From: Rhodothermales bacterium | GTDB taxonomy: Bacteria > Bacteroidota > Rhodothermia > Rhodothermales > UBA10348 | Direction of reading: 5' to 3' | NCBI GenBank assembly: GCA_017643395.1 | Contig: JAEPNP010000001.1 | Location: forward strand, 1,865,806-1,929,805 | DNA length: 64,000 nucleotides | Shown here: piece by piece, positions 1 through 64,000 of the stretch | How the letters are laid out: every line of letters begins with the position of its first letter | Numbering within the stretch: the stretch's first letter is position 1 | The notes under the pieces: generated by a model | Databases searched by the model: none | What the model was told of the DNA's origin: nothing | Seen by the model: only the letters and a program-made list of their open reading frames with translations | Position numbers and translations under genes: made by a program

Positions 1-723
1 GCTGTAGGGCGCTATACCCTGCTGCTGGGCAAGGCGTTCGCGACCCTGGGAGACTTGCGGTCCTACCGGAAGAATATCGCGCTACAGATGATTCGGGTGG
101 GGTACGACTCCATCCCCATTGTGGCGCTTGCCGCAGCCTTCTCCGGAGCGGTGACCACCGTGCAGGCCGCCTACCAGCTGGTCTCTCCGTTCATACCCCG
201 ATCAATCATCGGCTCCATTGTGGTGCCTAGCATGATTCTTGAGCTGGGTGCGGTCGTGACCGGTTTCATTCTGGCCGGCAGGGTCGGAGCCCGGATTGCG
301 GCCGAGCTGGGCACGATGCGCGTTACCGAGCAGATCGATGCGCTGGAGGCCATGGGGCTCAACTCCGTGGGCTATCTGATCGTCCCGCGGGTGCTGGCCG
401 GCGTCGTGATGTTTCCTGTGCTGTACGTCACGGCCTCATTCGTGGGTGTCACCGGCGGCATGATGATCGGATCCCTTGGAGGGTTCGTGCCGCTGGGCGA
501 GTTCGTGTCCGGCGCCCGGGAATTCTTTCAGCCCTTCGATCCGATTTTCGGGCTCATCAAGTCGGTTGTGTTCGGCTTTGTGATTACATCCATTTCGTGC
601 TACAAGGGGTACTTCACCGGCGGTGGGGCCGAGGGCGTAGGGCGCGCAACCACGGAAGCCGCGGTTACCAGCTGTGTCTACATCCTGGTTGCAGACCTCC
701 TGCTTGCGGTAGCCCTGCTCTGA
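1..723 (+). CDS. mlaE: MlaE-family ABC transporter permease (5' end outside window)
   Basis: Inner-membrane permease of an MCE/Mla-type phospholipid transporter, which moves lipids between inner and outer membrane. The reading frame is open from base 1 (AVGRYTLLLGKAF...), so the true start lies left of the window; the TTG at 55 is internal. The visible 240 residues show the MlaE signature: several hydrophobic segments, the loop GRVGARIAAELGTMRVTEQIDALEAMG, in which the EQIDAL coupling region meets the ATPase, and the C-terminal CYKGYFTGGGAEGVG motif. It ends one base before the ATPase gene and is followed by the MCE protein, the usual E-F-D order. Family assignment is secure; the transported lipid is not shown by the sequence. 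Confidence 0.93.
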   Translation, partial: AVGRYTLLLGKAFATLGDLRSYRKNIALQMIRVGYDSIPIVALAAAFSGAVTTVQAAYQLVSPFIPRSIIGSIVVPSMILELGAVVTGFILAGRVGARIAAELGTMRVTEQIDALEAMGLNSVGYLIVPRVLAGVVMFPVLYVTASFVGVTGGMMIGSLGGFVPLGEFVSGAREFFQPFDPIFGLIKSVVFGFVITSISCYKGYFTGGGAEGVGRATTEAAVTSCVYILVADLLLAVALL

Positions 724-724
724 C

Positions 725-1471
725 ATGATTCAGGTTCAGAACATCTGGAAGAGCTTCGGCGACAAGGTCGTGCTGAAGGACGTCTCCCTCGAGATCCGGG
801 AGGGTGAGACGATCGCCGTGATCGGCCGTTCGGGCTCCGGCAAGTCGGTGCTCATGAAGCACATCATCGGCCTGCTCATTCCGGATGAGGGGCGGGTCAT
901 GGTCGATGGGGTCGACATCGATCACATCTCGTATGCAGAACTCCGCAAGGTCCGTCGCCAGTTCGGCGTGCTCTTCCAGGGCGGCGCACTGTTCGACTCA
1001 ATGAGCAGTTTCGAGAACGTCGCGTTTCCCCTGCGCACATTCACCACCATGTCGGATACCGAGATCGAGGAGGAAGTCCTGCGATGCCTGACCATGGTGG
1101 AGTTGCCCGACGTGGGGGAGAAGATGCCGGCCGAGCTGTCCGGCGGCATGCAGAAGCGTGTAGCGCTTGCCCGCGCTGTGGCACTCAGACCCAGATACAT
1201 CCTGTATGATGAGCCGACCTCCGGCCTGGATCCGGAGACATCAAATACCATCGACGACCTCATTCGCAGCCTGGCCGAGCAGTTGAGCGTGACGTCCATC
1301 GTCATCACGCATGACATGCATTCGGTGCTTTCGATTGCAGATCGGGCGGCGTTCATCCATGAGGGCCGCATGCACTGGGTGGGCACCATCGACGAACTCC
1401 ACGCCTCCGAGGACGAGACACTGCGCGATTTCGTAAAGGCGAATGAATACCAGATCGGCGTGCGTACGTAG
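725..1471 (+). CDS. mlaF: MlaF-family ABC transporter ATP-binding protein
   Basis: Cytoplasmic ATPase that powers the neighbouring MlaE permease. It has 248 residues, normal for the family. Walker A is GRSGSGKS near residue 35, the Q-loop lies in FGVLFQGGALFDSM, the ABC signature is LSGGMQKRVALARA near residue 138, Walker B plus D-loop is YILYDEPTSGLDP, and the switch histidine is in ITHDM. The ATG follows the mlaE stop by a single base (TGA-c-ATG), so the two are translationally coupled. Known family: Mla/Ttg2/MCE lipid transport ATPases. The C-terminal extension after the H-loop is short, as in MlaF. Confidence 0.95.
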   Translation: MIQVQNIWKSFGDKVVLKDVSLEIREGETIAVIGRSGSGKSVLMKHIIGLLIPDEGRVMVDGVDIDHISYAELRKVRRQFGVLFQGGALFDSMSSFENVAFPLRTFTTMSDTEIEEEVLRCLTMVELPDVGEKMPAELSGGMQKRVALARAVALRPRYILYDEPTSGLDPETSNTIDDLIRSLAEQLSVTSIVITHDMHSVLSIADRAAFIHEGRMHWVGTIDELHASEDETLRDFVKANEYQIGVRT

Positions 1472-1491
1472 CCGAAGAAGAGACGACTGAC

Positions 1492-2424
1492 GTGAAGTAT
1501 TCCAACGAACTCAAGGTGGGCACGACCATCGTGCTGGCCACCATCATTTTCATCCTCGGGGTGCGCTACTTCGAGGACCTGCCGCTTTTCCGGGGCACCT
1601 ATGACCTGGAGACCGAGCTGACCAACGCTTCCGGCCTGATCGCCGGCAATACGGTGCGTGTGAACGGGGTTACCGTCGGGTCGGTGGATGAGGTCTACAT
1701 CAACCAGGAGACCAACGGCGTGCGCGTGCTCTTCCATGTGGACTCCGGCCTGCCGATTCCCGAGGGATCCCGCACATTGGTGAGCGGTCTCGATGCCCTG
1801 GGTGTGGTGCGCATGGATATCGAACTGGGCAACCCGACCAACCCGCGCATCGAGGAGGGCGGATTCGTGCCCAGCAAGGAGTCTGCCGACCTGATCGGGG
1901 AGCTCTCGGACAAGGCGCCGGAGCTGCTTGATTCGGTCGATGGAGTGCTCGCCAATCTCAACGGGGTTCTCCAGGAATCCAACGAACTGCTGGCGCAACC
2001 CGACTCGGACCTTCGCCAGACACTGGTTTCCGCGCGCCGCTCCATGACCACATTGGACAACCTGTTGCGCACACAGCGCGAGACCATCGCCTCGACGCTG
2101 CAGAACGTAGACGGCGCCACCGGTCAGCTGAACAGTTTTCTCGAGCAGAATGCGGACTCGATCGGCGCGGCCGTATCGGGCCTGAGCGGCACGCTTGCAC
2201 AGGTGGATGCTTCACTGGCCCAGCTGGACCAGACCACGGCCGGCCTGGACGAGTTGCTGGCAAAGCTGAACAGCGGTCAGGGCACGCTGGGCCTGCTGAT
2301 CAACGACGACAGCATGTACCGGCGCACGGATTCTCTGCTCACGACGCTGGAGGCTCTGGTAGCTGATTTCCAGGTCAACCCGGGCAAGTATCTGAAGGAG
2401 CTCCGCCTCGTAGACGTCTTTTAG
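1492..2424 (+). CDS. mlaD: MCE-domain (MlaD-like) substrate-binding protein
   Basis: Membrane-anchored periplasmic lipid-binding subunit of the MCE transporter. The GTG start lies 20 bases after the mlaF stop. Residues about 8-24 form one N-terminal transmembrane anchor (GTTIVLATIIFILGVRYF), followed by the MCE domain at about 35-115 with the typical NTVRVNGVTVGSVDEVY strand pair. The C-terminal half (about 130-300) is helical with regular leucine/isoleucine spacing and many Gln/Asn/Ser residues, as in the helical needle of longer MCE proteins, and is consistent with a hexameric tube. 310 residues is longer than E. coli MlaD (about 183) and nearer to the extended single-MCE proteins of other phyla. 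Confidence 0.92.
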   Translation: MKYSNELKVGTTIVLATIIFILGVRYFEDLPLFRGTYDLETELTNASGLIAGNTVRVNGVTVGSVDEVYINQETNGVRVLFHVDSGLPIPEGSRTLVSGLDALGVVRMDIELGNPTNPRIEEGGFVPSKESADLIGELSDKAPELLDSVDGVLANLNGVLQESNELLAQPDSDLRQTLVSARRSMTTLDNLLRTQRETIASTLQNVDGATGQLNSFLEQNADSIGAAVSGLSGTLAQVDASLAQLDQTTAGLDELLAKLNSGQGTLGLLINDDSMYRRTDSLLTTLEALVADFQVNPGKYLKELRLVDVF

Positions 2425-2426
2425 TG

Positions 2427-2978
2427 ATGCCCACCTACGCCGAATCCCTCGAGCTCTTCCACACCTGGACGGAGTCCGACAGTCTGCGCCGCCACGCCTA
2501 TGCGGTCGAGGCTGCCATGGCGGAATATGCCCGCCACCTGGGAGAGGATGAAGAACTCTGGCGCATCACTGGGCTGCTTCACGACATGGACTACGAGAAG
2601 CACCCCACGCCGGAGGAACACCCGTTTGTCGGTGTCGAGGTTCTCAGGGAGCGGGGTTACCCGAAGGCGGTCACGGACGCCATCCTCGGCCACGCCACGT
2701 ACAGCGGCACGCCGCGGGAGACGCAGATGGCCAAAGCCCTTTTTGCGTGCGATGAGCTGGCCGGCTTCATCACCGCCTGTGCCTACGTGCGGCCTGCCAA
2801 GCTGGACGGTCTGAAGCCGCGCTCGGTCAGGAAGAAGCTGAAGGACAAGGCGTTCGCTGCAGCGGTGAGTCGGGACGACATCCGCCAGGGAGCCGAGGAA
2901 CTGGGCGTGGACATGGACGAGCACATCGCCCGTGTGATTGCCGGCATGCAGGCAGACGCCGAACGACTGGGATTCTGA
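2427..2978 (+). CDS. HD-domain hydrolase-like protein
   Basis: A 183-residue cytoplasmic protein of the HD superfamily of metal-dependent phosphohydrolases. Visible motif residues are the early histidine in RRHAYAVEAAM, the HD pair in GLLHDMDYEKHP and a later histidine in ILGHATYSG, so the metal site looks largely intact. The substrate cannot be told from sequence; related small HD proteins are annotated HDIG-domain or hydrolase. A GTG at 2424 overlaps the mlaD stop, but the ATG three bases later is preferred. It sits between the MCE transporter genes and a DUF445 gene with one-base spacing, so it is probably cotranscribed with the lipid transport module (inference). Confidence 0.82.
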   Translation: MPTYAESLELFHTWTESDSLRRHAYAVEAAMAEYARHLGEDEELWRITGLLHDMDYEKHPTPEEHPFVGVEVLRERGYPKAVTDAILGHATYSGTPRETQMAKALFACDELAGFITACAYVRPAKLDGLKPRSVRKKLKDKAFAAAVSRDDIRQGAEELGVDMDEHIARVIAGMQADAERLGF

Positions 2979-2979
2979 C

Positions 2980-4179
2980 GTGGAAGAACGCGAGGTCCAT
3001 CCCGAACCGGTCCACGATGTGGAGGAGGCGAAGGCGCTGACGGTTGCGCGCGTGCGTGACTTTCGCGACCTGTTGGCGAAGTACATCAAGCGCCATCTGC
3101 CCGCGCCGCAGCGCTCGGAATCCGCGGTGGAGGCGCCGCCCAGGGCTGAAGGCAACCTGGGGAGGGTCCTGATGGCCATGCGGGCCATCCCGTGGCTGCT
3201 TGCCGCGCTGTTCGGCTTCTCCTTTGTCTGGGACTTCGATGGCGTGGTGCTGCAGCCGTTCGGCTACGCCCTGCCGATGGAAAACCTGCTCCGAGTGCTC
3301 GCGGTGAGTGGCCTGATCGGGTTCTTTACCAACTGGCTGGCCATCACGATGCTCTTCAATCCGCGCGAGCGCCGGCCCATCTTCGGGCAGGGTCTGATCC
3401 CCTCGCAGCGGGAACGGGTTGTCTACCGGCTGGCCAAGGCCGTCTCTGATGAGCTCATCAATGAGGAGATCATCAAGCAGAAGATCGAGGAGGCCCAGAT
3501 CATCCCGAAGTACCGCGAAATGGCTCTCGCGGTCACCCGGGGCATCCTCGAGGATCCGGACTTCCGGCGTGACCTCAAGTCGATCACTGCAGACTACGTG
3601 GAGACGGTGCTCACGTCGGACGAAGTCCGCACGCGCATCGTCGAGTTCACGGCCGAGAAGCTGGAAGAATATCTGGGCGAGGGGGTCGGCGGCCTGGCTC
3701 TGAAAGCCTACCGCTTCCTGAACGAGGACGACTTCAAGCGGCGCCTGGACAAGGCGGTGCATGCCATTCCGTCGAACCTGGATGTGGTGCTGGACGGCAT
3801 GGATGAGCTGCTGGACGAGATTCCGCAACGCATCGAATCTCGCGCCGAGGACATCGAGATGTATGCTACGCGCATCGTGCTCGGCTTCGTGGAGAACCTG
3901 GATGTGTACTCCATGATCATGACCAACATTTCGCGGTATGACGAGCGTCAGCTGGAGGACCTGCTCAAGAAGACCACCAATGAGCAGCTCAACTACATCA
4001 AGTACCTGGGCGGCGTGCTGGGTACCATCGGTGGCCTGGTGATCTGGCAGCCCTTGCTGTCGGTGGCGCTGCTCGGCACCATCGGCCTCACGCTCTGGGG
4101 GCTGGACGAGGCGATCTACCGCAGGCGCAAGGCGACAGCGGCGCAGATCGAGGGTGCGCAGCCTCCGGCGCTTCCCTAG
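2980..4179 (+). CDS. DUF445 family membrane protein
   Basis: A 399-residue protein of the DUF445 family, whose function is not established. The start is the GTG one base after the previous stop (TGA-c-GTG), the same spacing as between mlaE and mlaF; an upstream TTG would lie inside the neighbour. After a charged N-terminal stretch there are two hydrophobic segments at about residues 65-85 and 100-125, with the family's FFTNWLAITMLFNP motif and the LIPSQRERVVYRLAKAVSDELI stretch behind it. A long helical charged middle follows, then one or two C-terminal hydrophobic segments (LGGVLGTIGGLVIW...). Location after the mla genes suggests an envelope role, which is inference. Confidence 0.85.
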   Translation: MEEREVHPEPVHDVEEAKALTVARVRDFRDLLAKYIKRHLPAPQRSESAVEAPPRAEGNLGRVLMAMRAIPWLLAALFGFSFVWDFDGVVLQPFGYALPMENLLRVLAVSGLIGFFTNWLAITMLFNPRERRPIFGQGLIPSQRERVVYRLAKAVSDELINEEIIKQKIEEAQIIPKYREMALAVTRGILEDPDFRRDLKSITADYVETVLTSDEVRTRIVEFTAEKLEEYLGEGVGGLALKAYRFLNEDDFKRRLDKAVHAIPSNLDVVLDGMDELLDEIPQRIESRAEDIEMYATRIVLGFVENLDVYSMIMTNISRYDERQLEDLLKKTTNEQLNYIKYLGGVLGTIGGLVIWQPLLSVALLGTIGLTLWGLDEAIYRRRKATAAQIEGAQPPALP

Positions 4180-4268
4180 TCGCTGCTGCTGTGGTGCGGG
4201 CAGCCTTGCCGTTGGCCTCGAGCGTGCCGGCAGCCCGGACGTCGCCGCCGCCGAGAGGTCGCGGCAGC

Positions 4269-4907
4269 CTAGACGTCTGCGTCCGGCGTGGGCGCTGCCT
4301 CCGCCTTCGATTTGACCTCCGTGCGTGGTGTTTCGCCGCCCTCCTGGGGCCGGAAGCACCGTCGACACCGCGGCTCGTAGGATTCGGTTGCGCCCAGCAC
4401 CAGGCGGCCTGAGGCTGCCGTGAGTCGCTGTGAGTGATTCGCCGGCGCGCCGCACACCACGCAGATGGCATGCAGTTTGGTCACGTACTCCGCCACGGAC
4501 ATGAGCTGCGGCATCGGCTCAAACGGCCGTCCCAGATAGTCCTGGTCCAGCCCGGCTACGATGACGCGGCGCCCATCGCGCGCGAGCTGGGTACAGACGC
4601 TGACCAGTCCATCGTCAAAAAACTGGCCTTCGTCGATGCCGACCACGTCCGCGTCGCTGGTCAGCAGCAGAATCTGGGTGGCGGACGAAACCGGCGTGGA
4701 GGTGATGGCAGACTCGTCATGCGAGACGACGGCCTCCTCGTCATACCGCGTGTCCACGGCAGGCTTGAAGATCTCCACCCGCTGGCGGGCGATGCGGGCC
4801 CGCTTCATGCGGCGGATCAGTTCTTCCGTTTTTCCGCTGAACATGGAGCCACATATCACCTCGATCCAGCCGGTCTTGCCGGAAGAATGCAGGATGCTGG
4901 GTTCCAT
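4269..4907 (-). CDS. tdk: Thymidine kinase (type II)
   Basis: Phosphorylates thymidine to dTMP in the salvage pathway. The chosen ATG at 4907 gives 212 residues, close to the family length; the open frame extends further upstream but that part runs into batE and lacks family character. Visible motifs: P-loop [14 protein letters not shown], the DEGQFF metal/catalytic motif, and [14 protein letters not shown] with the lasso-type binding segment. Two CxxC pairs (CVVC and CRRC) build the structural zinc site. A 15-20 residue acidic/alanine-rich tail follows. It lies 43 bases downstream of batE on the same strand and may be the last gene of that transcript. Confidence 0.95.
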
Positions 4908-4950
4908 GGACACGGGCGCGGACAGGCAGGTGGGGGGGAAGATAGCCCCG

Positions 4951-5703
4951 CTACACATCAAGGAGGGCGTCAGACGGCACCCATCCTGTGACTCCATTGG
5001 GAAGACGGACGGCCGTGAGTTGCCCGGATTGCCCGAGCACCGAAACGGTGAGTCCCTCGTGGATCTGGAGTTCGGCCTCCGATGTCGCGGCGGCATCCGC
5101 GTAGACGGGGACCTGTTCTGCCACGATTACGGCCGCAGGGGCGTCCACCGGGGCGGACGAGATGGCCATGCCCAGCCCGAAGCCGAGTACCGCCACGCCT
5201 GCTCCAGCCCAGGCCGCGCGCCGCATCCAGTCCGTGTAGGGTCTTCCGGTAAATCGCAGGCCCATCACGATGCACCAGGCCAGGTATCCCGCGAGTCCAA
5301 TCAGCACCAGTCCGAGGGCGCCGAACCAGCGGTCGAGTCCGGCTCGCAGGGACTCGCTGAATGTGAGCGGCAACTGGGACATCTGATCCCGAATCCTGGC
5401 GCGGGCGAACGACAGATTGTGGGCAATCGTGCGATCCTCCGGGGCGAGCCGGCGAGCGCGCTCGAAGCTGGCGATCGCCGGGCCCAGCTCGTCCAGCCGG
5501 TACAGGGCGACCCCGCGATTGTAGTGCAGTTCGGCACTTTCGAATCCGTTGGCCAGCGCGCTGTCCAGTTGCTCGAGGGCTGCGACATAGTTGCCTTGCT
5601 GCACGGAGGCCGTGCCCGCGTCGAAGGCCACCAGCGCATCCTGCAGTGACTGCGCGGAGACGGGTGCCGACAGGGTGAGAAGGAGGAGCAGCACCGACCT
5701 CAT
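4951..5703 (-). CDS. batE: BatE-like TPR and SH3-domain protein
   Basis: A 250-residue envelope protein at the end of the Bat locus. It begins with a signal peptide ([18 protein letters not shown]), followed by TPR units at about 25-100 ([29 protein letters not shown]). Two hydrophobic segments lie at about 130-150 and 165-185, and a C-terminal SH3-like domain ([27 protein letters not shown]) ends the protein. TPR plus SH3 is the composition of BatE in Bacteroidetes aerotolerance operons. The start overlaps the batD stop by four bases (ATGA). Its biochemical role is unproven; in Bacteroides fragilis the bat genes were linked to oxygen tolerance. Confidence 0.85.
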
Positions 5704-7547
5704 CGTTTCAGCTCGTCGTCCAGTGTGACAAGCAGATCCGCGGCGGCTGCCCGCTCCTGTTGCAGGCTTTCGGCGTCCGGCAAAACCGGGGAGAATCGCG
5801 CCTGATCACAGCGGTCCAGGAAGGCGATGAGCTCCGCGCTGACGGTGGCGGACACAGCATGCTGGGCCAGCACCTGTTCCAGACTCTCGTGCGTGAGGCC
5901 ATGCTCGGAGACATTGAGGCGATTGCCGACAAACCCGAGCAGGGCCCGCTCCAGTGCCTCGTAGAAACCGCGGGGATCCTGAGCATCCAGGCGGGCGTCG
6001 GCAGCTTTGAGGTGTTTCCGGGCCAGCGGTCCGGCTCGGCGCAGCCGCGCAAGCGCCGGGTTGGCCGCCAGATGGCGGGATCGTTTTCCTGCCAGCGCAA
6101 GACCCCCAACGACGAGGCCCGGAACCAGCAGCGCCAGCCATGGCCACATCCGGGTGTGCAGCGGCGCGCGGTTCGTGGGTACCCACTCGGACGCGCTGGT
6201 CAGCGGACCGGCAATGTCGTCTACCGGCAGACCGCCGGAGAGTGCCAGCACGGTCGCGGCCGGGGTGCCGGTGCCGGTGACCGTAATCGTGACCGGCTCG
6301 GTGCCGGCACGTTGATACCGGCCGCTGCCGGGGTCGTACCAGGCGTAGCGCACGGCGGGCATCTCAAAGGTACCGTTCGACCGGGGCACCAGTACCCACG
6401 TAAACGTCTTGGAGCCACGCAGCTCCTGCCCGGTGCGATCGAGCGACGAGCTTACCTGCGGGTCGTAGCGTTCGAACGCACCCGGCGCCTCAAATGCAGG
6501 CGGTGCCAGGGTGGCCAGGTTGCCGTCGCCGGAAATCCGCACGGTCAACTGCAGGGACTCGCCGACCTCCAGCTCGGTTCGGTCAAACTCGGCACTGAAG
6601 CGGAGGTCACCCACAGCACCCTGGAATTCGTCGGGCGCACCGGCCGGGAGCGGGCTCACGGTGAGCCGCAGGGGGGCAGAGGACAGCTCCACGGGCTGGA
6701 ATCGCCGTTGCAGCGAGAAAAAGCGCTCCATCGGATCGCTGGACCGAGAGGGCAACACGGCCTCCGACTCGATGCGAAGAGGATCCACCGTGAGGTCGCC
6801 GCTGCGCGTTGGAAAGACCGCCGCGCGCATCAGCGTGATGCGGTTGTAGCGCAGGCCATCACGCACGACTACCTGGGGGATGGGCCGCTGCTCGACCTCC
6901 ATCTCCTCGCGCCAGAATCCCTCGGCATCCCAGGAATCCGTGAGGCGGCTCTGACGCAGCTGAATCCCTTCCCGGAAGTACAGTTGGTAGGCAATGGTAA
7001 TCTGCTCGTTGTGCACCGCGTTGCGGGTGCTCGGCACTACATCGATGAACAGATCTCTCGCATCCGGGTCGACCTGCTCAGGTGTGGGCTGTGGGTCCAC
7101 ACGCTGGAACGGCGCGAACGGATTCTGACGCGCAGGCGCACGGCGGGAGGGGCGCTGGGCCTGCGGAATGACTGTGATGGCGATGGGGTCGGTCGTGTAC
7201 TGCGAGCCGTTTACCGAGATCGTCACCCCCTGAAACGTGGCTTGCCCTTCCCGGATGGGTCGGTAGATCCACGAGAAGCTGATGCTCTGGGTAACCGCGC
7301 CGTTCACGATGGACATGCTGGTCTGACGGCTGGGGAAGCTCTGGGCCAGTGCCAGTCCGTCGGTTTCGGGAGGCGCGGGTGTGTCCAGGGAGCGCACGCC
7401 GCGCACCTCCAGCGTGTATGCGACGGTCTCTTCCGTGCCGATGGTCGGCTCGGACACACTGGCCAGCACGCGGATCTGGGCCTGGGCGCTGCCGATCTGG
7501 GTCAGCAACGCGAGCAGAAGAAGGATCCTACCAGTCTTTTTCGACAC
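5700..7547 (-). CDS. batD: BatD-like protein
   Basis: A 615-residue periplasm-facing membrane protein of the BatD (oxygen tolerance) family. The signal peptide is MSKKTGRILLLLALLTQIGSAQA. A large beta-rich region follows with repeated Ig-like modules and the family motifs VGESLQLTVRISGDGNLATL and FTWVLVPRSNGTFEMPAVRYAWYDP. A single transmembrane segment near residue 475 (WPWLALLVPGLVVGGLALAG) precedes a cytosolic helical domain of about 115 residues. The gene overlaps batC by 20 bases and batE by four. Known context: BatD accompanies the vWA proteins BatA and BatB in Bacteroidetes and spirochaetes. Confidence 0.92.
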   Translation of the reverse strand: MSKKTGRILLLLALLTQIGSAQAQIRVLASVSEPTIGTEETVAYTLEVRGVRSLDTPAPPETDGLALAQSFPSRQTSMSIVNGAVTQSISFSWIYRPIREGQATFQGVTISVNGSQYTTDPIAITVIPQAQRPSRRAPARQNPFAPFQRVDPQPTPEQVDPDARDLFIDVVPSTRNAVHNEQITIAYQLYFREGIQLRQSRLTDSWDAEGFWREEMEVEQRPIPQVVVRDGLRYNRITLMRAAVFPTRSGDLTVDPLRIESEAVLPSRSSDPMERFFSLQRRFQPVELSSAPLRLTVSPLPAGAPDEFQGAVGDLRFSAEFDRTELEVGESLQLTVRISGDGNLATLAPPAFEAPGAFERYDPQVSSSLDRTGQELRGSKTFTWVLVPRSNGTFEMPAVRYAWYDPGSGRYQRAGTEPVTITVTGTGTPAATVLALSGGLPVDDIAGPLTSASEWVPTNRAPLHTRMWPWLALLVPGLVVGGLALAGKRSRHLAANPALARLRRAGPLARKHLKAADARLDAQDPRGFYEALERALLGFVGNRLNVSEHGLTHESLEQVLAQHAVSATVSAELIAFLDRCDQARFSPVLPDAESLQQERAAAADLLVTLDDELKR

Positions 7548-8256
7548 GGCGCGGGCGGGTCTTCATCTTCTGAACCTGGCGAAGCAGCTGCTGCTCCTCA
7601 TTTTCCAGCGCTTCCAGAATGCGCTGGGCTTCTTCCTGACTCAGTTCTTCCGGGTTCTGGGGCTGCTGCTGCTGGTCCTGCTGCTGATTCTGGTCCTGCT
7701 GCTGATCCTGCTGGTCCTGATTTTCGTCCTGCTGATCCTGATTCTGGTCCTGCTGGTCCTGGTTCTCGTCCTGCTGGTCCTGATTCTGATCCTGGTTCTG
7801 TTGCTGCTGATCCTGGTTCTGCTGTTGCTCCTCGAGGCGGCGCTTCACGAACTCGTAGTTGAAACGCGCGTCCTCGTTACCGGGATTCTGGAGCAGGGCC
7901 TGCCGATAGCGCGCGAGACTCTCTTCCAGGGCCTCCGCGCGGAAGGCGGCACCGCCCGAATTGTACACGGAGGCGGCCGCCGCGTCTGATGACGTGGCCA
8001 GCGCCACGGCACCATCGAAGGCGTTCAGCGCGCCCTCGAAGTCACCCTGCCGAAAGAGAGCAGCGCCGAGGTTGTTGATCAGCCCGCTGTGCACGGCGTC
8101 AGGCTCGGCCGTATTGAACCCGGCCAGTCCCTGCCGGTAGGCGGCAGCAGCCTCTTCGAACAGGTCCTGCCGCATGAGCGCGTTGCCCTTGCGACCCTCT
8201 TTCTTGTCGTCCGGACCAAACAGGCCCAGGATCAGCGCTATGATGATGAGGCGCAT
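7528..8256 (-). CDS. batC: BatC-like TPR protein with Gln/Asn/Asp-rich tract
   Basis: A 242-residue TPR protein. The start at 8256 is chosen because it forms a TGATG junction with the batB stop and begins with a short hydrophobic segment (MRLIIIALILGLFG). Two to three TPR units span about residues 18-125 (FRQGDFEGALNAFDGAVAL and similar). About 55 residues of almost pure Gln, Asn, Asp and Glu follow, built from NQDQQDENQDQQ-like units, then a charged helical C-terminus (EELSQEEAQRILEALENEEQQLLRQVQKMK) as found at the end of BatC proteins. The low-complexity tract corresponds to bases about 7660-7835 and is the odd part of the gene; it may vary in length between strains. Confidence 0.85.
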   Translation of the reverse strand: MRLIIIALILGLFGPDDKKEGRKGNALMRQDLFEEAAAAYRQGLAGFNTAEPDAVHSGLINNLGAALFRQGDFEGALNAFDGAVALATSSDAAAASVYNSGGAAFRAEALEESLARYRQALLQNPGNEDARFNYEFVKRRLEEQQQNQDQQQQNQDQNQDQQDENQDQQDQNQDQQDENQDQQDQQQDQNQQQDQQQQPQNPEELSQEEAQRILEALENEEQQLLRQVQKMKTRPRRVEKDW

Positions 8257-9311
8257 CACGACGTTTCGGCAGATTCGGTGTACAGAGCCAGGGCGTCCTC
8301 GCGGGTGCGTACCCGATCCGAGACAGCCAACTCCACCATCAGGAGCAGCAGCGCAAGGGCCAGCGGCCACTGATACTGCTCTTCGTACTCCTCGAACTCC
8401 TCGGCTCCAAAGGTGGTTCGATCCAGACGTTCCAGGGCTGTAGTCAGGCTTGACAGCGAACTGGACGTGCGCGCGATTCTGAAGTAGGTACCGTCAGCCG
8501 CCAGGTCCTGAAGCGCGGCCTCCTCCAGACGGGTGGTGACCACACGTCCGGCGCCGTCCTTCTTGAAATCGACGCGGCGCGAGCCCCGATACAAAGGAAT
8601 TGGAACGCCGTCCGTCTCGCCGACGCCGGCGGCAAAGATGACCACGTTCTCCGCCCGGGCCTCGCCCAGGATCTGTTCGATGTCGGCGACATGGTTCTCG
8701 CCGTCGGATACAAAGAGCAAGGCGCGTGTGCGCGGCTCGTCCGGACCGCCGGCATGCGGCGCCTGGAAGGCCCTCAACGCGATTTTGAGCGCCTCACCAA
8801 AATCGGTGCCCGGGGTGGGAATCAGCGACGGGTCCGCCACATCCAGGAAGAGGCGCACGGCGCCGTAGTCTGTAGTCAGGGGCGTTTGGATAAACGCATC
8901 TCCGGCAAACAGCACAAGACCCACCCTGTCTCCGCGCAGGCTTTCCAGGAGTTTCTTGATTTCGTTGCGCGCTCGCTCCAGGCGATTGGGCGCCACGTCC
9001 TCGGCCATCATCGACAGGGACACGTCAAGGGCGATGACCAGATCGATGCCTTCCCGCTCGACTTCGCGAAGCTTCGTGCCGAACCGTGGGCCGGCGAGCG
9101 AGAGTGCCAACAGGCCCACCGCCGCCGTGATACAGGCCCCCTTCCAACGTCTGCGTCGCACGCTGACGGAGCGAGTGAGGCGGGCCACAAGGCTCTGATC
9201 CCCGAACTGCCGCGTGGCAGCCCGACGCCGCATCGCGGCAAAAAGCATCAGCCCGACCGCGACGGGCACCGCCGCCAGACTCCACAGCCATATCGGATTC
9301 AGCCAGTTCAC
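8256..9311 (-). CDS. batB: BatB-like vWA-domain membrane protein
   Basis: A 351-residue membrane protein with two N-terminal hydrophobic segments (WLWSLAAVPVAVGLMLFAA; GACITAAVGLLALSLAG), a von Willebrand factor A domain at about 90-290, and a C-terminal transmembrane segment (YQWPLALALLLLMVELAVS). The MIDAS metal motif is intact: DVSLSM, the threonine in TPLTTDYGAV, and the aspartate in LLFVSDGENH. It overlaps batA by four bases (ATGA) and batC by one. BatA and BatB form membrane-bound vWA partners in characterised systems; how they act is not settled. Confidence 0.93.
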   Translation of the reverse strand: MNWLNPIWLWSLAAVPVAVGLMLFAAMRRRAATRQFGDQSLVARLTRSVSVRRRRWKGACITAAVGLLALSLAGPRFGTKLREVEREGIDLVIALDVSLSMMAEDVAPNRLERARNEIKKLLESLRGDRVGLVLFAGDAFIQTPLTTDYGAVRLFLDVADPSLIPTPGTDFGEALKIALRAFQAPHAGGPDEPRTRALLFVSDGENHVADIEQILGEARAENVVIFAAGVGETDGVPIPLYRGSRRVDFKKDGAGRVVTTRLEEAALQDLAADGTYFRIARTSSSLSSLTTALERLDRTTFGAEEFEEYEEQYQWPLALALLLLMVELAVSDRVRTREDALALYTESAETS

Positions 9312-10306
9312 GGGAAGCGTCGCAGCACGGTTGTGGACAACAGGATCTCCAGAAGCAGCAGGAGGAAGGCCGGGACGAGAAAACGCGGATAGCGCTCCTC
9401 GTAGTCGGTGTAAATCCGCTCCTCGATCTTGGTCTTCTCCAGTTCGCCGATTTCGCTGTAGATCTCCCTCAGCGCTGTATTGTTGGTGGCGCGGAAGTAG
9501 CGGCCGCCCGTGGTCTCGGCCACCTGAGTCAGCATCTCTTCGTCAATTTCCACCGCAACCATGCGCCGTTGACGGCCGGCAAAGGGGTGGTCGATGACGA
9601 ACGGCGCCTCGCCGCGGGCACCGACGCCGATCGCATAGATCCGCACGCCCAACGTCTGCGCGACCTCGGCGGCGGTCTCCGGGCTGAGCTCGCCCCGATT
9701 GTTCTGGCCGTCGGTCAGGAGGATGATCACCTTGCTCGTGGCCTCGGTATCCTTGAGCCGGTTCACGGCCATGGCCAGTGCGGTGCCGATTGCGGTGCCG
9801 TCCTCGATGACGCCCACTTCCACCTCATCAAGCATGCTGCGCAGGAAGTCATAGTCCAGCGTCAACGGGGCCTGGGTGTAGGCCTTCGCGGCGAAAACAA
9901 CCAGTCCCACCCGGTCCGAGGTGCGGCCGGAAACGAACTCGGCGCCGACTTCCCGGGCGGCCTCGAAACGATTGGGGCGAAAGTCCTCGGCACGCATCGA
10001 AGTGGAGGTGTCAAGCACCATCATGATGTCGACGCCCTCGGCAAAGCGCTCGCGAGACACGTTGCGTTCCTGGGGGCGCGCCATGGCAATGATGCCCAGG
10101 CACAGCGCAGCCGTTCGAAACACCATCGGCGCATGGCGCAACCTGACTCGCAGCGTAGGTCGGAAGCCGTCCGCAACCCCGGCCGTGGAGAACCGCATGC
10201 CACGTTCGGCGCGTGATTTCCAGTACCGGAAGGCCACGAGCAGAGGGACGATGGGCAGCGCGGCCAGCCATAGGGGCTGCGCGAACTCATAGCCGAACAG
10301 CATCAT
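9308..10306 (-). CDS. batA: BatA-like vWA-domain membrane protein
   Basis: A 332-residue paralogue of the next gene with the canonical BatA N-terminus (FAQPLWLAALPIVPLLVAFRYW). A second hydrophobic segment precedes the vWA domain (about 85-285), whose MIDAS residues are DTSTSM, the threonine of APLTLDYDFL, and IILLTDGQNNRGELSP. A C-terminal transmembrane helix (FLVPAFLLLLLEILLSTTVL) closes the protein. Two consecutive ATG codons (10306 and 10303) could serve as start, the first in ATGA overlap with the upstream stop. The protein follows the order DUF58, small membrane protein, BatA, BatB, which is standard for the locus. Confidence 0.94.
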   Translation of the reverse strand: MMLFGYEFAQPLWLAALPIVPLLVAFRYWKSRAERGMRFSTAGVADGFRPTLRVRLRHAPMVFRTAALCLGIIAMARPQERNVSRERFAEGVDIMMVLDTSTSMRAEDFRPNRFEAAREVGAEFVSGRTSDRVGLVVFAAKAYTQAPLTLDYDFLRSMLDEVEVGVIEDGTAIGTALAMAVNRLKDTEATSKVIILLTDGQNNRGELSPETAAEVAQTLGVRIYAIGVGARGEAPFVIDHPFAGRQRRMVAVEIDEEMLTQVAETTGGRYFRATNNTALREIYSEIGELEKTKIEERIYTDYEERYPRFLVPAFLLLLLEILLSTTVLRRFP

Positions 10307-11259
10307 GCAGCCACCTCCTCTTCTGGAGCGGGCGCGGGCCTGAGGTCAGACTCTGTGCGCTGGATCGATTCCCGGGCGGCTTCCAGCGTTTGGGCAGCCG
10401 TTTCGGGCCCCGGACGCTGGTCGGCAAACTTGACCATGTCAGAGACCGAGAGCAACTGGTTGACTTCGCGGATGCGGTCGCGCTTCAGGGCTGCGCGCTG
10501 GTCGAGTTCGAGGAGCAGTTCGCGGGTGGTCAGTTCCCTGGCCGGCACATGGGTTCGCCGTGCCAGATAGGTACGCACGATGTCGGACAGTTCCACGAAG
10601 TATGGCTTCACGCCGGTCTCGGCCGGAGGATGCGCAGCCAGGGACTGAAGTCGCCGAAGTGCTTCTTCGATGGCCGGCTCTTCGGGTTCAGGAGGCACAT
10701 AGGCCTCCTCGGGTGCTTCGTCGGGGCGCTTGCGCAGGAAGAAGTACCAGATGACCACCAGTGCGGCCAGGAACAGGAGGATCCACGGCCAGACGGCGCG
10801 CGGGAACTCCACGAGCGGGGCCAGATCACGAATGTCCTCGGCATCCTCGGGCACCACGGACCGGACGGGCAAGAGACCCTCGACGGATGCAAAACGTGCT
10901 GTGTCCAGCTCAGTCGCAAGCCCGACAGACGCCGCGACGCGTGCCGTGTCCAGCGCAAACGTGGTGATTTCATAGACGACACTGTCGACGCGGCTCTCAT
11001 CGGCCAGCAGGCGGCTGCCGGTCGAGACCCGGCTCAGAAGTTCAAGGTCCCCCACCATTCCGATTGCGCCAGGAGGCACGGGGCCCAGTTGCTGGTCGGG
11101 AAATACGGCCATGCGGGAGCCGTCGTGTCGCACCGTGACCGTGAGCTGCTGCCGGGCACCCACCGACAGCGAGTCCGTGTCGATGATCGTGCGCACGGTT
11201 TGACCATGCGCCGTCGGGACCGCCAGACAGAGCATCGCTATGAATGCGCCGAGTCTCAC
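10303..11259 (-). CDS. Bat-locus single-pass membrane protein
   Basis: A 318-residue protein with a signal peptide (MRLGAFIAMLCLAVPTAHGQ), a periplasmic BatD-like beta region at about 20-150 (TVRTIIDTDSLSVGARQQLTVTV), one transmembrane helix near 160-180 (WPWILLFLAALVVIWYFFL), and a cytosolic helical domain with ELTTRELLLELDQRA. The position between the DUF58 gene and batA, with ATGA overlaps on both sides, matches the small DUF4381/BatD-like protein common in these operons. It probably belongs to the membrane complex of vWA proteins; no enzymatic motif is visible. A family name is uncertain, but a real gene is near certain from the overlaps and topology. Confidence 0.85.
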   Translation of the reverse strand: MRLGAFIAMLCLAVPTAHGQTVRTIIDTDSLSVGARQQLTVTVRHDGSRMAVFPDQQLGPVPPGAIGMVGDLELLSRVSTGSRLLADESRVDSVVYEITTFALDTARVAASVGLATELDTARFASVEGLLPVRSVVPEDAEDIRDLAPLVEFPRAVWPWILLFLAALVVIWYFFLRKRPDEAPEEAYVPPEPEEPAIEEALRRLQSLAAHPPAETGVKPYFVELSDIVRTYLARRTHVPARELTTRELLLELDQRAALKRDRIREVNQLLSVSDMVKFADQRPGPETAAQTLEAARESIQRTESDLRPAPAPEEEVAA

Positions 11260-12137
11260 CGGGCCATGCGCCGGTTTCGCCTGCGGAAGTACTGCACCAG
11301 CGGGTCGAGGTAGCCGAGATCAGTGTGCACGGGCACACGATCCACGCGAACGCGCCGGAGAATGGCCTCCGTGAGGCGTCGCCGCTCGTCCGCGGCATCC
11401 GCGTAGTCACTGCGCTGGGAGCGTGCGGCTGTATCGATGATGTGGGTGCGGCCAGTCTCCGGATCGGTCACCTCGAGCATGCCCACGTTGGGAAGCGCCT
11501 CCTCCGTAGGATCGATCAGGTGGATGGCGACCGTGTCGTGTCGCCGGGCCACCGCACGCAGTGCGGGCTCATAGTCGGCGTCCAGATAATCGCTGACCAG
11601 CAGCACGATGGATCGGCGATGCAACACGTGCAACGCGTGATTCAAGGCCACGGACAGGTTTGTCCCGTGCGACCGGTTTTCGTGCGCAAACAAATCCCGG
11701 ATAAGCCGAAGGACATGGCGTCGGCCCTTCTTGGGCGGCACAAAGAGCTCGACCTCATCGGAGAAGAGCAGTAGCCCGACCTTGTCGTTGTTCTGAATCG
11801 CACTGAATGCAACGATGGCGCAGATTTCTGCGGCCATTTCGCGCTTGAACTTGCCCTGGGAGCCGTAGTCGCCCGAGCCGGAGACGTCCACGAGCAGCAT
11901 GACCGTCTGCTCCCGCTCCTCTTCGAACACCTTGACGAACGTCTCCTCATACCGCGCCGACACGTTCCAGTCGATGCTGCGAATGTCGTCTCCGAACTGA
12001 TAGGGACGCACCTCTGCGAACTCGATGCCCTGCCCCTTGAAAGCCGAGTGGTACTCGCCTCCAAAGATGTTCGAAACCAGGCCGCGTGTGCGGATCTCCA
12101 GTTTTCGGATGGTCTTGAAGAGTTCCTTGGGGATCAT
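11256..12137 (-). CDS. DUF58 domain-containing protein
   Basis: A 293-residue soluble protein with the DUF58 signature (GEYHSAFKGQGIEFAEVRPY and DDIRSIDWNVSARYEETFVKVFEEERE). A degenerate vWA-like fold follows (VMLLVDVSGSGDYGSQGKFKRE), then a C-terminal region ending in an Arg-rich tail (FRRRNRRMAR). It is the first gene of the seven-gene Bat locus. In Bacteroidetes a MoxR-type AAA+ ATPase normally precedes this gene and acts with it; here the upstream side is 225 bases of intergenic sequence and a divergent yceI gene, so no moxR is adjacent. Stop and start of the next gene overlap by four bases. Confidence 0.93.
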   Translation of the reverse strand: MIPKELFKTIRKLEIRTRGLVSNIFGGEYHSAFKGQGIEFAEVRPYQFGDDIRSIDWNVSARYEETFVKVFEEEREQTVMLLVDVSGSGDYGSQGKFKREMAAEICAIVAFSAIQNNDKVGLLLFSDEVELFVPPKKGRRHVLRLIRDLFAHENRSHGTNLSVALNHALHVLHRRSIVLLVSDYLDADYEPALRAVARRHDTVAIHLIDPTEEALPNVGMLEVTDPETGRTHIIDTAARSQRSDYADAADERRRLTEAILRRVRVDRVPVHTDLGYLDPLVQYFRRRNRRMAR

Positions 12138-12244
12138 GTGGGGCAGCGGAACGCTTGCGCGGACCCGGCCTGTTCCGGATGGGCGGGCCGAAGAAACCTA
12201 TAACGCCGATGGCCGAGGACTTGTTGTCCCGTTTGCGATGGAAA

Positions 12245-12252
12245 CAAATTTA
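12245..12252 (-). promoter_or_regulatory. Possible Bacteroidetes-type -7 element for the Bat locus
   Basis: On the minus strand these bases read TAAATTTG, a full match to the TAnnTTTG -7 consensus described for Bacteroidetes sigma-A promoters. It lies in the only AT-rich patch of the divergent region between the DUF58 gene and yceI and would give a leader of about 100 bases. No good -33 TTTG is seen at the expected 19-20 base distance, so the call is tentative. Confidence 0.35.
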
Positions 12253-12362
12253 GTTGTTGTAACATGTAATCGGCATCCGCCACACAGGCTTGGCGGCCGG
12301 GAGATACCGACCTCCATGACGTTCTGTCCAATGCCTGACAACCAAAACACGCAATTTTTGCA

Positions 12363-12938
12363 ATGAGCAAAGCACTCCTGATGGCGGTCGCCGCGACTGT
12401 AGCCATCGCCGGTGCGGTCGAGACGTACCAGATCGACGCCGCACACTCCAACATCGGATTCAAGGTCCGGCACCTGGGCATCACCAATGTGAACGGTTCA
12501 TTCACCGACTACGAGGCGACGGCAACCGTAGACCCGGCCGATCTGTCCACGCTGAAGGCAGAAGCCGTGATCCAGACCGGATCCGTAGACACGGGAATCG
12601 AGCGCCGGGACAATCACCTGCGCAGCGATGACTTCTTCAATGCCGAGGCGTTTCCGACCATGACGTTCACGTCAAAGGAAGTACGCAACCTGGACGGCGG
12701 TGAGTTCGAGCTGGTCGGTGACCTGACCATCCGCGACGTGACCAAGGAGATTGTGCTGGACGTGGAGTATCTCGGTTCAGCAACCATGCGCGGCAATCAG
12801 GTGCTGGGTTTCGAGGCCCGCGGGTCAATCAGTCGCTTTGACTATGGTCTCAAGTGGGATGCGCTCACCGAGGCGGGCGGACTGATCGTCGCCGAAGATG
12901 TACGACTCATCCTCGAACTTGAAGCGACGGCCCAGTAG
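12363..12938 (+). CDS. YceI family lipocalin-fold protein
   Basis: A 191-residue exported protein of the YceI family, whose members bind polyisoprenoid or other amphiphilic ligands in a beta-barrel. A short hydrophobic N-terminus (SKALLMAVAATVAIAGAVE) looks like a signal peptide. Family motifs are YQIDAAHSNIGFKVRHLGI near residues 22-40, the NHLRSDDFFNAEAFPTMTF block near 80-98, and the FEARGSISRFDYGLKWD segment near 143. It stands alone, divergent from the Bat locus, with purQ 233 bases downstream. The ligand is not indicated by the sequence. Confidence 0.93.
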   Translation: MSKALLMAVAATVAIAGAVETYQIDAAHSNIGFKVRHLGITNVNGSFTDYEATATVDPADLSTLKAEAVIQTGSVDTGIERRDNHLRSDDFFNAEAFPTMTFTSKEVRNLDGGEFELVGDLTIRDVTKEIVLDVEYLGSATMRGNQVLGFEARGSISRFDYGLKWDALTEAGGLIVAEDVRLILELEATAQ

Positions 12939-13019
12939 GCACTGCACCATGTGTGTGGACTGAGATAATCTCTCATCACCGGGTCCGCCAGGAGGGAGGG
13001 CGGATCAGGTGCCCTGTAC

Positions 13020-13047
13020 GCGGCGTGCGGCCTTGGTCGCACGCCGC
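13020..13047 (+). terminator. Perfect 10-base-pair hairpin between yceI and purQ
   Basis: Arms GCGGCGTGCG (13020-13029) and CGCACGCCGC (13038-13047) are perfect inverted repeats around an 8-base loop. There is no T-tract on either side, so it is either a Rho-independent terminator of weak type, a stabilising 3' end of the yceI message, or a leader hairpin of purQ. A second smaller stem (TCCGCC/GGCGGA) lies just upstream near 12983-13003. The rest of the 233-base gap shows no gene. Confidence 0.5.
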
Positions 13048-13171
13048 TGCAGTATGTTGAGGTTTCGACGCGCCCGGTCTCCGACCCGGCCCGGGTGCCC
13101 CGAATTCACGCGCACAAAACTCTGCCGCCGAGCCTGCGCGTTATTTTTCAGCGCAACCCAATCCTGCTGCC

Positions 13172-13876
13172 ATGTCCGCACGCGTCGGCGTCATCGTTTT
13201 TCCCGGATCGAACTGCGACCACGATGCCTATCACGCCCTCAAGCATGTCATGGGGCAGGATGTGCGCTTCATCTGGCACAAGGAGGCTGCTCTCGGCGAA
13301 CTCGATCTTGTGATTGTGCCGGGGGGATTCTCCTACGGCGACTACCTCCGCTCAGGTGCCATCGCCCGATTCAGCCCCATCATGCAGGACGTGGTGCGTT
13401 TTGCCCGGTCCGGAGGGTTGACGCTCGGGGTCTGCAACGGCTTTCAGATTCTGTGTGAGGCTGGTCTGCTACCGGGGGCGCTGATGCGCAACGCATCCCT
13501 GCGTTTCGTCTGCAAGCCGGTTCACATCCGGGTCGAATCGACAGGCACGCCCTTCACACAGGGTCTCACCCCGGGCGACGTGCTGGAAATTCCGGTGGCC
13601 CATGGAGAAGGCAACTACTACGCATCCGCCGAAGTCCTGCAGAAACTGGAGGACGATGGGCAGGTGGTGTTCCGCTACGTCACGACGGATGGTCAGGTGA
13701 CACGGGAGGCGAACCCCAACGGCTCGGCGAACAACATCGCCGGAATCCGTAACGCTGCCGGCAACGTGCTTGGCATGATGCCGCATCCGGAGCGTCATGT
13801 CGAGAGCCTGCTGGGGTCGGCAGACGGACTTCGACTCTTCGAAAGCGCGCTGTCGGAACTCGGCGCGGCGGTCTGA
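13172..13876 (+). CDS. purQ: Phosphoribosylformylglycinamidine synthase subunit PurQ
   Basis: Glutaminase subunit of FGAM synthase: releases ammonia from glutamine for step four of purine synthesis, working with PurL and PurS. It has 234 residues, the length of the stand-alone subunit. Class I amidotransferase residues are visible: [11 protein letters not shown] at the N-terminus, [20 protein letters not shown], the nucleophile cysteine in [11 protein letters not shown] near residue 93, and the His/Glu pair in [11 protein letters not shown] near 205. The start at 13172 ([12 protein letters not shown]) puts the first strand where expected. purL is not in the window. The gene ends four bases from a convergent gene. 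Confidence 0.96.
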
Positions 13877-13880
13877 CCCG

Positions 13881-14303
13881 CTAGGTGCTGTTCAGTCTCC
13901 GCTTTACGGCCGGCCCGGCCATGAGCACCAGCAATAGCGCGGCGAGTACCGTCACGGCCGTCCAGCCATAAAGCCGATATCGGGAGGCAACGCGCTGCAC
14001 GTCCACGTGGCGCATCACCGTCCCCATGCGTTGTTGCCAGTCGGCGATTTCCCCTTCGAGTTCCAGACGGCGGGCATCCGTCGTGCCGGCTGCGGCTCGC
14101 TCGGCCAGTCGCACGCCGAGGGAATCCCGCGTCGCCGCGTACTGCACGTCCGGATCGCCGTCGAAGCCCGCAGCCTCGACGGCGGCAGCACGCAGCGCAG
14201 GCACCTCGGTCTCGAATGCCAGAAGGTCCCCGGCGAACACGACCAGGTAGAAGGCCACAACCGCAGCAAGCACCCAGCGCAGGATCTGCGCAACCCTGCG
14301 CAC
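13881..14303 (-). CDS. Small two-helix membrane protein downstream of sdhB
   Basis: A 140-residue protein not recognised as a known family. An N-terminal hydrophobic helix (LRWVLAAVVAFYLVVFAGDLLAF), about 75 mostly helical residues outside the membrane (Ala/Glu/Arg-rich) and a C-terminal helix (GWTAVTVLAALLLVLMAGPAV) suggest a hairpin-like inner membrane protein. It starts with GTG four bases after the sdhB stop, which argues for cotranscription with sdhCAB. It could be an assembly or anchoring accessory of the complex, but nothing in the sequence proves this. The convergent purQ leaves no space for a terminator. Confidence 0.7.
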   Translation of the reverse strand: MRRVAQILRWVLAAVVAFYLVVFAGDLLAFETEVPALRAAAVEAAGFDGDPDVQYAATRDSLGVRLAERAAAGTTDARRLELEGEIADWQQRMGTVMRHVDVQRVASRYRLYGWTAVTVLAALLLVLMAGPAVKRRLNST

Positions 14304-14307
14304 GGGA

Positions 14308-15060
14308 CTACCGACTCAGGCTGGCTTTGAGGTAGTCGCGGCGCATGCGCGCGATCGACGAGATCGAAATACCCTTTGGGCACACCGCCTCGCACTCCGC
14401 ATGGTTGGAGCAGTCCCCGAAGCCCTCCTCGGCCATCTGGTCCACCATGTTGAGCACCCGCTCGTCGCGCTCCGGCTGACCCTGTGGCAGCATGGAGAGC
14501 TGCGCAATCTTGGCGGAGGTGAAGAGTGAGGCGGAGGCGTTGGGGCACGCTGCAACACAGGCACCGCAGCCGATGCACGTCGCGTAGTCCATCGCCAGAT
14601 CCACATCCTCCTTGGCGATGGGCAGGGCGTTGGCATCAGGGGCCGATCCCGTACTCACGGACACGTAGCCGCCCGCCGCGATGATGCGGTCGAACGAGCT
14701 GCGGTCCACCACCAGGTCCTTGATGATGGGGAACGCTGTGGCTCGCCACGGCTCTACGACGATGGTGTCGCCGTCCTTGTAGTGCCGCATGTGCAGCTGG
14801 CAGCAGGCCGTGCGCTGCTGGGGGCCGTGGGCCACCCCGTCCACCACGACGCCGCAGGATCCGCAGATACCCTCCCGGCAATCATGATCGAACTCCACAG
14901 GGCGCTTGCCTTCTCCAATGAGCTGCTCGTTGAGCACGTCCAGGAGCTCGAGGAACGACATGTGCGGATTGGCATCCGGCACGGTGTACTCCTCAAATCC
15001 ACCCTTGGTATTGGGGCCTTCCTGACGCCAGACTTTCAGCTTGATTCGCATGGGGTTCAT
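14308..15060 (-). CDS. sdhB: Succinate dehydrogenase/fumarate reductase iron-sulfur subunit
   Basis: Electron-transfer subunit of complex II, 250 residues. The N-terminal ferredoxin domain holds the [2Fe-2S] cysteines in [16 protein letters not shown] and a later CQLHMRHY. The C-terminal domain has [15 protein letters not shown] and the cysteines of [14 protein letters not shown] for the [4Fe-4S] and [3Fe-4S] centres. The cluster-to-cluster path carries electrons from SdhA to menaquinone at SdhC. The organisation sdhC-sdhA-sdhB with this subunit type is that of Bacteroidetes. It starts 10 bases after sdhA. Confidence 0.96.
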
Positions 15061-15070
15061 GGATCTGAGG

Positions 15071-16990
15071 CTATTTGTAGCTCCGAGTGGTCAGCTTGAC
15101 GTTTTCGAATTCCAACTGCTCCTTGTGCAGTTTGGGCTGGGACGGGTCGCCGGTGAATTCCCAGGCGGCGACGTAGGCATACTCGTCGTCCTTACGCAGC
15201 GCTTCGCCTTCGGGGGTCTGGTACTCCTCGCGGAAGTGACCACCGGCCGATTCCTCTCGATTGAGGGCATCGAGGGCCATCTGCTCACCCAGTTCCATGA
15301 AGTCGGCCACGCGACCGGCGAACTCGAGGTTCTTGTTGAACGTGTTGGGCTCGCCCGGCACACGCACGTTTTCCCAGAACTCAGCACGCAGACTCTGAAT
15401 CTTGCCTAGCGACTCCTTGAGGGCATCGCCGGTGCGCGACATGCCGACATAGTCCCAGATGAGCGCGCCCAGTTCGCGGTGGAACTCGGTGACGGTCTTG
15501 GTGCCGTTCACATTCAGCAACCTGTCGATGCGGGTGCGCGCGGCGTCCTCCGCTTCGGCGAACGCGTCGTGGTCGGTGGTGGCCGCTTCGAGCCGGTTGG
15601 AGGCGATGTAGTCTCCCAGCGTGTAAGGGATCACGAAGTAGCCGTCCGCCAGACCCTGCATGAGCGCCGAGGCTCCCAGACGGTTGGCGCCGTGGTCACT
15701 GAAGTTGGCCTCTCCGAGCGCAAAGAGTCCGGGGATCGTGGTCTGCAGCCCGTAGTCGACCCAGAGGCCCCCCATGGTGTAGTGCACGGCCGGGTAGATG
15801 CGCATCGGCACCTTGTACGGATTCTCGCCGGTGATGCGCTCGTACATCTCGAACAGATTGCCATATCGCTCGCGAATGGCCTGTTCGCCGAGTCGATTGA
15901 TGGCGTCGGCAAAGTCCAGATAAACGGCCAGGCCGGTTTCTCCCACGCCGCGGCCTTCGTCGCAGACATACTTGGCGTTCCGGGATGCCACGTCTCGTGG
16001 TACCAGGTTGCCGAAGCTCGGATAGCGGCGCTCGAGGTAATAGTCCCGCTCGTCCTCGGGAATCTGTCTGGGCGGCCTGGGGTCACCAGGCTTTTTGGGT
16101 ACCCAGACGCGACCGTCGTTGCGCAGACTCTCGCTCATGAGCGTGAGCTTGGACTGGTAGTCTCCCGACACCGGAATGCACGTCGGGTGAATCTGGGTGT
16201 AGCAGGGGTTGGCGAAGAACGCTCCTCGACGATGACAGCGCCAGGCCGCGGTCACGTTGGAGTTCTTGGCGTTCGTGGACAGGTAGTAGACGTTGCCGTA
16301 TCCGCCCGTGCAAAGCAGGACCGCATCGCCCAGGTGCCGTTCCAGTTCTCCTGTGACCAGGTTCCGCGTGATGATGCCGCGGGCCCGGCCGTCGATGACG
16401 ACGAGGTCCAGCATCTCCTGGCGCGTGTGCATCTGGACTTTGCCGGTTTCCATCTGGCGCGCCAGGGCCTGGTAGGCTCCAAGCAGTAGCTGCTGTCCGG
16501 TCTGCCCCCTGGCATAAAACGTCCTGGACACCTGCGCGCCGCCAAACGACCGGTTCGCCAGTAGCCCGCCGTACTCGCGAGCAAACGGCACGCCCTGGGC
16601 GACTGCCTGGTCAATGATATTGTTCGATATCTGCGCCAGACGGTAGACGTTCGCTTCCCGTGAGCGATAGTCACCACCCTTGATCGTGTCGTAGAAGAGC
16701 CGCCACACCGTGTCGCCGTCGTTCGGGTAGTTCTTCGCGGCGTTTATGCCGCCCTGGGCCGCAATGGAGTGGGCACGGCGGGCAGAATCCTGGATACAGA
16801 ACGCCTTGACGTTATACCCCAGTTCGGCCAGAGTGGCGGCCGCGGAACCACCGGCAAGACCGGTGCCGACCACGATCACATCGTGCTTTCGCTTGTTGGC
16901 CGGGTTGACCAGCTTGATGCTGTTCTTGTAGTTGTCCCACTTCTCCTGGAGTCGGCCGGCAGGGACCTGTGAGTCGGGTAGGGTAGCCAT
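15071..16990 (-). CDS. sdhA: Succinate dehydrogenase/fumarate reductase flavoprotein subunit
   Basis: Catalytic FAD subunit oxidising succinate to fumarate. The start at 16990 ([12 protein letters not shown]) gives 639 residues, typical for the long Bacteroidetes-type SdhA; the frame is open further upstream but that part overlaps sdhC. Visible: dinucleotide-binding motif [20 protein letters not shown], the covalent-FAD region [18 protein letters not shown], the ALLLCTGG-like [12 protein letters not shown], and the active-site [11 protein letters not shown] region. [34 protein letters not shown] is the second FAD-contacting segment. Start is seven bases from the sdhC stop. Confidence 0.96.
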
Positions 16991-16997
16991 GGACCGG

Positions 16998-17696
16998 TCA
17001 GATAAGATTGAAATAGACGCCCAGGGGCACGAACAGAAATCCAAGCCCGATGGCGGCGCCCAGAACGCCGCCTGCCACGTAGAGCGGTGCCGAGATCGAC
17101 GGCCGCATGGCGCCGATGGACTGAAGCGCGCTCCAGACGCCATGGCGCAGGTGCACCATCAGAAGCAGCATGACGGCCGTGTACCCGAAGGCATAGCCTG
17201 GAGACGCAAACCGCTCGCGCACCAGCTTGGCCAGGTCCCGGATGGGCTCGGCTCCATCGTAGGCTACCAGGTAGGCTTCGCTGGCGTTGCCGGGACCGCC
17301 GGGGCCAAACTTGAAGCTGGCCAGGTGCAGGACCAGGAAGCCGAGCAGAATCAGACCGGTGACGATCATCGAACGGGAGGAAGCGCTCTGGTAACTGGGC
17401 TTGCCTGCACTCTGGTACCGATCGTATCCGACAGGGCGGGCCTTGCGCTTGCCGAGCCAGATATTGATGCCTGCAACGATGTGGAACAGGAAGAAGGCCA
17501 GCAGTACGGCCTCAATCAGATAGAACAGGGCGCCGAGTCCGGTCAGAAATTCGGCGTACTCGTTGTATGCCTGATCGCTGGCCAGAAGAGCCAGGTTGCC
17601 CGTCATGTGGGCAAGCACGAAGCCGGTCAGCGCAAGTCCCGTGACCCCGGTGATCACCTTTTTCAGGACCGGGGATTGAAACAGCTTTTTCAGCAT
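16998..17696 (-). CDS. sdhC: Succinate dehydrogenase cytochrome b subunit
   Basis: Membrane anchor of complex II, 232 residues with five predicted helices, the single-subunit (type B, di-heme) arrangement of Bacteroidetes and epsilon-proteobacterial enzymes. Candidate heme-binding histidines are in [13 protein letters not shown] (helix 1), [16 protein letters not shown] (helix 2), [13 protein letters not shown] (helix 3) and [15 protein letters not shown] (helix 4). First gene of the sdhCAB(-small membrane protein) operon. Upstream lies the repeat-bearing gap that follows gltA. Confidence 0.94.
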
Positions 17697-17910
17697 GCGG
17701 ATGGTGCGGTTTGCGGCCGGAGGCCCGCTGGGGAGGCCGCGTTATCTCTGCGCGAAATACCTACGCCGGAGAATACGCCTGTGTCCGCTCAAACGCCCGG
17801 GCCGACGGGTTCAAACAGGGATTTCATCGGTCGTCGGGCTGACCGGGACTGAGGCGCGGTGAGCGGGACTTGGCCGTTCTTTTGAGACTTAGGCGCGGTT
17901 TAGGGGTGGC

Positions 17911-18041
17911 GATGTGGAATCGAGGCCCCGGATTCCGCATCGGCGCCCAGCTGGCGGGTCCCAACGTGGAATTCGGGGCCGTATTCCACTCGGTGCCGCG
18001 GGGGGCGCGTAGCGACGTGTAATGCGGGGTTGGTATTCCAC
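17911..18041 (-). repeat. Three TGGAAT/ATTCCA hairpin units, locus 1
   Basis: Three inverted-repeat units at about 52-base spacing in the 556-base gap between sdhC and gltA. Unit A pairs 17911-17921 with 17931-17941 (10 of 11 bases). Unit B pairs GTGGAAT at 17966 with ATTCCAC at 17983. Unit C pairs GTGTAAT at 18017 with ATTCCAC at 18035. Loops are 9-11 bases and tend to contain GGCCCC or GGGG. Read on the gltA strand, unit B (GTGGAAT, loop ACGGCCCCGA, ATTCCAC, then GTTGGG) closely matches unit 3 of the locus after glsA. No gene is seen in the gap. Confidence 0.85.
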
Positions 18042-18064
18042 AACCGCGCGCCTTGGTGGGCGCT

Positions 18065-18234
18065 GCACCGGGCCGCCGCCGCACCGGGCCGCCGCCGCAC
18101 CGGGCCGCCGCCGCGCCGGGCAGCCCTCGCACCGGGCCGCCCTCGCACCGGGCCGCCCTCGCACCGGGCCGCCCTCGCACCGGGCCACACCGGGCCGCAC
18201 CGCACCGGGCCGCCGCCGCACCGGGCCGCACCGT
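18065..18234 (-). repeat. GC-rich 16-base tandem repeat after gltA
   Basis: About ten to eleven imperfect copies of a 16-base unit, GCACCGGGCCGCCGCC or GCACCGGGCCGCCCTC on the plus strand (GGCGGCCCGGTGC-like on the gltA strand). It begins 19 bases after the gltA stop and lies directly before the hairpin units. All frames through it encode simple Ala/Gly/Pro/Arg repeats without start signals, so it is treated as non-coding. Confidence 0.9.
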
Positions 18235-18252
18235 CTGCCGGGACCCGACGGA

Positions 18253-19380
18253 CTATCTGGGAACGCTGCGGGCCGAAGGGCCCACGTAAGCGGCCCGCGG
18301 CCGGATCAGTCGGTTGCCGTCCCACTGCTCCAGCAGGTGGGCCGTCCATCCGGCCATGCGACTCATGGCGAAAATGGGCGTGAAGAGGCCGCCCGGGATG
18401 CCGAGCAGCGCATACACCGAAGCAGAGAAGAAGTCCACGTTCGGGTACAGCGACTTCTCCCGGGCCATGGTTTCCATCAGCGTCGTGGAGAGCGTCAGCC
18501 AGGACGTATCTCCGCGCTCGGCGCTCAGGTCGGCCAGCATTTCGCGCAGGAATGTGGCCCGGGGATCGATGGTCTTGTAGACCCTGTGACCGAAGCCCAT
18601 GATGCGCTCCCTGGCGGCGAGCTTGTCCATGACATAGCGTTCAGGGTCCTTGCCGGAGGCGCGGATCTCGTCCAGCATCTCCTTCACCTTCAGGTTGGCC
18701 CCTCCGTGCAGCGGTCCCTTCAGCGCGGCAATGGCTCCGGTGACCGCTCCGTACATGTCTGCCATCGTGGCCGCTATCACCCGTCCGGCAAAGGTCGACG
18801 CGTTCAGTCCGTGCTCGGCATGCAGAATAAGGCAGGCATCGAAGATGCGGCTGGCCTGCGGACCGGGGCGCTCACCGTGCAGCATGTACAGGAAGTTGTC
18901 CGCCTCATTCAGGTCGGGATCGGGCATCAGGGGGCTCTTCCCGGCCTGGATACGGGCTATGGCGGCCACGATGACAGGCGTGCGCGCCACCAGGCGCACG
19001 GCCTTGCGAAGATTGGCGTCCCGATCCGGCGAGTCGGCCTCCCCATCGCTCAGGCCGAGCGCCGAGACCGCAGTGCGAAGCACCGCCATCGGGGAGGAGG
19101 TCGAAGGCGCGTGGTCCAGCAGGTTCACAACCCCGGGCGGCAGCGAGCGGCTCCTGCGAAGCCGGTCGGTGAGTTCGGTCCGCTGAGCCGGGTCGGGCAG
19201 ATCGCCGTGCCATAGCAGATGCACCACGTCCTCGAAGGTGCTGTGCCGGGCCAGGTCATCGATCTCGTATCCGCCGTAGACCAAGTGGCCCTTGGCACCG
19301 TCGATGTCGCTGATTCGGCTTTCGAGGGCGACGACGCCCTCCAGGCCGCGTCCGGCTGAGGAGGTGGAAGCAGTGCTCAT
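18253..19380 (-). CDS. gltA: Citrate synthase
   Basis: Condenses acetyl-CoA with oxaloacetate to citrate; 375 residues, the short form found in many Gram-positives, archaea and Bacteroidetes relatives, which also includes 2-methylcitrate synthases. Catalytic residues are visible in HAEHGLNASTF (His), GPLHGGANLKVKEML (His), GFGHRVYKTIDPRA (His/Arg) and NVDFFSASVYALLGIP (Asp). The N-terminus GLEGVVALESRISDIDG is also typical. The last residues after YVGP are a short non-conserved tail ending next to the GC repeat tract. With sdhCAB it covers two TCA cycle steps in this region, though the operons are separate. Confidence 0.93.
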   Translation of the reverse strand: MSTASTSSAGRGLEGVVALESRISDIDGAKGHLVYGGYEIDDLARHSTFEDVVHLLWHGDLPDPAQRTELTDRLRRSRSLPPGVVNLLDHAPSTSSPMAVLRTAVSALGLSDGEADSPDRDANLRKAVRLVARTPVIVAAIARIQAGKSPLMPDPDLNEADNFLYMLHGERPGPQASRIFDACLILHAEHGLNASTFAGRVIAATMADMYGAVTGAIAALKGPLHGGANLKVKEMLDEIRASGKDPERYVMDKLAARERIMGFGHRVYKTIDPRATFLREMLADLSAERGDTSWLTLSTTLMETMAREKSLYPNVDFFSASVYALLGIPGGLFTPIFAMSRMAGWTAHLLEQWDGNRLIRPRAAYVGPSARSVPR

Positions 19381-19938
19381 GTTCGGGACTGTTGCCGGGT
19401 GCGCATTCGGGGTTTGCGGGGGATCATTTCGGCACGATCATGGATTATACGACGACCGAGGTCCGCGCCCGAGCGGACACCAAGATTCGAATTTCAGGTC
19501 TGCTTCCCCCGGTATGCGTACATCCATCATGAAATCTGGGCCACAGCGCAGGCGCGCGGCTCTGGTTTCGATGTACATGGTCCTCCTTGCAGGGGGCTGG
19601 TCGGTGCGGCAGATCTTGCGAACCATCGCACTTCTTTCCGATTGGAGGCCCGCTCTGGGCCCATCCGGTCGGCACTTTCCCCGACTTCGAAGCACCCCGA
19701 TTCATTCGGCTTCGGATTCGCGGACTCATCTTCCAAAAGGCCAGCGCTCCGTCGACGTCGCCTCAAGACGCTTCGGGAGACCTGTATTCACCCAGTGGCC
19801 GGCGGCAGGTCCGCCCGGCAGTCCATTGCCCGGGATTTTCCGGGCTCAGGCGGGATCTGAAGTAGTACGACCCGCCGGATTTTCTGCCCGTGGTATCGGG
19901 CGGTCTCCAGGGGACAGGAGCGCGGCCGCGCGAATTCC
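19381..19938. other. 558-base divergent region, gltA / RNase E-G gene
   Basis: No convincing gene: frames here lack family character and read into flanking genes. Small inverted repeats are present: GGCCC/GGGCC around 19647-19661, GTACATC (19518) with GATGTAC (19570), and GCCCGG/CCGGGC at 19828-19845, about 95 bases before the RNase gene. The length would allow separate promoters and a long RNase leader. Confidence 0.4.
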
Positions 19939-22773
19939 ATGTCCAAAGAGCTTGTTATCAACTCCGACGGTCAGACCACCCGGATCGCCATCGTTGAAGG
20001 CGGCGATCTCGCGGAACTCTTTATTGAGACCGAGGAGCATGAACGAACCATCGGCAACCTGTTTGTCGGCCGGATCCGCAGGGTCATGCCGAGCATCCAG
20101 GCGGCCTTCGTCGACATTGGTCAGAAACAGGACGCGTTTCTCCATTTCTCTGACCTGAGCGAGAGCATCCCGGACTGGCTCGAATACGTCAAGTCCGACA
20201 AGCCTGAAATAGCCCGGTTTGCATCCGGGTCGGCCAAACAGTCCAAAGGCGGAAAGCGACGCAAGCCGGTCAGTGCCCGACGCAGAAAGCGGCTGGAAGA
20301 CGGGGCCGAGGATCCGGAAGCTGAATTGGCCCTCGAGCAGGAGGACGACCAGCAAAAACGGGGCGTTGTAGGACTGCGGGGACGACATCGCCGCAAGGCC
20401 GGCCAGAAGGTGCAGGCCGAGCAGCGCGGTCGCTCCGGGCGTCGCGGAGGCGGGCAGTCGCAAGAGCATGACGACGGCGTGCCTCCGGAGTCCTTCCTCC
20501 AGCGGGATCAGCCCATCCTGGTGAAGATCTCCAAAGAGCCCATCGCCCAGAAGGGGTCCCGAGTTACGACGGACATCTCCCTGGCCGGCAGATTCCTGGT
20601 GCTGGTACCCATGGCCAACTATGTGGCCGTGTCCAAGAAGGTGTCTTCGTTCAAGGAGCGGCGCAGGCTCCGTGCGCTGGCCAAGATGCTGCTCCCGGAC
20701 GGATTCGGCGTGATTGTGCGCACGCAGGCGGAAGGTCAGAACGCCAAGGCGCTCGATACGGATCTGCGGCTCCTGCGGGAGAAGTGGACCGAGATCGAGA
20801 AGCGGCTGGCCGAGAAGCCCAAGCCGCCCGTGGCCGTCTACGAGGACGTAAACATGGTGTCCTCGATCATGCGCGACCTGTTTTCGGTGGACTTCGATCG
20901 CATTCTGATCGATGAGCAGCGCATGTACCGCAACATCAAGGGCTATGTGCAGGCGGTCGCACCGGACATGGGGGCCAAGGTGAGATTCCACGACAAGAAG
21001 ACGCCCGTGTTCAAGACGGTCGGCATCGACCGCGCGGTGGCGGAAGCGTTTGAGAGCCGGGTAAACCTGCCGTCGGGAGGCTACCTGTATATCGAGCAGA
21101 CCGAGGCCATGCACGTGGTCGACGTGAACTCGGGCCGCGCCGGCAAGGGGCTTTCCCAGGAGGAAAACTCCCTCAAGGTGAACATCGAGGCTGCCAAGGT
21201 GATTGCCCGGCAGATCCGACTGCGGGACCTGGGCGGGATCCTGGTCATCGACTTCATCGACATGCGCAGCGAGCGCAGTCGCCGCAAGGTGTACGAGCAG
21301 ATGCGGCGGGAATTCCGCAAGGACCGCGCGGTGACCAAGGTGCTTCCGATGAGCGACTTTGGTCTGATGCAGATTACCCGGCAGCGCCTGCGTCCCAGCA
21401 TCACGCACACCTTCTCGGATCTGCACGAAGAATCGGTGGCCGATATCGATGCAAAGGCGGCCAGCAGCGGCATCCGGGAGGCGCGGGAACGCCCGCGGGT
21501 TGTGGAGCCCAGTGAGGTCATTGGTCGCATCGAGGATTGGCTCGAGGCATTCGGCAACGCCCGCTGGAAGGGTGCCATCCGGCTCAAGGTGCATCCGTTT
21601 ACGGCGGCCTATCTGTCCAAGGGCCTGTTTGGGTTCTGGCTACCCTGTCTGTTCCGATACCGCATGCGGGTCGTGCTGGAGGGGTCGCCGGGAATGGACC
21701 CGGGACGGTTCCGGTTCTACGACGAAACCAACGGCAAGGAAATACGGCGTCCACCTCGACGCGGACGCAAGAAGCGCGAGGAGGTCGGTCGCGGAAAGGG
21801 CACGCAGCGCAAGGATGGCCAGGCGGCGTCGACGGAAGCCGAGGACGCACCCCAGGCAAGGGATGCTCAGGCTCCCGCAGAGGCAACGAGCGGTCGCGGG
21901 TCAGAGCAGCGAAACGAGCGGCGCGGACGCGGCAAGCGATCCGAGGACACACCCCAGAGCGACGGCCGGGCACGGAGAGGCGGTTCGGGCAGGAATCAGG
22001 ATCAACAGAGCCGGCGAGCCCAGAAAGCCCGGGGCGATGCGGACTCCAAATCGGAATCGTCCAAGTCCGATTCTGAGTCCGGCAAGTCTTCCCGCTCCAA
22101 CCGCTCGCGCTCTGAGGCTCAGAAGCCCAGGCGAGAGAGCAAGCCGCGGAGTTCAGCTCGCGCCGAGAAGGCGGCGGGTGCAAAGGCGGCCGTAGTCTCC
22201 GACGGGGAGTCGTCGACGGCCGCGGAAGTCTCCAGTAACGGCTCCGAGTCCGCCGAGGCGAAGCCGAAAACCCGCTCGCGCCGCAGTTCGACGTCGCGCC
22301 GGCAGACAAAGACTGCGCAGGCTGAAGAGGCGTCTGCGGAGGCGGTAGACAAGGCGATGCCGAAGCAGGATTCCGCAGCACCCGAAGCCCGGGATTCGTC
22401 CCTCGAAATCGCCGAGAGCGACCTGGCGGACACCGGAGATGGGGCCAAGAGCACCAAAGCCGGCAAGGCGGCCGGCTCGCGACGCAAGTCCCGGGTCAAG
22501 GCCGAGCCGGAGGTCAAGGCGGAGCGGTCCTCGACTGAAGACACGGAACATGCGTCCGGCAAGAACGGCTCTCCCGAAGACGAACACTCCGTGGAGCAGC
22601 CACCGACCTCAGTGGAGGCGGCGCAAAAGACCGTGCAACTGAACGCGTCCGACTCGGCGGAAAAGGAGGCAGCCGGGCCGGCCGAGGCGTCGGCTGAAGA
22701 GAAAATGCCGAAGGTCCAGCCGTTCAAGCTGCGATACTCGTCCAGTCACCAGCCCGCTCAGTCCGACCAGTGA
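19939..22773 (+). CDS. rng: Ribonuclease E/G family protein with insert and long disordered tail
   Basis: Endoribonuclease for RNA processing and decay; 944 residues against about 500 for RNase G. Order: S1-like N-terminus (ELVINSDGQTTRIAIVEGGD), an insert of roughly 100 Lys/Arg/Gly/Gln-rich residues within the S1 region (about 78-180), then the rest of S1 (ILVKISKEPIAQKGSRVTTDIS), the DNase I-like catalytic domain with MHVVDVNSGRAGKGL and GGILVIDFIDM (metal-binding Asp), and RQRLRPS. The usual CPxC zinc-link after RQRxRPS is absent; the protein has apparently one cysteine. KVHPFTAAYLSKG is the small domain. From about residue 600 on there is a charged, Ser/Ala/Glu/Lys-rich disordered tail with many RSRR/RRGRG patches, resembling an RNase E scaffold in style only. 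Confidence 0.9.
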   Translation: MSKELVINSDGQTTRIAIVEGGDLAELFIETEEHERTIGNLFVGRIRRVMPSIQAAFVDIGQKQDAFLHFSDLSESIPDWLEYVKSDKPEIARFASGSAKQSKGGKRRKPVSARRRKRLEDGAEDPEAELALEQEDDQQKRGVVGLRGRHRRKAGQKVQAEQRGRSGRRGGGQSQEHDDGVPPESFLQRDQPILVKISKEPIAQKGSRVTTDISLAGRFLVLVPMANYVAVSKKVSSFKERRRLRALAKMLLPDGFGVIVRTQAEGQNAKALDTDLRLLREKWTEIEKRLAEKPKPPVAVYEDVNMVSSIMRDLFSVDFDRILIDEQRMYRNIKGYVQAVAPDMGAKVRFHDKKTPVFKTVGIDRAVAEAFESRVNLPSGGYLYIEQTEAMHVVDVNSGRAGKGLSQEENSLKVNIEAAKVIARQIRLRDLGGILVIDFIDMRSERSRRKVYEQMRREFRKDRAVTKVLPMSDFGLMQITRQRLRPSITHTFSDLHEESVADIDAKAASSGIREARERPRVVEPSEVIGRIEDWLEAFGNARWKGAIRLKVHPFTAAYLSKGLFGFWLPCLFRYRMRVVLEGSPGMDPGRFRFYDETNGKEIRRPPRRGRKKREEVGRGKGTQRKDGQAASTEAEDAPQARDAQAPAEATSGRGSEQRNERRGRGKRSEDTPQSDGRARRGGSGRNQDQQSRRAQKARGDADSKSESSKSDSESGKSSRSNRSRSEAQKPRRESKPRSSARAEKAAGAKAAVVSDGESSTAAEVSSNGSESAEAKPKTRSRRSSTSRRQTKTAQAEEASAEAVDKAMPKQDSAAPEARDSSLEIAESDLADTGDGAKSTKAGKAAGSRRKSRVKAEPEVKAERSSTEDTEHASGKNGSPEDEHSVEQPPTSVEAAQKTVQLNASDSAEKEAAGPAEASAEEKMPKVQPFKLRYSSSHQPAQSDQ

Positions 22774-23486
22774 GGTTCATTCGGCTTCTGGCCGCCGCAG
22801 TCCTGTTGGCCGCGATGCTCCCTGCTTCGGGGAATGCGCAGCCACGCCCGGAATTGTCCACCGTGACCGTGGCCGCCGTTCCGGTCGCGTTTGCGCTGGA
22901 TCATGAGAATCCGGCCATCGCGTTCGACTTCTCGGAGACGGTGGTCGGCCTCTACATCACACGCCCCGGCCTGCAGATTGCTCTGCACAACGGCTCTCCG
23001 TTCAATGATGACGGGGCGCTGGACCTGTTCGATCTCAACCTCAGCGTGTTTGGTCGGTTGCTGGCCGATCGAACGGAGGACTGGCCGGTCTTCGTGCCGG
23101 TCATGCTCCACTCGAGCTACCGGCGGGTCAGACGCATCGAGTCCGGCTCACAGTTCGCCGCATTCGAGTATACCGGCGTGGGGCTTGGCGCCGGGCTTGC
23201 CGGTCGCAGGGAGTCTGGCAGAGTGAGCGTGCAGGTTCGCGGAGTCCCCGGCATCGGGTATGCAACCCGCAGTTTCGGCGCCTCCGGCGGATGGACGACC
23301 CTCGTAGACAGCGATCTGCACATTACCGTAGACCAGTTGTTCGGACGATTCGGTCTGGCGCTGGGATACGGCTTTCGGTATCAGGCCTGGCGTGTCGGGG
23401 GGCCGGATGCGTTCGATGCGGCCGGATCGGGCAAGGTGACCTATGACGGAAATACCCAGTCTCTGCGGGTAGGAATCACCTGGTAG
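22770..23486 (+). CDS. Exported, probably outer-membrane beta-barrel protein
   Basis: A 238-residue protein not matched to a named family. The GTG start overlaps the RNase stop by four bases (GTGA), so it is translationally coupled. It has a signal peptide (MRFIRLLAAAVLLAAMLPASGNAQ) and then alternating beta-strand patterns with aromatic ends (FAAFEYTGVGLGAGLAG, LALGYGFRYQAW, SLRVGITW); a C-terminal aromatic residue after a strand is typical of outer membrane barrels. Size fits an 8-12 strand barrel. Function unknown; coupling with the RNase gene may just reflect compact gene packing. Confidence 0.75.
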   Translation: MRFIRLLAAAVLLAAMLPASGNAQPRPELSTVTVAAVPVAFALDHENPAIAFDFSETVVGLYITRPGLQIALHNGSPFNDDGALDLFDLNLSVFGRLLADRTEDWPVFVPVMLHSSYRRVRRIESGSQFAAFEYTGVGLGAGLAGRRESGRVSVQVRGVPGIGYATRSFGASGGWTTLVDSDLHITVDQLFGRFGLALGYGFRYQAWRVGGPDAFDAAGSGKVTYDGNTQSLRVGITW

Positions 23487-23500
23487 GCGTAGATTCGACC

Positions 23501-23791
23501 ATGAAGGTTCAACAGGTGGTCAAGGAACTGGAGCAGGCCGTGCGTGAGCTCGGCGTTCCGGTTCGCAGGGAGAAGGGCAGTTTTCGCGGAGGTCTGTGCG
23601 TGCGCAATGACGAGACCCTGATGATGCTGAACAAGAACCAGCCTGCGGAGGCGCACCTGGCGGTGCTGGCGAGGGCCCTGCAAACGTTACCCGTGGACTC
23701 GGTGTATCTGAAGCCCGCAGTGCGCAAGGTGCTGGAAGATGCCTGGGCCGCTGCGGTCGATGTCGAACTGCAGGAAGAGGCTGATGGCTGA
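23501..23791 (+). CDS. Small conserved hypothetical protein
   Basis: A 96-residue soluble protein that I do not recognise by name. It begins with a Val/Gln/Glu helix (MKVQQVVKELEQAVRELGV), has a central GGLCVRNDETLMMLNKNQPAEAHLAVLARAL segment and ends in an acidic tail. It has no signal peptide. It lies 14 bases after the barrel protein and overlaps the following metallo-hydrolase by eight bases, which supports translation. Compositional balance and lack of low complexity favour a real gene. Confidence 0.72.
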   Translation: MKVQQVVKELEQAVRELGVPVRREKGSFRGGLCVRNDETLMMLNKNQPAEAHLAVLARALQTLPVDSVYLKPAVRKVLEDAWAAAVDVELQEEADG

Positions 23792-24572
23792 TCCGGTCCG
23801 GGTCACCCTGCTGGGTACCGGGACATCGACGGGCGTGCCCGTGATCGGCTGTCGATGCCGGGTCTGCAACTCACCGGATCCTCGTGATCGGCGGTCGCGG
23901 TGCTCTGCCCTGGTGGAGTGGGGCGGTGTGTCGGTCCTGATTGATGTCGGCCCTGATTTTCGCATGCAGGCGCTCACACAGCACGTGGAGCACATCGACG
24001 CCGTGCTGTTCACCCACCACCACTTTGACCACGTCGTGGGGCTCGACGATCTCCGCCCCTTTCTCTTCCGCAATCGGGAGGCCATTCCGTGTTATGCGCC
24101 CCGGGAAACCGAGCAGACCCTACGGCGCATGTTCGCCTACATCTTCGAGGACGGTAGCTATCCGGGAGTCTCGAACCTGACCCTGACGCGCATCGACTCG
24201 CAGCCGGTTGCTCTGTACTCCCGTCGGGATGATGCGGCGATAGAGGTGCAGCCCATTCCGGTGTCCCACGGGGGCACGACGGTGTTCGGATACCGGTTCG
24301 GGCCCTTTGCCTACCTCACAGACACCAACCTCATCCCCAAGGAGAGCTTTCGTTTGCTGGACGGCGTCGAGGTGCTGGTCCTGGATGCGCTACGCAGGGA
24401 CCCGCATCGCAGCCATTTTTCGTTCGATGAGGCGGTGGCGGCTGCGGAGCGAATCGGGGCCCGGGAAACCTGGTTTGTGCACATGACGCACTCGGTGCTG
24501 CACGCAGTCGAGGACGCAGCTTTGCCGCCCGGGATGCGCCTTGCCTATGACGGGCTTCGGCTGGAGGCCTGA
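23784..24572 (+). CDS. PhnP/RNase Z-like MBL-fold metallo-hydrolase
   Basis: A 262-residue metallo-beta-lactamase-fold hydrolase. The ATG at 23784 (MADPVRVTLLGTGTSTGVP) is chosen; it overlaps the previous gene by eight bases. The N-terminus GTGTSTGVPVIGCRCRVCNS holds the Cys cluster of the PhnP-like group, and the metal motif THHHFDHVVGLDDL is intact. Further ligands are likely the His in PVSHGGTTVFGYRFG, the Asp in AYLTDTN and the His in WFVHMTHSV. PhnP is a cyclic-phosphodiesterase of phosphonate metabolism, but no phn genes are here; this group in Bacteroidetes has no settled substrate. Confidence 0.88.
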   Translation: MADPVRVTLLGTGTSTGVPVIGCRCRVCNSPDPRDRRSRCSALVEWGGVSVLIDVGPDFRMQALTQHVEHIDAVLFTHHHFDHVVGLDDLRPFLFRNREAIPCYAPRETEQTLRRMFAYIFEDGSYPGVSNLTLTRIDSQPVALYSRRDDAAIEVQPIPVSHGGTTVFGYRFGPFAYLTDTNLIPKESFRLLDGVEVLVLDALRRDPHRSHFSFDEAVAAAERIGARETWFVHMTHSVLHAVEDAALPPGMRLAYDGLRLEA

Positions 24573-24584
24573 CGGGGACGAGCT

Positions 24585-25121
24585 TCAGTTCGAGGCGCTC
24601 CGGGCATAGTAGCCGTCGAACCAGACGGACCAGGTCTGGCCCTCGTCGCGCGACTCCTCAATGAACTGGCGCACCCTCCCGTCGTCCATCGGCGTGAAGC
24701 TCATGCGCATCATGGTCGTGGTGCCGTTCCCGTACACATTGGTGCCCTCGAATCGCATGGCTCCGTCCCGGAATTCACCCTCGTAGCGGGTGTGGCCTCC
24801 ACGGCCATCGACCCAAAGCTGATGCCATCTGCCGGTCGCCGCGTCCAGATAGTTGAAACTCCGGCCGGTGCCGCCGTTGGCGCTGGTCCAGTTCTCCTGT
24901 AGCACGCACTCGGTTTCGACCAGATCTATGCGGTTCACGCCGGCCACGGCCCCGCCGGGCACGGTGACTTCCCACTCACCAATCCAGAAGTCAAACGCGC
25001 GGAAGCGCTCATCATAGTGGCATGGTCGCGCCTGACGATCAGCGTCGGCGTCGGCAACATCTTGTGCGGACGCGGAGGCAACCAGGGACAGTGCCAGAAT
25101 GGGGAGTAGCAGAAGGCGCAT
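24585..25121 (-). CDS. Exported DUF1579-like protein
   Basis: A 178-residue exported protein: signal peptide MRLLLLPILALSLVASASAQ, a short acidic linker, then a single domain starting FRAFDFWIGEWEVTVPGG. That opening, with Trp/Gly pairs followed by antiparallel strands such as HQLWVDGRGGHTRYEGEF, is the pattern of DUF1579 and related lipocalin-like proteins. One Cys pair (CHYDE and CVLQ) may form a disulfide in the periplasm. Function unknown. It converges on the metallo-hydrolase with a 12-base gap. Confidence 0.8.
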   Translation of the reverse strand: MRLLLLPILALSLVASASAQDVADADADRQARPCHYDERFRAFDFWIGEWEVTVPGGAVAGVNRIDLVETECVLQENWTSANGGTGRSFNYLDAATGRWHQLWVDGRGGHTRYEGEFRDGAMRFEGTNVYGNGTTTMMRMSFTPMDDGRVRQFIEESRDEGQTWSVWFDGYYARSASN

Positions 25122-25241
25122 GGGGATGGGGGAGCAGGTGAGAAGCGAACCTAGGCAGGAGATCCCATCGTGCGTGAGATCGGGCTGGTCGATCGTTGCG
25201 GCCGCGCTGCGAATCGTGTCCCTGCGACGCCGGTCTGTGCG

Positions 25242-26186
25242 TCAGAGTTCGAACAGCGCCCCTTCCACGGCCATGCGGAATCCGGCATCGATGACACGCT
25301 GACGCTCGGGGCCGTCCCAGAGCGCCGGGTTGCTGTGGTTGAGATGGATGAAGTGGATCTTGGCACGTTCCGATTCCGGCAAGTCCTCAAACCGCTGCAT
25401 GGAGTGCGTAATGAACGGATGTGGGAAGCCGGACATGTCACGGCCGGGGACTTCTCCGTTCGCAAAGAACGTCGCGTCGAGAAAGGCCAGATCTACACGG
25501 GCGATGTGCTCTTCAATGGATTCACCCCAGGCATCCCAGTCCTCCCACGAATCGATGTCCGGGATGAAGAGCACAGACCGGGAGGGGCCTTGAACGTGGT
25601 AGCCGACGACTTCCGAGTACTCCTGTCGGTGAGGCACAAGAACGGCTGTCACCGCAAACGGGCTGATCTGGACCGGCGTGCCCGCTTCCAACTCGGAAAG
25701 TTGGATGTTCTGTTTGTTGACCAGTTGGGACCAGGGCCCGTCAGCCCGCAGGAACGCTGCCATGCGCGGCATGGCGTGCACGTTCACATCAGAAGCACCC
25801 ATGGATTCGTGACCGAGGTACATCAGCCCGGCGTAATGCCCGATGTGCGCATGGGTCAGGAAAATGGCCGGCAAACCGGATGCGCCGAGCAGGTGCATGC
25901 GTCGAAGTTGACGCGGCAGGTCTGGTGTCGCATCGAGCAGCAGGGAGGTCCCTGACTCCGGATCGATGAGCCCGAGAGAGCTGACAAGGCGCCGTTTTCC
26001 GGGATCGGTCCAGCCGGGGTGATCCCAATCGCCGGTCTGGGGAACCCCGCCGTCCTGCCCTATGCCCAGCACAGCCAAAAAGGGCGTTTCGGGCGTCGGA
26101 ACCGGGAGTCCGGACCTGGCCTCCCGCTCCGGAGACGGGGAGGCACAGGCACCGGCCAGAACGACCAGTAGAAGAAGCCTACTCAC
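25242..26186 (-). CDS. PqqB-like MBL-fold lipoprotein
   Basis: A 314-residue lipoprotein: GTG start, then MSRLLLLVVLAGACASP with lipobox LAGAC. The domain opens FLAVLGIGQDGGVPQTGDW, the PqqB-like subgroup of metallo-beta-lactamase proteins. The metal loop reads THAHIGHYAGLMYLG, so the Asp of the canonical HxHxDH is Gly; His in VPHRQEY, Asp in VLFIPDID and HLNHSNP probably complete a site. True PqqB acts in PQQ biosynthesis, but no pqqA, C, D or E is present and the lipid anchor does not fit that role, so a different hydrolase function is likely. ATGA overlap with the upstream SDR gene. Confidence 0.85.
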   Translation of the reverse strand: MSRLLLLVVLAGACASPSPEREARSGLPVPTPETPFLAVLGIGQDGGVPQTGDWDHPGWTDPGKRRLVSSLGLIDPESGTSLLLDATPDLPRQLRRMHLLGASGLPAIFLTHAHIGHYAGLMYLGHESMGASDVNVHAMPRMAAFLRADGPWSQLVNKQNIQLSELEAGTPVQISPFAVTAVLVPHRQEYSEVVGYHVQGPSRSVLFIPDIDSWEDWDAWGESIEEHIARVDLAFLDATFFANGEVPGRDMSGFPHPFITHSMQRFEDLPESERAKIHFIHLNHSNPALWDGPERQRVIDAGFRMAVEGALFEL

Positions 26187-26989
26187 AGCAGTGACTTCAC
26201 GGCGCCACCGTCAATCGGCAGGCCGACACCGGTGATATATCCGGCAGGCCGGGACGCCAGGAACGCGACCGTCGCCCCGAATTCCTCCTCCGTGCCGATG
26301 CGTTTCAGTGCCGAGCTTTCGGCCCAGCCGGCCTCGACCTCATCGACCGACTTGCCCGTGCGTTCCGAAAGTGCGTCCGACAGATGGCGCAATCGATCCG
26401 TGCGCGTGTACCCCGGGAGCACCGTGTTCACTGTAATGCCGAGTGCACCCACCTCTTCCGACAGGCTTTTGGCGAACCCCTGCACGCCTGCCCTTGAGAC
26501 GTTGCTGAGATAGAGTGTGGGAATGGGCTGCTTGGCGCTCAGTGACGAGATCATGATGATGCGGCCCCAGCCGTCCCTCTCGGCAGTACGCTTGAGATGG
26601 GGCAACGCATGTCGGGACAGATTGATGGTGCTCATCAGGTTCAACTGGAGTGCCTTCTCCCAGTCTGAGGCGTCGAAGTCGTCGATGGTGCCGGCCGGCG
26701 GCCCGCCGGCGTTCGTGACCAGGACGTGCAGGCCACCGAAGGCGTCTGCGGTCTTCCGCAGCGCCGATGCCAGCTGTGCCTCATCAGTGACATCACATGC
26801 CAGCGGCAGCACGGTCGCTCCAGGGTGTGCGGCACGGAGAGATTCAGCCGCCTCCGCGATGCGATCCTCACTGCGGGAGCAGATGGCTACCCGCGCGCCA
26901 CAGCCCAGGAGCGCATCGGCACAGGCTTTACCAAGACCGCTGCTGGCGCCGGCTACAAATGCGGCGCTTCCGTCGAGACCCAGTTCCAT
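26183..26989 (-). CDS. SDR family oxidoreductase with altered active site
   Basis: A 268-residue short-chain dehydrogenase/reductase. The Rossmann motif is GASSGLGKACADAL, with VTNAGGPP as the NAG motif and MISSLSAK holding the catalytic Ser. Where YxxxK is expected the sequence reads SNVSR (in LYLSNVSRAGVQGF), with Tyr three residues ahead of the serine. FabG-annotated relatives with an SNxxR pattern are known, so this may be a natural subgroup. VNTVLPGYTRTDRL and ITGVGLPIDGG end the fold in the usual way. It shares an operon with the PqqB-like lipoprotein. Substrate unknown. Confidence 0.9.
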   Translation of the reverse strand: MELGLDGSAAFVAGASSGLGKACADALLGCGARVAICSRSEDRIAEAAESLRAAHPGATVLPLACDVTDEAQLASALRKTADAFGGLHVLVTNAGGPPAGTIDDFDASDWEKALQLNLMSTINLSRHALPHLKRTAERDGWGRIIMISSLSAKQPIPTLYLSNVSRAGVQGFAKSLSEEVGALGITVNTVLPGYTRTDRLRHLSDALSERTGKSVDEVEAGWAESSALKRIGTEEEFGATVAFLASRPAGYITGVGLPIDGGAVKSLL

Positions 26990-27068
26990 GTTCTTTAATC
27001 AGAATTCGATACGTCTAAGGAGCAACCTCACCAAGGTACGGTAGTGGCTCTCCTACTTTCGATCCACC

Positions 27069-27470
27069 ATGAGAAGAGAGAAGGTCACCGTCCGCCGCCA
27101 GCGTATCAAAACAAAGCTGGCCCCCGCCGCCATCGGCCCCTACAGTCAGGCCATTCTGGCGGGAGATACCCTGTATTGCTCCGGGCAGATCGCGATTGAT
27201 CCGGCTACCGGGCACATGGTGACCGACAGCGTTGAGATTGAAGCGGAGCGTGTGCTGGACAACCTGGGCGCCGTGCTACGGGCCGCCGGGATGGACTTCC
27301 GTCACGTGGTACGGTGCACCGTCTACCTGGCGGATATCAATGACTACGCGCAGGTGAACGAGATTTATTCGCGCTACTTCAGCGACGATGCCCCAGCTCG
27401 GGAGGCCGTGCAGGTGGCCGCACTTCCGCGGGGGGCGCGCGTGGAGATTTCCTGCGTAGCAGTCCGGTAG
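27069..27470 (+). CDS. ridA: RidA family enamine/imine deaminase
   Basis: A 133-residue protein of the YjgF/YER057c/UK114 family, which hydrolyses reactive 2-aminoacrylate and other enamines formed by PLP enzymes. Typical blocks are APAAIGPYSQAILAGDTLYCSGQI, the VVRCTVYLADINDYAQVNEIY segment, and the active-site PAREAVQVAALPRGARVEISC, in which the first Arg is the conserved catalytic/substrate-binding residue and the later Glu is conserved. The trimeric barrel fold is expected. The N-terminus carries about 12 extra basic residues before the family start. It stands alone and ends two bases from a convergent lipoprotein gene. Confidence 0.95.
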   Translation: MRREKVTVRRQRIKTKLAPAAIGPYSQAILAGDTLYCSGQIAIDPATGHMVTDSVEIEAERVLDNLGAVLRAAGMDFRHVVRCTVYLADINDYAQVNEIYSRYFSDDAPAREAVQVAALPRGARVEISCVAVR

Positions 27471-27471
27471 G

Positions 27472-28032
27472 CTAGAGGCCTTCCAGCTCCAGTCTCAGGG
27501 TCAGGACCAGTCCGATCTCATATTCCCGACCTGCAATGAGGCGGGAGGGGTCGATCTGAAGCAGAGGCTCGAACGAGTCCTGAGCCACGAAGCCCGCCAC
27601 ATCCCGACCGGGCCTTGGGGTCATGGGTGCTTCGGCCGCTTCCGGGAATGTGTCCTGCTCCGCCACTTCTGTCACGCTGTTGCCGGAGGCGCGCAGTTTG
27701 AGGATGGCCCGATCCAGGAAGTCCAGCCGCTCCTGAATCGGGAACAGCATGCGCAGCCGCACGGACTCGACATTGGCTGACACCAGGTCGGTACGCGTGA
27801 ATCCTCGACTCTCGAGAAACTCGTCAATCTCCAGGGAGCACGAGCAGAGGATGTCTGCCAGGCGCCCGGTCTGCAGGTCGTCCGAGTCGAACGTGAAGCG
27901 AATGGGATTGCCGTCTCCATCTGCCGACACCTCGGCGGTCAGAACAACAAGGTCGTCCGGGCCGGTGGTCGAGTCGCAACCGGCCAGAAGGACGGCCAGG
28001 AAGAGGGTCGGGAGGATCAGGCGGGTGCGCAT
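27472..28032 (-). CDS. Small lipoprotein, unknown function
   Basis: A 186-residue predicted lipoprotein: MRTRLILPTLFLAVLLAGC with lipobox LLAGC and a Ser/Thr/Gly/Pro linker. The remaining domain is beta-rich at first (LVVLTAEVSADGDGNPIRFTFDSDD) and then alpha/beta with a CSC pair. The start at 28032 is chosen because it creates the signal sequence; the frame is open further upstream without coding character. No family recognised. A Rhodothermales-type surface or periplasmic lipoprotein is the best description. Confidence 0.75.
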   Translation of the reverse strand: MRTRLILPTLFLAVLLAGCDSTTGPDDLVVLTAEVSADGDGNPIRFTFDSDDLQTGRLADILCSCSLEIDEFLESRGFTRTDLVSANVESVRLRMLFPIQERLDFLDRAILKLRASGNSVTEVAEQDTFPEAAEAPMTPRPGRDVAGFVAQDSFEPLLQIDPSRLIAGREYEIGLVLTLRLELEGL

Positions 28033-28162
28033 GCGGCGGTGTCGGTCCGAGATGGGCAATCCATACGACGTGCAGGGCCGGGAGATTCGACCGGGAGGGC
28101 TCTGGTTTCCTCGATGCCCCGCTTCCGGGCTTACCGCCGCTACCAGTGAGTTCGTCTTGCCG

Positions 28163-29383
28163 CTAGTCCTGCGCGGAGAGCAGACTTCCCTCAACCGTGG
28201 CTTTATAGTCGCGAATAGCCCTGAAAATGGCCGATGCCATGTAGTCCACGCCTTGCGCGGTGCGCAGGAATCGCGCTTCGGTGGGGTTGGATATGAATCC
28301 CAACTCCACGAGCACCGCAGGCATGGCTGCTGCCCACAGTACCTGAAAATTGCCCTCCTTGACGCCACGGCTTTTTCGCTGCACCCGGTCCTCAAACTGG
28401 TGTTCGATGAGGGCCGCGAGTTCCTCACTCTGTCTCAGGAACGCGCTCTGAGCCAGCTGGAGGCGAATCAGCGCCGCCTGATCGAACTGATCATAGTGTG
28501 ACTGGTCGCTTTCCATCTGGATGACGGAGTTCTCTCGTTCTATGACTCCCTGCGCTGATCCGCCCTTGTTCATGCCCAGGAAATAGGTCTCCGTCCCGTG
28601 CGCGCCCGTGTTGCGGGCCATGTTGGCGTGGATCGAGATGAACAGGTCCGCCTCCGCACGATTGGCGATGCGGCCCCGCTCTCGCAGCTCCACGAACGAG
28701 TCGTCCGTGCGGGTGTAGATCACCTCGACTCCGAGACGCTCTTCCAGATACTGTCCAAGCTTACGGGCTACCGGGAGCACGACGTCCTTCTCTCTGAGAC
28801 GTCCCGAACCGACCGCGCCGGGATCGTGTCCACCATGGCCGGCATCGATGGCGATGCGATCTATGCGCCACCTGGAGGCCGCCTGTGAGACTGACGTTGT
28901 CGCCGGCTGCAGCACCGGTGTCGGGGCTTCTTCCGCGGGTGCCGACACGGGTTGGCCGGAGGCGGGCAGTATCGCTGCCGCGGCCTCCAGTTCGGTCGCA
29001 ACCGGGAGTCCGGTCTGCGTGATGGCGACCAGAAGGTCATCCGAGGCGTCATCCCGATAGGCGTCCGCCAGGATTGGGCCATCGGTCCGAAATTCAATTA
29101 CCAGATGAGCCCGCTCCGGCCTGGCGCGGTAGGCTTCGATAGGCGCGCGCGGAGCGGCTCCCGCGAAGTCGCGTGAACGCTTGACGTTGTACAGGGTCAC
29201 TTCCCAGGCGCCGTCGCCGTTCTGTCTGGGGTCCGAAAACGCCGCGACGCGGTTGTCCAGGTGCAGTCGCAATACCTGACGGTGTCCGGAGGCTGATTCC
29301 ACAAAGCTCACGGCGTGCAGCCGTGGCGCACGCTCACCCGCAAGCGGGTTCAGGAGGGCCAGAAAGAGGAGTCCGGTCAGCAT
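28163..29383 (-). CDS. amiC: N-acetylmuramoyl-L-alanine amidase (Amidase_3)
   Basis: Cleaves the amide bond between MurNAc and the stem peptide, for daughter cell separation or wall turnover. 406 residues: signal peptide (MLTGLLFLALLNPLAGERA), an AMIN-like N-terminal beta domain at about 20-120, a Pro/Ala/Thr linker at about 125-170, then the zinc amidase domain. Zinc ligands and catalytic residues are in IDAGHGGHDPGA (His), GRLREKDVVL (Glu), FISIHANMA (His) and the C-terminal VLVELGFISNPTE (catalytic Glu). Closest named activity is AmiC/CwlC; the gene name is by domain order only. It may share a transcript with the lipoprotein 130 bases downstream. Confidence 0.92.
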   Translation of the reverse strand: MLTGLLFLALLNPLAGERAPRLHAVSFVESASGHRQVLRLHLDNRVAAFSDPRQNGDGAWEVTLYNVKRSRDFAGAAPRAPIEAYRARPERAHLVIEFRTDGPILADAYRDDASDDLLVAITQTGLPVATELEAAAAILPASGQPVSAPAEEAPTPVLQPATTSVSQAASRWRIDRIAIDAGHGGHDPGAVGSGRLREKDVVLPVARKLGQYLEERLGVEVIYTRTDDSFVELRERGRIANRAEADLFISIHANMARNTGAHGTETYFLGMNKGGSAQGVIERENSVIQMESDQSHYDQFDQAALIRLQLAQSAFLRQSEELAALIEHQFEDRVQRKSRGVKEGNFQVLWAAAMPAVLVELGFISNPTEARFLRTAQGVDYMASAIFRAIRDYKATVEGSLLSAQD

Positions 29384-29499
29384 GATCTGTGGTCACCGTA
29401 GGTGGACTCGAGGAGACAAAGCGGATGCCGTTTTCGCGTATGTGTAGGTATCGGCGCGCAGGCCCGCCAATGAAGCCCTTCCTCTGCGGGGCAAAACAA

Positions 29500-29534
29500 C
29501 CAGGGGCCCCGAATCTGGAATTCGGAGCCCCTGG
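29500..29534 (-). terminator. Rho-independent terminator of the ECF sigma operon
   Basis: Arms at 29500-29514 and 29519-29534 form a nearly perfect 15-base-pair stem (CCAGGGGCCCCGAAT with its complement, one mismatch) around a 4-base loop. On the minus strand it is followed by GGTTGTTTTGCC, a T-rich tail. It lies 30 bases after the stop of the last gene of the sigma operon and before the amidase start. Confidence 0.85.
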
Positions 29535-29564
29535 CCGTGAAAGGTTTTCCGGGTATGCCGGGGC

Positions 29565-30266
29565 CTACCAATCCAGCAGGTCCCGCTCACCGAGCAGCTG
29601 CCGCTTGCGACGCTGGATGATCTCCTCGCGCGCCTCGCGTCGCTCAGCCATACGTGCCTCGAGCTCACCCAGACGCTCGCTCATCCTCTGGGCCTGCTCC
29701 TGCTCGCGGGCCATCTTGGCCTCAAAGGCCTCGGCCAGCAACTCGTCGAGTTCGGCTTCCAGCTCGGCCCGGTCCGCCTCGGCGGCGCGACGCACCTCCC
29801 GGGCCAGTTCCTGAATCCTGCGCTCCATGCTGCGCAGTTCGGGGTCCATCTCAAACGAAAGCCGTCCGGCCAACTCGGCCAGTTCTCGCGAACCGCGCAG
29901 CAGGTCTCCGTTTATGGAATAGGCGCGGCGAGGTCCCTGACCGAAGCCCTCCCAGACGAACGGCTCCGCGTCGTCGGAAAAGAATGCGTTGTCGCGCAGG
30001 CGGTCGAAGGCCCGCAAGGGGCCATCCATATTCCCCACCCAGACGCTGTGTCCGTTGTCGCCGAGCAGCACGCTCACTTCCTCGCCATCATCGCCTGTGA
30101 TGGTGAGCCGGTTTCCCTCGGCGCGGTCGACGTCCTTTCCGTTGACCAGTATGCGGCCATCACGGATTTCTATGCGGATGGTTTTGTCGTCCTCCTGAGC
30201 CCGAGACTCGGGGGCGACCATGGCGAACAGGGCAAGGGCCATCAGGCCGGTAACGAGTCGTTTCAT
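29565..30266 (-). CDS. Exported coiled-coil protein of the sigma operon (second copy)
   Basis: A 233-residue exported protein: signal peptide MKRLVTGLMALALFAMVAPESRAQ, a small beta region (KTIRIEIRDGRILVNGKDV), a central loop, and from about 125 to the end a long highly charged amphipathic helix (RRIQELAREVRRAAEADRAELEAELDELLAE...). It ends with EEIIQRRKRQLLG, which matches the end of the preceding gene product (QEIIDRRIRELLG). The RIE-x-G-x-(I/V)-x-VNG beginning is also shared, so the two are distant paralogues. Not assigned to a family; periplasmic CpxP/Spy-like chaperones have a comparable helical character, but the similarity is one of style only. Confidence 0.8.
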   Translation of the reverse strand: MKRLVTGLMALALFAMVAPESRAQEDDKTIRIEIRDGRILVNGKDVDRAEGNRLTITGDDGEEVSVLLGDNGHSVWVGNMDGPLRAFDRLRDNAFFSDDAEPFVWEGFGQGPRRAYSINGDLLRGSRELAELAGRLSFEMDPELRSMERRIQELAREVRRAAEADRAELEAELDELLAEAFEAKMAREQEQAQRMSERLGELEARMAERREAREEIIQRRKRQLLGERDLLDW

Positions 30267-30301
30267 GTTGGTCGCTTGTTCGTGGTTGTGCGATGCGGTG
30301 A

Positions 30302-31228
30302 TCAGTTCAGCTGGCCGAGCAATTCCCGGATGCGCCGATCGATGATCTCCTGCTTGTTGCGTTCTCGTGCATCCAGCTGCGAACGGAGTTCGGTGAGCCG
30401 GTCACCAAGCTCCTCGATCTCGGAGCGACGGTTCTCCTGCTTGAGCTCAAAAATTTCGGAGAGCTTCTCGTGCAGGGTCTCCTGCAGTTCCTGCTTTTGA
30501 CGGGAATCGTCGGTGGTCAGAATCCTCGACGCCAGGCGCCGGGTCTCCATTTCCATCAGGTGCTCTCGCACGATGCGGTCATACAGCCCCGAATTCCGGT
30601 TCTGCACGTCCTCGAGGTACGTCTGAAGCTCTATCTGCGGAAAGGCACGGACCACATCGGCCGCCTCACGTGCTTCCTGATGCAGGCGGATGGCTGCCTG
30701 ACTGGCCGGCATATCAGCCAACACGTCCATGCGCTGCAGCTTGCCGTCCAGCAGTTCGAAGTACTGCCGCATGGGTTGCGGCGTTGTCACCGCGACGCGG
30801 TTGCCCTGCAGGTCAAACAGACCACCCTGGCCCTGCACAAGGGGCCGGGGCTCCGACGTGGAGCTGAGCCGGCGCATCAGAAACGGATTCGCGGCCCGCG
30901 GTGACTCGAGGTAGCTGTCTCCGCGCCCTACAAAAATCAGGAATGCATCATCGGAGGGTTCTGCCTGGACCAGGCGTCCTCCTTCAATGGAGTAGGTGTA
31001 TTCGCCCATCCGGAAGCGGGCCGGCCCGGAAAAGGACAGACTGGCCGTCAGCCCTTCCAGTTCAAGCGTTTCGGGCAGCTCCTCGGCGGCCTGCCGCTGT
31101 CCGTTCACAAAGACGGCGCCTTCCTCGATGCGGATGGTATTGGTTTGGGCCGCTGCGGTGAGCGTCATTCCGAAGAACAGCGCCAGAGCGAACGACCGAA
31201 CAGTCTGGGTATACATGGTTGTTGACAT
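30302..31228 (-). CDS. Exported coiled-coil protein of the sigma operon (first copy)
   Basis: A 308-residue exported protein. The ATG at 31228 overlaps the anti-sigma stop by one base (TAATG). After the signal peptide (VRSFALALFFGMTLTAAAQ) comes NTIRIEEGAVFVNGQRQ, a beta-rich region with a Tyr/Ser pattern, and a predominantly helical part from about 165. The C-terminal helix contains repeated EL/EE/RR heptads and ends DRRIRELLGQLN. It is longer than its downstream relative but shares both ends. Being encoded right behind sigma and anti-sigma genes, it may belong to the regulon they control or report on the envelope signal (inference). Confidence 0.8.
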   Translation of the reverse strand: MSTTMYTQTVRSFALALFFGMTLTAAAQTNTIRIEEGAVFVNGQRQAAEELPETLELEGLTASLSFSGPARFRMGEYTYSIEGGRLVQAEPSDDAFLIFVGRGDSYLESPRAANPFLMRRLSSTSEPRPLVQGQGGLFDLQGNRVAVTTPQPMRQYFELLDGKLQRMDVLADMPASQAAIRLHQEAREAADVVRAFPQIELQTYLEDVQNRNSGLYDRIVREHLMEMETRRLASRILTTDDSRQKQELQETLHEKLSEIFELKQENRRSEIEELGDRLTELRSQLDARERNKQEIIDRRIRELLGQLN

Positions 31229-31842
31229 TATCGCCGGTTTCCTGCGGGGCGCACGCCCTGCGTGGCACCAGTGGGTAACAACTCCAGCGGCACAGCGGGC
31301 TCGTCCCACTGTAATTCGCCGGAGGCCTGCAGCGACTTGATCCTGCGGGACAACGTGCGGAGATCATCTCCGGAGTCCCATTCGGGGATGGCCGATGCGC
31401 CGGCCGATCGTGCCGGCGTGGCTGCCGGCGGGAGGGTCTTCATGATGTCTGCGGGTGCCTCCTGTGCCATCGAGCGATCTGCCACCGGAGAGGTCGGCCG
31501 CTCGTTGAAGAACGTCCACGGCGACACCATGACCGTCAGGGCAAGTACGGCCGCCAGGGCCAGCGCTCCGCTCAGCGTTCGGCGATGCAAGATCAGCCGC
31601 CGCAAGGCGGGGCGGTCGGCCCGGGCATCCGTGGCGTGCCCGGGTGTCGCTCCCCGGACCACCGCGTTGACCACGGAGGCATGCGGCCGCACGCGGGGCC
31701 GGTGCTCCATGACAAAACGTGCCTGGCTCAGGGCCTGGTACTCCGAGGAAAGATCCGGATCCTCCAGCAGCTCACGCAGCGGGGGCGTGTCCGGCGACAC
31801 CTCGTCGTACAGGTGCTCTATAAGCTGTAGCTCTTTATCCAT
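31228..31842 (-). CDS. Probable anti-sigma factor (single-pass membrane protein)
   Basis: A 204-residue protein encoded 13 bases after the ECF sigma gene. Residues 1-90 are soluble and mostly helical (MDKELQLIEHLYDEVSPDTPPLRELLEDP), the expected place for a sigma-binding domain, though no HxxxCxxC zinc motif is present. A transmembrane helix follows at about 93-110 (GALALAAVLALTVMVSPW), then a periplasmic Pro/Ala/Ser-rich part of about 90 residues. Topology plus gene order are the evidence; sequence similarity to a named anti-sigma family is weak. Confidence 0.72.
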   Translation of the reverse strand: MDKELQLIEHLYDEVSPDTPPLRELLEDPDLSSEYQALSQARFVMEHRPRVRPHASVVNAVVRGATPGHATDARADRPALRRLILHRRTLSGALALAAVLALTVMVSPWTFFNERPTSPVADRSMAQEAPADIMKTLPPAATPARSAGASAIPEWDSGDDLRTLSRRIKSLQASGELQWDEPAVPLELLPTGATQGVRPAGNRR

Positions 31843-31855
31843 GGGGTTCAGTGGG

Positions 31856-32467
31856 CTAGGGTCGGATTCCCTCCAGTTCAGCAGGCATCATGCGCCTCAG
31901 GTTGAGGAGGGCATATCGCATGCGACCCAGCGCGGTGTTGATCGAGACATCAGTCAGAGCAGCTATTTCGCGAAACGTGAGTTCAGCCTCGTGTCGCAGC
32001 AGCAGCACCTCACGCTGCTCCGGCGACAGCTTCTCTATGGCCTGCCGGAGCCACGCTCGCTGCGTGCCCTGATCGATTTCATGATCAACGGGTGTTGCGT
32101 CGTCCTTCAGATGATCCCAGAAGCCGGATCCATCCTGGTCCTTGCCGGCATCGACATCCTGCCACCGTTTCCGGCTTCTGAGATGATCGAGCGCGGCATT
32201 CCGGGCGATGCGAAGCACCCAGCCCAGAAATCGGCCCTGTCGGGTGTACCCGGCCCGCTCGCCCTGTAGCGCTTTCAGGACGCGCAGGAAGGTCTCCTGG
32301 AAGAGGTCATCAGCCGTGGTTCGATCCCGTACCATGCCCAGCAGGTACCCGTAAACCCGTTCCTGGTGACGCTCGACGAGCATTCGGATGGCGCGCTCAT
32401 CGCCGCGTTGCGCATACGCGGAGACGAGTTCTTCGTCCGAGGGAGTGCTCAGTGCCGTTGTCGCCAA
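31856..32467 (-). CDS. RNA polymerase ECF sigma factor
   Basis: A 203-residue sigma-70 family extracytoplasmic-function sigma factor. Region 2 is seen in ERVYGYLLGMVRDRTTADDLFQETFLRVLKAL and FLGWVLRIARNAALDHLRSRKRW; region 4 in IEKLSPEQREVLLLRHEAELTFREIAALTDVSINTALGRMRYALLNLRR with its helix-turn-helix. The start is TTG (32467), giving the usual short leader before DEELVSAYAQRGDERA. First gene of a four-gene operon: sigma, anti-sigma, two coiled-coil exported proteins. A promoter in the 110-base gap to mltD was not identified. Confidence 0.95.
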   Translation of the reverse strand: MATTALSTPSDEELVSAYAQRGDERAIRMLVERHQERVYGYLLGMVRDRTTADDLFQETFLRVLKALQGERAGYTRQGRFLGWVLRIARNAALDHLRSRKRWQDVDAGKDQDGSGFWDHLKDDATPVDHEIDQGTQRAWLRQAIEKLSPEQREVLLLRHEAELTFREIAALTDVSINTALGRMRYALLNLRRMMPAELEGIRP

Positions 32468-32577
32468 AGTCGGGCCTGGGTGAGGTAGCCGGGCCGGCGG
32501 GCGGGTGTTGCCGCGGCCTCCACGCTACAACGTGATCGGGTTCGGATTATTGTCCGCGGCCCGGTCAGCCCGATTTG

Positions 32578-34707
32578 CTACTGGCCTTCAGCTACGACCA
32601 GCGTGCGTCCGGGGTAGATGCGGTCCGAAGACAGCGCATTCCAACGGCGCAGGTCCGAAATAGATACGTTGTGGCGGCGGGCGATGGACGTGAGGGTGTC
32701 CCCGGTGCGCACCGTGTAGGTGCTTCTGGTAGCAGGGGGGTGGAGCCGCAGGGTCTGGCCCGACCGGATGCGTGACCCCGAGATGCCGTTCCATGCCCGG
32801 AGGTTCGCTACGGACACGTTGTTGGCGCGGGCAATTTCGCTGAGCGTATCGCCCGACTTTACCCGGTAGGTGGTGGCACCGCGGGAGGCGGCGGCGGGGC
32901 CCTGAAAGTCATCCGCGACGTACAGCACCAGGCGGCTTCCGGTACGAATGCGTGACCCCCGGAGGTTATTCCAGGCCCTGACTCGGCTCAGGCCGACGCC
33001 GTGCGCCTCGGCAATTTCGCTCAGCGTATCGCCTTGCCGCACGGTGTAGGTGACACGCTTGCCGGCCGGCTGCGTTGGCTGGCGGGTGGGTGTCGACTGT
33101 TGCATGGCCGGGATGGCGTCCCGGTCCGCCAACTCGATCGGCGTCAGCGAATGAATCGGACGGAGCTGAATGGCCTCGTAGGCCACAGACAGCGGTTCCG
33201 CCTCAACGACGGCTTCGGCAATCGGCAGGGCATATTCGGAGGTCGGCACGATCAGCCGCTGCCCAGGTCGAATAATGCTTCCGCGAATGCGGTTGTCGGA
33301 TCGTAGCCTGGATACGGACACCCCGTACGTGGCGGCGATCTCCGACAGCGTGTCTCCCCGACGGACGATGTGCTCTCCGGGGGGCCTGAGCGCGTCAGCG
33401 GGCAGCTCCGCGTACGCCGTCAGAAAGGCCTGCGAGGTACCCACCGGCAGGCGCAGCGGATACGGCTTGGCCGAGGGCGGCAGGTAGCCGCGGCGAATCG
33501 CCGGATTCAGAGCGGCCAGATCCTGGGTGGTGGTGCCGGCCATGGCCGCGATGTCCCTGAGCGCGAGCGAGCCGCGAACGGGGACCAACTCGTAGGCAAA
33601 CGGGAGACCAGGTGCCTCCGGCTCGATCCCGTACGCGGACGGGTTCGACAGCATGATCGACGTTGCGATGTACTGCGGGATGTAGTTGCGCGTCTCACGC
33701 GGCAGATAGCGGTACATATCCCAGAATGTGGGATTCTCCACTCCCTGCGCCCGCGCGTTGCGCTTCGCGCGATTCAGGCAGCGAGGCGAACAGTTGTAGC
33801 CTGCCAGAGCAATGTGCCAGTCTCCCTCCCGCTCGTACAGGTCCTTGAGGTGTTTCGCCGCCGCACGGGTCGCTTTCTCGGGATCCATGCGCTCGTCCAC
33901 CCAGCCGTCGATGACGAGGTCGTACGCACGACCCGTCGCGGCCACGAACTGCCACATGCCTACTGCAGCCGCCCGGCTTCGCACGCTGGGCCTGAGGCCG
34001 CTCTCGATCATGGCCAGGTACTTGAGCTCATCCGGCACGCCCTCCTCGGCGAAGATGCGCTCGATCATCGGGAACCAGGTATGTGCCCGTTCTGCCCAGG
34101 CCTGCAACGTCTTGGGCCGCTTTTCCAGCAGGACCTGCATGGCGGTGGTTGCCGCGCGGTTGATGGTCATTGGGACCTGCGTCGGAGCGACCGAGGCAGG
34201 AGTCGGCAGCACGGCCCCTTCGACCGGGGTCTCCAGGGGGTCCTCGAGTTCGTTCAGGGCCGCAAAGGTCTGCTCGCGCACCGCGAACACCTCTGCGGGG
34301 CTGGCAAGGCGCTCGTCATCCGGCCCGAAAAAACGCTCGTGCTCGTTGAGTACGGCCTGATACAGCTCGGCGAAACGCTCGTCCTCCAGGTATTCCGGCC
34401 GGGTAACCAGTGCATGGAGATCGCGCACGATGGCGCCGAGACGGGCCTCCACCAGGATGTGATCCTCGTTGGCCTGAGCTTCCAGCACGGCCGCATGGCG
34501 GCGGTAGAGCTCGGCCACCGTCGGCAGGGTGTCCGGGGCTCGATCGGACCCGTTCAGAGAAAGGTGCAGCGGAAGCAGCAGCCGGGATCCTGTGAGCTGG
34601 GACGGGGGGCGCGCTTCCAGGCGTTCAATATCCTGGGCGGCAAGCGGCGCAAAGGCCGACAAACCAGCGAAGACCAACAGGGCGGCGAGCGTGTAGCGAG
34701 CGTTCAC
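32578..34707 (-). CDS. mltD: Membrane-bound-type lytic transglycosylase with four LysM domains
   Basis: Cleaves peptidoglycan glycan strands by forming 1,6-anhydroMurNAc ends. GTG start, signal peptide (TLAALLVFAGLSAFAPLAAQ), a helical N-terminal region of about 170 residues, then the SLT/GH23 domain with catalytic Glu in LKYLAMIESGLRPSVRS, the family GMWQFVAATGRAYDL, and AGYNCSPRCLNRA (usually AGYNxG). YIPQYIATSIMLSNP completes the domain. Four C-terminal LysM units each begin with a (R/T)xGDTL(S/T)xIA motif. 709 residues, longer than E. coli MltD (two or three LysM). No lipobox Cys is visible, so it is a secreted rather than lipoprotein form. Confidence 0.93.
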   Translation of the reverse strand: MNARYTLAALLVFAGLSAFAPLAAQDIERLEARPPSQLTGSRLLLPLHLSLNGSDRAPDTLPTVAELYRRHAAVLEAQANEDHILVEARLGAIVRDLHALVTRPEYLEDERFAELYQAVLNEHERFFGPDDERLASPAEVFAVREQTFAALNELEDPLETPVEGAVLPTPASVAPTQVPMTINRAATTAMQVLLEKRPKTLQAWAERAHTWFPMIERIFAEEGVPDELKYLAMIESGLRPSVRSRAAAVGMWQFVAATGRAYDLVIDGWVDERMDPEKATRAAAKHLKDLYEREGDWHIALAGYNCSPRCLNRAKRNARAQGVENPTFWDMYRYLPRETRNYIPQYIATSIMLSNPSAYGIEPEAPGLPFAYELVPVRGSLALRDIAAMAGTTTQDLAALNPAIRRGYLPPSAKPYPLRLPVGTSQAFLTAYAELPADALRPPGEHIVRRGDTLSEIAATYGVSVSRLRSDNRIRGSIIRPGQRLIVPTSEYALPIAEAVVEAEPLSVAYEAIQLRPIHSLTPIELADRDAIPAMQQSTPTRQPTQPAGKRVTYTVRQGDTLSEIAEAHGVGLSRVRAWNNLRGSRIRTGSRLVLYVADDFQGPAAASRGATTYRVKSGDTLSEIARANNVSVANLRAWNGISGSRIRSGQTLRLHPPATRSTYTVRTGDTLTSIARRHNVSISDLRRWNALSSDRIYPGRTLVVAEGQ

Positions 34708-34887
34708 GACAGAGGCGGTCTACCTGAAGTATTGGGTGAGGTGGTGTCCCTATCTCACATCCCGTGAGTGGGTTGTGCGTGCGGGCCGGAGCGCGCCCGC
34801 AGCGAGCACCACCTTCAAGTATCAACTGAACAGCCCGCCGCAGGTTCTGCGATTTTGCACAAGTTCGGTCCGCAGGCGGTAGCTGCG

Positions 34888-36438
34888 TCAGAGCGGAATA
34901 TTGCCGTGTTTGCGCCGCGGATTGTTCACCACCTTGTTCTCCAGCATTCGCAGGCCCCTGATCAGGCGATTCCGGGTCTCGGACGGCCTGATCACATCGT
35001 CCACATAGCCGTACTCGGCGGCTACGTATGGATTCGCCAGCTTGTCCCGGTACTCGTCAATGAACGCGGCCTCGGTTTCGGCGGGCGATGGACTCTCGGC
35101 AATCTGGCGCCGGTAGATGATCTCCACTGCGCCCTTCGGCCCCATCACGGCGATTTCGGCGGTTGGCCAGGCATAATTGAGGTCACCGCGGATGTGTTTG
35201 GAGTTCATCACGTCGTAGGCGCCCCCGTAGGCCTTGCGCGTGATGACCGTGATCTTGGGCACCGTGGCCTCGCTGAACGCATACAGCAGTTTGGCGCCGT
35301 GTCGGATGATGCCCCGCCACTCCTGGTCCGTGCCTGGAAGGAAACCGGGCACGTCCTCGAACACCACCAGGGGGATGTTGAAGGCGTCGCAGAAACGCAC
35401 GAACCGGGCGCCTTTGACGGAGGCATCGATGTCGAGCACGCCCGCGAGATTGGCGGGATTGTTGGCCACAACGCCGACCGACTGCCCGCCGAGGTGAGCA
35501 AATCCTACCACGATGTTTCCGGCGAAGTCGGGGTGGATCTCAAAGAACCGCCCATCGTCTGCGATTGTCCGAATGACATCATGCATGTAGTAGGGCTTGT
35601 TCGGATTGTCCGGGACCATGGTGTCCAGGGCGTCATCCGCGCGATCCTCCGGGTCATCCGTAGGTCGAACCGGCGCCGGATCCTCACAGTTTTGCGGGAT
35701 GTAGCCGAACAGATCGCGGATGCGTTGCAGGCAATCGGCGTCGTTGTCGCAGGCCAGGTGCGCCACGCCGCTTTTAACCGCGTGCGCGGAGGTGCCGCCG
35801 AGCTCCTCGAACGACACGTCCTCCTGCGTGACGGTCTTCACCACGTTGGGACCAGTGATGAACATGTAGCTGGTGTCCTTCACCATGAACACGAAGTCGG
35901 TGATCGCCGGACTGTACACCGCGCCGCCCGCGCAGGGGCCCATTATGGCGGAAATCTGCGGCACCACACCTGAGGCCAGGGTATTCCGGAGGAAGATGTC
36001 CGCATAACCGCCCAGAGAGACGACGCCCTCCTGAATGCGGGCTCCCCCCGAGTCGTTGAGGCCGATGACCGGAGCACCGTTTTGCACGGCGAGGTCCATC
36101 ACCTTGCAGATCTTTTCTGCATGGGCCTGTCCCAGCGACCCACCGAACACGGTGAAGTCCTGCGAAAACACGTACACCAGACGGCCTTCGATCGTGCCGA
36201 ATCCGGTCACCACGCCATCACCATACGGCCGGTTGTTTTCCATCCCGAAGTCGTGGGACCGATGCCGCACGAACGTGCCCAGTTCCTGGAATGAACCCCG
36301 GTCCAGGAGCAGGTCGATGCGCTCACGCGCTGTCAGCTTGCCCTTGGCGTGCTGCTTGTCGATTCGGGCCTGGCCGCCGCCCAGTCGGGCCTGCTCGCGC
36401 CGCGATTCCAGATCCGCCAGTTTGTCCTGCTCTGCCAT
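34888..36438 (-). CDS. pccB: Acyl-CoA carboxylase carboxyltransferase subunit (propionyl-CoA type)
   Basis: Transfers the carboxyl group from biotin to acyl-CoA, most likely propionyl-CoA, giving methylmalonyl-CoA. 516 residues, matching the PccB/MmdA family. Seen: N-terminal [18 protein letters not shown], oxyanion-hole motifs [20 protein letters not shown] and [40 protein letters not shown], and in the C-terminal half [18 protein letters not shown] and [18 protein letters not shown]. Biotin carboxylase and biotin carrier genes are not in the window. Methylmalonyl-CoA decarboxylase alpha is very similar, so the exact acyl-CoA and direction are less certain than the family. Confidence 0.93.
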
Positions 36439-36509
36439 GGTCTCGTGACTGGTTGCAGAGAAAGTACACGCACCCGGCGCCGCGGGTCATGGAGGAGACG
36501 CGAATCTGT

Positions 36510-38213
36510 TCAGGAGCGGCGCTTGAACTGCTCCTCGACGGCGTTCGTAAAGTCGATGGCCGCTTCGTCGTAGATGTTGACCCGGTTTGCCCGGAAAATG
36601 TCCACGGCGATGATGTCGCTGCCAGAGCGCCAGTCGGGGGCGTCGCGCAGCCGATGCAGGGCTTCGAAGTACGATTCCGAGCTGCCGAGGAACAGTCGTT
36701 CGATGAACTGATCGCGCTGCCACGCCGCCGGGCCGAGCACGTCGAATTCCAGAGTTGCAGAGTCGGATTCGATGGGCTCCGGCAGGGTGGGCGGTGCTGG
36801 ATGCAGTTTGACCACCCTTGGCATCGGCTCGCCGTCCGGGGTCGAATCGAGCGCGCCGGACTGCGGTTGTTCGGGGTCCGGGTCGTCCGGCACACCCGTC
36901 ACGCTGCTCTGAAATCTCTTCCAGAGGGGCTCCGATTCCGGGAGGGGCTCGGGAATGGGCTCGGCGCTGCTGGCCTGGAAGCGCGCCCATAGCGGAATTG
37001 GGGCTTCGTCGATGGAGTCTTCTTCCGGTGGCTCAACGGATTCAATGTCCGTGATCGGGCCCATGGGAGCGCTCACGACGGAGAGTCCGATTCCTGGCGG
37101 TTCGGGATCGGGATCGGGCTCAGGTTCTGGCTCCGGCTCGGGTTCGGGCGCGGGTTCGGGCTCTGGCTCCGGCTCGGATTCCGGCTCGGGCGCGGGTTCT
37201 GGCTCTGGCTCCGGCTCGGGCGCGGGTTCCGGCTCGGGCTCCGGCTCGGGCTCGGGCTCCGGCTCGGGTTCGGGCTCAGGCCCCGGCTCCGGCTCGGGCG
37301 GTGGCTCCGGCTCCGGCTCGGGTTCGGGTTCGGGTTCGGGCTCGCGCTCATACTCGAGCTCCGGCGCGGGTTCGTCATCCCGAACAATTTCAGACGCGGG
37401 CGCCCGGTACGGACGTGCGGACGGCTGCGGAATTTCCGGTTCGGCGATGCCCCCATCGCCCAGGACCAGTGCAATCGCCGCATCGACCTGCTCGGCGGTC
37501 AGTGCCGCCAACTCTCTGGCCCGTGCGTATCCACGCACGCCGGAAGCCAGGCCGGCCCCGTTGCGGGCCTCGAAAAACTGGGTCAGGAGCGGAACGGGCA
37601 GCGTGCCGGCCTCGGTCAACTCGCCGAGTTCCGTGAGTGGGCCGACAAGGGCACGCCAGTCATCGCCCGCATAATCGACACAAAAGCTGCGATCGACGGC
37701 CTCCAGCGCGGTGGAAAGCGCACGACGAGTGACCTTTTTGTCACCCCCACGTTCCGCGAACGCGTCCACGGCCGTGCGCAGGTGCGAGTAGGGCAGGAAA
37801 TAGGCTACCCGACGGCGAACGTCCTCCGGAGACAGCTCCGAGCGCTTCTCACCAAACACAAAATGGATGAGGGTAGGCACCGGCCGGATCAGGTACGCTG
37901 TGACCAGATGTACGGCTTGCCGCAGGGCGCGCGGCCACTCGGACTCCGGGTAGTGCGCATATCGGGCCAGCACATTGAGATATGCAGTCCGCGCCAGGGA
38001 CACTTCTTTCTGACCATGGTCCACCCAACCCGGCGCAAGATCCATGATGCGGGCCGTCTCCAGTTCGAGTCGACGGTCCAGGGCGTGCTCCAGGAAATGG
38101 ACGATCGATTCCGGAACGTCGTGCCGCCTGAGATCCCGGCGGGATATGGGGCCCTTGTCGGGCAAAGCCCGCAAGAGCGCGCGGTATACGGCGTCCGGTA
38201 GGGTTTGGGACAT
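36510..38213 (-). CDS. Hypothetical protein with long Glu-Pro repeat
   Basis: A 567-residue cytoplasmic-type protein (no signal peptide) not recognised as a family. The start at 38213 ([17 protein letters not shown]) is chosen; farther upstream the frame overlaps the divergent gene. Residues 1-260 are helical with well-spaced hydrophobics. About 270-370 form an almost uninterrupted Glu-Pro (EPEPEP) stretch, with a few Ala, Gly, Asp and Ser breaks. Two short LWKRFQ/LWARFQ motifs follow, and the last 70 residues ([19 protein letters not shown]-like, then [24 protein letters not shown]) look folded. Glu-Pro tracts act as stiff spacers in TonB and others, which suggests two domains held apart (inference). 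Confidence 0.8.
37100..37356 (-). repeat. Hexanucleotide-like repeat encoding the Glu-Pro tract
   Basis: Degenerate tandem repeat of units such as GGCTCGGGCTCC on the plus strand, that is alternating Glu and Pro codons on the minus strand. The unit is six bases, so changes in copy number keep the frame. Interruptions with GCG or GAT units show it is not a perfect microsatellite. Confidence 0.85.
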
Positions 38214-38412
38214 ATGGAAGAGGGGTGGAGACCTGCTGGAAAGCAACCCGCGTACCAACATGACGCGGCGACAATATGGACGGCCTCGACAAAGGCCCGT
38301 TCCAAGCTTGCGTGAAAGCGCTACCGGAATCGCATCAAAGGGTAGGCCGGCGCGTCCTCCTGAATCTCCCCGACCTATCAAACCAACAACTGCCCGCCTC
38401 ACGCCGAACCGC

Positions 38413-39675
38413 ATGCGTCTATTTGCACTCGCCCTGGTCTTCCTGCTGATGGCCCCTTCCGTCAGCGCGCAAGACCAGCCCTCGTCACTCCGACTCTTTC
38501 TGGACTGCGAGTGGGCATGCGACCAGGAGTTCATCCGCTCCGAAATCACCCTGGTGGACTTCGTGAATGACCGGACCGCTTCCGACGTGCATCTCCTGGT
38601 TACGACGGAGGGTACCGGCTCGGGCGGTCGGGTATTCAGCCTGGCATTCATCGGCCAGCGGGACTTCGCTGCCCTCACGGACACGCTGGGTTTCGTTAGT
38701 CCCGGCACGGCCACCGATGACGAGCGTCGCCGGGGTTTGACGAACATGATCGAAAACGGCCTGGTGCGCTATCTGTCTCGCACCACGCTGGCTCCCAGCA
38801 TCGAATTGAGTCTGGTGAGGCCCGAAAACGGCAACGGAGAGGTGACCGAGTCCATCGAATACGACCCGTGGAACTACTGGGTGTTTTCTGTGGGTGGAGG
38901 TGGGGACGTGTCGGGCGAGGAATCGTCGGACTCGTACTCGGTGCGCGGCAACATTTCGGCCAATCGCACGACCGAGGAATGGAAAATCAGGCTCTCGGCA
39001 AACGGGCGGTATCGCGAGCGCAACTTCGACATCGGAGACGATCGCACTGTCTCCAGCATCAGTCGCAACGGGTCGATATGGATGATGGTCGTCAACAGCC
39101 TGGGAGACCACTGGAGTGTGGGTGGCACGCTGTTCATGAACACCTCCTCAGAGCGCAATACCGACGGGTCGGTTACTGCGGGGCCGGCCATCGAATACAA
39201 CGTCTTTCCGTACTCCGAGTCGACCCGGCGGGAGTTCCGGTTTCAGTACGGCGTGCGGCTGGATTACCGCAACTACGACGAGGTCACCATCTTCAACGTG
39301 ACCGAAGAATCGCTCCTCCGCCATTCCCTGCAGGCGGAACTGGACATGCAGCAGACCTGGGGAGAGGTCGGGTTTGACGCCGAGTTCTCGCATCTGCTCA
39401 CGAATTTCGACCGTTCGCTCACCGACTCCTACCGGCTCGAACTGGATTTCAGTGCAGACGTGCGCCTGGCCCGGGGCTTTTCGGTCTTTTTTGGAGCTGG
39501 ATACGAGCTCATCAGGGACCAGCTGTTTCTGCCGCTCAGCGACATTTCCGAAGAGGACATTCTGCTGGGGACGCGCCGCCTGCCGACAGGGTACGACTTC
39601 AACGCCCGGATAGGATTCAACTACCGGTTCGGGTCGATTTTCAACAACGTCGTGAATCCCCGTTTTGGATTCTGA
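38413..39675 (+). CDS. Exported beta-barrel protein, probably outer membrane
   Basis: A 420-residue protein. The ATG at 38413 gives a clear signal peptide ([20 protein letters not shown]); the frame is open upstream but non-coding in character. A roughly 130-residue alpha/beta N-terminal domain contains an [17 protein letters not shown] motif with a Cys pair. From about 160 on there are about 14 amphipathic strands with alternating aromatic residues ([30 protein letters not shown]...). The end [24 protein letters not shown], with final Phe, fits an outer membrane barrel. Similar proteins occur in Bacteroidetes as uncharacterised OMPs. Divergent from the Glu-Pro protein over a 199-base gap. 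Confidence 0.82.
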
Positions 39676-39695
39676 GGGCACGGTTCGGGAATTCT

Positions 39696-39726
39696 TTTGG
39701 GTCGGACTTAAGGTTTCTTAAGCTCT
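39696..39726 (+). promoter_or_regulatory. Candidate promoter of the structured RNA
   Basis: TTTG at 39696-39699 followed after 19 bases by TAAGCTCT at 39719-39726 resembles the Bacteroidetes arrangement TTTG-N19-TAnnTTTG; the -7 part matches only partly. The predicted start would fall near 39727-39733, where the outer stem of the candidate RNA begins. A palindromic CTTAAG occurs twice, at 39707 and 39717. Confidence 0.35.
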
Positions 39727-39912
39727 GCCGATACCCTTGGGGCGCGAGGTGGGCAAGTCACGAATCTCAATCCCAAACACTCTTTGCGCAGGCCGCGCAG
39801 TCAGGCAACGCCAGACCTGACACTACGGTCTTGCCGCTATCAGGCGGCCATGCTCCCCTAACGTTCCGTGTGCAGACCGCCCCGGGCCCTTCGTGGCTCG
39901 GGGCGGTTCTTT
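39727..39912 (+). ncRNA. Candidate structured non-coding RNA or attenuating leader
   Basis: A nested set of inverted repeats in a 265-base gap. The outer stem is GCCGATA (39727-39733) with TATCAGGC (39838-39845, one bulged A). The next stem is GGCAAG (39752-39757) with CTTGCC (39830-39835). Inside lie the hairpins TGCGC/GCGCA (39785-39799) and GTCAGG/CCTGAC (39800-39821). A Rho-independent terminator ends the unit. It could be a free small RNA of about 185 bases (6S RNA is a size and shape candidate) or a leader that controls the oxidoreductase gene starting 29 bases after the terminator. Not matched to a consensus by eye; family unknown. Confidence 0.45.
39876..39912 (+). terminator. Rho-independent terminator before the oxidoreductase gene
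   Basis: Arms ACCGCCCCG (39876-39884) and CGGGGCGGT (39899-39907) pair perfectly, with inner GGCC/GGCT partly pairing in a 14-base loop, followed by TTCTTTATT. It is about 200 bases after the outer membrane protein gene and 29 before the next ATG, so it ends either that message or the structured RNA. Confidence 0.88.
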
Positions 39913-39940
39913 ATTATGCGCCCCTCAACACAGTGATGGT

Positions 39941-41176
39941 ATGGCAAGAAGACTCGGCATCGGGTTCGTTGGCAGTGGGTTCATCACCCGGTTTCACATC
40001 CAATCCTGGCAGGCCGTGCGCGATGCGGATGTGCTGGGAGTCTGGAGTCCCAACAGGGCAAACGCAGACTCTGCCGCAGCGCTTGCACGTGACCTGAGGG
40101 TGGGGCAGGCCAGGGCTTTTGACTCCCTGGCGGAGATGGTCCATGACCCGTCCATCGACGCGATCTGGATCTGCGGACCCAATCACCGACGTGTCGAAAA
40201 CATGGAGGAGATCGTGCAGGCTCGAAGCGAGGGAGCCGAATTGGTCGGGATAGCCTGCGAAAAGCCCCTTGCGCGCAACGTGGCCGAGGCGCGCCGCGTG
40301 GTGGAGTTGATCGAGGAGGCAGGCGTGCTACACGGTTATCTGGAGGACCAGCTGTTCTCCCCGAGCCTCATGCGCGGTCGTTCACTGGCCTGGAAACGGG
40401 GAGCGGCCATCGCGGGTCGTCCGTACCTGGCCCGGGCTGCCGAGGAGCACAGTGGCCCACACGCCCCCTGGTTCTGGCAAGGTGACCTCCAGGGCGGCGG
40501 GGTGCTGAATGACATGATGTGCCATAGTGTCGAGGTGGCGCGCTTCCTGCTGACCCAGCCGGGCGCGGCCCGAAACAGCATTCGGCCGCTCAAAGTCACG
40601 GCACAGATAGCCAGTCTCAAATGGTCAAGACCCGAATACGCTGCTGACCTGGCGCAGCGATTCGGCGAGGAGGTGGACTATCTGAAGCGGCCGTCGGAGG
40701 ATTTCGCCCGGGCGACCATCGAATATGTGGATGGGCACGGCAACACCCTCATTGGTGAAACGACCACCTCCTGGAGCTTCGTGGGTGCCGGACTGCGACT
40801 GAGCAGCGAACTGCTGGGTCCCGAGTATTCCATGCAGCTGAATTCACTCGACGCGGGCGGGCAATTGTTCTTCAGCCGGCGCGTGACCGGTGAGGAGGGA
40901 GAGGACCTGGTCGAAAAGCAAAACGCCGAGCAGGGAGTCATGCCGTTTGTGGGCAACGAAGCCGCCGAGTATGGCTACGAGGATGAGAATCGGCACTTCG
41001 TGCGCTGCTTTCTGGACGGAATCCAGCCGGAGCTCGACTTCCATGCCGGCCTGGAGGTCGTGGAGCTGCTGATGACGGCCTACATGAGCGCCGAACAGGA
41101 GCGCACAATCGCCTGGAAACCGGAAAATCTCGATTCCTACATACCTCCGGTAGCTCGCGGGACCTGGCGCCCATGA
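39941..41176 (+). CDS. Gfo/Idh/MocA family oxidoreductase (long form)
   Basis: A 411-residue NAD(P)-dependent oxidoreductase acting on sugars or related polyols. The ATG at 39941 (MARRLGIGFVGSGFITRFH) puts the Rossmann motif GFVGSGF at the N-terminus. DAIWICGPNHRRVENM, GIACEKPLARNVAEARRVV with the EKP catalytic motif, and the C-terminal alpha/beta domain with GGGVLNDMMCHSVEVARFLL are typical; the His of DMMCHS is the usual active-site position. The extra length lies in the C-terminal domain. The stop overlaps the next start by four bases, pairing it with a second member of the family, so both probably act in one sugar pathway (inference). Confidence 0.92.
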   Translation: MARRLGIGFVGSGFITRFHIQSWQAVRDADVLGVWSPNRANADSAAALARDLRVGQARAFDSLAEMVHDPSIDAIWICGPNHRRVENMEEIVQARSEGAELVGIACEKPLARNVAEARRVVELIEEAGVLHGYLEDQLFSPSLMRGRSLAWKRGAAIAGRPYLARAAEEHSGPHAPWFWQGDLQGGGVLNDMMCHSVEVARFLLTQPGAARNSIRPLKVTAQIASLKWSRPEYAADLAQRFGEEVDYLKRPSEDFARATIEYVDGHGNTLIGETTTSWSFVGAGLRLSSELLGPEYSMQLNSLDAGGQLFFSRRVTGEEGEDLVEKQNAEQGVMPFVGNEAAEYGYEDENRHFVRCFLDGIQPELDFHAGLEVVELLMTAYMSAEQERTIAWKPENLDSYIPPVARGTWRP

Positions 41177-42138
41177 TCCGCTGGGGCATCCTGTCGACGG
41201 CGCGTATCAACAGGCGATTTATCGCCGCTGTTCGGGCAGCCGAGCGTAGCAAGGTGGTTTCGGTGGCGAGTCGCACGCCGGAACGCGCGGCGAATTATGC
41301 CCACGAGTGGGGCATCCCGTCCAGCCATGGTTGTTACCAGGATCTGGTCGACGACCCCGAGGTCGATGCCCTCTACATTCCGCTTCCAAACCAGCTCCAT
41401 GCGCCATGGTGCGTGCGCGCCCTGAAGGCCGGCAAGCACGTGCTGTGCGAAAAGCCCCTGGCGCTGTCGCCGGTTCAGGTCGACGTCATGGCCCGAGCTG
41501 CCGAGCAGTCCGGGAACGTGCTGGCCGAGGCCTTCATGTATCGCCATCATCCGCGTACCCACCGCGTGCGCGATCTGGTTCGCGAAGGGGCCATCGGCAG
41601 GCTGCGCGTGGTGCACGGGGCTTTTACGTTTCTCTTTGACCGCGACGACAACTTTCGACTCGACCCGGCGGCCGGAGGCGGTGCGCTGTGGGACGTGGGC
41701 TGCTACCCGGTGAGTTTTACTCGCTATGTGGTGGGAGAGGAGCCCGAGACCGTGCAGGGCGTCAGTGTGCTGGGAGAGAGCGGCGTCGACATGTTGTTTG
41801 CGGGCTCGATGCGGTTTCCCTCCGGTGTCTTGGCGACGTTCGATTGTGGGTTCGATGCAGTCTTTCGATCCGAAATGACCTTCGTCGGGACGGAGGGCCG
41901 AATCACGGTCCCAATGGCGTTCCGCCCCGGCCTGACGGCGGACATCGTCCTGGAACAGGGGGACGAATCGCGCACGGTTGTGGTGCCGGGATTTGAACCC
42001 ATCTTCCTTGGCGAGGTCACGGACATGGAGCGGGCGGTGCTGGACGGCGCTGCGCAGGCTATTCCCATCTCCGAGAGCCGGGGCAATGTGGACGCAATCC
42101 ACCGCCTGCATGAGTCGGCGCGGAGCATGGATCGATAG
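41173..42138 (+). CDS. Gfo/Idh/MocA family oxidoreductase (short form)
   Basis: A 321-residue NAD(P)-dependent oxidoreductase. It begins MIRWGILSTARINRRFIAAV, with ALYIPLPNQLHAPWCVRALKAGKHVLCEKPLALS containing the EKP motif, then the C-terminal domain with GGGALWDVGCYPVSFTRYVVGEE, where the GGALxDxGxYP block is the family signature. The close resemblance to the dehydrogenases annotated as glucose-fructose oxidoreductase or D-xylose dehydrogenase subgroups is clear, but the substrate is open. ATGA overlap with the previous gene. Confidence 0.93.
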   Translation: MIRWGILSTARINRRFIAAVRAAERSKVVSVASRTPERAANYAHEWGIPSSHGCYQDLVDDPEVDALYIPLPNQLHAPWCVRALKAGKHVLCEKPLALSPVQVDVMARAAEQSGNVLAEAFMYRHHPRTHRVRDLVREGAIGRLRVVHGAFTFLFDRDDNFRLDPAAGGGALWDVGCYPVSFTRYVVGEEPETVQGVSVLGESGVDMLFAGSMRFPSGVLATFDCGFDAVFRSEMTFVGTEGRITVPMAFRPGLTADIVLEQGDESRTVVVPGFEPIFLGEVTDMERAVLDGAAQAIPISESRGNVDAIHRLHESARSMDR

Positions 42139-42150
42139 CTCGAACAAATA

Positions 42151-42186
42151 CAAGGGGGCCGCCACCTGCAGATGACGACCCCCTTG
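42151..42186. terminator. Bidirectional-type terminator between convergent genes
   Basis: Perfect 8-base arms CAAGGGGG (42151-42158) and CCCCCTTG (42179-42186) with a 20-base loop. On the minus side the stem is followed by TATTTGTTCG, so it works best for the minus-strand subtilase gene; on the plus side it is followed by CTGTCTCTCCT. It lies 13 bases after the oxidoreductase stop. Confidence 0.7.
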
Positions 42187-42244
42187 CTGTCTCTCCTGGT
42201 GTTCGATCGGCAATGAAGCCTGACGTGAACACACCCCGCGAGAA

Positions 42245-45058
42245 CTATTTGATCAGCAGCATGGATTTGGTCATGGTGCTGGTCGGGGTTTCGAGACGGT
42301 AGAGGTAGCGACCCGAGGCGAGACGGGACGCGTCGAAGCGGGCGCTGTGCTGCCCGGAGGACAGGTTGCCGTCCATCAGGACCTGGACCAGACGGCCGGT
42401 CAGGTCATACACCGCCAGCCGGACGTTTCCACTCTCGGGCACCGAGAAATTGATCTGGGTTGACGGGTTGAACGGGTTCGGATAGTTCTGGTCCAGCGTC
42501 ATCTCGCCAGCCGGGCTGTGCTCGAGATGTGTGGTTTCCTGAACGGGGCTGTACGTGATGGGTGCGATGGTCTTCGACGCCTGCTCGCCGGCGCCCGGAA
42601 GGGTGAAGCCGTTGAGATACGAGTCGGCAAAGCGGGTAATGTGCCAGGCGTAGGCAGCGCGGCTGACGGATCCGTTCGGGTCAAAGGCCGCATGGATCGT
42701 CGGCTGTAGGTCGTAGGCACCTTGCGTCAGGCTGAAATGCGCCTGCATGACGTTGAGGTCGAGCGCCAACTGGACGTAGCCGCGCAGGTCGGCGGGAATA
42801 TCCTGCCAGTCGCTGAGCTCGATGTCTTCACCCATGTAGGCGACGGAAACGGAACCGTCGTTGAGCGACTGGGCTGCGTTTTGCAGACCGAGACTCTGTA
42901 TCAGCGAGTAGGCAAGCGAGGCACGGGAAACGCCCCCGTTCGGATTGAAGCTTGATCCGTCCGTCCGCATCACGCCTGCGTTGAACCCGTCCGTGTCGCG
43001 CAGGGCTGCCCCCTGGGCCGCCACGGCGGCTGCGAACGGGGCGCCGGCTGCTCCCACGTCCGAGAAAGGACGGTCTGCGGTCTGGCGTACTCCGGTGCCC
43101 ATGACCAGGTAGTTCGCCAGGTCGCCCCGGTTGAGCGCGGCATCAGGGCTGAAGGCGGAGCTGCTGGACCCATCGACCAGGTACTTGGAGACCGCGTACT
43201 TGATCAGTTCCTCGGCCTCATGGCCGCCGATGTCTCCCAGACCCTCGTAGTTGCTGGCCAGGAAAGAGATCTGTCCGTTGATAAATCCGGGAGCCGCGTA
43301 GCCGTTGGTAAGACCCAGCGGGTCCACACGATTGCCGGAGATGCTGCCGATGCCGCGCGCGGTCACGCGCCAGGTGCCGGGCACGCCGGGAGCCGTGACG
43401 CCGATGGTCTGGCCAATCACGGGAAGGCTGATGGACGAGCCGTAGCGGTTGCCGAGCGGGTCATAAAGGACCAGCGCGACCGTGTTGTCGCCGATGTTGG
43501 CGTTTGCAGCCACAATGCCGGTGCCGGCCGGTACCTCAAACTCCATTTCTTCGGCTTCTCCAACAGGATTGAAGAAGATCTCGAAGTCCACCGGAGCACC
43601 GGCGGGGCTGACCGACGCCGAGGCGTTGAAGGTGCGGAACGCGTTGACGGTAGCGCCGAAGTCGGCCGTGGTGCCGGCTTTACGGGCCAGGGTTTCCTGG
43701 ACGGCGGCGTACGCATTCACATAGCCGGCGCCTGCTTCCCAGTCGGCGCGTGCCGACAGGTTGGTTGCGGTCTGCTCGAGAATGTCCTTGACGTCCTGCC
43801 AGTTCAGCGTCGGGTCTGCTTCCAGCATCAGGGCGATGATGCCCGAGACGTGTGGGCATGACATCGAGGTGCCGGACGCAACGGTATAGAACGGCTGGAA
43901 CTCGTCTGCCATGCCGTCATGCATGGATCCCGTCGATGCGTTGGCGGAAATCACGTCGACACCTGGAGCGGTCACGGTGGGACGGTCTACCCAGCTGTAC
44001 GTGTTGCCCTGGTTGTCGGTGTAGGTGCCGCCGACGCCGATGCGTCCGCGGGACGAGAAGTCTGCCAGATTGCCCTGGCTGTCGCCGGCAGCGACGAGCG
44101 TGACCCAGGGGGCCTTCTTGTAGTTGCCCGTGATGGAGGCAAAGCCCGGCCCCGAGTTGCCGGCGGAGAAAACGACCATGATGCCGCGATCAGCCAGCCT
44201 CTTGGTTGCCACGTTTGTCGGATGATCCGGCTGGAAGTCGGTGCCGGAGTCGCTGGAAGAACCAAAAGAGTTCGAGACGACACGGATGTTGTACTGAAAC
44301 TGGTGCGTCAGGGCGTAATCGAATCCTCCGATGGTGTCGAGGATGAATATGACCGCGCCGGAGCCGTAGCCGATGATGTTGGCGCCGGGAGCAACACCTT
44401 CATGCTTGCCACCTGAGGCCGCACCGGTACCGGCGACGATACCCGCTACGTGCGTGCCGTGGCCACCACCGTGGTCCGTGTTGGGCACGTTTTCCGTGTA
44501 GGTCACGGGCAGCAGGCTGCTGACCGACGCGAGGTTGGTCTGGGCGGCGACATTCTGGACCACGTTGTCCTTCAGGTCCGGATGGGTGCCGTCTACACCC
44601 GAATCATTGACCAGAACGCCGATACCCTGTCCCGAGTAGGGCAGGCCCATGGCATTCCGCATGCCGGGGTCGTTCCGCAGCTTGTCCACGCCGGTCAGCG
44701 CGGTTGAGCGGTCGTTTTCCCACTCGAGCTGTTCGTTCAGCCACAGTGAACGCACCCCCTGAAGACCGGCCAGCTGGTCAATCTGGGCGGGCGTCGCCAG
44801 GACGCCGGCAATCGGGAGACTCTGGAAGTAGAAGCCCGTCACGCCGACGGCCTGCAGCGAAGCCAACTGGCCGGCATTCAGCGCACCCTCACCATCGAAG
44901 GTGACGATGACCTGAAGCTGGTCCAGCGGAGCGGCTGCAATCCGGGCGTTCTGGAGCGAAGCGCCGATGGTTTGGGCAAGCGCGGTGGAGGCGCCGACCA
45001 GGAGCAGTGCCAGGAGAAGAATCGTGGAGCGCAAGCTCCGGGTAATGCGAGAAGTCAT
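42245..45058 (-). CDS. Secreted S8 subtilase with SLH-like repeats and T9SS tail (copy 1)
   Basis: A 937-residue secreted serine protease. The start at 45058 gives the signal peptide RSTILLLALLLVGASTALAQ. A propeptide-like region precedes the S8 domain with catalytic Asp in GVLVNDSGVDGTHPDL (about residue 152), His in GGGHGTHVAGIVAGTG (about 200) and Ser in GTSMSCPHVSGIIALM (about 400). A beta-sandwich region and three S-layer-homology-like units (for example FNPNGGVSRASLAYSLIQSLG) follow. It ends with a type A T9SS sorting domain (NYPNPFNPSTQINFSVP to the final KSMLLIK). The sorting domain directs export to the cell surface. Closest relative in the window is the copy at 48044. Confidence 0.93.
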   Translation of the reverse strand: MTSRITRSLRSTILLLALLLVGASTALAQTIGASLQNARIAAAPLDQLQVIVTFDGEGALNAGQLASLQAVGVTGFYFQSLPIAGVLATPAQIDQLAGLQGVRSLWLNEQLEWENDRSTALTGVDKLRNDPGMRNAMGLPYSGQGIGVLVNDSGVDGTHPDLKDNVVQNVAAQTNLASVSSLLPVTYTENVPNTDHGGGHGTHVAGIVAGTGAASGGKHEGVAPGANIIGYGSGAVIFILDTIGGFDYALTHQFQYNIRVVSNSFGSSSDSGTDFQPDHPTNVATKRLADRGIMVVFSAGNSGPGFASITGNYKKAPWVTLVAAGDSQGNLADFSSRGRIGVGGTYTDNQGNTYSWVDRPTVTAPGVDVISANASTGSMHDGMADEFQPFYTVASGTSMSCPHVSGIIALMLEADPTLNWQDVKDILEQTATNLSARADWEAGAGYVNAYAAVQETLARKAGTTADFGATVNAFRTFNASASVSPAGAPVDFEIFFNPVGEAEEMEFEVPAGTGIVAANANIGDNTVALVLYDPLGNRYGSSISLPVIGQTIGVTAPGVPGTWRVTARGIGSISGNRVDPLGLTNGYAAPGFINGQISFLASNYEGLGDIGGHEAEELIKYAVSKYLVDGSSSSAFSPDAALNRGDLANYLVMGTGVRQTADRPFSDVGAAGAPFAAAVAAQGAALRDTDGFNAGVMRTDGSSFNPNGGVSRASLAYSLIQSLGLQNAAQSLNDGSVSVAYMGEDIELSDWQDIPADLRGYVQLALDLNVMQAHFSLTQGAYDLQPTIHAAFDPNGSVSRAAYAWHITRFADSYLNGFTLPGAGEQASKTIAPITYSPVQETTHLEHSPAGEMTLDQNYPNPFNPSTQINFSVPESGNVRLAVYDLTGRLVQVLMDGNLSSGQHSARFDASRLASGRYLYRLETPTSTMTKSMLLIK

Positions 45059-45123
45059 TGTTCTATTGCGATGCGGTCCGTCGGTCTCAGGCACGTTGTG
45101 CCACCGTGCGGGCCGATTAATCT

Positions 45124-47571
45124 CTAGTACTGGGTGAAGTAGCGCACGGCGGCGACGGCGTAGTCGGCGCGCGTGGCCAGACCATTCGGTTCAAACCGGG
45201 CCGTCACAGTGGGCTCTGACTCGAAGGCGCCCTGGGCCAGATCGAAGTAGACGTTGATCAGTCCGAGGTCGATGGCGATCTGCACATAGCCCGCCTTGTC
45301 CCCGAGGCCGGAGGCGTCGGTTACCGGCACGCGGGTCCCGTTGAAGTCGGCGGTGATGTCGCCGGAGAACGAGTCGGCTGCGTCGGCAAGACCGAGGCTG
45401 CGTACCAGACTGTAGGCCAGATCGGTTCGGGTGACGGAGCCGTTCGGGTCGAAGGCACCGCCTGCTTCCATTACGCCGCCTTCCAGGAACTCGCGGTCCC
45501 GCATCGAGGCACCGTGCATGGTTACGGCCTCAGCGAAGGGGGCGAGCGCAGCAGACACATCACCAAACCCGTGTCCGCCGTCGGCCTGTCGGATGCCTGC
45601 TCCCCATACCAGGTACTGAGCCAGCTCAATGCGGGTCAGTCCCTGATCGGGACGGAAGGTGCCGTCGGCATAGCCGTCGAAAAGGAGTTCGCCCACCCCG
45701 CTCTTGATGGCGGCTTCGGCCGCGTGGCCGTCTACATCATTGAGGCCGGTGAATCCGTTTGCGGTTTCGAACGACAGCGTGCCATGCACCTCCTCCGGCA
45801 CCGACACGACATTGTTGCCGGTTCCGTTCTGGATCCCGCGGATCTCCATGGTCCAGACACCCGGCTCCGGAGCGGTCACGATTTGCGCACGACCGTATTC
45901 GAGTGTGAAGAGCAGCGTGGTGCCGCTGGAGTGCGAAACCCCGCTCGGCGAAATCAGCACCGGGTAGATCGGGTTGCCGGTTTCTCCCAGCACGCCTTCA
46001 GCCGACAGTCGTGCCGCGAGCGTGGTCAGGCCGGCGGGCACGTTGAACGTCATCGAGTTTCCGTCGGAGGACAGTTCCGGCCGCGGGTTGTAATCGATCG
46101 TAAAGGGCGTGTCGTTGCGGCTGGCGTCCACAAATGCGTTAAAGGCACGGTCCGCCGTCAGCGTGGAACCGTAGTCCTGGAGTCCCAGGGCCATCTGTAC
46201 CGCCGCGTAGGCATTGACGTAGCCACTTCCGACTTCCCAGGCCTCCCGGCCCGGCATGTTGCTTGCGCTTCGACGAATGATGTCGATCACGTCGGCGGGC
46301 TGCAGGCTTGGGTTCGCCTCCAGCATCAGTGCCACGATGCCTGCGACGTGCGGTGTCGCCATGGAGGTACCGCTCATGTGCGTGTAGAACGCAGCGTTCG
46401 CGCCCAGAACGGTTGCGTCGGCTTCGGCTTCCAGCGGCGGAAGCGCACCTGAGTTGGCACGGGTCGAGATAATGTCGACACCGGGGGCAACGACCGTCGG
46501 CTCATTGTGCCACGTCCAGGATTTTCCGTCGGGCGTGGTGAAGTCGAGCGTTTCACCCTTCACGCCGCGGGACGAGAAGTCGACCAGCTTGCCTGCCTTG
46601 GTGCCGGCGCCCACGACGATCGACCACGGTGCCGCGTAGCGGTTATTTGTGGCCTCGTCGGGTCCGGAGTTGCCAGCGGCAAAGATCACATTGATGCCAC
46701 GGTTGAAGGCGGCGTAGGACGCGACGTTTACCGGGTGCTCCGGGTCAAACGTCGCCGTGGATCCCCAGGAGTTGGTGATGATGCGAATGCCGTAGCGAAA
46801 CTGGTTGGAGATGGCGTAATCGAAACCGCCGATCGTATCCAGAATCAGCAGCACGGCGCCCGAGCCGTATCCGATCATGTTGACACCTGGCGCCACACCG
46901 GCGTGGTCGCCGCCGGACTGCTGCCCGTTGCCGCCAACGGTGCCCGCCACGTGGGTCCCGTGGCCCGAGCCCAGGTCGGTGTTGTCCTGGTCCTCGAGAT
47001 AGTTGATGGGCAGCAGGCTGCTCACCGCGTGCGGATTGGTGGCGCCCTGCACGTTCTGCACCAGACTCAGGTCGGGGTGCGTTCCGTCGACTCCCGAATC
47101 ATGCACGACAATACCTACACCCTGTCCGCTGAAGGGCAGGCCCATGGCATTACGCATTTCGGAGTCCGTGCGCAGCTTCTCGACTCCCGTCAGGTGGCGC
47201 GCGTCCTTGTTGTAGTACTCCTGTTGATCATTCCCCCAGATAGAACGAACGCCATCGATTTCGGCGATGGCGTTGATCTGCGATGGGGTGGCGACGACTC
47301 CGGCGATGGGCAGGCTCTGAAAAACGATGCCTTGCGTGATGCCGGTCGCAATTAGCGCGGAAGTCTGTGTGGTTGAAAGGGCCCCTTCACCGTGGAAGGT
47401 GACGACTACTGTAAGCTGTTCGGTGGGAAGCGCGGACTGAAGCGCCGACTGAAGACTGGGTCCGAAGACAACATTTTGTGACAAAACGGTGCCGGCGGAG
47501 ATGATCGTGAAGGCGACCACCAGTGTAAGACGGCGCAACACGAGTCCCAGCGGATTCGTAAAAGAGATCAT
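45124..47571 (-). CDS. Secreted S8 subtilase with SLH-like repeats, no sorting tail (copy 2)
   Basis: An 815-residue paralogue of its neighbours. The start at 47571 is chosen for its signal-like segment (LTLVVAFTIISAGTVLSQ); upstream codons are less plausible. Catalytic residues are in GIVVHDSGVDGTHPDL, GSGHGTHVAGTVGGNG and GTSMATPHVAGIVALM. After a beta-rich region, three SLH-like units appear (FRPDQGLTRIELAQYLVWG; FDPNGSVTRTDLAYSLVRSLG; FEPNGLATRADYAVAAVRYFTQY). The protein stops there, where both neighbours carry about 85 further residues of T9SS sorting domain. Hence its export or anchoring must differ, unless the tail was lost by mutation; no remnant is seen in the 65 bases downstream. 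Confidence 0.9.
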   Translation of the reverse strand: MISFTNPLGLVLRRLTLVVAFTIISAGTVLSQNVVFGPSLQSALQSALPTEQLTVVVTFHGEGALSTTQTSALIATGITQGIVFQSLPIAGVVATPSQINAIAEIDGVRSIWGNDQQEYYNKDARHLTGVEKLRTDSEMRNAMGLPFSGQGVGIVVHDSGVDGTHPDLSLVQNVQGATNPHAVSSLLPINYLEDQDNTDLGSGHGTHVAGTVGGNGQQSGGDHAGVAPGVNMIGYGSGAVLLILDTIGGFDYAISNQFRYGIRIITNSWGSTATFDPEHPVNVASYAAFNRGINVIFAAGNSGPDEATNNRYAAPWSIVVGAGTKAGKLVDFSSRGVKGETLDFTTPDGKSWTWHNEPTVVAPGVDIISTRANSGALPPLEAEADATVLGANAAFYTHMSGTSMATPHVAGIVALMLEANPSLQPADVIDIIRRSASNMPGREAWEVGSGYVNAYAAVQMALGLQDYGSTLTADRAFNAFVDASRNDTPFTIDYNPRPELSSDGNSMTFNVPAGLTTLAARLSAEGVLGETGNPIYPVLISPSGVSHSSGTTLLFTLEYGRAQIVTAPEPGVWTMEIRGIQNGTGNNVVSVPEEVHGTLSFETANGFTGLNDVDGHAAEAAIKSGVGELLFDGYADGTFRPDQGLTRIELAQYLVWGAGIRQADGGHGFGDVSAALAPFAEAVTMHGASMRDREFLEGGVMEAGGAFDPNGSVTRTDLAYSLVRSLGLADAADSFSGDITADFNGTRVPVTDASGLGDKAGYVQIAIDLGLINVYFDLAQGAFESEPTVTARFEPNGLATRADYAVAAVRYFTQY

Positions 47572-47724
47572 GACAATTGGTTGGATATCGACCGCCTCGT
47601 CTGTCAGGTCTCGAAAACAGGACAAAAGAGGCGATGCGGGTTGAGACGCCGCTAGTATCCTGACCACGAAAGGGTGTCGGCTATCAGTCGATGCCCTTTC
47701 GTTTTGTGGGACTTCGGGGCCGGA

Positions 47725-47855
47725 ATCCGTAGTCGTAGAGGACCGCAGTTTGTAGGGATTCGACGATGTCTGCGTAGGAATCGGACGATGCTTCTGCAGG
47801 AATCGTCCTACTTAACGGCGTTCTCGCCACCGTTTTGTGACATTTCCGTGACAGG
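47725..47855 (-). promoter_or_regulatory. Iterons and GTCAC box upstream of subtilase copy 2
   Basis: Four GTAGG-type repeats begin at 47729, 47752, 47774 and 47796 (spacing 23, 22, 22; plus-strand orientation, best unit GTAGGAATCG). GGACGAT (47783) and ATCGTCC (47802) inside them can form a stem. Further upstream of the gene at 47835-47855 is TTGTGACATTTCCGTGACAGG; on the gene strand this gives GTCAC-N6-GTCAC. The same parts in the same order precede the third subtilase. The remainder of the 472-base gap (47856-48043) holds only a short CAGCGAA/TTCGCTG hairpin at 47871. Confidence 0.7.
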
Positions 47856-48043
47856 CGATTCGGGGTCTCTCAGCGAAGTTTCGCTGGGTGTGACTGCCCC
47901 CTGGCTCGAGCTCCCTTCCAGCTGCGAGCGGTGGTGTGGGCGGCCTGCCTGTCGTCCAGCAGGAACGGCGTTGCGTCAAAGCGCGTCAGCGCAACCTCTG
48001 CCCGTGTTCTCCACTCGCTGGGCGAAAGCCCGTCGGTGCGTCC

Positions 48044-50800
48044 CTACTTGACGAGCACCATCGAGCGTACGTGCACCGTGCCGCCAGCGGTCAGGCGGTA
48101 GAGGTAGCGTCCTGAAGACAGTCGGGACGCTTCGAAGGGTACGGAGTGCTGACCTGCTCCCACGGTCGCATTAACCAACTCGGAGACTCGCCTCCCGGTC
48201 AGATCAAACACCTCGAGTAGCACGTGGCCGGCCTCCTGCAGCCTGAAACCGATCGTGGTGGAAGGGTTGAACGGGTTCGGGAAGTTCTGGTCGAGTTCAA
48301 TCGCCTGCGGCAAAGCCTCGTCTCCATGTACCACCCTGGCCGATCCTCCCTTGCTCGCGAATCCGAGGTCGGGCAGGGCAGGATTCAGGAAGCTGTCGCT
48401 CAGGCGAACCGCGTGCGCCACGTAGGCACCTCGCGTGACGGTTGACTCGGGGGCGAAGTAGAACAGTCCCCCTGCTTCTTCCGGTGCCATCAAGCCCAGA
48501 TCCAGAGCCAGCTGCACGTGTCCCCGGACGTCTTCGGGGATATCCTGCCAGTCTGCGAGCTCAACCTCGGAGCCACCCGATGCGGTAACCGGACCGGATC
48601 CAAGCTGCTCGGCCTCCGGCTGCAGCCCAAGGCTCTGGATGAGGGAGTATGCCAGTTCGAAGCGCCGTACCCGTTGTTCGGGGAGATACTCGCCATTGGT
48701 GAGGCGCATCACGCCGTGCTGGGTACCATGGAGGTCGCGCAGGGCGGCCCCTCGGGCGGCCACTGCTTCGGCAAACGGGTCCAGCACTGGCAGATCCTGG
48801 AAGGAAGATCGGCCGTCCCTGGGCAGCGACTGGCGTACACCGGCTCCCATGATGAGGTAGTCCGCGAGGTTGCTCCGGCGCAGCTCCTCGTCGGGCAGAA
48901 AGTGGGCTTCTGAAGTTCCGTCCACGAGGCGACGAGCCACGGCGTATGTGACCAGTGCCTCCTCCGGTGAACCGTGGATGTCGTCGAGCCCTGCGAATGT
49001 GGTGCCCAGTAGCGCAATCTGTCCGCGTATCGTACTTGCGGTACCGATTCCGTTCGAAATGCCCAGCATGTCCAGGCGAAGTCCGACCCAGGACCGTACA
49101 CCGCGCACAGAGATGGTCCATGTACCCGGAGAGGCGGGTGCTGTGACGGTGATGGACTGCTGGTAGGCAGGCACCGAAACGGCAGAAACAAACTCGGATC
49201 CGTCCGGAGCGGACAACACAAGAGCCGCCGTATTGTCGCCGATCACGGCCGAGGCCGACACCAGGTCGGTTTCGCCGTCGACCTCGAAGGTCGCTGATTC
49301 GGACGTCCCGACCGGACTGAACTGCAGGCTGAAGGAAACGGCCGGCTGGGCGGGGTAGAGGCTGGCTTGCGAATTGAACTCCCGGAACAGATTGACGCTG
49401 GATCCGAAGGGAACGCCATCGCCCGACTGTCGGCGCAGTGTCTCCTGCACAGCGGTGTACGCATTCACAAATCCGGCTCCGGCTTCCCATTCCGTGCGCG
49501 CCGGCAGGTTCGTCGCAGTCCGGGCCAGGATGTCCTTGACATCGCGCCAGTCCAGAGTGGGGTCGGCTTCAAGCATCAAGGCCACGATGCCCGCAACATG
49601 GGGGCACGCCATGGACGTACCGGTTGCCACGCTGTAGTACGGAGCGAATTCGGGGTGCAGGCTGAAGTACAGCGAACCGGTGGACGCGTTTGCCGAGACC
49701 ACGCTGACTCCGGGAGCTGTCACGGTCGGCGCGTCCGACCAGACGTATTCCTGCCCATCGCGTGGATCGATGTAGCTGCCGGTGACGCCCACCCGTCCGC
49801 GGGACGAGAAATCCCCCAGGCGACCCTGGTTGTCGCCAGCGGCGACAGTGACGACCCAGGGAGCCTTCTTGTAGTTGCCGGTAATCGTACCGGCTCCCGA
49901 ACCGGAGTTGCCCGCCGAGAAGACGACAATCATGCCGCGATCCGCGAGGCGTTTGGTCGCAACGTTTGTCGGGTGGTCGGGCTGGAAGTCGGTGCCGTTG
50001 TCGTCCGACTCTCCGAAGGAATTGGACACCACCCTGATGTTGTACTCGAACTGGTGCGTGAGGGCGTAGTCGAAACCGCCGATGGCGTCCAGGATCAGCA
50101 CGACCGCTCCGGATCCGTACCCAATCAGATTGGCCCCTGGTGCCACCCCCTCGAACTTGCCGCCCGATGCGGCTCCGGTGCCCGCCACGATCCCTGCGAC
50201 ATGCGTGCCGTGTCCACCACCGTTGTCGGTATTGGGAATATCCTCGACGTATGTCACCGGCAGCAAGGCGTTCAGGCCGCGAAGGTTGGTCTGCCCTGCC
50301 ACATTCTGTACGACATTGTCCCGCAGGTCCGGGTGCAGCGCGTCAATCCCGGAGTCGTTCACCAGCACCCCTACGCCCGCACCGGAAAATGGCAGCCCCA
50401 GGCGGTTCCGGAAATTCGCATCGTTGCGCAGGCGATCAACGCCGGTGACTGCAGTCGGGCCATCATTCTCCCACCGCAACTCCTCATTGAGCCAGAGGGA
50501 TCTGAGGCCTGGAAGTGCCGCCAACTGCTGAACCTGGGCCGGGGTCGCCAGCACACCCGCGATCGGAAGACTGCGAAACAGCAGGCCCGTGACGCCGACA
50601 GACTGAAGCGCGGAAACCTGGGTTGCAGACAGAGGCGCGTCTCCCTCGAAGGTCACGATAACCTCAAGTCGATCAAGCGGCGCGGCCAGCGAAAGCGCGT
50701 CCTGCAGGGATCCCCCGATAGTCTGGGACTGGGCCGGGGTGGAAACAGTCAGAATCGCCAGGGTCGGCACCAACGCCGACAGAAGTCGGAATAATCGCAT
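48044..50800 (-). CDS. Secreted S8 subtilase with SLH-like repeats and T9SS tail (copy 3)
   Basis: A 918-residue secreted protease. The ATG at 50800 (MRLFRLLSALVPTLAILTVSTPAQSQ) gives the signal peptide; the frame stays open far upstream but there overlaps the divergent propeller gene and lacks coding character. Catalytic residues are in GVGVLVNDSGIDALHPDL, GGGHGTHVAGIVAGTG and GTSMACPHVAGIVALM. SLH-like units include FLPDEELRRSNLADYLIMG and a diverged last one (FAPESTVTRGAYVAHAVRLSD). The C-terminus has NFPNPFNPSTTIGFRLQ and LTGRRVSELVN and ends in RSMVLVK: a type A T9SS sorting domain. It closely resembles copy 1, including the GAPGVSV-like loops, and is separated from copy 2 by 472 bases. 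Confidence 0.93.
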   Translation of the reverse strand: MRLFRLLSALVPTLAILTVSTPAQSQTIGGSLQDALSLAAPLDRLEVIVTFEGDAPLSATQVSALQSVGVTGLLFRSLPIAGVLATPAQVQQLAALPGLRSLWLNEELRWENDGPTAVTGVDRLRNDANFRNRLGLPFSGAGVGVLVNDSGIDALHPDLRDNVVQNVAGQTNLRGLNALLPVTYVEDIPNTDNGGGHGTHVAGIVAGTGAASGGKFEGVAPGANLIGYGSGAVVLILDAIGGFDYALTHQFEYNIRVVSNSFGESDDNGTDFQPDHPTNVATKRLADRGMIVVFSAGNSGSGAGTITGNYKKAPWVVTVAAGDNQGRLGDFSSRGRVGVTGSYIDPRDGQEYVWSDAPTVTAPGVSVVSANASTGSLYFSLHPEFAPYYSVATGTSMACPHVAGIVALMLEADPTLDWRDVKDILARTATNLPARTEWEAGAGFVNAYTAVQETLRRQSGDGVPFGSSVNLFREFNSQASLYPAQPAVSFSLQFSPVGTSESATFEVDGETDLVSASAVIGDNTAALVLSAPDGSEFVSAVSVPAYQQSITVTAPASPGTWTISVRGVRSWVGLRLDMLGISNGIGTASTIRGQIALLGTTFAGLDDIHGSPEEALVTYAVARRLVDGTSEAHFLPDEELRRSNLADYLIMGAGVRQSLPRDGRSSFQDLPVLDPFAEAVAARGAALRDLHGTQHGVMRLTNGEYLPEQRVRRFELAYSLIQSLGLQPEAEQLGSGPVTASGGSEVELADWQDIPEDVRGHVQLALDLGLMAPEEAGGLFYFAPESTVTRGAYVAHAVRLSDSFLNPALPDLGFASKGGSARVVHGDEALPQAIELDQNFPNPFNPSTTIGFRLQEAGHVLLEVFDLTGRRVSELVNATVGAGQHSVPFEASRLSSGRYLYRLTAGGTVHVRSMVLVK

Positions 50801-50847
50801 GCGAGGGGGGATTACGCGATCAGAGTTTCGTGCTCGGCCGCGCCGAA

Positions 50848-50983
50848 ATCCGTAGGCCCCGTCCGCGAGCGCAGGTAGGAATCGATCGTCTCGGGCTGTA
50901 GGACTCGTCTTACAGCCGGCCCTCGGGGAGCACAGGGGAATTGACGATGGGCCCACCAACACTTGTGACAGTTTCGTGACTGG
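50848..50983 (-). promoter_or_regulatory. Iterons and GTCAC box upstream of subtilase copy 3
   Basis: Three GTAGG-type repeats at 50852, 50875 and 50898 (exactly 23-base spacing) are followed, away from the gene, by TTGTGACAGTTTCGTGACTGG at 50963-50983. Both parts match those upstream of subtilase copy 2, including the leading ATCCGTAG. The block also lies 52 bases from the divergent propeller gene at 51035, so it could serve either direction. Confidence 0.7.
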
Positions 50984-51034
50984 TCGCCCGCTAGATTCAG
51001 CGCTCTTCCACACCCACGTGAATCCACTCCCACC

Positions 51035-54000
51035 ATGCGAACCCTTTTCTCCCTGCTGGCGGCCCTGTTGATCCTCGCTGTCGCCCCTTCCGATGCGGCA
51101 GCGCAGCAACTCGACATGGACAAGCTGAAGGTTATGCAGGCACGCGCCATCGGGCCGGCCGGCATGAGCGGACGCGTCACGGCCATCGATGTCGTACTGC
51201 GGGACATCGATATCATCTATGCCGGTACGGCTTCGGGCGGCCTGTGGCGTTCCGAGAACGGTGGTACCACCTGGGATCCGATCTTCGACGAGCAGCCCGT
51301 GCACTCCATCGGCGCAGTGGCCGTCAACCAGCACAACCCGGACATGATCTGGGTAGGCTCCGGAGAAGGCAATCCGCGGAACTCCAAGAACGAGGGCAAC
51401 GGACTCTACAAGTCCATCGACGGCGGGCGCACATGGACCCATCTGGGCCTCGAAAACAGTCGCGCCATCCATCGTCTGATTCTGCATCCCACGAATCCGG
51501 ATGTCGCCTGGGCTGGCGTGCAGGGCCCCGCATGGGGTGAGGCCACCCAACGTGGGGTGTATCGCACACAGGACGGAGGAGACACCTGGGAGCGCGTGCT
51601 CTATGTCGATGAGAAGACAGGCATTGCGGATCTGGTCCTGGATCCCGGCAACCCGGACAAGCTCATTGCGGCCATGTGGGAGTTCCGCCGGTGGCCCTGG
51701 TTCATGAAGTCCGGAGGCGAGGGATCCGGCATCTGGGTCACGCACGACGGTGGTGACAACTGGGTACGCAGAACCAGCGAGGACGGACTGCCTGATGGAG
51801 AGCTCGGCCGCATCGGCCTCGCCATCGCCCCGAGCGATCCCGATGTGGTGTACGCGATCGTGGAGGCTGAGGAGAATGCCTGGATGCGCTCCACCGACGG
51901 GGGGTTCACCTTCGAGGAGGTCAACAGCGGCCGTGCCGTGACCAACCGCCCCTTCTACTACAACGACATCTTTGTCGACCCGGTCAACGAGCATCGGGTC
52001 TACTGGCTGTCCTCCAGCGTGCGGGTCACGAATGACGGCGGGCGCACCTTCTCACCGATTCCGCCTAGCGGCACACCCGGTGGTGGCATTCACCCCGATC
52101 ACCACGCCTGGTGGATTCATCCTGAAGACCCCAACTACATCATTGAGGGGAACGACGGTGGTCTGAACATCTCAAACGATCGTGGCAAGACGTGGCGGTT
52201 TGCCGAGAACCTGCCGGTCGCCCAGTTCTACCACATCAACGTGGATGATGCAATCCCGTACAACGTGATGGGCGGCCTGCAGGACAACGGCTCCTGGATC
52301 GGTCCGGCCTATGTCTGGAAAGCCGGTGGCATCCGCAATTCGGACTGGCGGGAGGTTGGGTTCGGAGACGGATTCGATGTCACGGTCATGCCGGACAACC
52401 AGCGCTTCATGTACTCGATGAGTCAGGGCGGCAACCTGCGCCGGTTCGACAGCGAAACCGGAACTGGCGTGGGCATTCGCCCGCTACACCCGGACGGCGA
52501 GTTTCTGCGCTTCAACTGGGACGCAGCCTTTGCGCAGAGCCCGCATGACGCGGCCACCATCTTCTATGGCAGCCAATACGTGCACAAGTCCACCGATCGT
52601 GGCAACAACTGGGAGATCATCTCGCCGGACCTGACCACGAACGATCCGGAGAAGCAGAACCAGATCAATTCAGGCGGTCTGAACTACGACGTAACGGGCG
52701 CCGAGAACAACACGACCATCGTCTCGATCGCGCCCAGCCCCCTGGATGAGAACGTGATCTGGGTCGGCACCGACGACGGCAACGTGCAGGTGACCCGTGA
52801 TGGCGGTGCCTCGTGGACGAACGTTGTCGATGACATGCCCGGCCTTGCTCCCGGCGGCTGGGTCACGCAGATGCGGGCCTCCACCTTCAACGCCGGTGAG
52901 GCGTTTGCCGTCATTGACGACCACCGTCGCAACAACTGGGACACCTACCTCTACCATACCGACGACTACGGTCGCAGCTGGAATCGGCTGGCTGAGGACG
53001 CCTGGGGCTATGCGCTCTCATTCGTGCAGGACCTCATCGAGCCCAACCTGATGTTTCTCGGCACGGAGTTCGGTGTCTGGGTGTCCATCGACGGCGGGGA
53101 CAACTGGACCCAGTGGACACACGGCATGCCGACCATGAGCGCCATGGATATGGCCATTCATCCGCGGGAGCACGACCTGGTAGTCGGCACCTTCGGTCGT
53201 TCGGTGTATGTGCTGGATGACATCCGTCCGTTGCGGGCGATGGCCTCTGAGGGCGCCGATATCCTCGACGCCCGCCTCAAGGCACTGCCCACTCCGGATG
53301 CGTATCTGGCCAGGTGGGGCCAGGCTGCCGGGACCCGCTTTTCTGCCAGCGCCATGTTCGAGGGCGAAAACCGGCAGCGCGGCGCCATGATTTCCTACAT
53401 CGTCAACCGTCCCCAGCGTGCTGAGGGCGCGACGGACGAGCAGCGCGCACAACGCATGCGTCGCATGCGCGCACGCATGGCCGCTGCCGGTGGTCCGGGC
53501 GGCCAGGGCGCTCGTCGGGGCATGGGCGCGCGCAATCAGGTGACGATAGAGATTGTCAACGGAGACGGTGACGTGATTCGCACGCTGAACGGTCCTGCAG
53601 AACCCGGACTGAACAGGACCTACTGGCGCCTGCGCCGGGCCGGCTTCCGTCCGCCGGGTTTCGGCGGATTCGGTGGTTTTGGCGGAGGCGGTGGCGGAAA
53701 CGCCGAGCCCCCGGGTCCTGACGTGTATCCCGGTACCTATACCGTGCGGTTCACGATGGGACAGCAGACAGATTCCACCACGATCACCGTGCATCCGGAC
53801 CCGCGCGAAGACTACAACATGGCAGGAGCAGAGGCTCGGGTAGCGCTTTATGAGAGCCTTGAGCCCATGTTTGGGGCGGCTACCTCGGCCCTGGAGCAGC
53901 TGGACGATGCGGAGGACGCCCACGAGTGGATCGGCGACAAATTGTCATCGATGGAGGATGTGGATGAGCTCATGGAAGCACATCGCGCGGTGGCGGACTC

Positions 54001-54295
54001 GCTTTCGGCGGTGCGCGAACTGATTTCCGGTCCCTCCGATGTGCAGGGCATTCGCCGTGACCCGCTGACCATCACGAGTCGCATGCGCACCGCGCTCGGC
54101 TACATCAATCGGAGCACTGACATGCCCGGCGAGACCGAAGAAATCGCTATCGCCGCGAGCCGTGCAGCGGTCCAGGAGCTGGTGGATCTGGTGAACGGAT
54201 TTATGAGCGGGCGATGGGCTGAGTATGTGCAGACCATCGAGAACGCCGATCTTCCCTGGTTCGAACCCATGGAGCCCATCCGACTAGACAACTGA
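51035..54295 (+). CDS. Exported sortilin/BNR-repeat propeller protein (copy 1)
   Basis: A 1086-residue exported protein usually annotated VPS10 or glycosyl-hydrolase BNR-repeat protein. The signal peptide is MRTLFSLLAALLILAVAPSDAAAQ. A large beta-propeller part (about 30-730) contains at least nine Asp-box motifs such as SENGGTTWD, SIDGGRTWT, TQDGGDTWE, STDRGNNWE and SIDGGDNWT. The FnIII-like C-terminal region has a Met/Arg-rich stretch (QRMRRMRARMAAAGG) and a Gly/Phe-rich loop (GFGGFGGFGGGGGG), both missing from the second copy at 60212. It ends in helices. The true activity of this family is unclear; proteolysis-linked or carbohydrate-related roles are proposed. Stop overlaps the next coding region. 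Confidence 0.88.
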   Translation: MRTLFSLLAALLILAVAPSDAAAQQLDMDKLKVMQARAIGPAGMSGRVTAIDVVLRDIDIIYAGTASGGLWRSENGGTTWDPIFDEQPVHSIGAVAVNQHNPDMIWVGSGEGNPRNSKNEGNGLYKSIDGGRTWTHLGLENSRAIHRLILHPTNPDVAWAGVQGPAWGEATQRGVYRTQDGGDTWERVLYVDEKTGIADLVLDPGNPDKLIAAMWEFRRWPWFMKSGGEGSGIWVTHDGGDNWVRRTSEDGLPDGELGRIGLAIAPSDPDVVYAIVEAEENAWMRSTDGGFTFEEVNSGRAVTNRPFYYNDIFVDPVNEHRVYWLSSSVRVTNDGGRTFSPIPPSGTPGGGIHPDHHAWWIHPEDPNYIIEGNDGGLNISNDRGKTWRFAENLPVAQFYHINVDDAIPYNVMGGLQDNGSWIGPAYVWKAGGIRNSDWREVGFGDGFDVTVMPDNQRFMYSMSQGGNLRRFDSETGTGVGIRPLHPDGEFLRFNWDAAFAQSPHDAATIFYGSQYVHKSTDRGNNWEIISPDLTTNDPEKQNQINSGGLNYDVTGAENNTTIVSIAPSPLDENVIWVGTDDGNVQVTRDGGASWTNVVDDMPGLAPGGWVTQMRASTFNAGEAFAVIDDHRRNNWDTYLYHTDDYGRSWNRLAEDAWGYALSFVQDLIEPNLMFLGTEFGVWVSIDGGDNWTQWTHGMPTMSAMDMAIHPREHDLVVGTFGRSVYVLDDIRPLRAMASEGADILDARLKALPTPDAYLARWGQAAGTRFSASAMFEGENRQRGAMISYIVNRPQRAEGATDEQRAQRMRRMRARMAAAGGPGGQGARRGMGARNQVTIEIVNGDGDVIRTLNGPAEPGLNRTYWRLRRAGFRPPGFGGFGGFGGGGGGNAEPPGPDVYPGTYTVRFTMGQQTDSTTITVHPDPREDYNMAGAEARVALYESLEPMFGAATSALEQLDDAEDAHEWIGDKLSSMEDVDELMEAHRAVADSLSAVRELISGPSDVQGIRRDPLTITSRMRTALGYINRSTDMPGETEEIAIAASRAAVQELVDLVNGFMSGRWAEYVQTIENADLPWFEPMEPIRLDN

Positions 54296-57200
54296 CACGC
54301 GCCATCCGACAGCTTCCCGGCCTCCTTCTCCTGGTCCTCGTTTCCACCGCCAACGCCCAGGAGAAGGAGGCCTGGGACGTTTCGGAAGCTTTCGGTCCCA
54401 CCGAAGAGGTGTCCTTCACAACTGATGAAGGTACCTGGATGAGTCTCGACGTGTCTCCGGACGGACGCACCATCGTGTTCGACATGATGGGTGATCTGTA
54501 CACAATCCCGATTGGTGGCGGTACTGCCACGGCCATCACGAGCGGTCCGGCCTGGGACGTGCAGCCTTCGTTCAGCCCGGACGGATCCCGCATCGCCTTC
54601 ACGAGCGACCGAGCCGGCGGAGACAACATCTGGACCGTGGCCGCTGACGGCAGCGATGCGAGGCAGGTGACCAAGGAGACCTTCCGGTTGCTGAATGGTC
54701 CCGCGTGGACGCCGGATGGCAACTACATCCTCGCGCGCAAGCACTTCACCTCAACGCGCTCCCTTGGTGCCGGAGAGATCTGGATGTATCACGCGAGCGG
54801 AGAGGCGACCGCGGGACTGCAGATCACCAAACGCAAGAACGATCAGCAGGACCAGGGCAATGAGATCGCACTGAGTCCGGACGGCCGCTACATCTACTGG
54901 TCCGAGGACATGTCGGGCGGCTCGACGTTTCAGTACAGCAAAGACCCGAACGGGCAGATCTATGTGATCCGACGCCTGGATCGGGAAAGCGGTCGCGTAG
55001 ACAACTACATCACCGGAGCGGGTGGGTCAGCGCGCGCGACCCCATCGCCCGACGGGAAAACCATTGCCTTTGTGCGGCGCGTCCGGGAGAAGTCCACCAT
55101 CCACCTGTTCGACACCGAGACGGGTCGCCAGTGGCAGGTCTTCGACGGTTTGAACCGGGACCAGCAGGAAGCATGGGCCATTTTCGGGGTGTACCCGCGC
55201 ATGGACTGGACCCCGGACGGACGCAGCCTGGTCTTCTGGGCCGGAGGCGGGTTCCACCGGCTGGACTTTGTCGATGCCGTCGATTTCAGTGGCGGCGAGA
55301 CCGTTCACGGAGTACACAGCGAGATCCCGTTCGAAGTGGAACTCACCCGCACCCTGCACGAGGCGCTTCGTGTACCCGTGACGGTGCATGAGGACAGCTT
55401 CACCTCTCGCATGATCCGGGATGTAGCGACGAGTCCGGACGGTTCTACAATCGTGTTCCATGCGGCCGGATACCTGTACATCAAACGCATGCCGGACGGT
55501 ACGCCCCGGAGACTTACCAGCCAGACCGATCACTGGGAGTACGACCCGGCGTTCAGTCCGGACGGGCGCACGATTGTGTATACCACCTGGAGCGACGAGG
55601 ACTATGCCACGATCCGCCGCATTGCGGCGGGCGGCGGGCAATCGCAGCCACTGACACGGCGTCCCGGCCATTATTTCGAGCCGCGATTCTCACCGGACGG
55701 GGCTCAGATCGTCTTTCGGCGAGGCGGGGGCAGTGCGCTCCGGGGTCGCCTCCACGGCATGGATACGGGCATCTACCGGCTGAATCTGTCCGGAGGGGCA
55801 CCGGTCCTGGTGACCCGTTCCGGCTCGGACGCACGCTTCGGACCGCGCTCCACACGCATCTATTTCGCCAGCGGCGGTGGCCTGTCCAAGTCGTACCGGT
55901 CCGTCAACCTGCACGGCGGCGATGAGCGCACGCACTTTACCATGACATACGGCGCCAATCTGGTGCCGAGCCCGGATTTCGAGTGGGTAGCCTTCAACGA
56001 GTTGCACAACGCCTACGTGGCAGCCTTTCCCAGGACTGGCGGCGAGGTCTCGTTGAACAAGGACACCAAGGCCGTGCCGGTGAAGCAGGTAACCCGGGAT
56101 GTCGGGACCGACCTGCACTGGTCCGCGGATTCGAAGTCCTTGCACTGGGTGACCGGGCCCGAGTACTTCACGCGATCGCTGGCCAACTCGTTTTCGTTCA
56201 TGGACGGCGCACCCGAGGAGCTGCCGGCCGTGGATACCACCGGAGTGGCGGTGGGCCTCACGCTCACGGCGGACAAGCCTTCCGGTGTCACGGCCATCAC
56301 CGGTGCCCGCATTATCACGATGCGGGGCGACGAGATCATTGAGGATGGCACGGTGCTCGTGCGGGACAACCGTATTGAGGCAGTCGGTACGAATGTCGAC
56401 GTGCCTGCCGGCGCTACCGTCATCGACGCCGCTGGCCGAACCGTGCTGCCGGGCTTCGTGGACGCGCACGCCCATGCCAGCCATTTCTTCAGCGGACCCA
56501 CCCCCCAGGAGTCGTGGGTGTACTCTGCCAATCTGGCGTTCGGCGTGACCACCACTCACGATCCGAGCGCCAACACCGAGACCGTGTTCACGCTGTCGGA
56601 GATGGTCAAGGCAGGTCGCATTCTCGGGCCGCGCGTGTTCTCCACGGGCACGATCCTGTACGGGGCCGACGGGGACTTCAAGGCCGTGGTCAACTCGTTG
56701 GAAGACGCCCGCAGCCACGTGCGCCGGATGAAAGCGGTAGGCGCGGTGAGCGTCAAGAGCTATAACCAGCCGCGGCGCGACCAGCGCCAACAGGTGATGC
56801 AGGCCGCCCGCGAGTATGGGCTCAATGTGGTGCCGGAGGGTGGATCCACCTTCCAGCACAACATGACCATGATCATTGACGGGCACACCGGCATCGAACA
56901 CAATGTGCCCATCGCCCCCCTGTATCGCGATGTACTCGAAACCTGGCGCCACTCGGCAACGGGCTATACGCCGACGCTGGTGGTGGTGTACGGCGGTCCA
57001 AGCGGTGAGCGCTGGTTCTATCAGCACGACAACGTGTGGGAGAATGAGCGTCTGCTGCGGTATACGCCCCGTGACTTTGTCGATCCGCAGTCGCGGCGTA
57101 GATGGAAGTCCGCCGAGAACGAGTATTACCACGATGAGGTCGCCGCGGATGCGCGCAAGCTGATTCGGCAGGGCAACCTCGTTCAGGTGGGATCGCACGG

Positions 57201-57486
57201 GCAGATGCAGGGTCTGGCCTTTCACTGGGAGATGCGCATGCTGGAACAGGGTGGCTTCACTCCTCACGAGGCCCTGCGCTCGGCGACGCTTCACGGGGCG
57301 AGGTATCTGGGCATGGACGGGGACATCGGTTCCCTGGAGCCCGGCAAGCTGGCAGACCTGATCCTGGTCGAGGGCGACCCCTTGACCCGTCTGGAGGATG
57401 CCGAGAACGTGACGCACGTCATGGTAAACGGACGCTTGTATGATGCCACGGAACTGCCTCGGGGTGCCCGGGCAGACTCGTGGTAG
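54292..57486 (+). CDS. Propeller-amidohydrolase fusion with probable CTG start
   Basis: Exported protein of about 1064 residues: an N-terminal TolB/PD40 beta-propeller (repeated SPDGRTIVF, FSPDGSRIAFTSD type blades, to about residue 630) and a C-terminal amidohydrolase domain. Metal ligands are in GFVDAHAHASHFF (HxH) and later IEHNVPIAP and QVGSHGQMQG, with GSLEPGKLADLILVEGDPL at the end. The first ATG/GTG/TTG in frame is a GTG at 54409, which would remove the export signal. The in-frame sequence just upstream encodes RAIRQLPGLLLLVLVSTANAQ, a good signal peptide, and a CTG at 54292 overlaps the previous TGA by four bases. I therefore place the start there, with reservations. Probably a metal-dependent dipeptidase or imidazolonepropionase-like hydrolase. 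Confidence 0.85.
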   Translation: MTRAIRQLPGLLLLVLVSTANAQEKEAWDVSEAFGPTEEVSFTTDEGTWMSLDVSPDGRTIVFDMMGDLYTIPIGGGTATAITSGPAWDVQPSFSPDGSRIAFTSDRAGGDNIWTVAADGSDARQVTKETFRLLNGPAWTPDGNYILARKHFTSTRSLGAGEIWMYHASGEATAGLQITKRKNDQQDQGNEIALSPDGRYIYWSEDMSGGSTFQYSKDPNGQIYVIRRLDRESGRVDNYITGAGGSARATPSPDGKTIAFVRRVREKSTIHLFDTETGRQWQVFDGLNRDQQEAWAIFGVYPRMDWTPDGRSLVFWAGGGFHRLDFVDAVDFSGGETVHGVHSEIPFEVELTRTLHEALRVPVTVHEDSFTSRMIRDVATSPDGSTIVFHAAGYLYIKRMPDGTPRRLTSQTDHWEYDPAFSPDGRTIVYTTWSDEDYATIRRIAAGGGQSQPLTRRPGHYFEPRFSPDGAQIVFRRGGGSALRGRLHGMDTGIYRLNLSGGAPVLVTRSGSDARFGPRSTRIYFASGGGLSKSYRSVNLHGGDERTHFTMTYGANLVPSPDFEWVAFNELHNAYVAAFPRTGGEVSLNKDTKAVPVKQVTRDVGTDLHWSADSKSLHWVTGPEYFTRSLANSFSFMDGAPEELPAVDTTGVAVGLTLTADKPSGVTAITGARIITMRGDEIIEDGTVLVRDNRIEAVGTNVDVPAGATVIDAAGRTVLPGFVDAHAHASHFFSGPTPQESWVYSANLAFGVTTTHDPSANTETVFTLSEMVKAGRILGPRVFSTGTILYGADGDFKAVVNSLEDARSHVRRMKAVGAVSVKSYNQPRRDQRQQVMQAAREYGLNVVPEGGSTFQHNMTMIIDGHTGIEHNVPIAPLYRDVLETWRHSATGYTPTLVVVYGGPSGERWFYQHDNVWENERLLRYTPRDFVDPQSRRRWKSAENEYYHDEVAADARKLIRQGNLVQVGSHGQMQGLAFHWEMRMLEQGGFTPHEALRSATLHGARYLGMDGDIGSLEPGKLADLILVEGDPLTRLEDAENVTHVMVNGRLYDATELPRGARADSW

Positions 57487-58388
57487 ACTATGGCGGCATC
57501 CTCCAGGAGGTGCTGGAGGATGTCGCCCCGTCCCGGGGTCAGGGTGAATCGGCCGATTACATTCCGCCACTCGCGGACGTCGATCCAGCCCGATTCGGAA
57601 TGGCTGTTCGACTGGCGGACGGCACCGAGTTCTGCGTGGGCGAGGCCGACGAGCCGCTCTCGATCCAGAGTGTGTCCAAGGTCTTCCGTCTGGCCGCGGC
57701 CATGGAGCGGCATGGCGATGCGCTCTGGGATCGAGTGGGGCGCGAGCCGTCCGGGACCAGCTTCAACAGCCTGATCCAGATCGAAACGGAGCAGGGCGTG
57801 CCGCGCAATCCCATGATCAACGCCGGCGCTCTGGTGGTGCTGGATGCGATTCTCGATGATCCGCATGAGGATCCGGGCATCGCGTTTCTCAGCCGCTGCC
57901 TCGACGGTGATGCGGTGGGGTACGATGCCGTGGTTGCCGAGGCCGAGCGTGTGACGGCGCATCGCAACCGGGCCCTGGCCCACCTGCTCAAGTCGTTCGG
58001 CAATTTGCGCGGGGACCCGGACGCGGTTGTCGATGCGCACTGTCGTGAGTCGGCCGTGACGCTTTCGTGCAGGCAGTTGTGCCGTGCCGGAGCGTTTCTC
58101 GCGCGCGATGGGGTCACTGCCGCCGGTCACCGCGTGCTGCCCGACCGCCAGACCAAACGGCTCTGCGCCGTCATGATCACCTGCGGCGTCTATGATGAGG
58201 CGGGGGAGTACGCCTACCGGGTCGGTTTGCCCGCCAAGAGCGGTGTGGGTGGCGGTGTACTCGCGGTGCTGCCCGATGTGCTGACGGTGTGCGTGTGGTC
58301 GCCGGGGCTGAATGCCAAGGGCAACTCCCTCGCGGGGACGCGGGCGCTGGAGACATTCACGACGCTGACCGGGCATTCAGTGTTTTAG
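57480..58388 (+). CDS. glsA: Glutaminase (GlsA type)
   Basis: Converts glutamine to glutamate and ammonia; 302 residues, the normal length of the serine-dependent beta-lactamase-like glutaminase. The GTG start overlaps the previous stop by seven bases. The SxxK motif is in IQSVSKVF, preceded by FGMAVRLADGTEFCVGEADEPLSI, and GREPSGTSFNSLIQIE, NPMINAGALVVLD and VGLPAKSGVGGGVLAVLP follow, the last with the usual KSGVGGG. No signal peptide. Directly after its TAG the GC-rich tract and hairpin repeats begin. Coupled to an exported amidohydrolase, it may feed on glutamine from extracellular peptides (inference). Confidence 0.95.
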   Translation: MVDYGGILQEVLEDVAPSRGQGESADYIPPLADVDPARFGMAVRLADGTEFCVGEADEPLSIQSVSKVFRLAAAMERHGDALWDRVGREPSGTSFNSLIQIETEQGVPRNPMINAGALVVLDAILDDPHEDPGIAFLSRCLDGDAVGYDAVVAEAERVTAHRNRALAHLLKSFGNLRGDPDAVVDAHCRESAVTLSCRQLCRAGAFLARDGVTAAGHRVLPDRQTKRLCAVMITCGVYDEAGEYAYRVGLPAKSGVGGGVLAVLPDVLTVCVWSPGLNAKGNSLAGTRALETFTTLTGHSVF

Positions 58389-58542
58389 CGGGGCGGTGCT
58401 GGGCGGTGCCGGGCGGTGCTGGCCGGTGCGGCGCGGTGCTGCGTGCTGCTGCGCGGTGCTGGGCCGCTGCGGGCCCGGCGTTCCGGCCGGTGCGGGGGAG
58501 GCGGCCCGGCGCTGGGCGGCGCAGGCCGGTTTGCGGGGCGTC
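58389..58542 (+). repeat. GC-rich tandem tract after glsA
   Basis: Starts at the first base after the glsA stop. Degenerate units GGGCGGTGCT/GGGCGGTGCC of about 10 bases, becoming irregular after about 58450. On its strand it shares CGGTGC-rich composition and position with the tract after gltA. All frames give Ala/Arg/Gly/Pro repeats; treated as non-coding. Confidence 0.8.
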
Positions 58543-58850
58543 CCGGCGCCGAGCACGGCGGTTCTGCGCGTTCGTGCCCGAGCGAATCCGCCGCGATATG
58601 GAAAACAGGGCCCTCGTTCCACAAGTCAGCCGTCTGCGCCTGGTCCGATACGGAATGTGACGACGTATTCCACTTGGCAGTTCTCGGGTCGGGCCCGGTA
58701 GTGGAATCCGCCCCCGAGATTCCACGTTTGGGGGCGCGCCGGCGAAGGCAGGCGCGGCTGGTACCTGCGCCGGGGCAGGGCGTCGGGGCCCGCCGGGCCG
58801 CGCCGGGGCCGCCGCGCCCGCACCCGCACCCGGCCGCGCCGCGCCCTGCC
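58543..58850 (+). repeat. 308-base direct repeat, copy A, with three hairpins
   Basis: First of two tandem copies offset by exactly 308 bases (CGGAAT at 58651 and 58959, GTGGAAT at 58701 and 59009). It contains three hairpins at about 50-base spacing: TGGAA (58599) with TTCCA (58617), CGGAAT (58651) with ATTCCAC (58667), and GTGGAAT (58701) with ATTCCAC (58719). No gene is seen in the 759-base gap 58389-59147. Confidence 0.9.
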
Positions 58851-59140
58851 CCGGCGCCGGGCACGGCGGTTCTGCGCGTACGAGCCCGAGCGAATCCGCC
58901 GCGATATGGAATACAGGGCCCTCGTTCCACAAGGCAGCCGTCCGCGCCTGGTCCGATACGGAATGTGACGACGTATTCCACTTAGCGGTTGTCGGGTCGG
59001 GTCGGGAAGTGGAATCCGCCCCCGAGATTCCACGTTTGGGCGCGCGCCGGCGAAGGCAGGCGCGGCTGCGCCGGGGCAGGGCGTCGAGGCCGCGCCGGGC
59101 CGCGCCTGGGCCACCGCGCCCTTGGCACCCGCACCCGCCC
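58851..59140 (+). repeat. 308-base direct repeat, copy B, with three hairpins
   Basis: Second copy, nearly identical through the hairpin region: ATGGAAT (58906) with GTTCCAC (58924), CGGAAT (58959) with ATTCCAC (58975), and GTGGAAT (59009) with ATTCCAC (59027). Substitutions versus copy A are scattered; several are compensatory or improve pairing, for example ATGGAAT here against ATGGAAA in copy A. The GC-rich 3' part is shorter and ends just before the next gene. Confidence 0.9.
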
Positions 59141-59147
59141 GCCGCCC

Positions 59148-60065
59148 TCAATACCCGAGCGTGTACCGCTGCCACCCCTCGGCGGGCTGCCACGGGTGCT
59201 CCGGCTCGAAGAATTCCCAGAGCGCGGTGGCCACCTCCCGGATCAGCACGAAACCTTCGTTGTCGTATTCCCAGGACGTGTCTGCCTGCCCGTCTGTGAT
59301 AACCGTAAAGACAAAGTCGCCGGAAGGACCGTTCACCAGCACGACCTCTGAACGCGATTCCGACACAGCCCCCTGCTTGGACGCCGCCTGCACCCACGGA
59401 GGCAAGCGGGACAGCGCCTCGTCGTTCCAGTGAATCCGGGTGAGCACCCGGTACATCTCTTCACTGGCCGCGCGGCTGACCGCCGAGCCCTGCCGAATCA
59501 TGGTCATCAGCCGCGCCATCTCGCGGGGGGTGGTCTGACCCCAGCCGAATCGCTCCCAGTCGGGACGGCGATCGGGCGTTCGGGAGTTCATTCTGGTGGC
59601 CTCGAAACCATTGGTCGACAGCCATTGGTTAATGGCGATACCGGTGCCCGACAGGTGTTGCAGCCACAGGGATGCGGTGTTGTCACTGGTCGTGATCATA
59701 AGCATGGCCCCCTTGGCCAGCGTGACCGTCGACGAGTCCACAAAACTCCCCATGATGTCGACCCCGGGGTACAGCAGCGAGTCGCGATACACCAGTTCCT
59801 GATCCCAGGACAGCTCACCCCGCTCGATGGCGTCAAACGTGGCAACCAGGATGGGCACCTTTATCATCGACGCGGTTGGAAACAGCGAATCGGCGTTGAT
59901 GCCCGCCTCGACACCGGTCTGAAGGTGCTGCGCGAAAATGCCGACGCGACCGTCGAACCCCTCGGCCGCCTGCTCCAGGACGGCCTGAAGGTCGGCCGAG
60001 TCCGGACGGTTGCTGCAGGAGGCCATGGGCAGCATCAGGAACAGACAGAATGTGGCGAGGCGCAT
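59148..60065 (-). CDS. Beta-lactamase-like serine hydrolase lipoprotein
   Basis: A 305-residue predicted lipoprotein of the class A beta-lactamase fold (MRLATFCLFLMLPMASC, lipobox-like MASC). The catalytic SxxK is in LFPTASMIKVPILVATFD, SDN in LMITTSDNTASLWLQ, and SKQGAV takes the place of the usual KTG. The Glu166 region of true class A enzymes is not obvious (RTPDRRPDWERFG near it). Family members include beta-lactamases and D-Ala-D-Ala or peptide hydrolases, so resistance is not implied. The C-terminus is about 15 bases from repeat copy B. It is divergent from the second propeller protein over 146 bases. Confidence 0.88.
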   Translation of the reverse strand: MRLATFCLFLMLPMASCSNRPDSADLQAVLEQAAEGFDGRVGIFAQHLQTGVEAGINADSLFPTASMIKVPILVATFDAIERGELSWDQELVYRDSLLYPGVDIMGSFVDSSTVTLAKGAMLMITTSDNTASLWLQHLSGTGIAINQWLSTNGFEATRMNSRTPDRRPDWERFGWGQTTPREMARLMTMIRQGSAVSRAASEEMYRVLTRIHWNDEALSRLPPWVQAASKQGAVSESRSEVVLVNGPSGDFVFTVITDGQADTSWEYDNEGFVLIREVATALWEFFEPEHPWQPAEGWQRYTLGY

Positions 60066-60211
60066 CGCATGGACCGATTATGGGAGCGGGAAAATAGACG
60101 CAGTCCGCGGAGATAGATCGCACCCGGAAGGGCTTCTATATTGATCGACTTCGCCCTGCGCGCGAGCGCCTCCACTGGGCGGAACGTCCCACTCACCCAC
60201 GACTCCCGAAC

Positions 60212-63200
60212 ATGAGACGCTTCCTCACGCCGTTCGCGGCGCTTCTCATCGGTGTGCTGTTCGCGTATGACGCAACGGCCCAGATAGACTCCGCCCTGTA
60301 CGAGGGCCTCGAATACCGCCTGGTCGGTCCGTATCGCGGCGGGCGCTCCGCTGCCGTTGCCGGCGTGCCTGACCAGCCAGACCTGTATTACATGGGCGTC
60401 ACCGGCGGTGGCGTCTTCCGGACCACCAACTCGGGTGAGTCCTGGGAGAATATCTCTGACGGCTATTTCGGTGGCTCGATCGGTGCAGTTGCCGTGAGCG
60501 AATGGGACCCGAACGTGATCTACGTCGGCGAAGGCGAAGAGACCGTTCGCGGCAACGTCTCCTACGGCACCGGGATGTGGAAGTCGGAGGATGCCGGCAA
60601 AACCTGGTTCCGGATCGGACTCGAGGATTCGGAGCGCATCACCAACATCGTCATCCACCCGCGCAATCCTGATCTGGTGTATGCCGCAGTGCTCGGCCAT
60701 CTTCATGGCCCGCATGAGACGCGTGGCGTGTACCGCTCCACGGACGGCGGCGAAAGCTGGGAGAACATCCTGTATGTAAACGACCAGTCCGGTGCGGTGG
60801 ACATCGAAATGGAGCCCGGCAACCCCCGGGTTCTCTACGCCTCTACCTGGCGCGTCATCCGCACGCCCTACAGCCTCGAATCCGGTGGTGAGGGTTCACA
60901 CCTCTGGAAGTCCACCGACGGCGGCGACAGCTGGGAGAAGCTGACCGATGCCGGGAACGGCCTTCCTGAAGGCACCATCGGCAAGATTGGCGTGGCCGTA
61001 TCGCCCGCGAATCCTGAGCGCGTGTGGGCCATCGTCGAGCACGAAGACGGCGGCGTTTTCCGCTCCGAAAACGGCGGCGAGAGCTGGCGACTGATCAACG
61101 ACGATCGCAGTCTGCGCCAGCGCGCGTGGTACTACACCCGCATTTTCGCCGACACCAAGAACGAAGACGTGGTGTACGTCATGAACGTGGGCTTCCACAA
61201 GTCCACCGATGGCGGCCGCACGTATGAGCGCATCCGCACGCCTCACGGCGACCACCACGACATGTGGATCAATCCACACCACCCCGAGCGGTTTGTGATC
61301 GCGGACGATGGGGGTGCGCAGGCCACCACCAACGGCGGAGAGACCTTCTCGACGTACATGAACCAGCCGACGTCGCAGTTCTACCGGGTCACCACCGACA
61401 ACCATTTCCCGTACCGCATCTACGGGGCGCAGCAGGACAACTCCACGGTGCGCATCCTGCACACCTCGAGCGGGAGCGAGAGTGACTGGGAGCCGACCGC
61501 CGGCGGCGAGTCCGGTCACCTGGCTCCGCATCCGGACAACCCGGACATCGTGTACGGAGGCAGCTACGGCGGCCTGCTGACCCGCGTGGACCACGAGAAC
61601 GGCCTGCGTCGCAACGTCAACGTCTGGCCGGACAACCCCATGGGTCACGGGGCGGAGGACTATCGCTACCGGTTCCAGTGGAACTTCCCGATCCAGTTCT
61701 CACGCCACGACCCGGGTGTCGTCTACACGGCCGCCAACGTGCTCTTCAAGTCAGAGAACGAGGGACAGACCTGGGAGCAGATCAGTCCGGACCTTACTGT
61801 CGGAGACCCGTCGACGCTCGGCCCCTCCGGTGGTCCCATCACCAAGGACAACACCGCCGTCGAGTACTACGCCACGATTTTTGCCGTGGCGCAAGGTGAG
61901 GAAGAGGGGGTGATCTGGGTCGGCTCGGACGATGGGCTCATGCACATCACCCGCGATGGCGGCGAGAACTGGACGAACATCACTCCTCCGGACCGGATCT
62001 GGCCCGAGTGGATGATGGTCAACGACATCGTAGTCGATCCCTTCAATGCAGGTGGCGCCTACGTGGCGGGTACCCGCTACAAGTTGGACGACTTCGCGCC
62101 CTATCTGTACAAGACCGATGACTACGGGGCGACGTGGAGCAAAATCACAAACGGCATCGACGGCTCGCACTTTACCCGGGCCATCCAGCCCGATCCGGAG
62201 CGCGCCGGCCTACTTTATGCCGGCACGGAGTTCGGCATGTACATCACGTTCGATGACGGCGCCAACTGGCACTCGTTCCAGAACAACCTGCCCATTTCTC
62301 CGGTCACCGATCTGGCGTGGAAGGATCACGACCTGATCGTCGCCACACAGGGTCGCAGTTTCTGGATCATGGAGGATTTGATGCCGCTGCACCATGCCTC
62401 GGCGGCCATGGCTGAGCAGCCGTTCGCATTGATCGGCCCGGCCGCGGTGCACCGCATGGTTTCCGGCCGCAACGAAGTGGTCTTCCGGTACTACCTCAAC
62501 AATCCCGACGAGGACACCGACGTCACTGTGCGTGTCCTGGAGCAGGACGGGGACATCATCGAAACGTTCGACGATGACCTGGACGCCGAGCACGGCATGA
62601 ACAGTGTCAGTTGGGACATGCGCTACGAGGACGCCGAGGACTTCCCCGGCATGATCCTGTGGTCCGGCGGCGGAATGCGCGGCCCGATGGCCGTGCCAGG
62701 CCGCTACACCGCGCGACTGATTGTCGGAGAGGATTCCACGGACACCGACTTTACAATCCTGGCCGATCCCCGCAGCCCATCCACGGCTGCAGACCGCCAG
62801 GCACAGTTCGACTTCCTGATCGAGGTCCGCGACAAGCTGACCGAGACGCACCAGGCCATCAAGCGCATTCGCGCGGCCCGGGAGCAGATCAATGGCGTGC
62901 TGGGTCGCGTGCCCGAAGGCCATGCTTCGCGAGATGCCCTCAAGGAGGCCGCCCAGGCCATGCTGGATCCCATGAAGGAGATCGAGGAAACGCTGTACCA
63001 GACCAAAAACCGGAGTGGTCAGGATCCGCTGAACTTCCCGATCCGGCTGAACAACAAGTTGGCCTCTGTCGGCGGTACGGCCGGCGGCGGGGACTACCGG
63101 CCCACCGACAACTCGATCGTCGTGCGCGATGAGCTGGTCGCCGCCATCGACGCCGAGCTGGCCAAGCTGGCGGAGATACTCGCCACCGATCTGGCGGCCT

Positions 63201-63253
63201 TCAACGCCGCCGTCAGGGAGGCCGACATACCGGCGATTGTGCTCGACAACTGA
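60212..63253 (+). CDS. Exported sortilin/BNR-repeat propeller protein (copy 2)
   Basis: A 1013-residue paralogue of the protein at 51035. The signal peptide is [24 protein letters not shown]. Asp-box motifs occur throughout ([72 protein letters not shown]), making up the sortilin-like double propeller. A FnIII-like domain and C-terminal helices follow ([30 protein letters not shown]). It lacks the Met/Arg and Gly/Phe-rich insertions of copy 1. TATATTGA at 60137-60144 in the upstream gap resembles a -7 element. A strong terminator closes the transcription unit. Confidence 0.88.
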
Positions 63254-63276
63254 CGCCAACACCTGCGCGCAAACGA

Positions 63277-63309
63277 CGGCCGCGTCCCCCCGGGGGGCGC
63301 GGCCGTTTT
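63277..63309 (+). terminator. Rho-independent terminator after the propeller gene
   Basis: Arms CGGCCGCG (63277-63284) and CGCGGCCG (63298-63305) are perfect, extended inward by five C paired with G residues, followed by TTTTGCGTTT. It lies 23 bases after the stop of the propeller gene. Confidence 0.92.
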
Positions 63310-63395
63310 GCGTTTGCGGGAAGGACGCACATTGCGAGAAGGACTCAAGTGCAGGCGGCATCGTCCGATACCAGAACCTCACGAAGTCCTTCGAT

Positions 63396-64000
63396 ATGCA
63401 CCGCCTCGACCACACTCCGCATTCGGTCGTCCTCGGTGGAGCCGGTTTTGTCGGCTCCCACCTGTGTGACCTGTTGCTGTCCGAGGGACACCAGGTCACG
63501 TGCGTCGACAGTCTTGTCACGGGCCGGGCCGCCAACGTCGAACATCTACTCGGTCGGAGCGATTTCGAGTTCGTGGCCACCGACATCCGCAACGATATCC
63601 CGGTGGACGGCCCCGTGGATTTCGTCTACAACATGGCGAGCCCCGCATCGCCCAAGCACTACTTCGAACTGCCCATTCTGACCCTGGAGACGGGGTCCAT
63701 CGGCACCCAGAAGGCGCTGGATTTCGCCCACGCCCATGGAGCGCGCTTCCTGATGGCGTCTACCTCGGAGGTGTATGGCGAGCCGGAAATCCATCCGCAG
63801 GTTGAGACCTACTGGGGCAACGTCAACCCCATCGGCGTGCGCTCGGTTTACGACGAGGCCAAGCGCTATTCGGAAGCCCTGGTTATGGCCTACCGGCGCG
63901 AGCTGGATGCAGACACGGTCATCGTGCGCATCTTCAACACGTACGGACCGCGCATGCGGCCGGACGACGGACGGGCACTGCCCGCATTCATCTCCCAGGC
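63396..64000 (+). CDS. UDP-glucuronate decarboxylase-like NAD-dependent epimerase (3' end outside window)
   Basis: The frame from the ATG at 63396 stays open to the end of the window (201 residues seen of about 310-320), so the gene is cut. The product is a short-chain extended dehydrogenase: [15 protein letters not shown] (NAD site), [37 protein letters not shown] (with catalytic Ser/Thr), [16 protein letters not shown] (YxxxK) and [24 protein letters not shown] with [15 protein letters not shown] is characteristic of UDP-xylose synthase, which forms UDP-xylose from UDP-glucuronate for surface polysaccharide. Other epimerases lack these blocks. It follows the terminator and has its own promoter presumably in 63310-63395. 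Confidence 0.93.

Follow-up and report, generated by a model that had tools for sequence, protein, structure and literature searches.

How REP-like repeats originate and spread is an open question, which has been studied almost only with RAYT enzymes. In REP/BIME elements and their RAYT transposases (TnpA-REP), i.e. the 'REPtrons', intergenic palindromes are dispersed in regular arrays and an orphan DNA-processing gene stands beside its own palindromes, as described for a known RAYT gene (PMC2817692); besides, palindrome families in one genome can be paralogue-specific and the neighbours of the gene are not conserved. Recognition of the REPs themselves takes place on the folded single strand (PMC8266576). 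Regarding another class of enzymes, BfiI exemplifies that phospholipase-D (PLD) nucleases can form covalent enzyme-DNA intermediates and act site-specifically (PMC4081073). A literature search, with most subscription journals outside it, returned no paper linking PLD proteins to REP-like repeats.

The dispersed palindromes reported here resemble those of REPtrons in their intergenic dispersal in regular arrays, the orphan gene beside its own palindromes, the paralogue-specific families and the lack of conserved neighbours, with a PLD protein as the orphan gene product and arrays or half-arrays by all six of its genes. They differ in that the enzyme belongs to the PLD superfamily instead of being a Y1/HUH transposase, that a GTAG head is lacking, and that the palindromes appear to be conserved as duplex half-sites rather than as stems, in a fixed triple array with 27-bp linkers. 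By analogy, the reading favoured here, and considered fairly probable, is that of a system akin to REP/RAYT in which an unrelated PLD nuclease would bind the arrays and perhaps disseminate them.

The stretch of DNA analysed (64,000 nucleotides, referred to as the window) belongs to the genome of a Rhodothermales bacterium (G000; 4.5 Mb, 21 contigs), which is a congener of 'Bacteroidota bacterium OFTM201' (G014); the features considered are collected in Table 1. Read on the gltA strand, the 16-bp GC tract (18229-18061) is followed by three palindromes (18041-18017, 17989-17966 and 17938-17914) at steps of 51 and 52 bp, which confirms the composite of a GC tract and three palindromes at about 52-bp spacing described in the initial annotation. 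In the window triplets, the palindrome unit is 24-25 bp long, namely RTGGAAT-N10/11-ATTCCAY, and the linkers measure 27 bp. The copy claimed after glsA is actually a pair of triplets, produced by a tandem duplication of 308 bp (58542-58760 / 58850-59068, 94%). As an exact pattern, GTGGAAT-N5-20-ATTCCAC occurs three times in the window vs. never in 100 shuffles. The GC tract does not belong to the conserved element, because it is seen with arrays in G000 only, where the GC content of the flank reaches 75.5% vs. 63.6% in the remainder of these loci; at the arrays of the sister genus (G017, 'Rhodothermales bacterium RX1_metabat.bin.83'), no difference in flank GC was found.

Table 1. Arrays and neighbouring features of the window, and positions of the HTH-PLD homologues by genome and contig
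Feature	Position	Strand	Details
sdhC, succinate dehydrogenase membrane subunit, neighbour	16998..17696	-	
Triple-palindrome array 3' of gltA	17914..18041	-	units 17914-17938, 17966-17989, 18017-18041; two 27-bp linkers
16-bp GC-rich tandem tract, ~11 copies	18061..18229	.	companion of gltA array in G000
gltA, citrate synthase, neighbour outside element	18253..19380	-	Pfam PF00285, E 1e-130
glsA, glutaminase, neighbour	57480..58388	+	Pfam PF04960, E 3e-98
10-bp GC-rich tandem tract adjoining array 2	58391..58464	.	
Triplet array 2a 3' of glsA	58598..58725	+	units 58598-58622, 58650-58673, 58701-58725
Triplet array 2b, tandem copy of 2a	58906..59033	+	units 58906-58930, 58958-58981, 59009-59033
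Class A beta-lactamase-family gene, far side of array 2	59148..60065	-	PF13354, E 3e-48
HTH-PLD homologues	G000 C1:1745006, C7:26584; G014 C110:45689; G017 C8:21209, C63:476, C51:3513		

Over the whole genome, 19 exact palindromes are found vs. 0 for the reversed pattern, and a sequence model of two adjacent palindromes (R1), built on 40 sequences, retrieves many more matches than the exact pattern. Arrays were called by a fixed script on regions fetched around the sites; in this way 52 arrays were obtained in G000, 50 of which are triplets, and these are intergenic, a predicted gene overlapping a single locus. Within 179 kb of array-bearing loci the array caller returned 47 triplets, and none on the reversed sequence and five Markov shuffles. 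A dispersed family of about 50 triple-palindrome arrays is thereby confirmed in G000, and the repeated genomic family proposed from two copies is borne out, being neither restricted to two places nor equally common in shuffled sequence. The geometry of the G000 arrays is regular, with 27-bp linkers in 91 of 102 cases, loops of 11-10-11 as a rule and a centre-to-centre spacing of 51.5 bp in most cases, i.e. close to five helical turns. As the outer half-sites are often ATGGAAT and the inner ones GTGTAAT or GTCGAAT, the half-site counts suggest that the whole array is roughly symmetric about its middle unit.

Regarding sequence constraint, the arms in G000 hold about 1-1.9 bits per position, the loops and linkers less, with linkers near background. 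Tandem copies differ at 2.6% of arm, 5.7% of loop and 14.8% of linker sites (p 7e-15), a contrast between arms and linkers that is biased towards the arms, partly by ascertainment, since arrays are recognised by their arms. The information content of the flanks does not exceed about 0.7 bits per position, and no GTAG or CGTC tetranucleotide head was seen in them; in G017, the flanks are longer and partly symmetric (GAAGTGGAAT...ATTCCACTTC), and an A- or T-tract lies inside the linkers. In G000 (73 distinct arm pairs), not one unit carries changes in both arms at positions 1-6, where about 8 would be expected, and pair counts on the alignment gave no compensatory change at core arm positions. 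Compensating changes would be expected of RNA or single-strand stems; because the arm changes are not compensatory, the constraint would appear to act on duplex DNA, and the arrays resemble sites bound by a protein on the duplex rather than hairpins of RNA. The hairpin reading of the initial annotation is consequently not supported, and RNA hairpins serving as 3' processing or termination signals are very improbable: both window copies do follow genes (gltA and glsA), but besides the lack of compensation, no Rfam match was found in the window, and tandem, convergent and divergent gene contexts are all present. As delineated with a simple codon-usage gene finder, these contexts number 23 tandem, 10 convergent and 4 divergent in G000, which speaks against a placement in 3' untranslated regions only, and 11, 7 and 4, respectively, in G017.

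The arrays are distributed narrowly. R1 matches four of the 27 genomes of the family, namely G000, G013 and G014 from one genus and G017 from another, and none of the other 23. When 84,980 species genomes, from which records very near the window may be excluded, were scanned for two adjacent palindromes, several matches per genome occurred only in G017 and G014; the remaining matches were single and nearly all without an array. Within this set of relatives, the gap between gltA and sdhC measures 556 bp in G000 vs. 178, 163 and 159 bp in G014, G013 and G017, respectively, where the array and the GC tract are absent. In G014 and G013, glsA is directly followed by the gene lying beyond the beta-lactamase gene in G000, there is no array 3' of glsA, and the fetched loci hold no match to the beta-lactamase-family gene near it. 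Because these orthologous sites are empty, the gltA and glsA sites of the window are most simply read as recent gains in the G000 lineage, parallel loss being the less simple alternative.

Linker similarity among the G000 loci is only weakly above that of shuffled sequence and little linker sequence is common to different loci, so no recent copy-and-paste is visible; without near-identical copies at different loci, the spread, if any, would be slow or old. Neither a target-site duplication nor an element boundary was seen for the arrays of G000, and terminal inverted repeats with target-site duplications were seen in neither G000 nor G017. In G017, some arrays on different contigs share units and flank; a permissive all-against-all BLAST was too noisy for full use. 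That the arrays derive from a classical transposon as its MITE copies, each array forming the element end, is rather improbable. In favour of this explanation, G014 has seven copies of an element of about 300 bp ending in a triplet and bearing CTAG at both ends; however, G000 and G017 show neither this 5' partner nor a CTAG flank or a common boundary. At the array end of the OFTM201 element a matching inverted repeat is lacking, and Pfam gives no match for what was taken as its transposase remnant. This element is more like a distinct, apparently unrelated mobile element with an array on board. Its copies in G014 (L041:614-900, L046:698-953, L051 and L058-L063) start with CAGTCTGTCGGACTT and end in a type A triplet, and at L046 a second related element begins at the CTAG after the second palindrome. 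An IS1182-type origin of this element was a guess without Pfam support and was discarded.

Comparison of array-adjacent genes across genomes yielded a PLD-domain protein, hereafter HTH-PLD, lying beside arrays in G014 and G017. Six homologues are known in G000, G014 and G017 (Table 1), the five others being 63-68% identical to the first. The gene was not found in G013, whose arrays are degenerate and whose genome is 88% complete in 630 contigs. Elsewhere in the family or in 245 genomes of the class, no homologue was detected at E<=1e-25; a phylum sample of 394 genomes gave only G000 and G017, viral contigs gave none, and plasmids gave only generic PLD proteins at 30-34% identity. The gene is thus present in three of the four array-bearing genomes of the family, a near-matching occurrence with the arrays, and the relation between array and enzyme is drawn from these four genomes in two genera. 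As for the acyltransferase that also stands beside arrays in G000 and G017, it is probably there by chance, about one coincidence being expected by a rough estimate.

The PLD (HKD) domain of HTH-PLD is the C-terminal one; PF13091 matches all six proteins (best 2e-17), and their HKD motif (HxKx4D) is invariant, with H139, K141, D146 and N151. The N-terminal region is conserved, with three predicted helices, and gives weak Pfam matches to HTH families (Sigma70_r4_2 at 0.006, AsnC-type at 0.08); it is a putative helix-turn-helix. The structure model has a pLDDT of 55 overall and 72-86 for the N-terminal helices, too weak to confirm the PLD fold, and a Foldseek search with this low-confidence model gave TrmBL2 as best match at E 0.025, with none under 0.001. 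A helix-turn-helix fused to a PLD-like fold would recall TrmB/TrmBL2, in line with the weak Pfam and Foldseek matches, but the HKD residues are invariant in HTH-PLD; to our knowledge, TrmB proteins lack them. The best family matches of the PLD domain are DpdK (3e-11) and DrmC of DISARM (1e-8) with PADLOC, and DrmC (2e-13) with NCBIfam; contrary to these families, HTH-PLD falls below the curated NCBIfam cut-offs. Its assignment as a DISARM DrmC was rejected at 50.6 bits vs. a cut-off of 133, with unrelated neighbours. Among the neighbours examined, which are not conserved, there are no DISARM, Dpd or methyltransferase partner genes. The BfiI/Nuc-type PLD nucleases are comparable in having a single HKD domain, together with a DNA-binding domain as proposed for HTH-PLD, and likely a dimer with one active site, but HTH-PLD has another putative DNA-binding domain at the opposite end (C-terminal and B3-like in BfiI), lacks a methyltransferase partner among the neighbours examined, and is associated with many genomic sites.

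Mobilisation of REP/BIME elements by a RAYT (Y1/HUH) transposase, the guess made at first, is hardly credible, and it is already refuted for G000 unless the assembly missed a Y1 gene. The intergenic dispersal of palindromes in modular arrays is what it would predict, as is the adjacency of a RAYT gene to its own palindromes (PMC2817692), but PF01797, i.e. the RAYT-type Y1 transposase, is absent from G000, G013 and the sister-genus array genome G017, there is neither a GTAG/CGTC head nor a conserved flank, and substitutions in the arms do not compensate each other, in contrast to REPs, whose recognition takes place on a folded single strand (PMC8266576). The likeness to REP/BIME elements is supported by intergenic dispersal and empty orthologous sites, the RAYT enzyme being unsupported. 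Three Y1 transposase genes do occur in G014 (C117:2870, C4:47173 and C86:8409) and are lacking in G000.

Each of the six HTH-PLD gene copies has an array or half-array of 52-bp period within about 300 bp. A type A triplet lies immediately upstream of the gene in G000 C1 and G014, and about 170 bp downstream of it in G017 C8. At G017 C63, the upstream three-unit repeat of 52-bp period is made of GTTGAAT half-sites; at G000 C7, a degraded GTT[C/G]-type triplet lies upstream and its last unit contains the probable start codon; at G017 C51, CGATGTAT is found upstream at two places 52 bp apart, which amounts to two half-sites only. The pairing in G014 and G017 C8 was part of the discovery, while G000 C1 and the other copies constitute an independent test; the genome fraction within 300 bp of a fetched array is 0.7% in G000 and 0.5% in G017; adjacency probabilities are approximate. 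At other loci, GTTGAAT palindromes are again present in G000, G013 and G017, and no other genome of the family has them, with arrays of the same period elsewhere in G017 and G013 and a related array in G000. The putative recognition helix reads SNVY for type A, ANVY for type B and SNVH for the third half-site type; over six proteins, this tracking of half-site type by recognition-helix residues is suggestive only.

The simplest account of this pairing would be that the protein reads the palindromes as duplex DNA and that its own gene carries its site. What we infer for HTH-PLD encompasses the HTH fold, array binding, nuclease activity, mobilisation and autoregulation. A dimer would read each RTGGAAT/ATTCCAY palindrome as double-stranded DNA, and, because the centres are about 51.5 bp apart, close to five turns, three dimers might sit on one helix face per array. 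The HKD domain might then nick, or cut and rejoin, DNA at or near the arrays, whereby new arrays could be seeded into intergenic DNA over evolutionary time, as is thought for RAYT and REPs; besides, an array over the start region of the HTH-PLD gene would permit self-repression. It is because the catalytic motif is intact, gains are lineage-specific and REPtrons offer an analogy that cutting and spreading of the arrays by HTH-PLD are proposed.

A more conservative explanation holds the arrays to be fixed chromosomal binding sites with a nucleoid, segregation or regulatory role, HTH-PLD being only a DNA-binding factor or regulator that mobilises nothing. It is unlikely, though a serious contender: the linkers have diverged between arms that are conserved together with their spacing, the HTH-PLD start region is overlapped or directly adjoined by an array in G000 C1, G014 and G000 C7, which suggests autoregulation, and the best Foldseek match of the weak model, TrmBL2 (E 0.025), is an archaeal chromatin protein. 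Fixed sites would, however, leave unexplained the intact, invariant HKD catalytic residues, the gain of arrays lineage by lineage and the convergent contexts (10/37) without a promoter to regulate. At the other extreme, the PLD enzyme could be a dedicated recombinase that spreads its own phased arrays, presumably via a phosphohistidine-DNA intermediate, with half-sites specific to each paralogue (GTGGAAT, GTTGAAT and CGATGTAT). This remains doubtful; if true, such a recombinase would mobilise DNA by a system that has no relation to the HUH, DDE, tyrosine or serine enzymes.

Should the favoured REP/RAYT-like reading be true, a second, unrelated enzyme class would be tied to dispersed palindromes, the association being then convergent, and a small protein with a short DNA target would be at hand for direct tests, while a further use would be added to those known for PLD nucleases. 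Phased triple sites of 128 bp bound genome-wide by a nuclease-like protein would be unusual even in the case of fixed binding sites.

Some further repeats were encountered along the way. A 51-bp tandem array of a second palindrome type, with GTTCAAA/GTTGAAT half-sites, lies at L174:1276-1453 (G000 C1, ~2082.3 kb), and another 51-bp tandem array of GTTCAAA/GTTGAAT type at L136:2924-3131 (G000 C5), close to a type A array. At L069 and L076 in G017, type A palindromes are mixed with other inverted repeats, e.g. CGAATATGTCGA...TCGACATATTCG, possibly of the third half-site type. At L018 and L024 in G000, a GC-rich sequence with CAAGGCG / CAACGCCG motifs is present downstream of the array in each case and has the look of a further dispersed repeat. 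The window itself also contains about 45 copies of a 6-base (TCGGGC-like) unit in tandem at 37102-37374 and, at 7666-7824, a CTG-rich tandem repeat in which several periods (12-54 bases) overlap.
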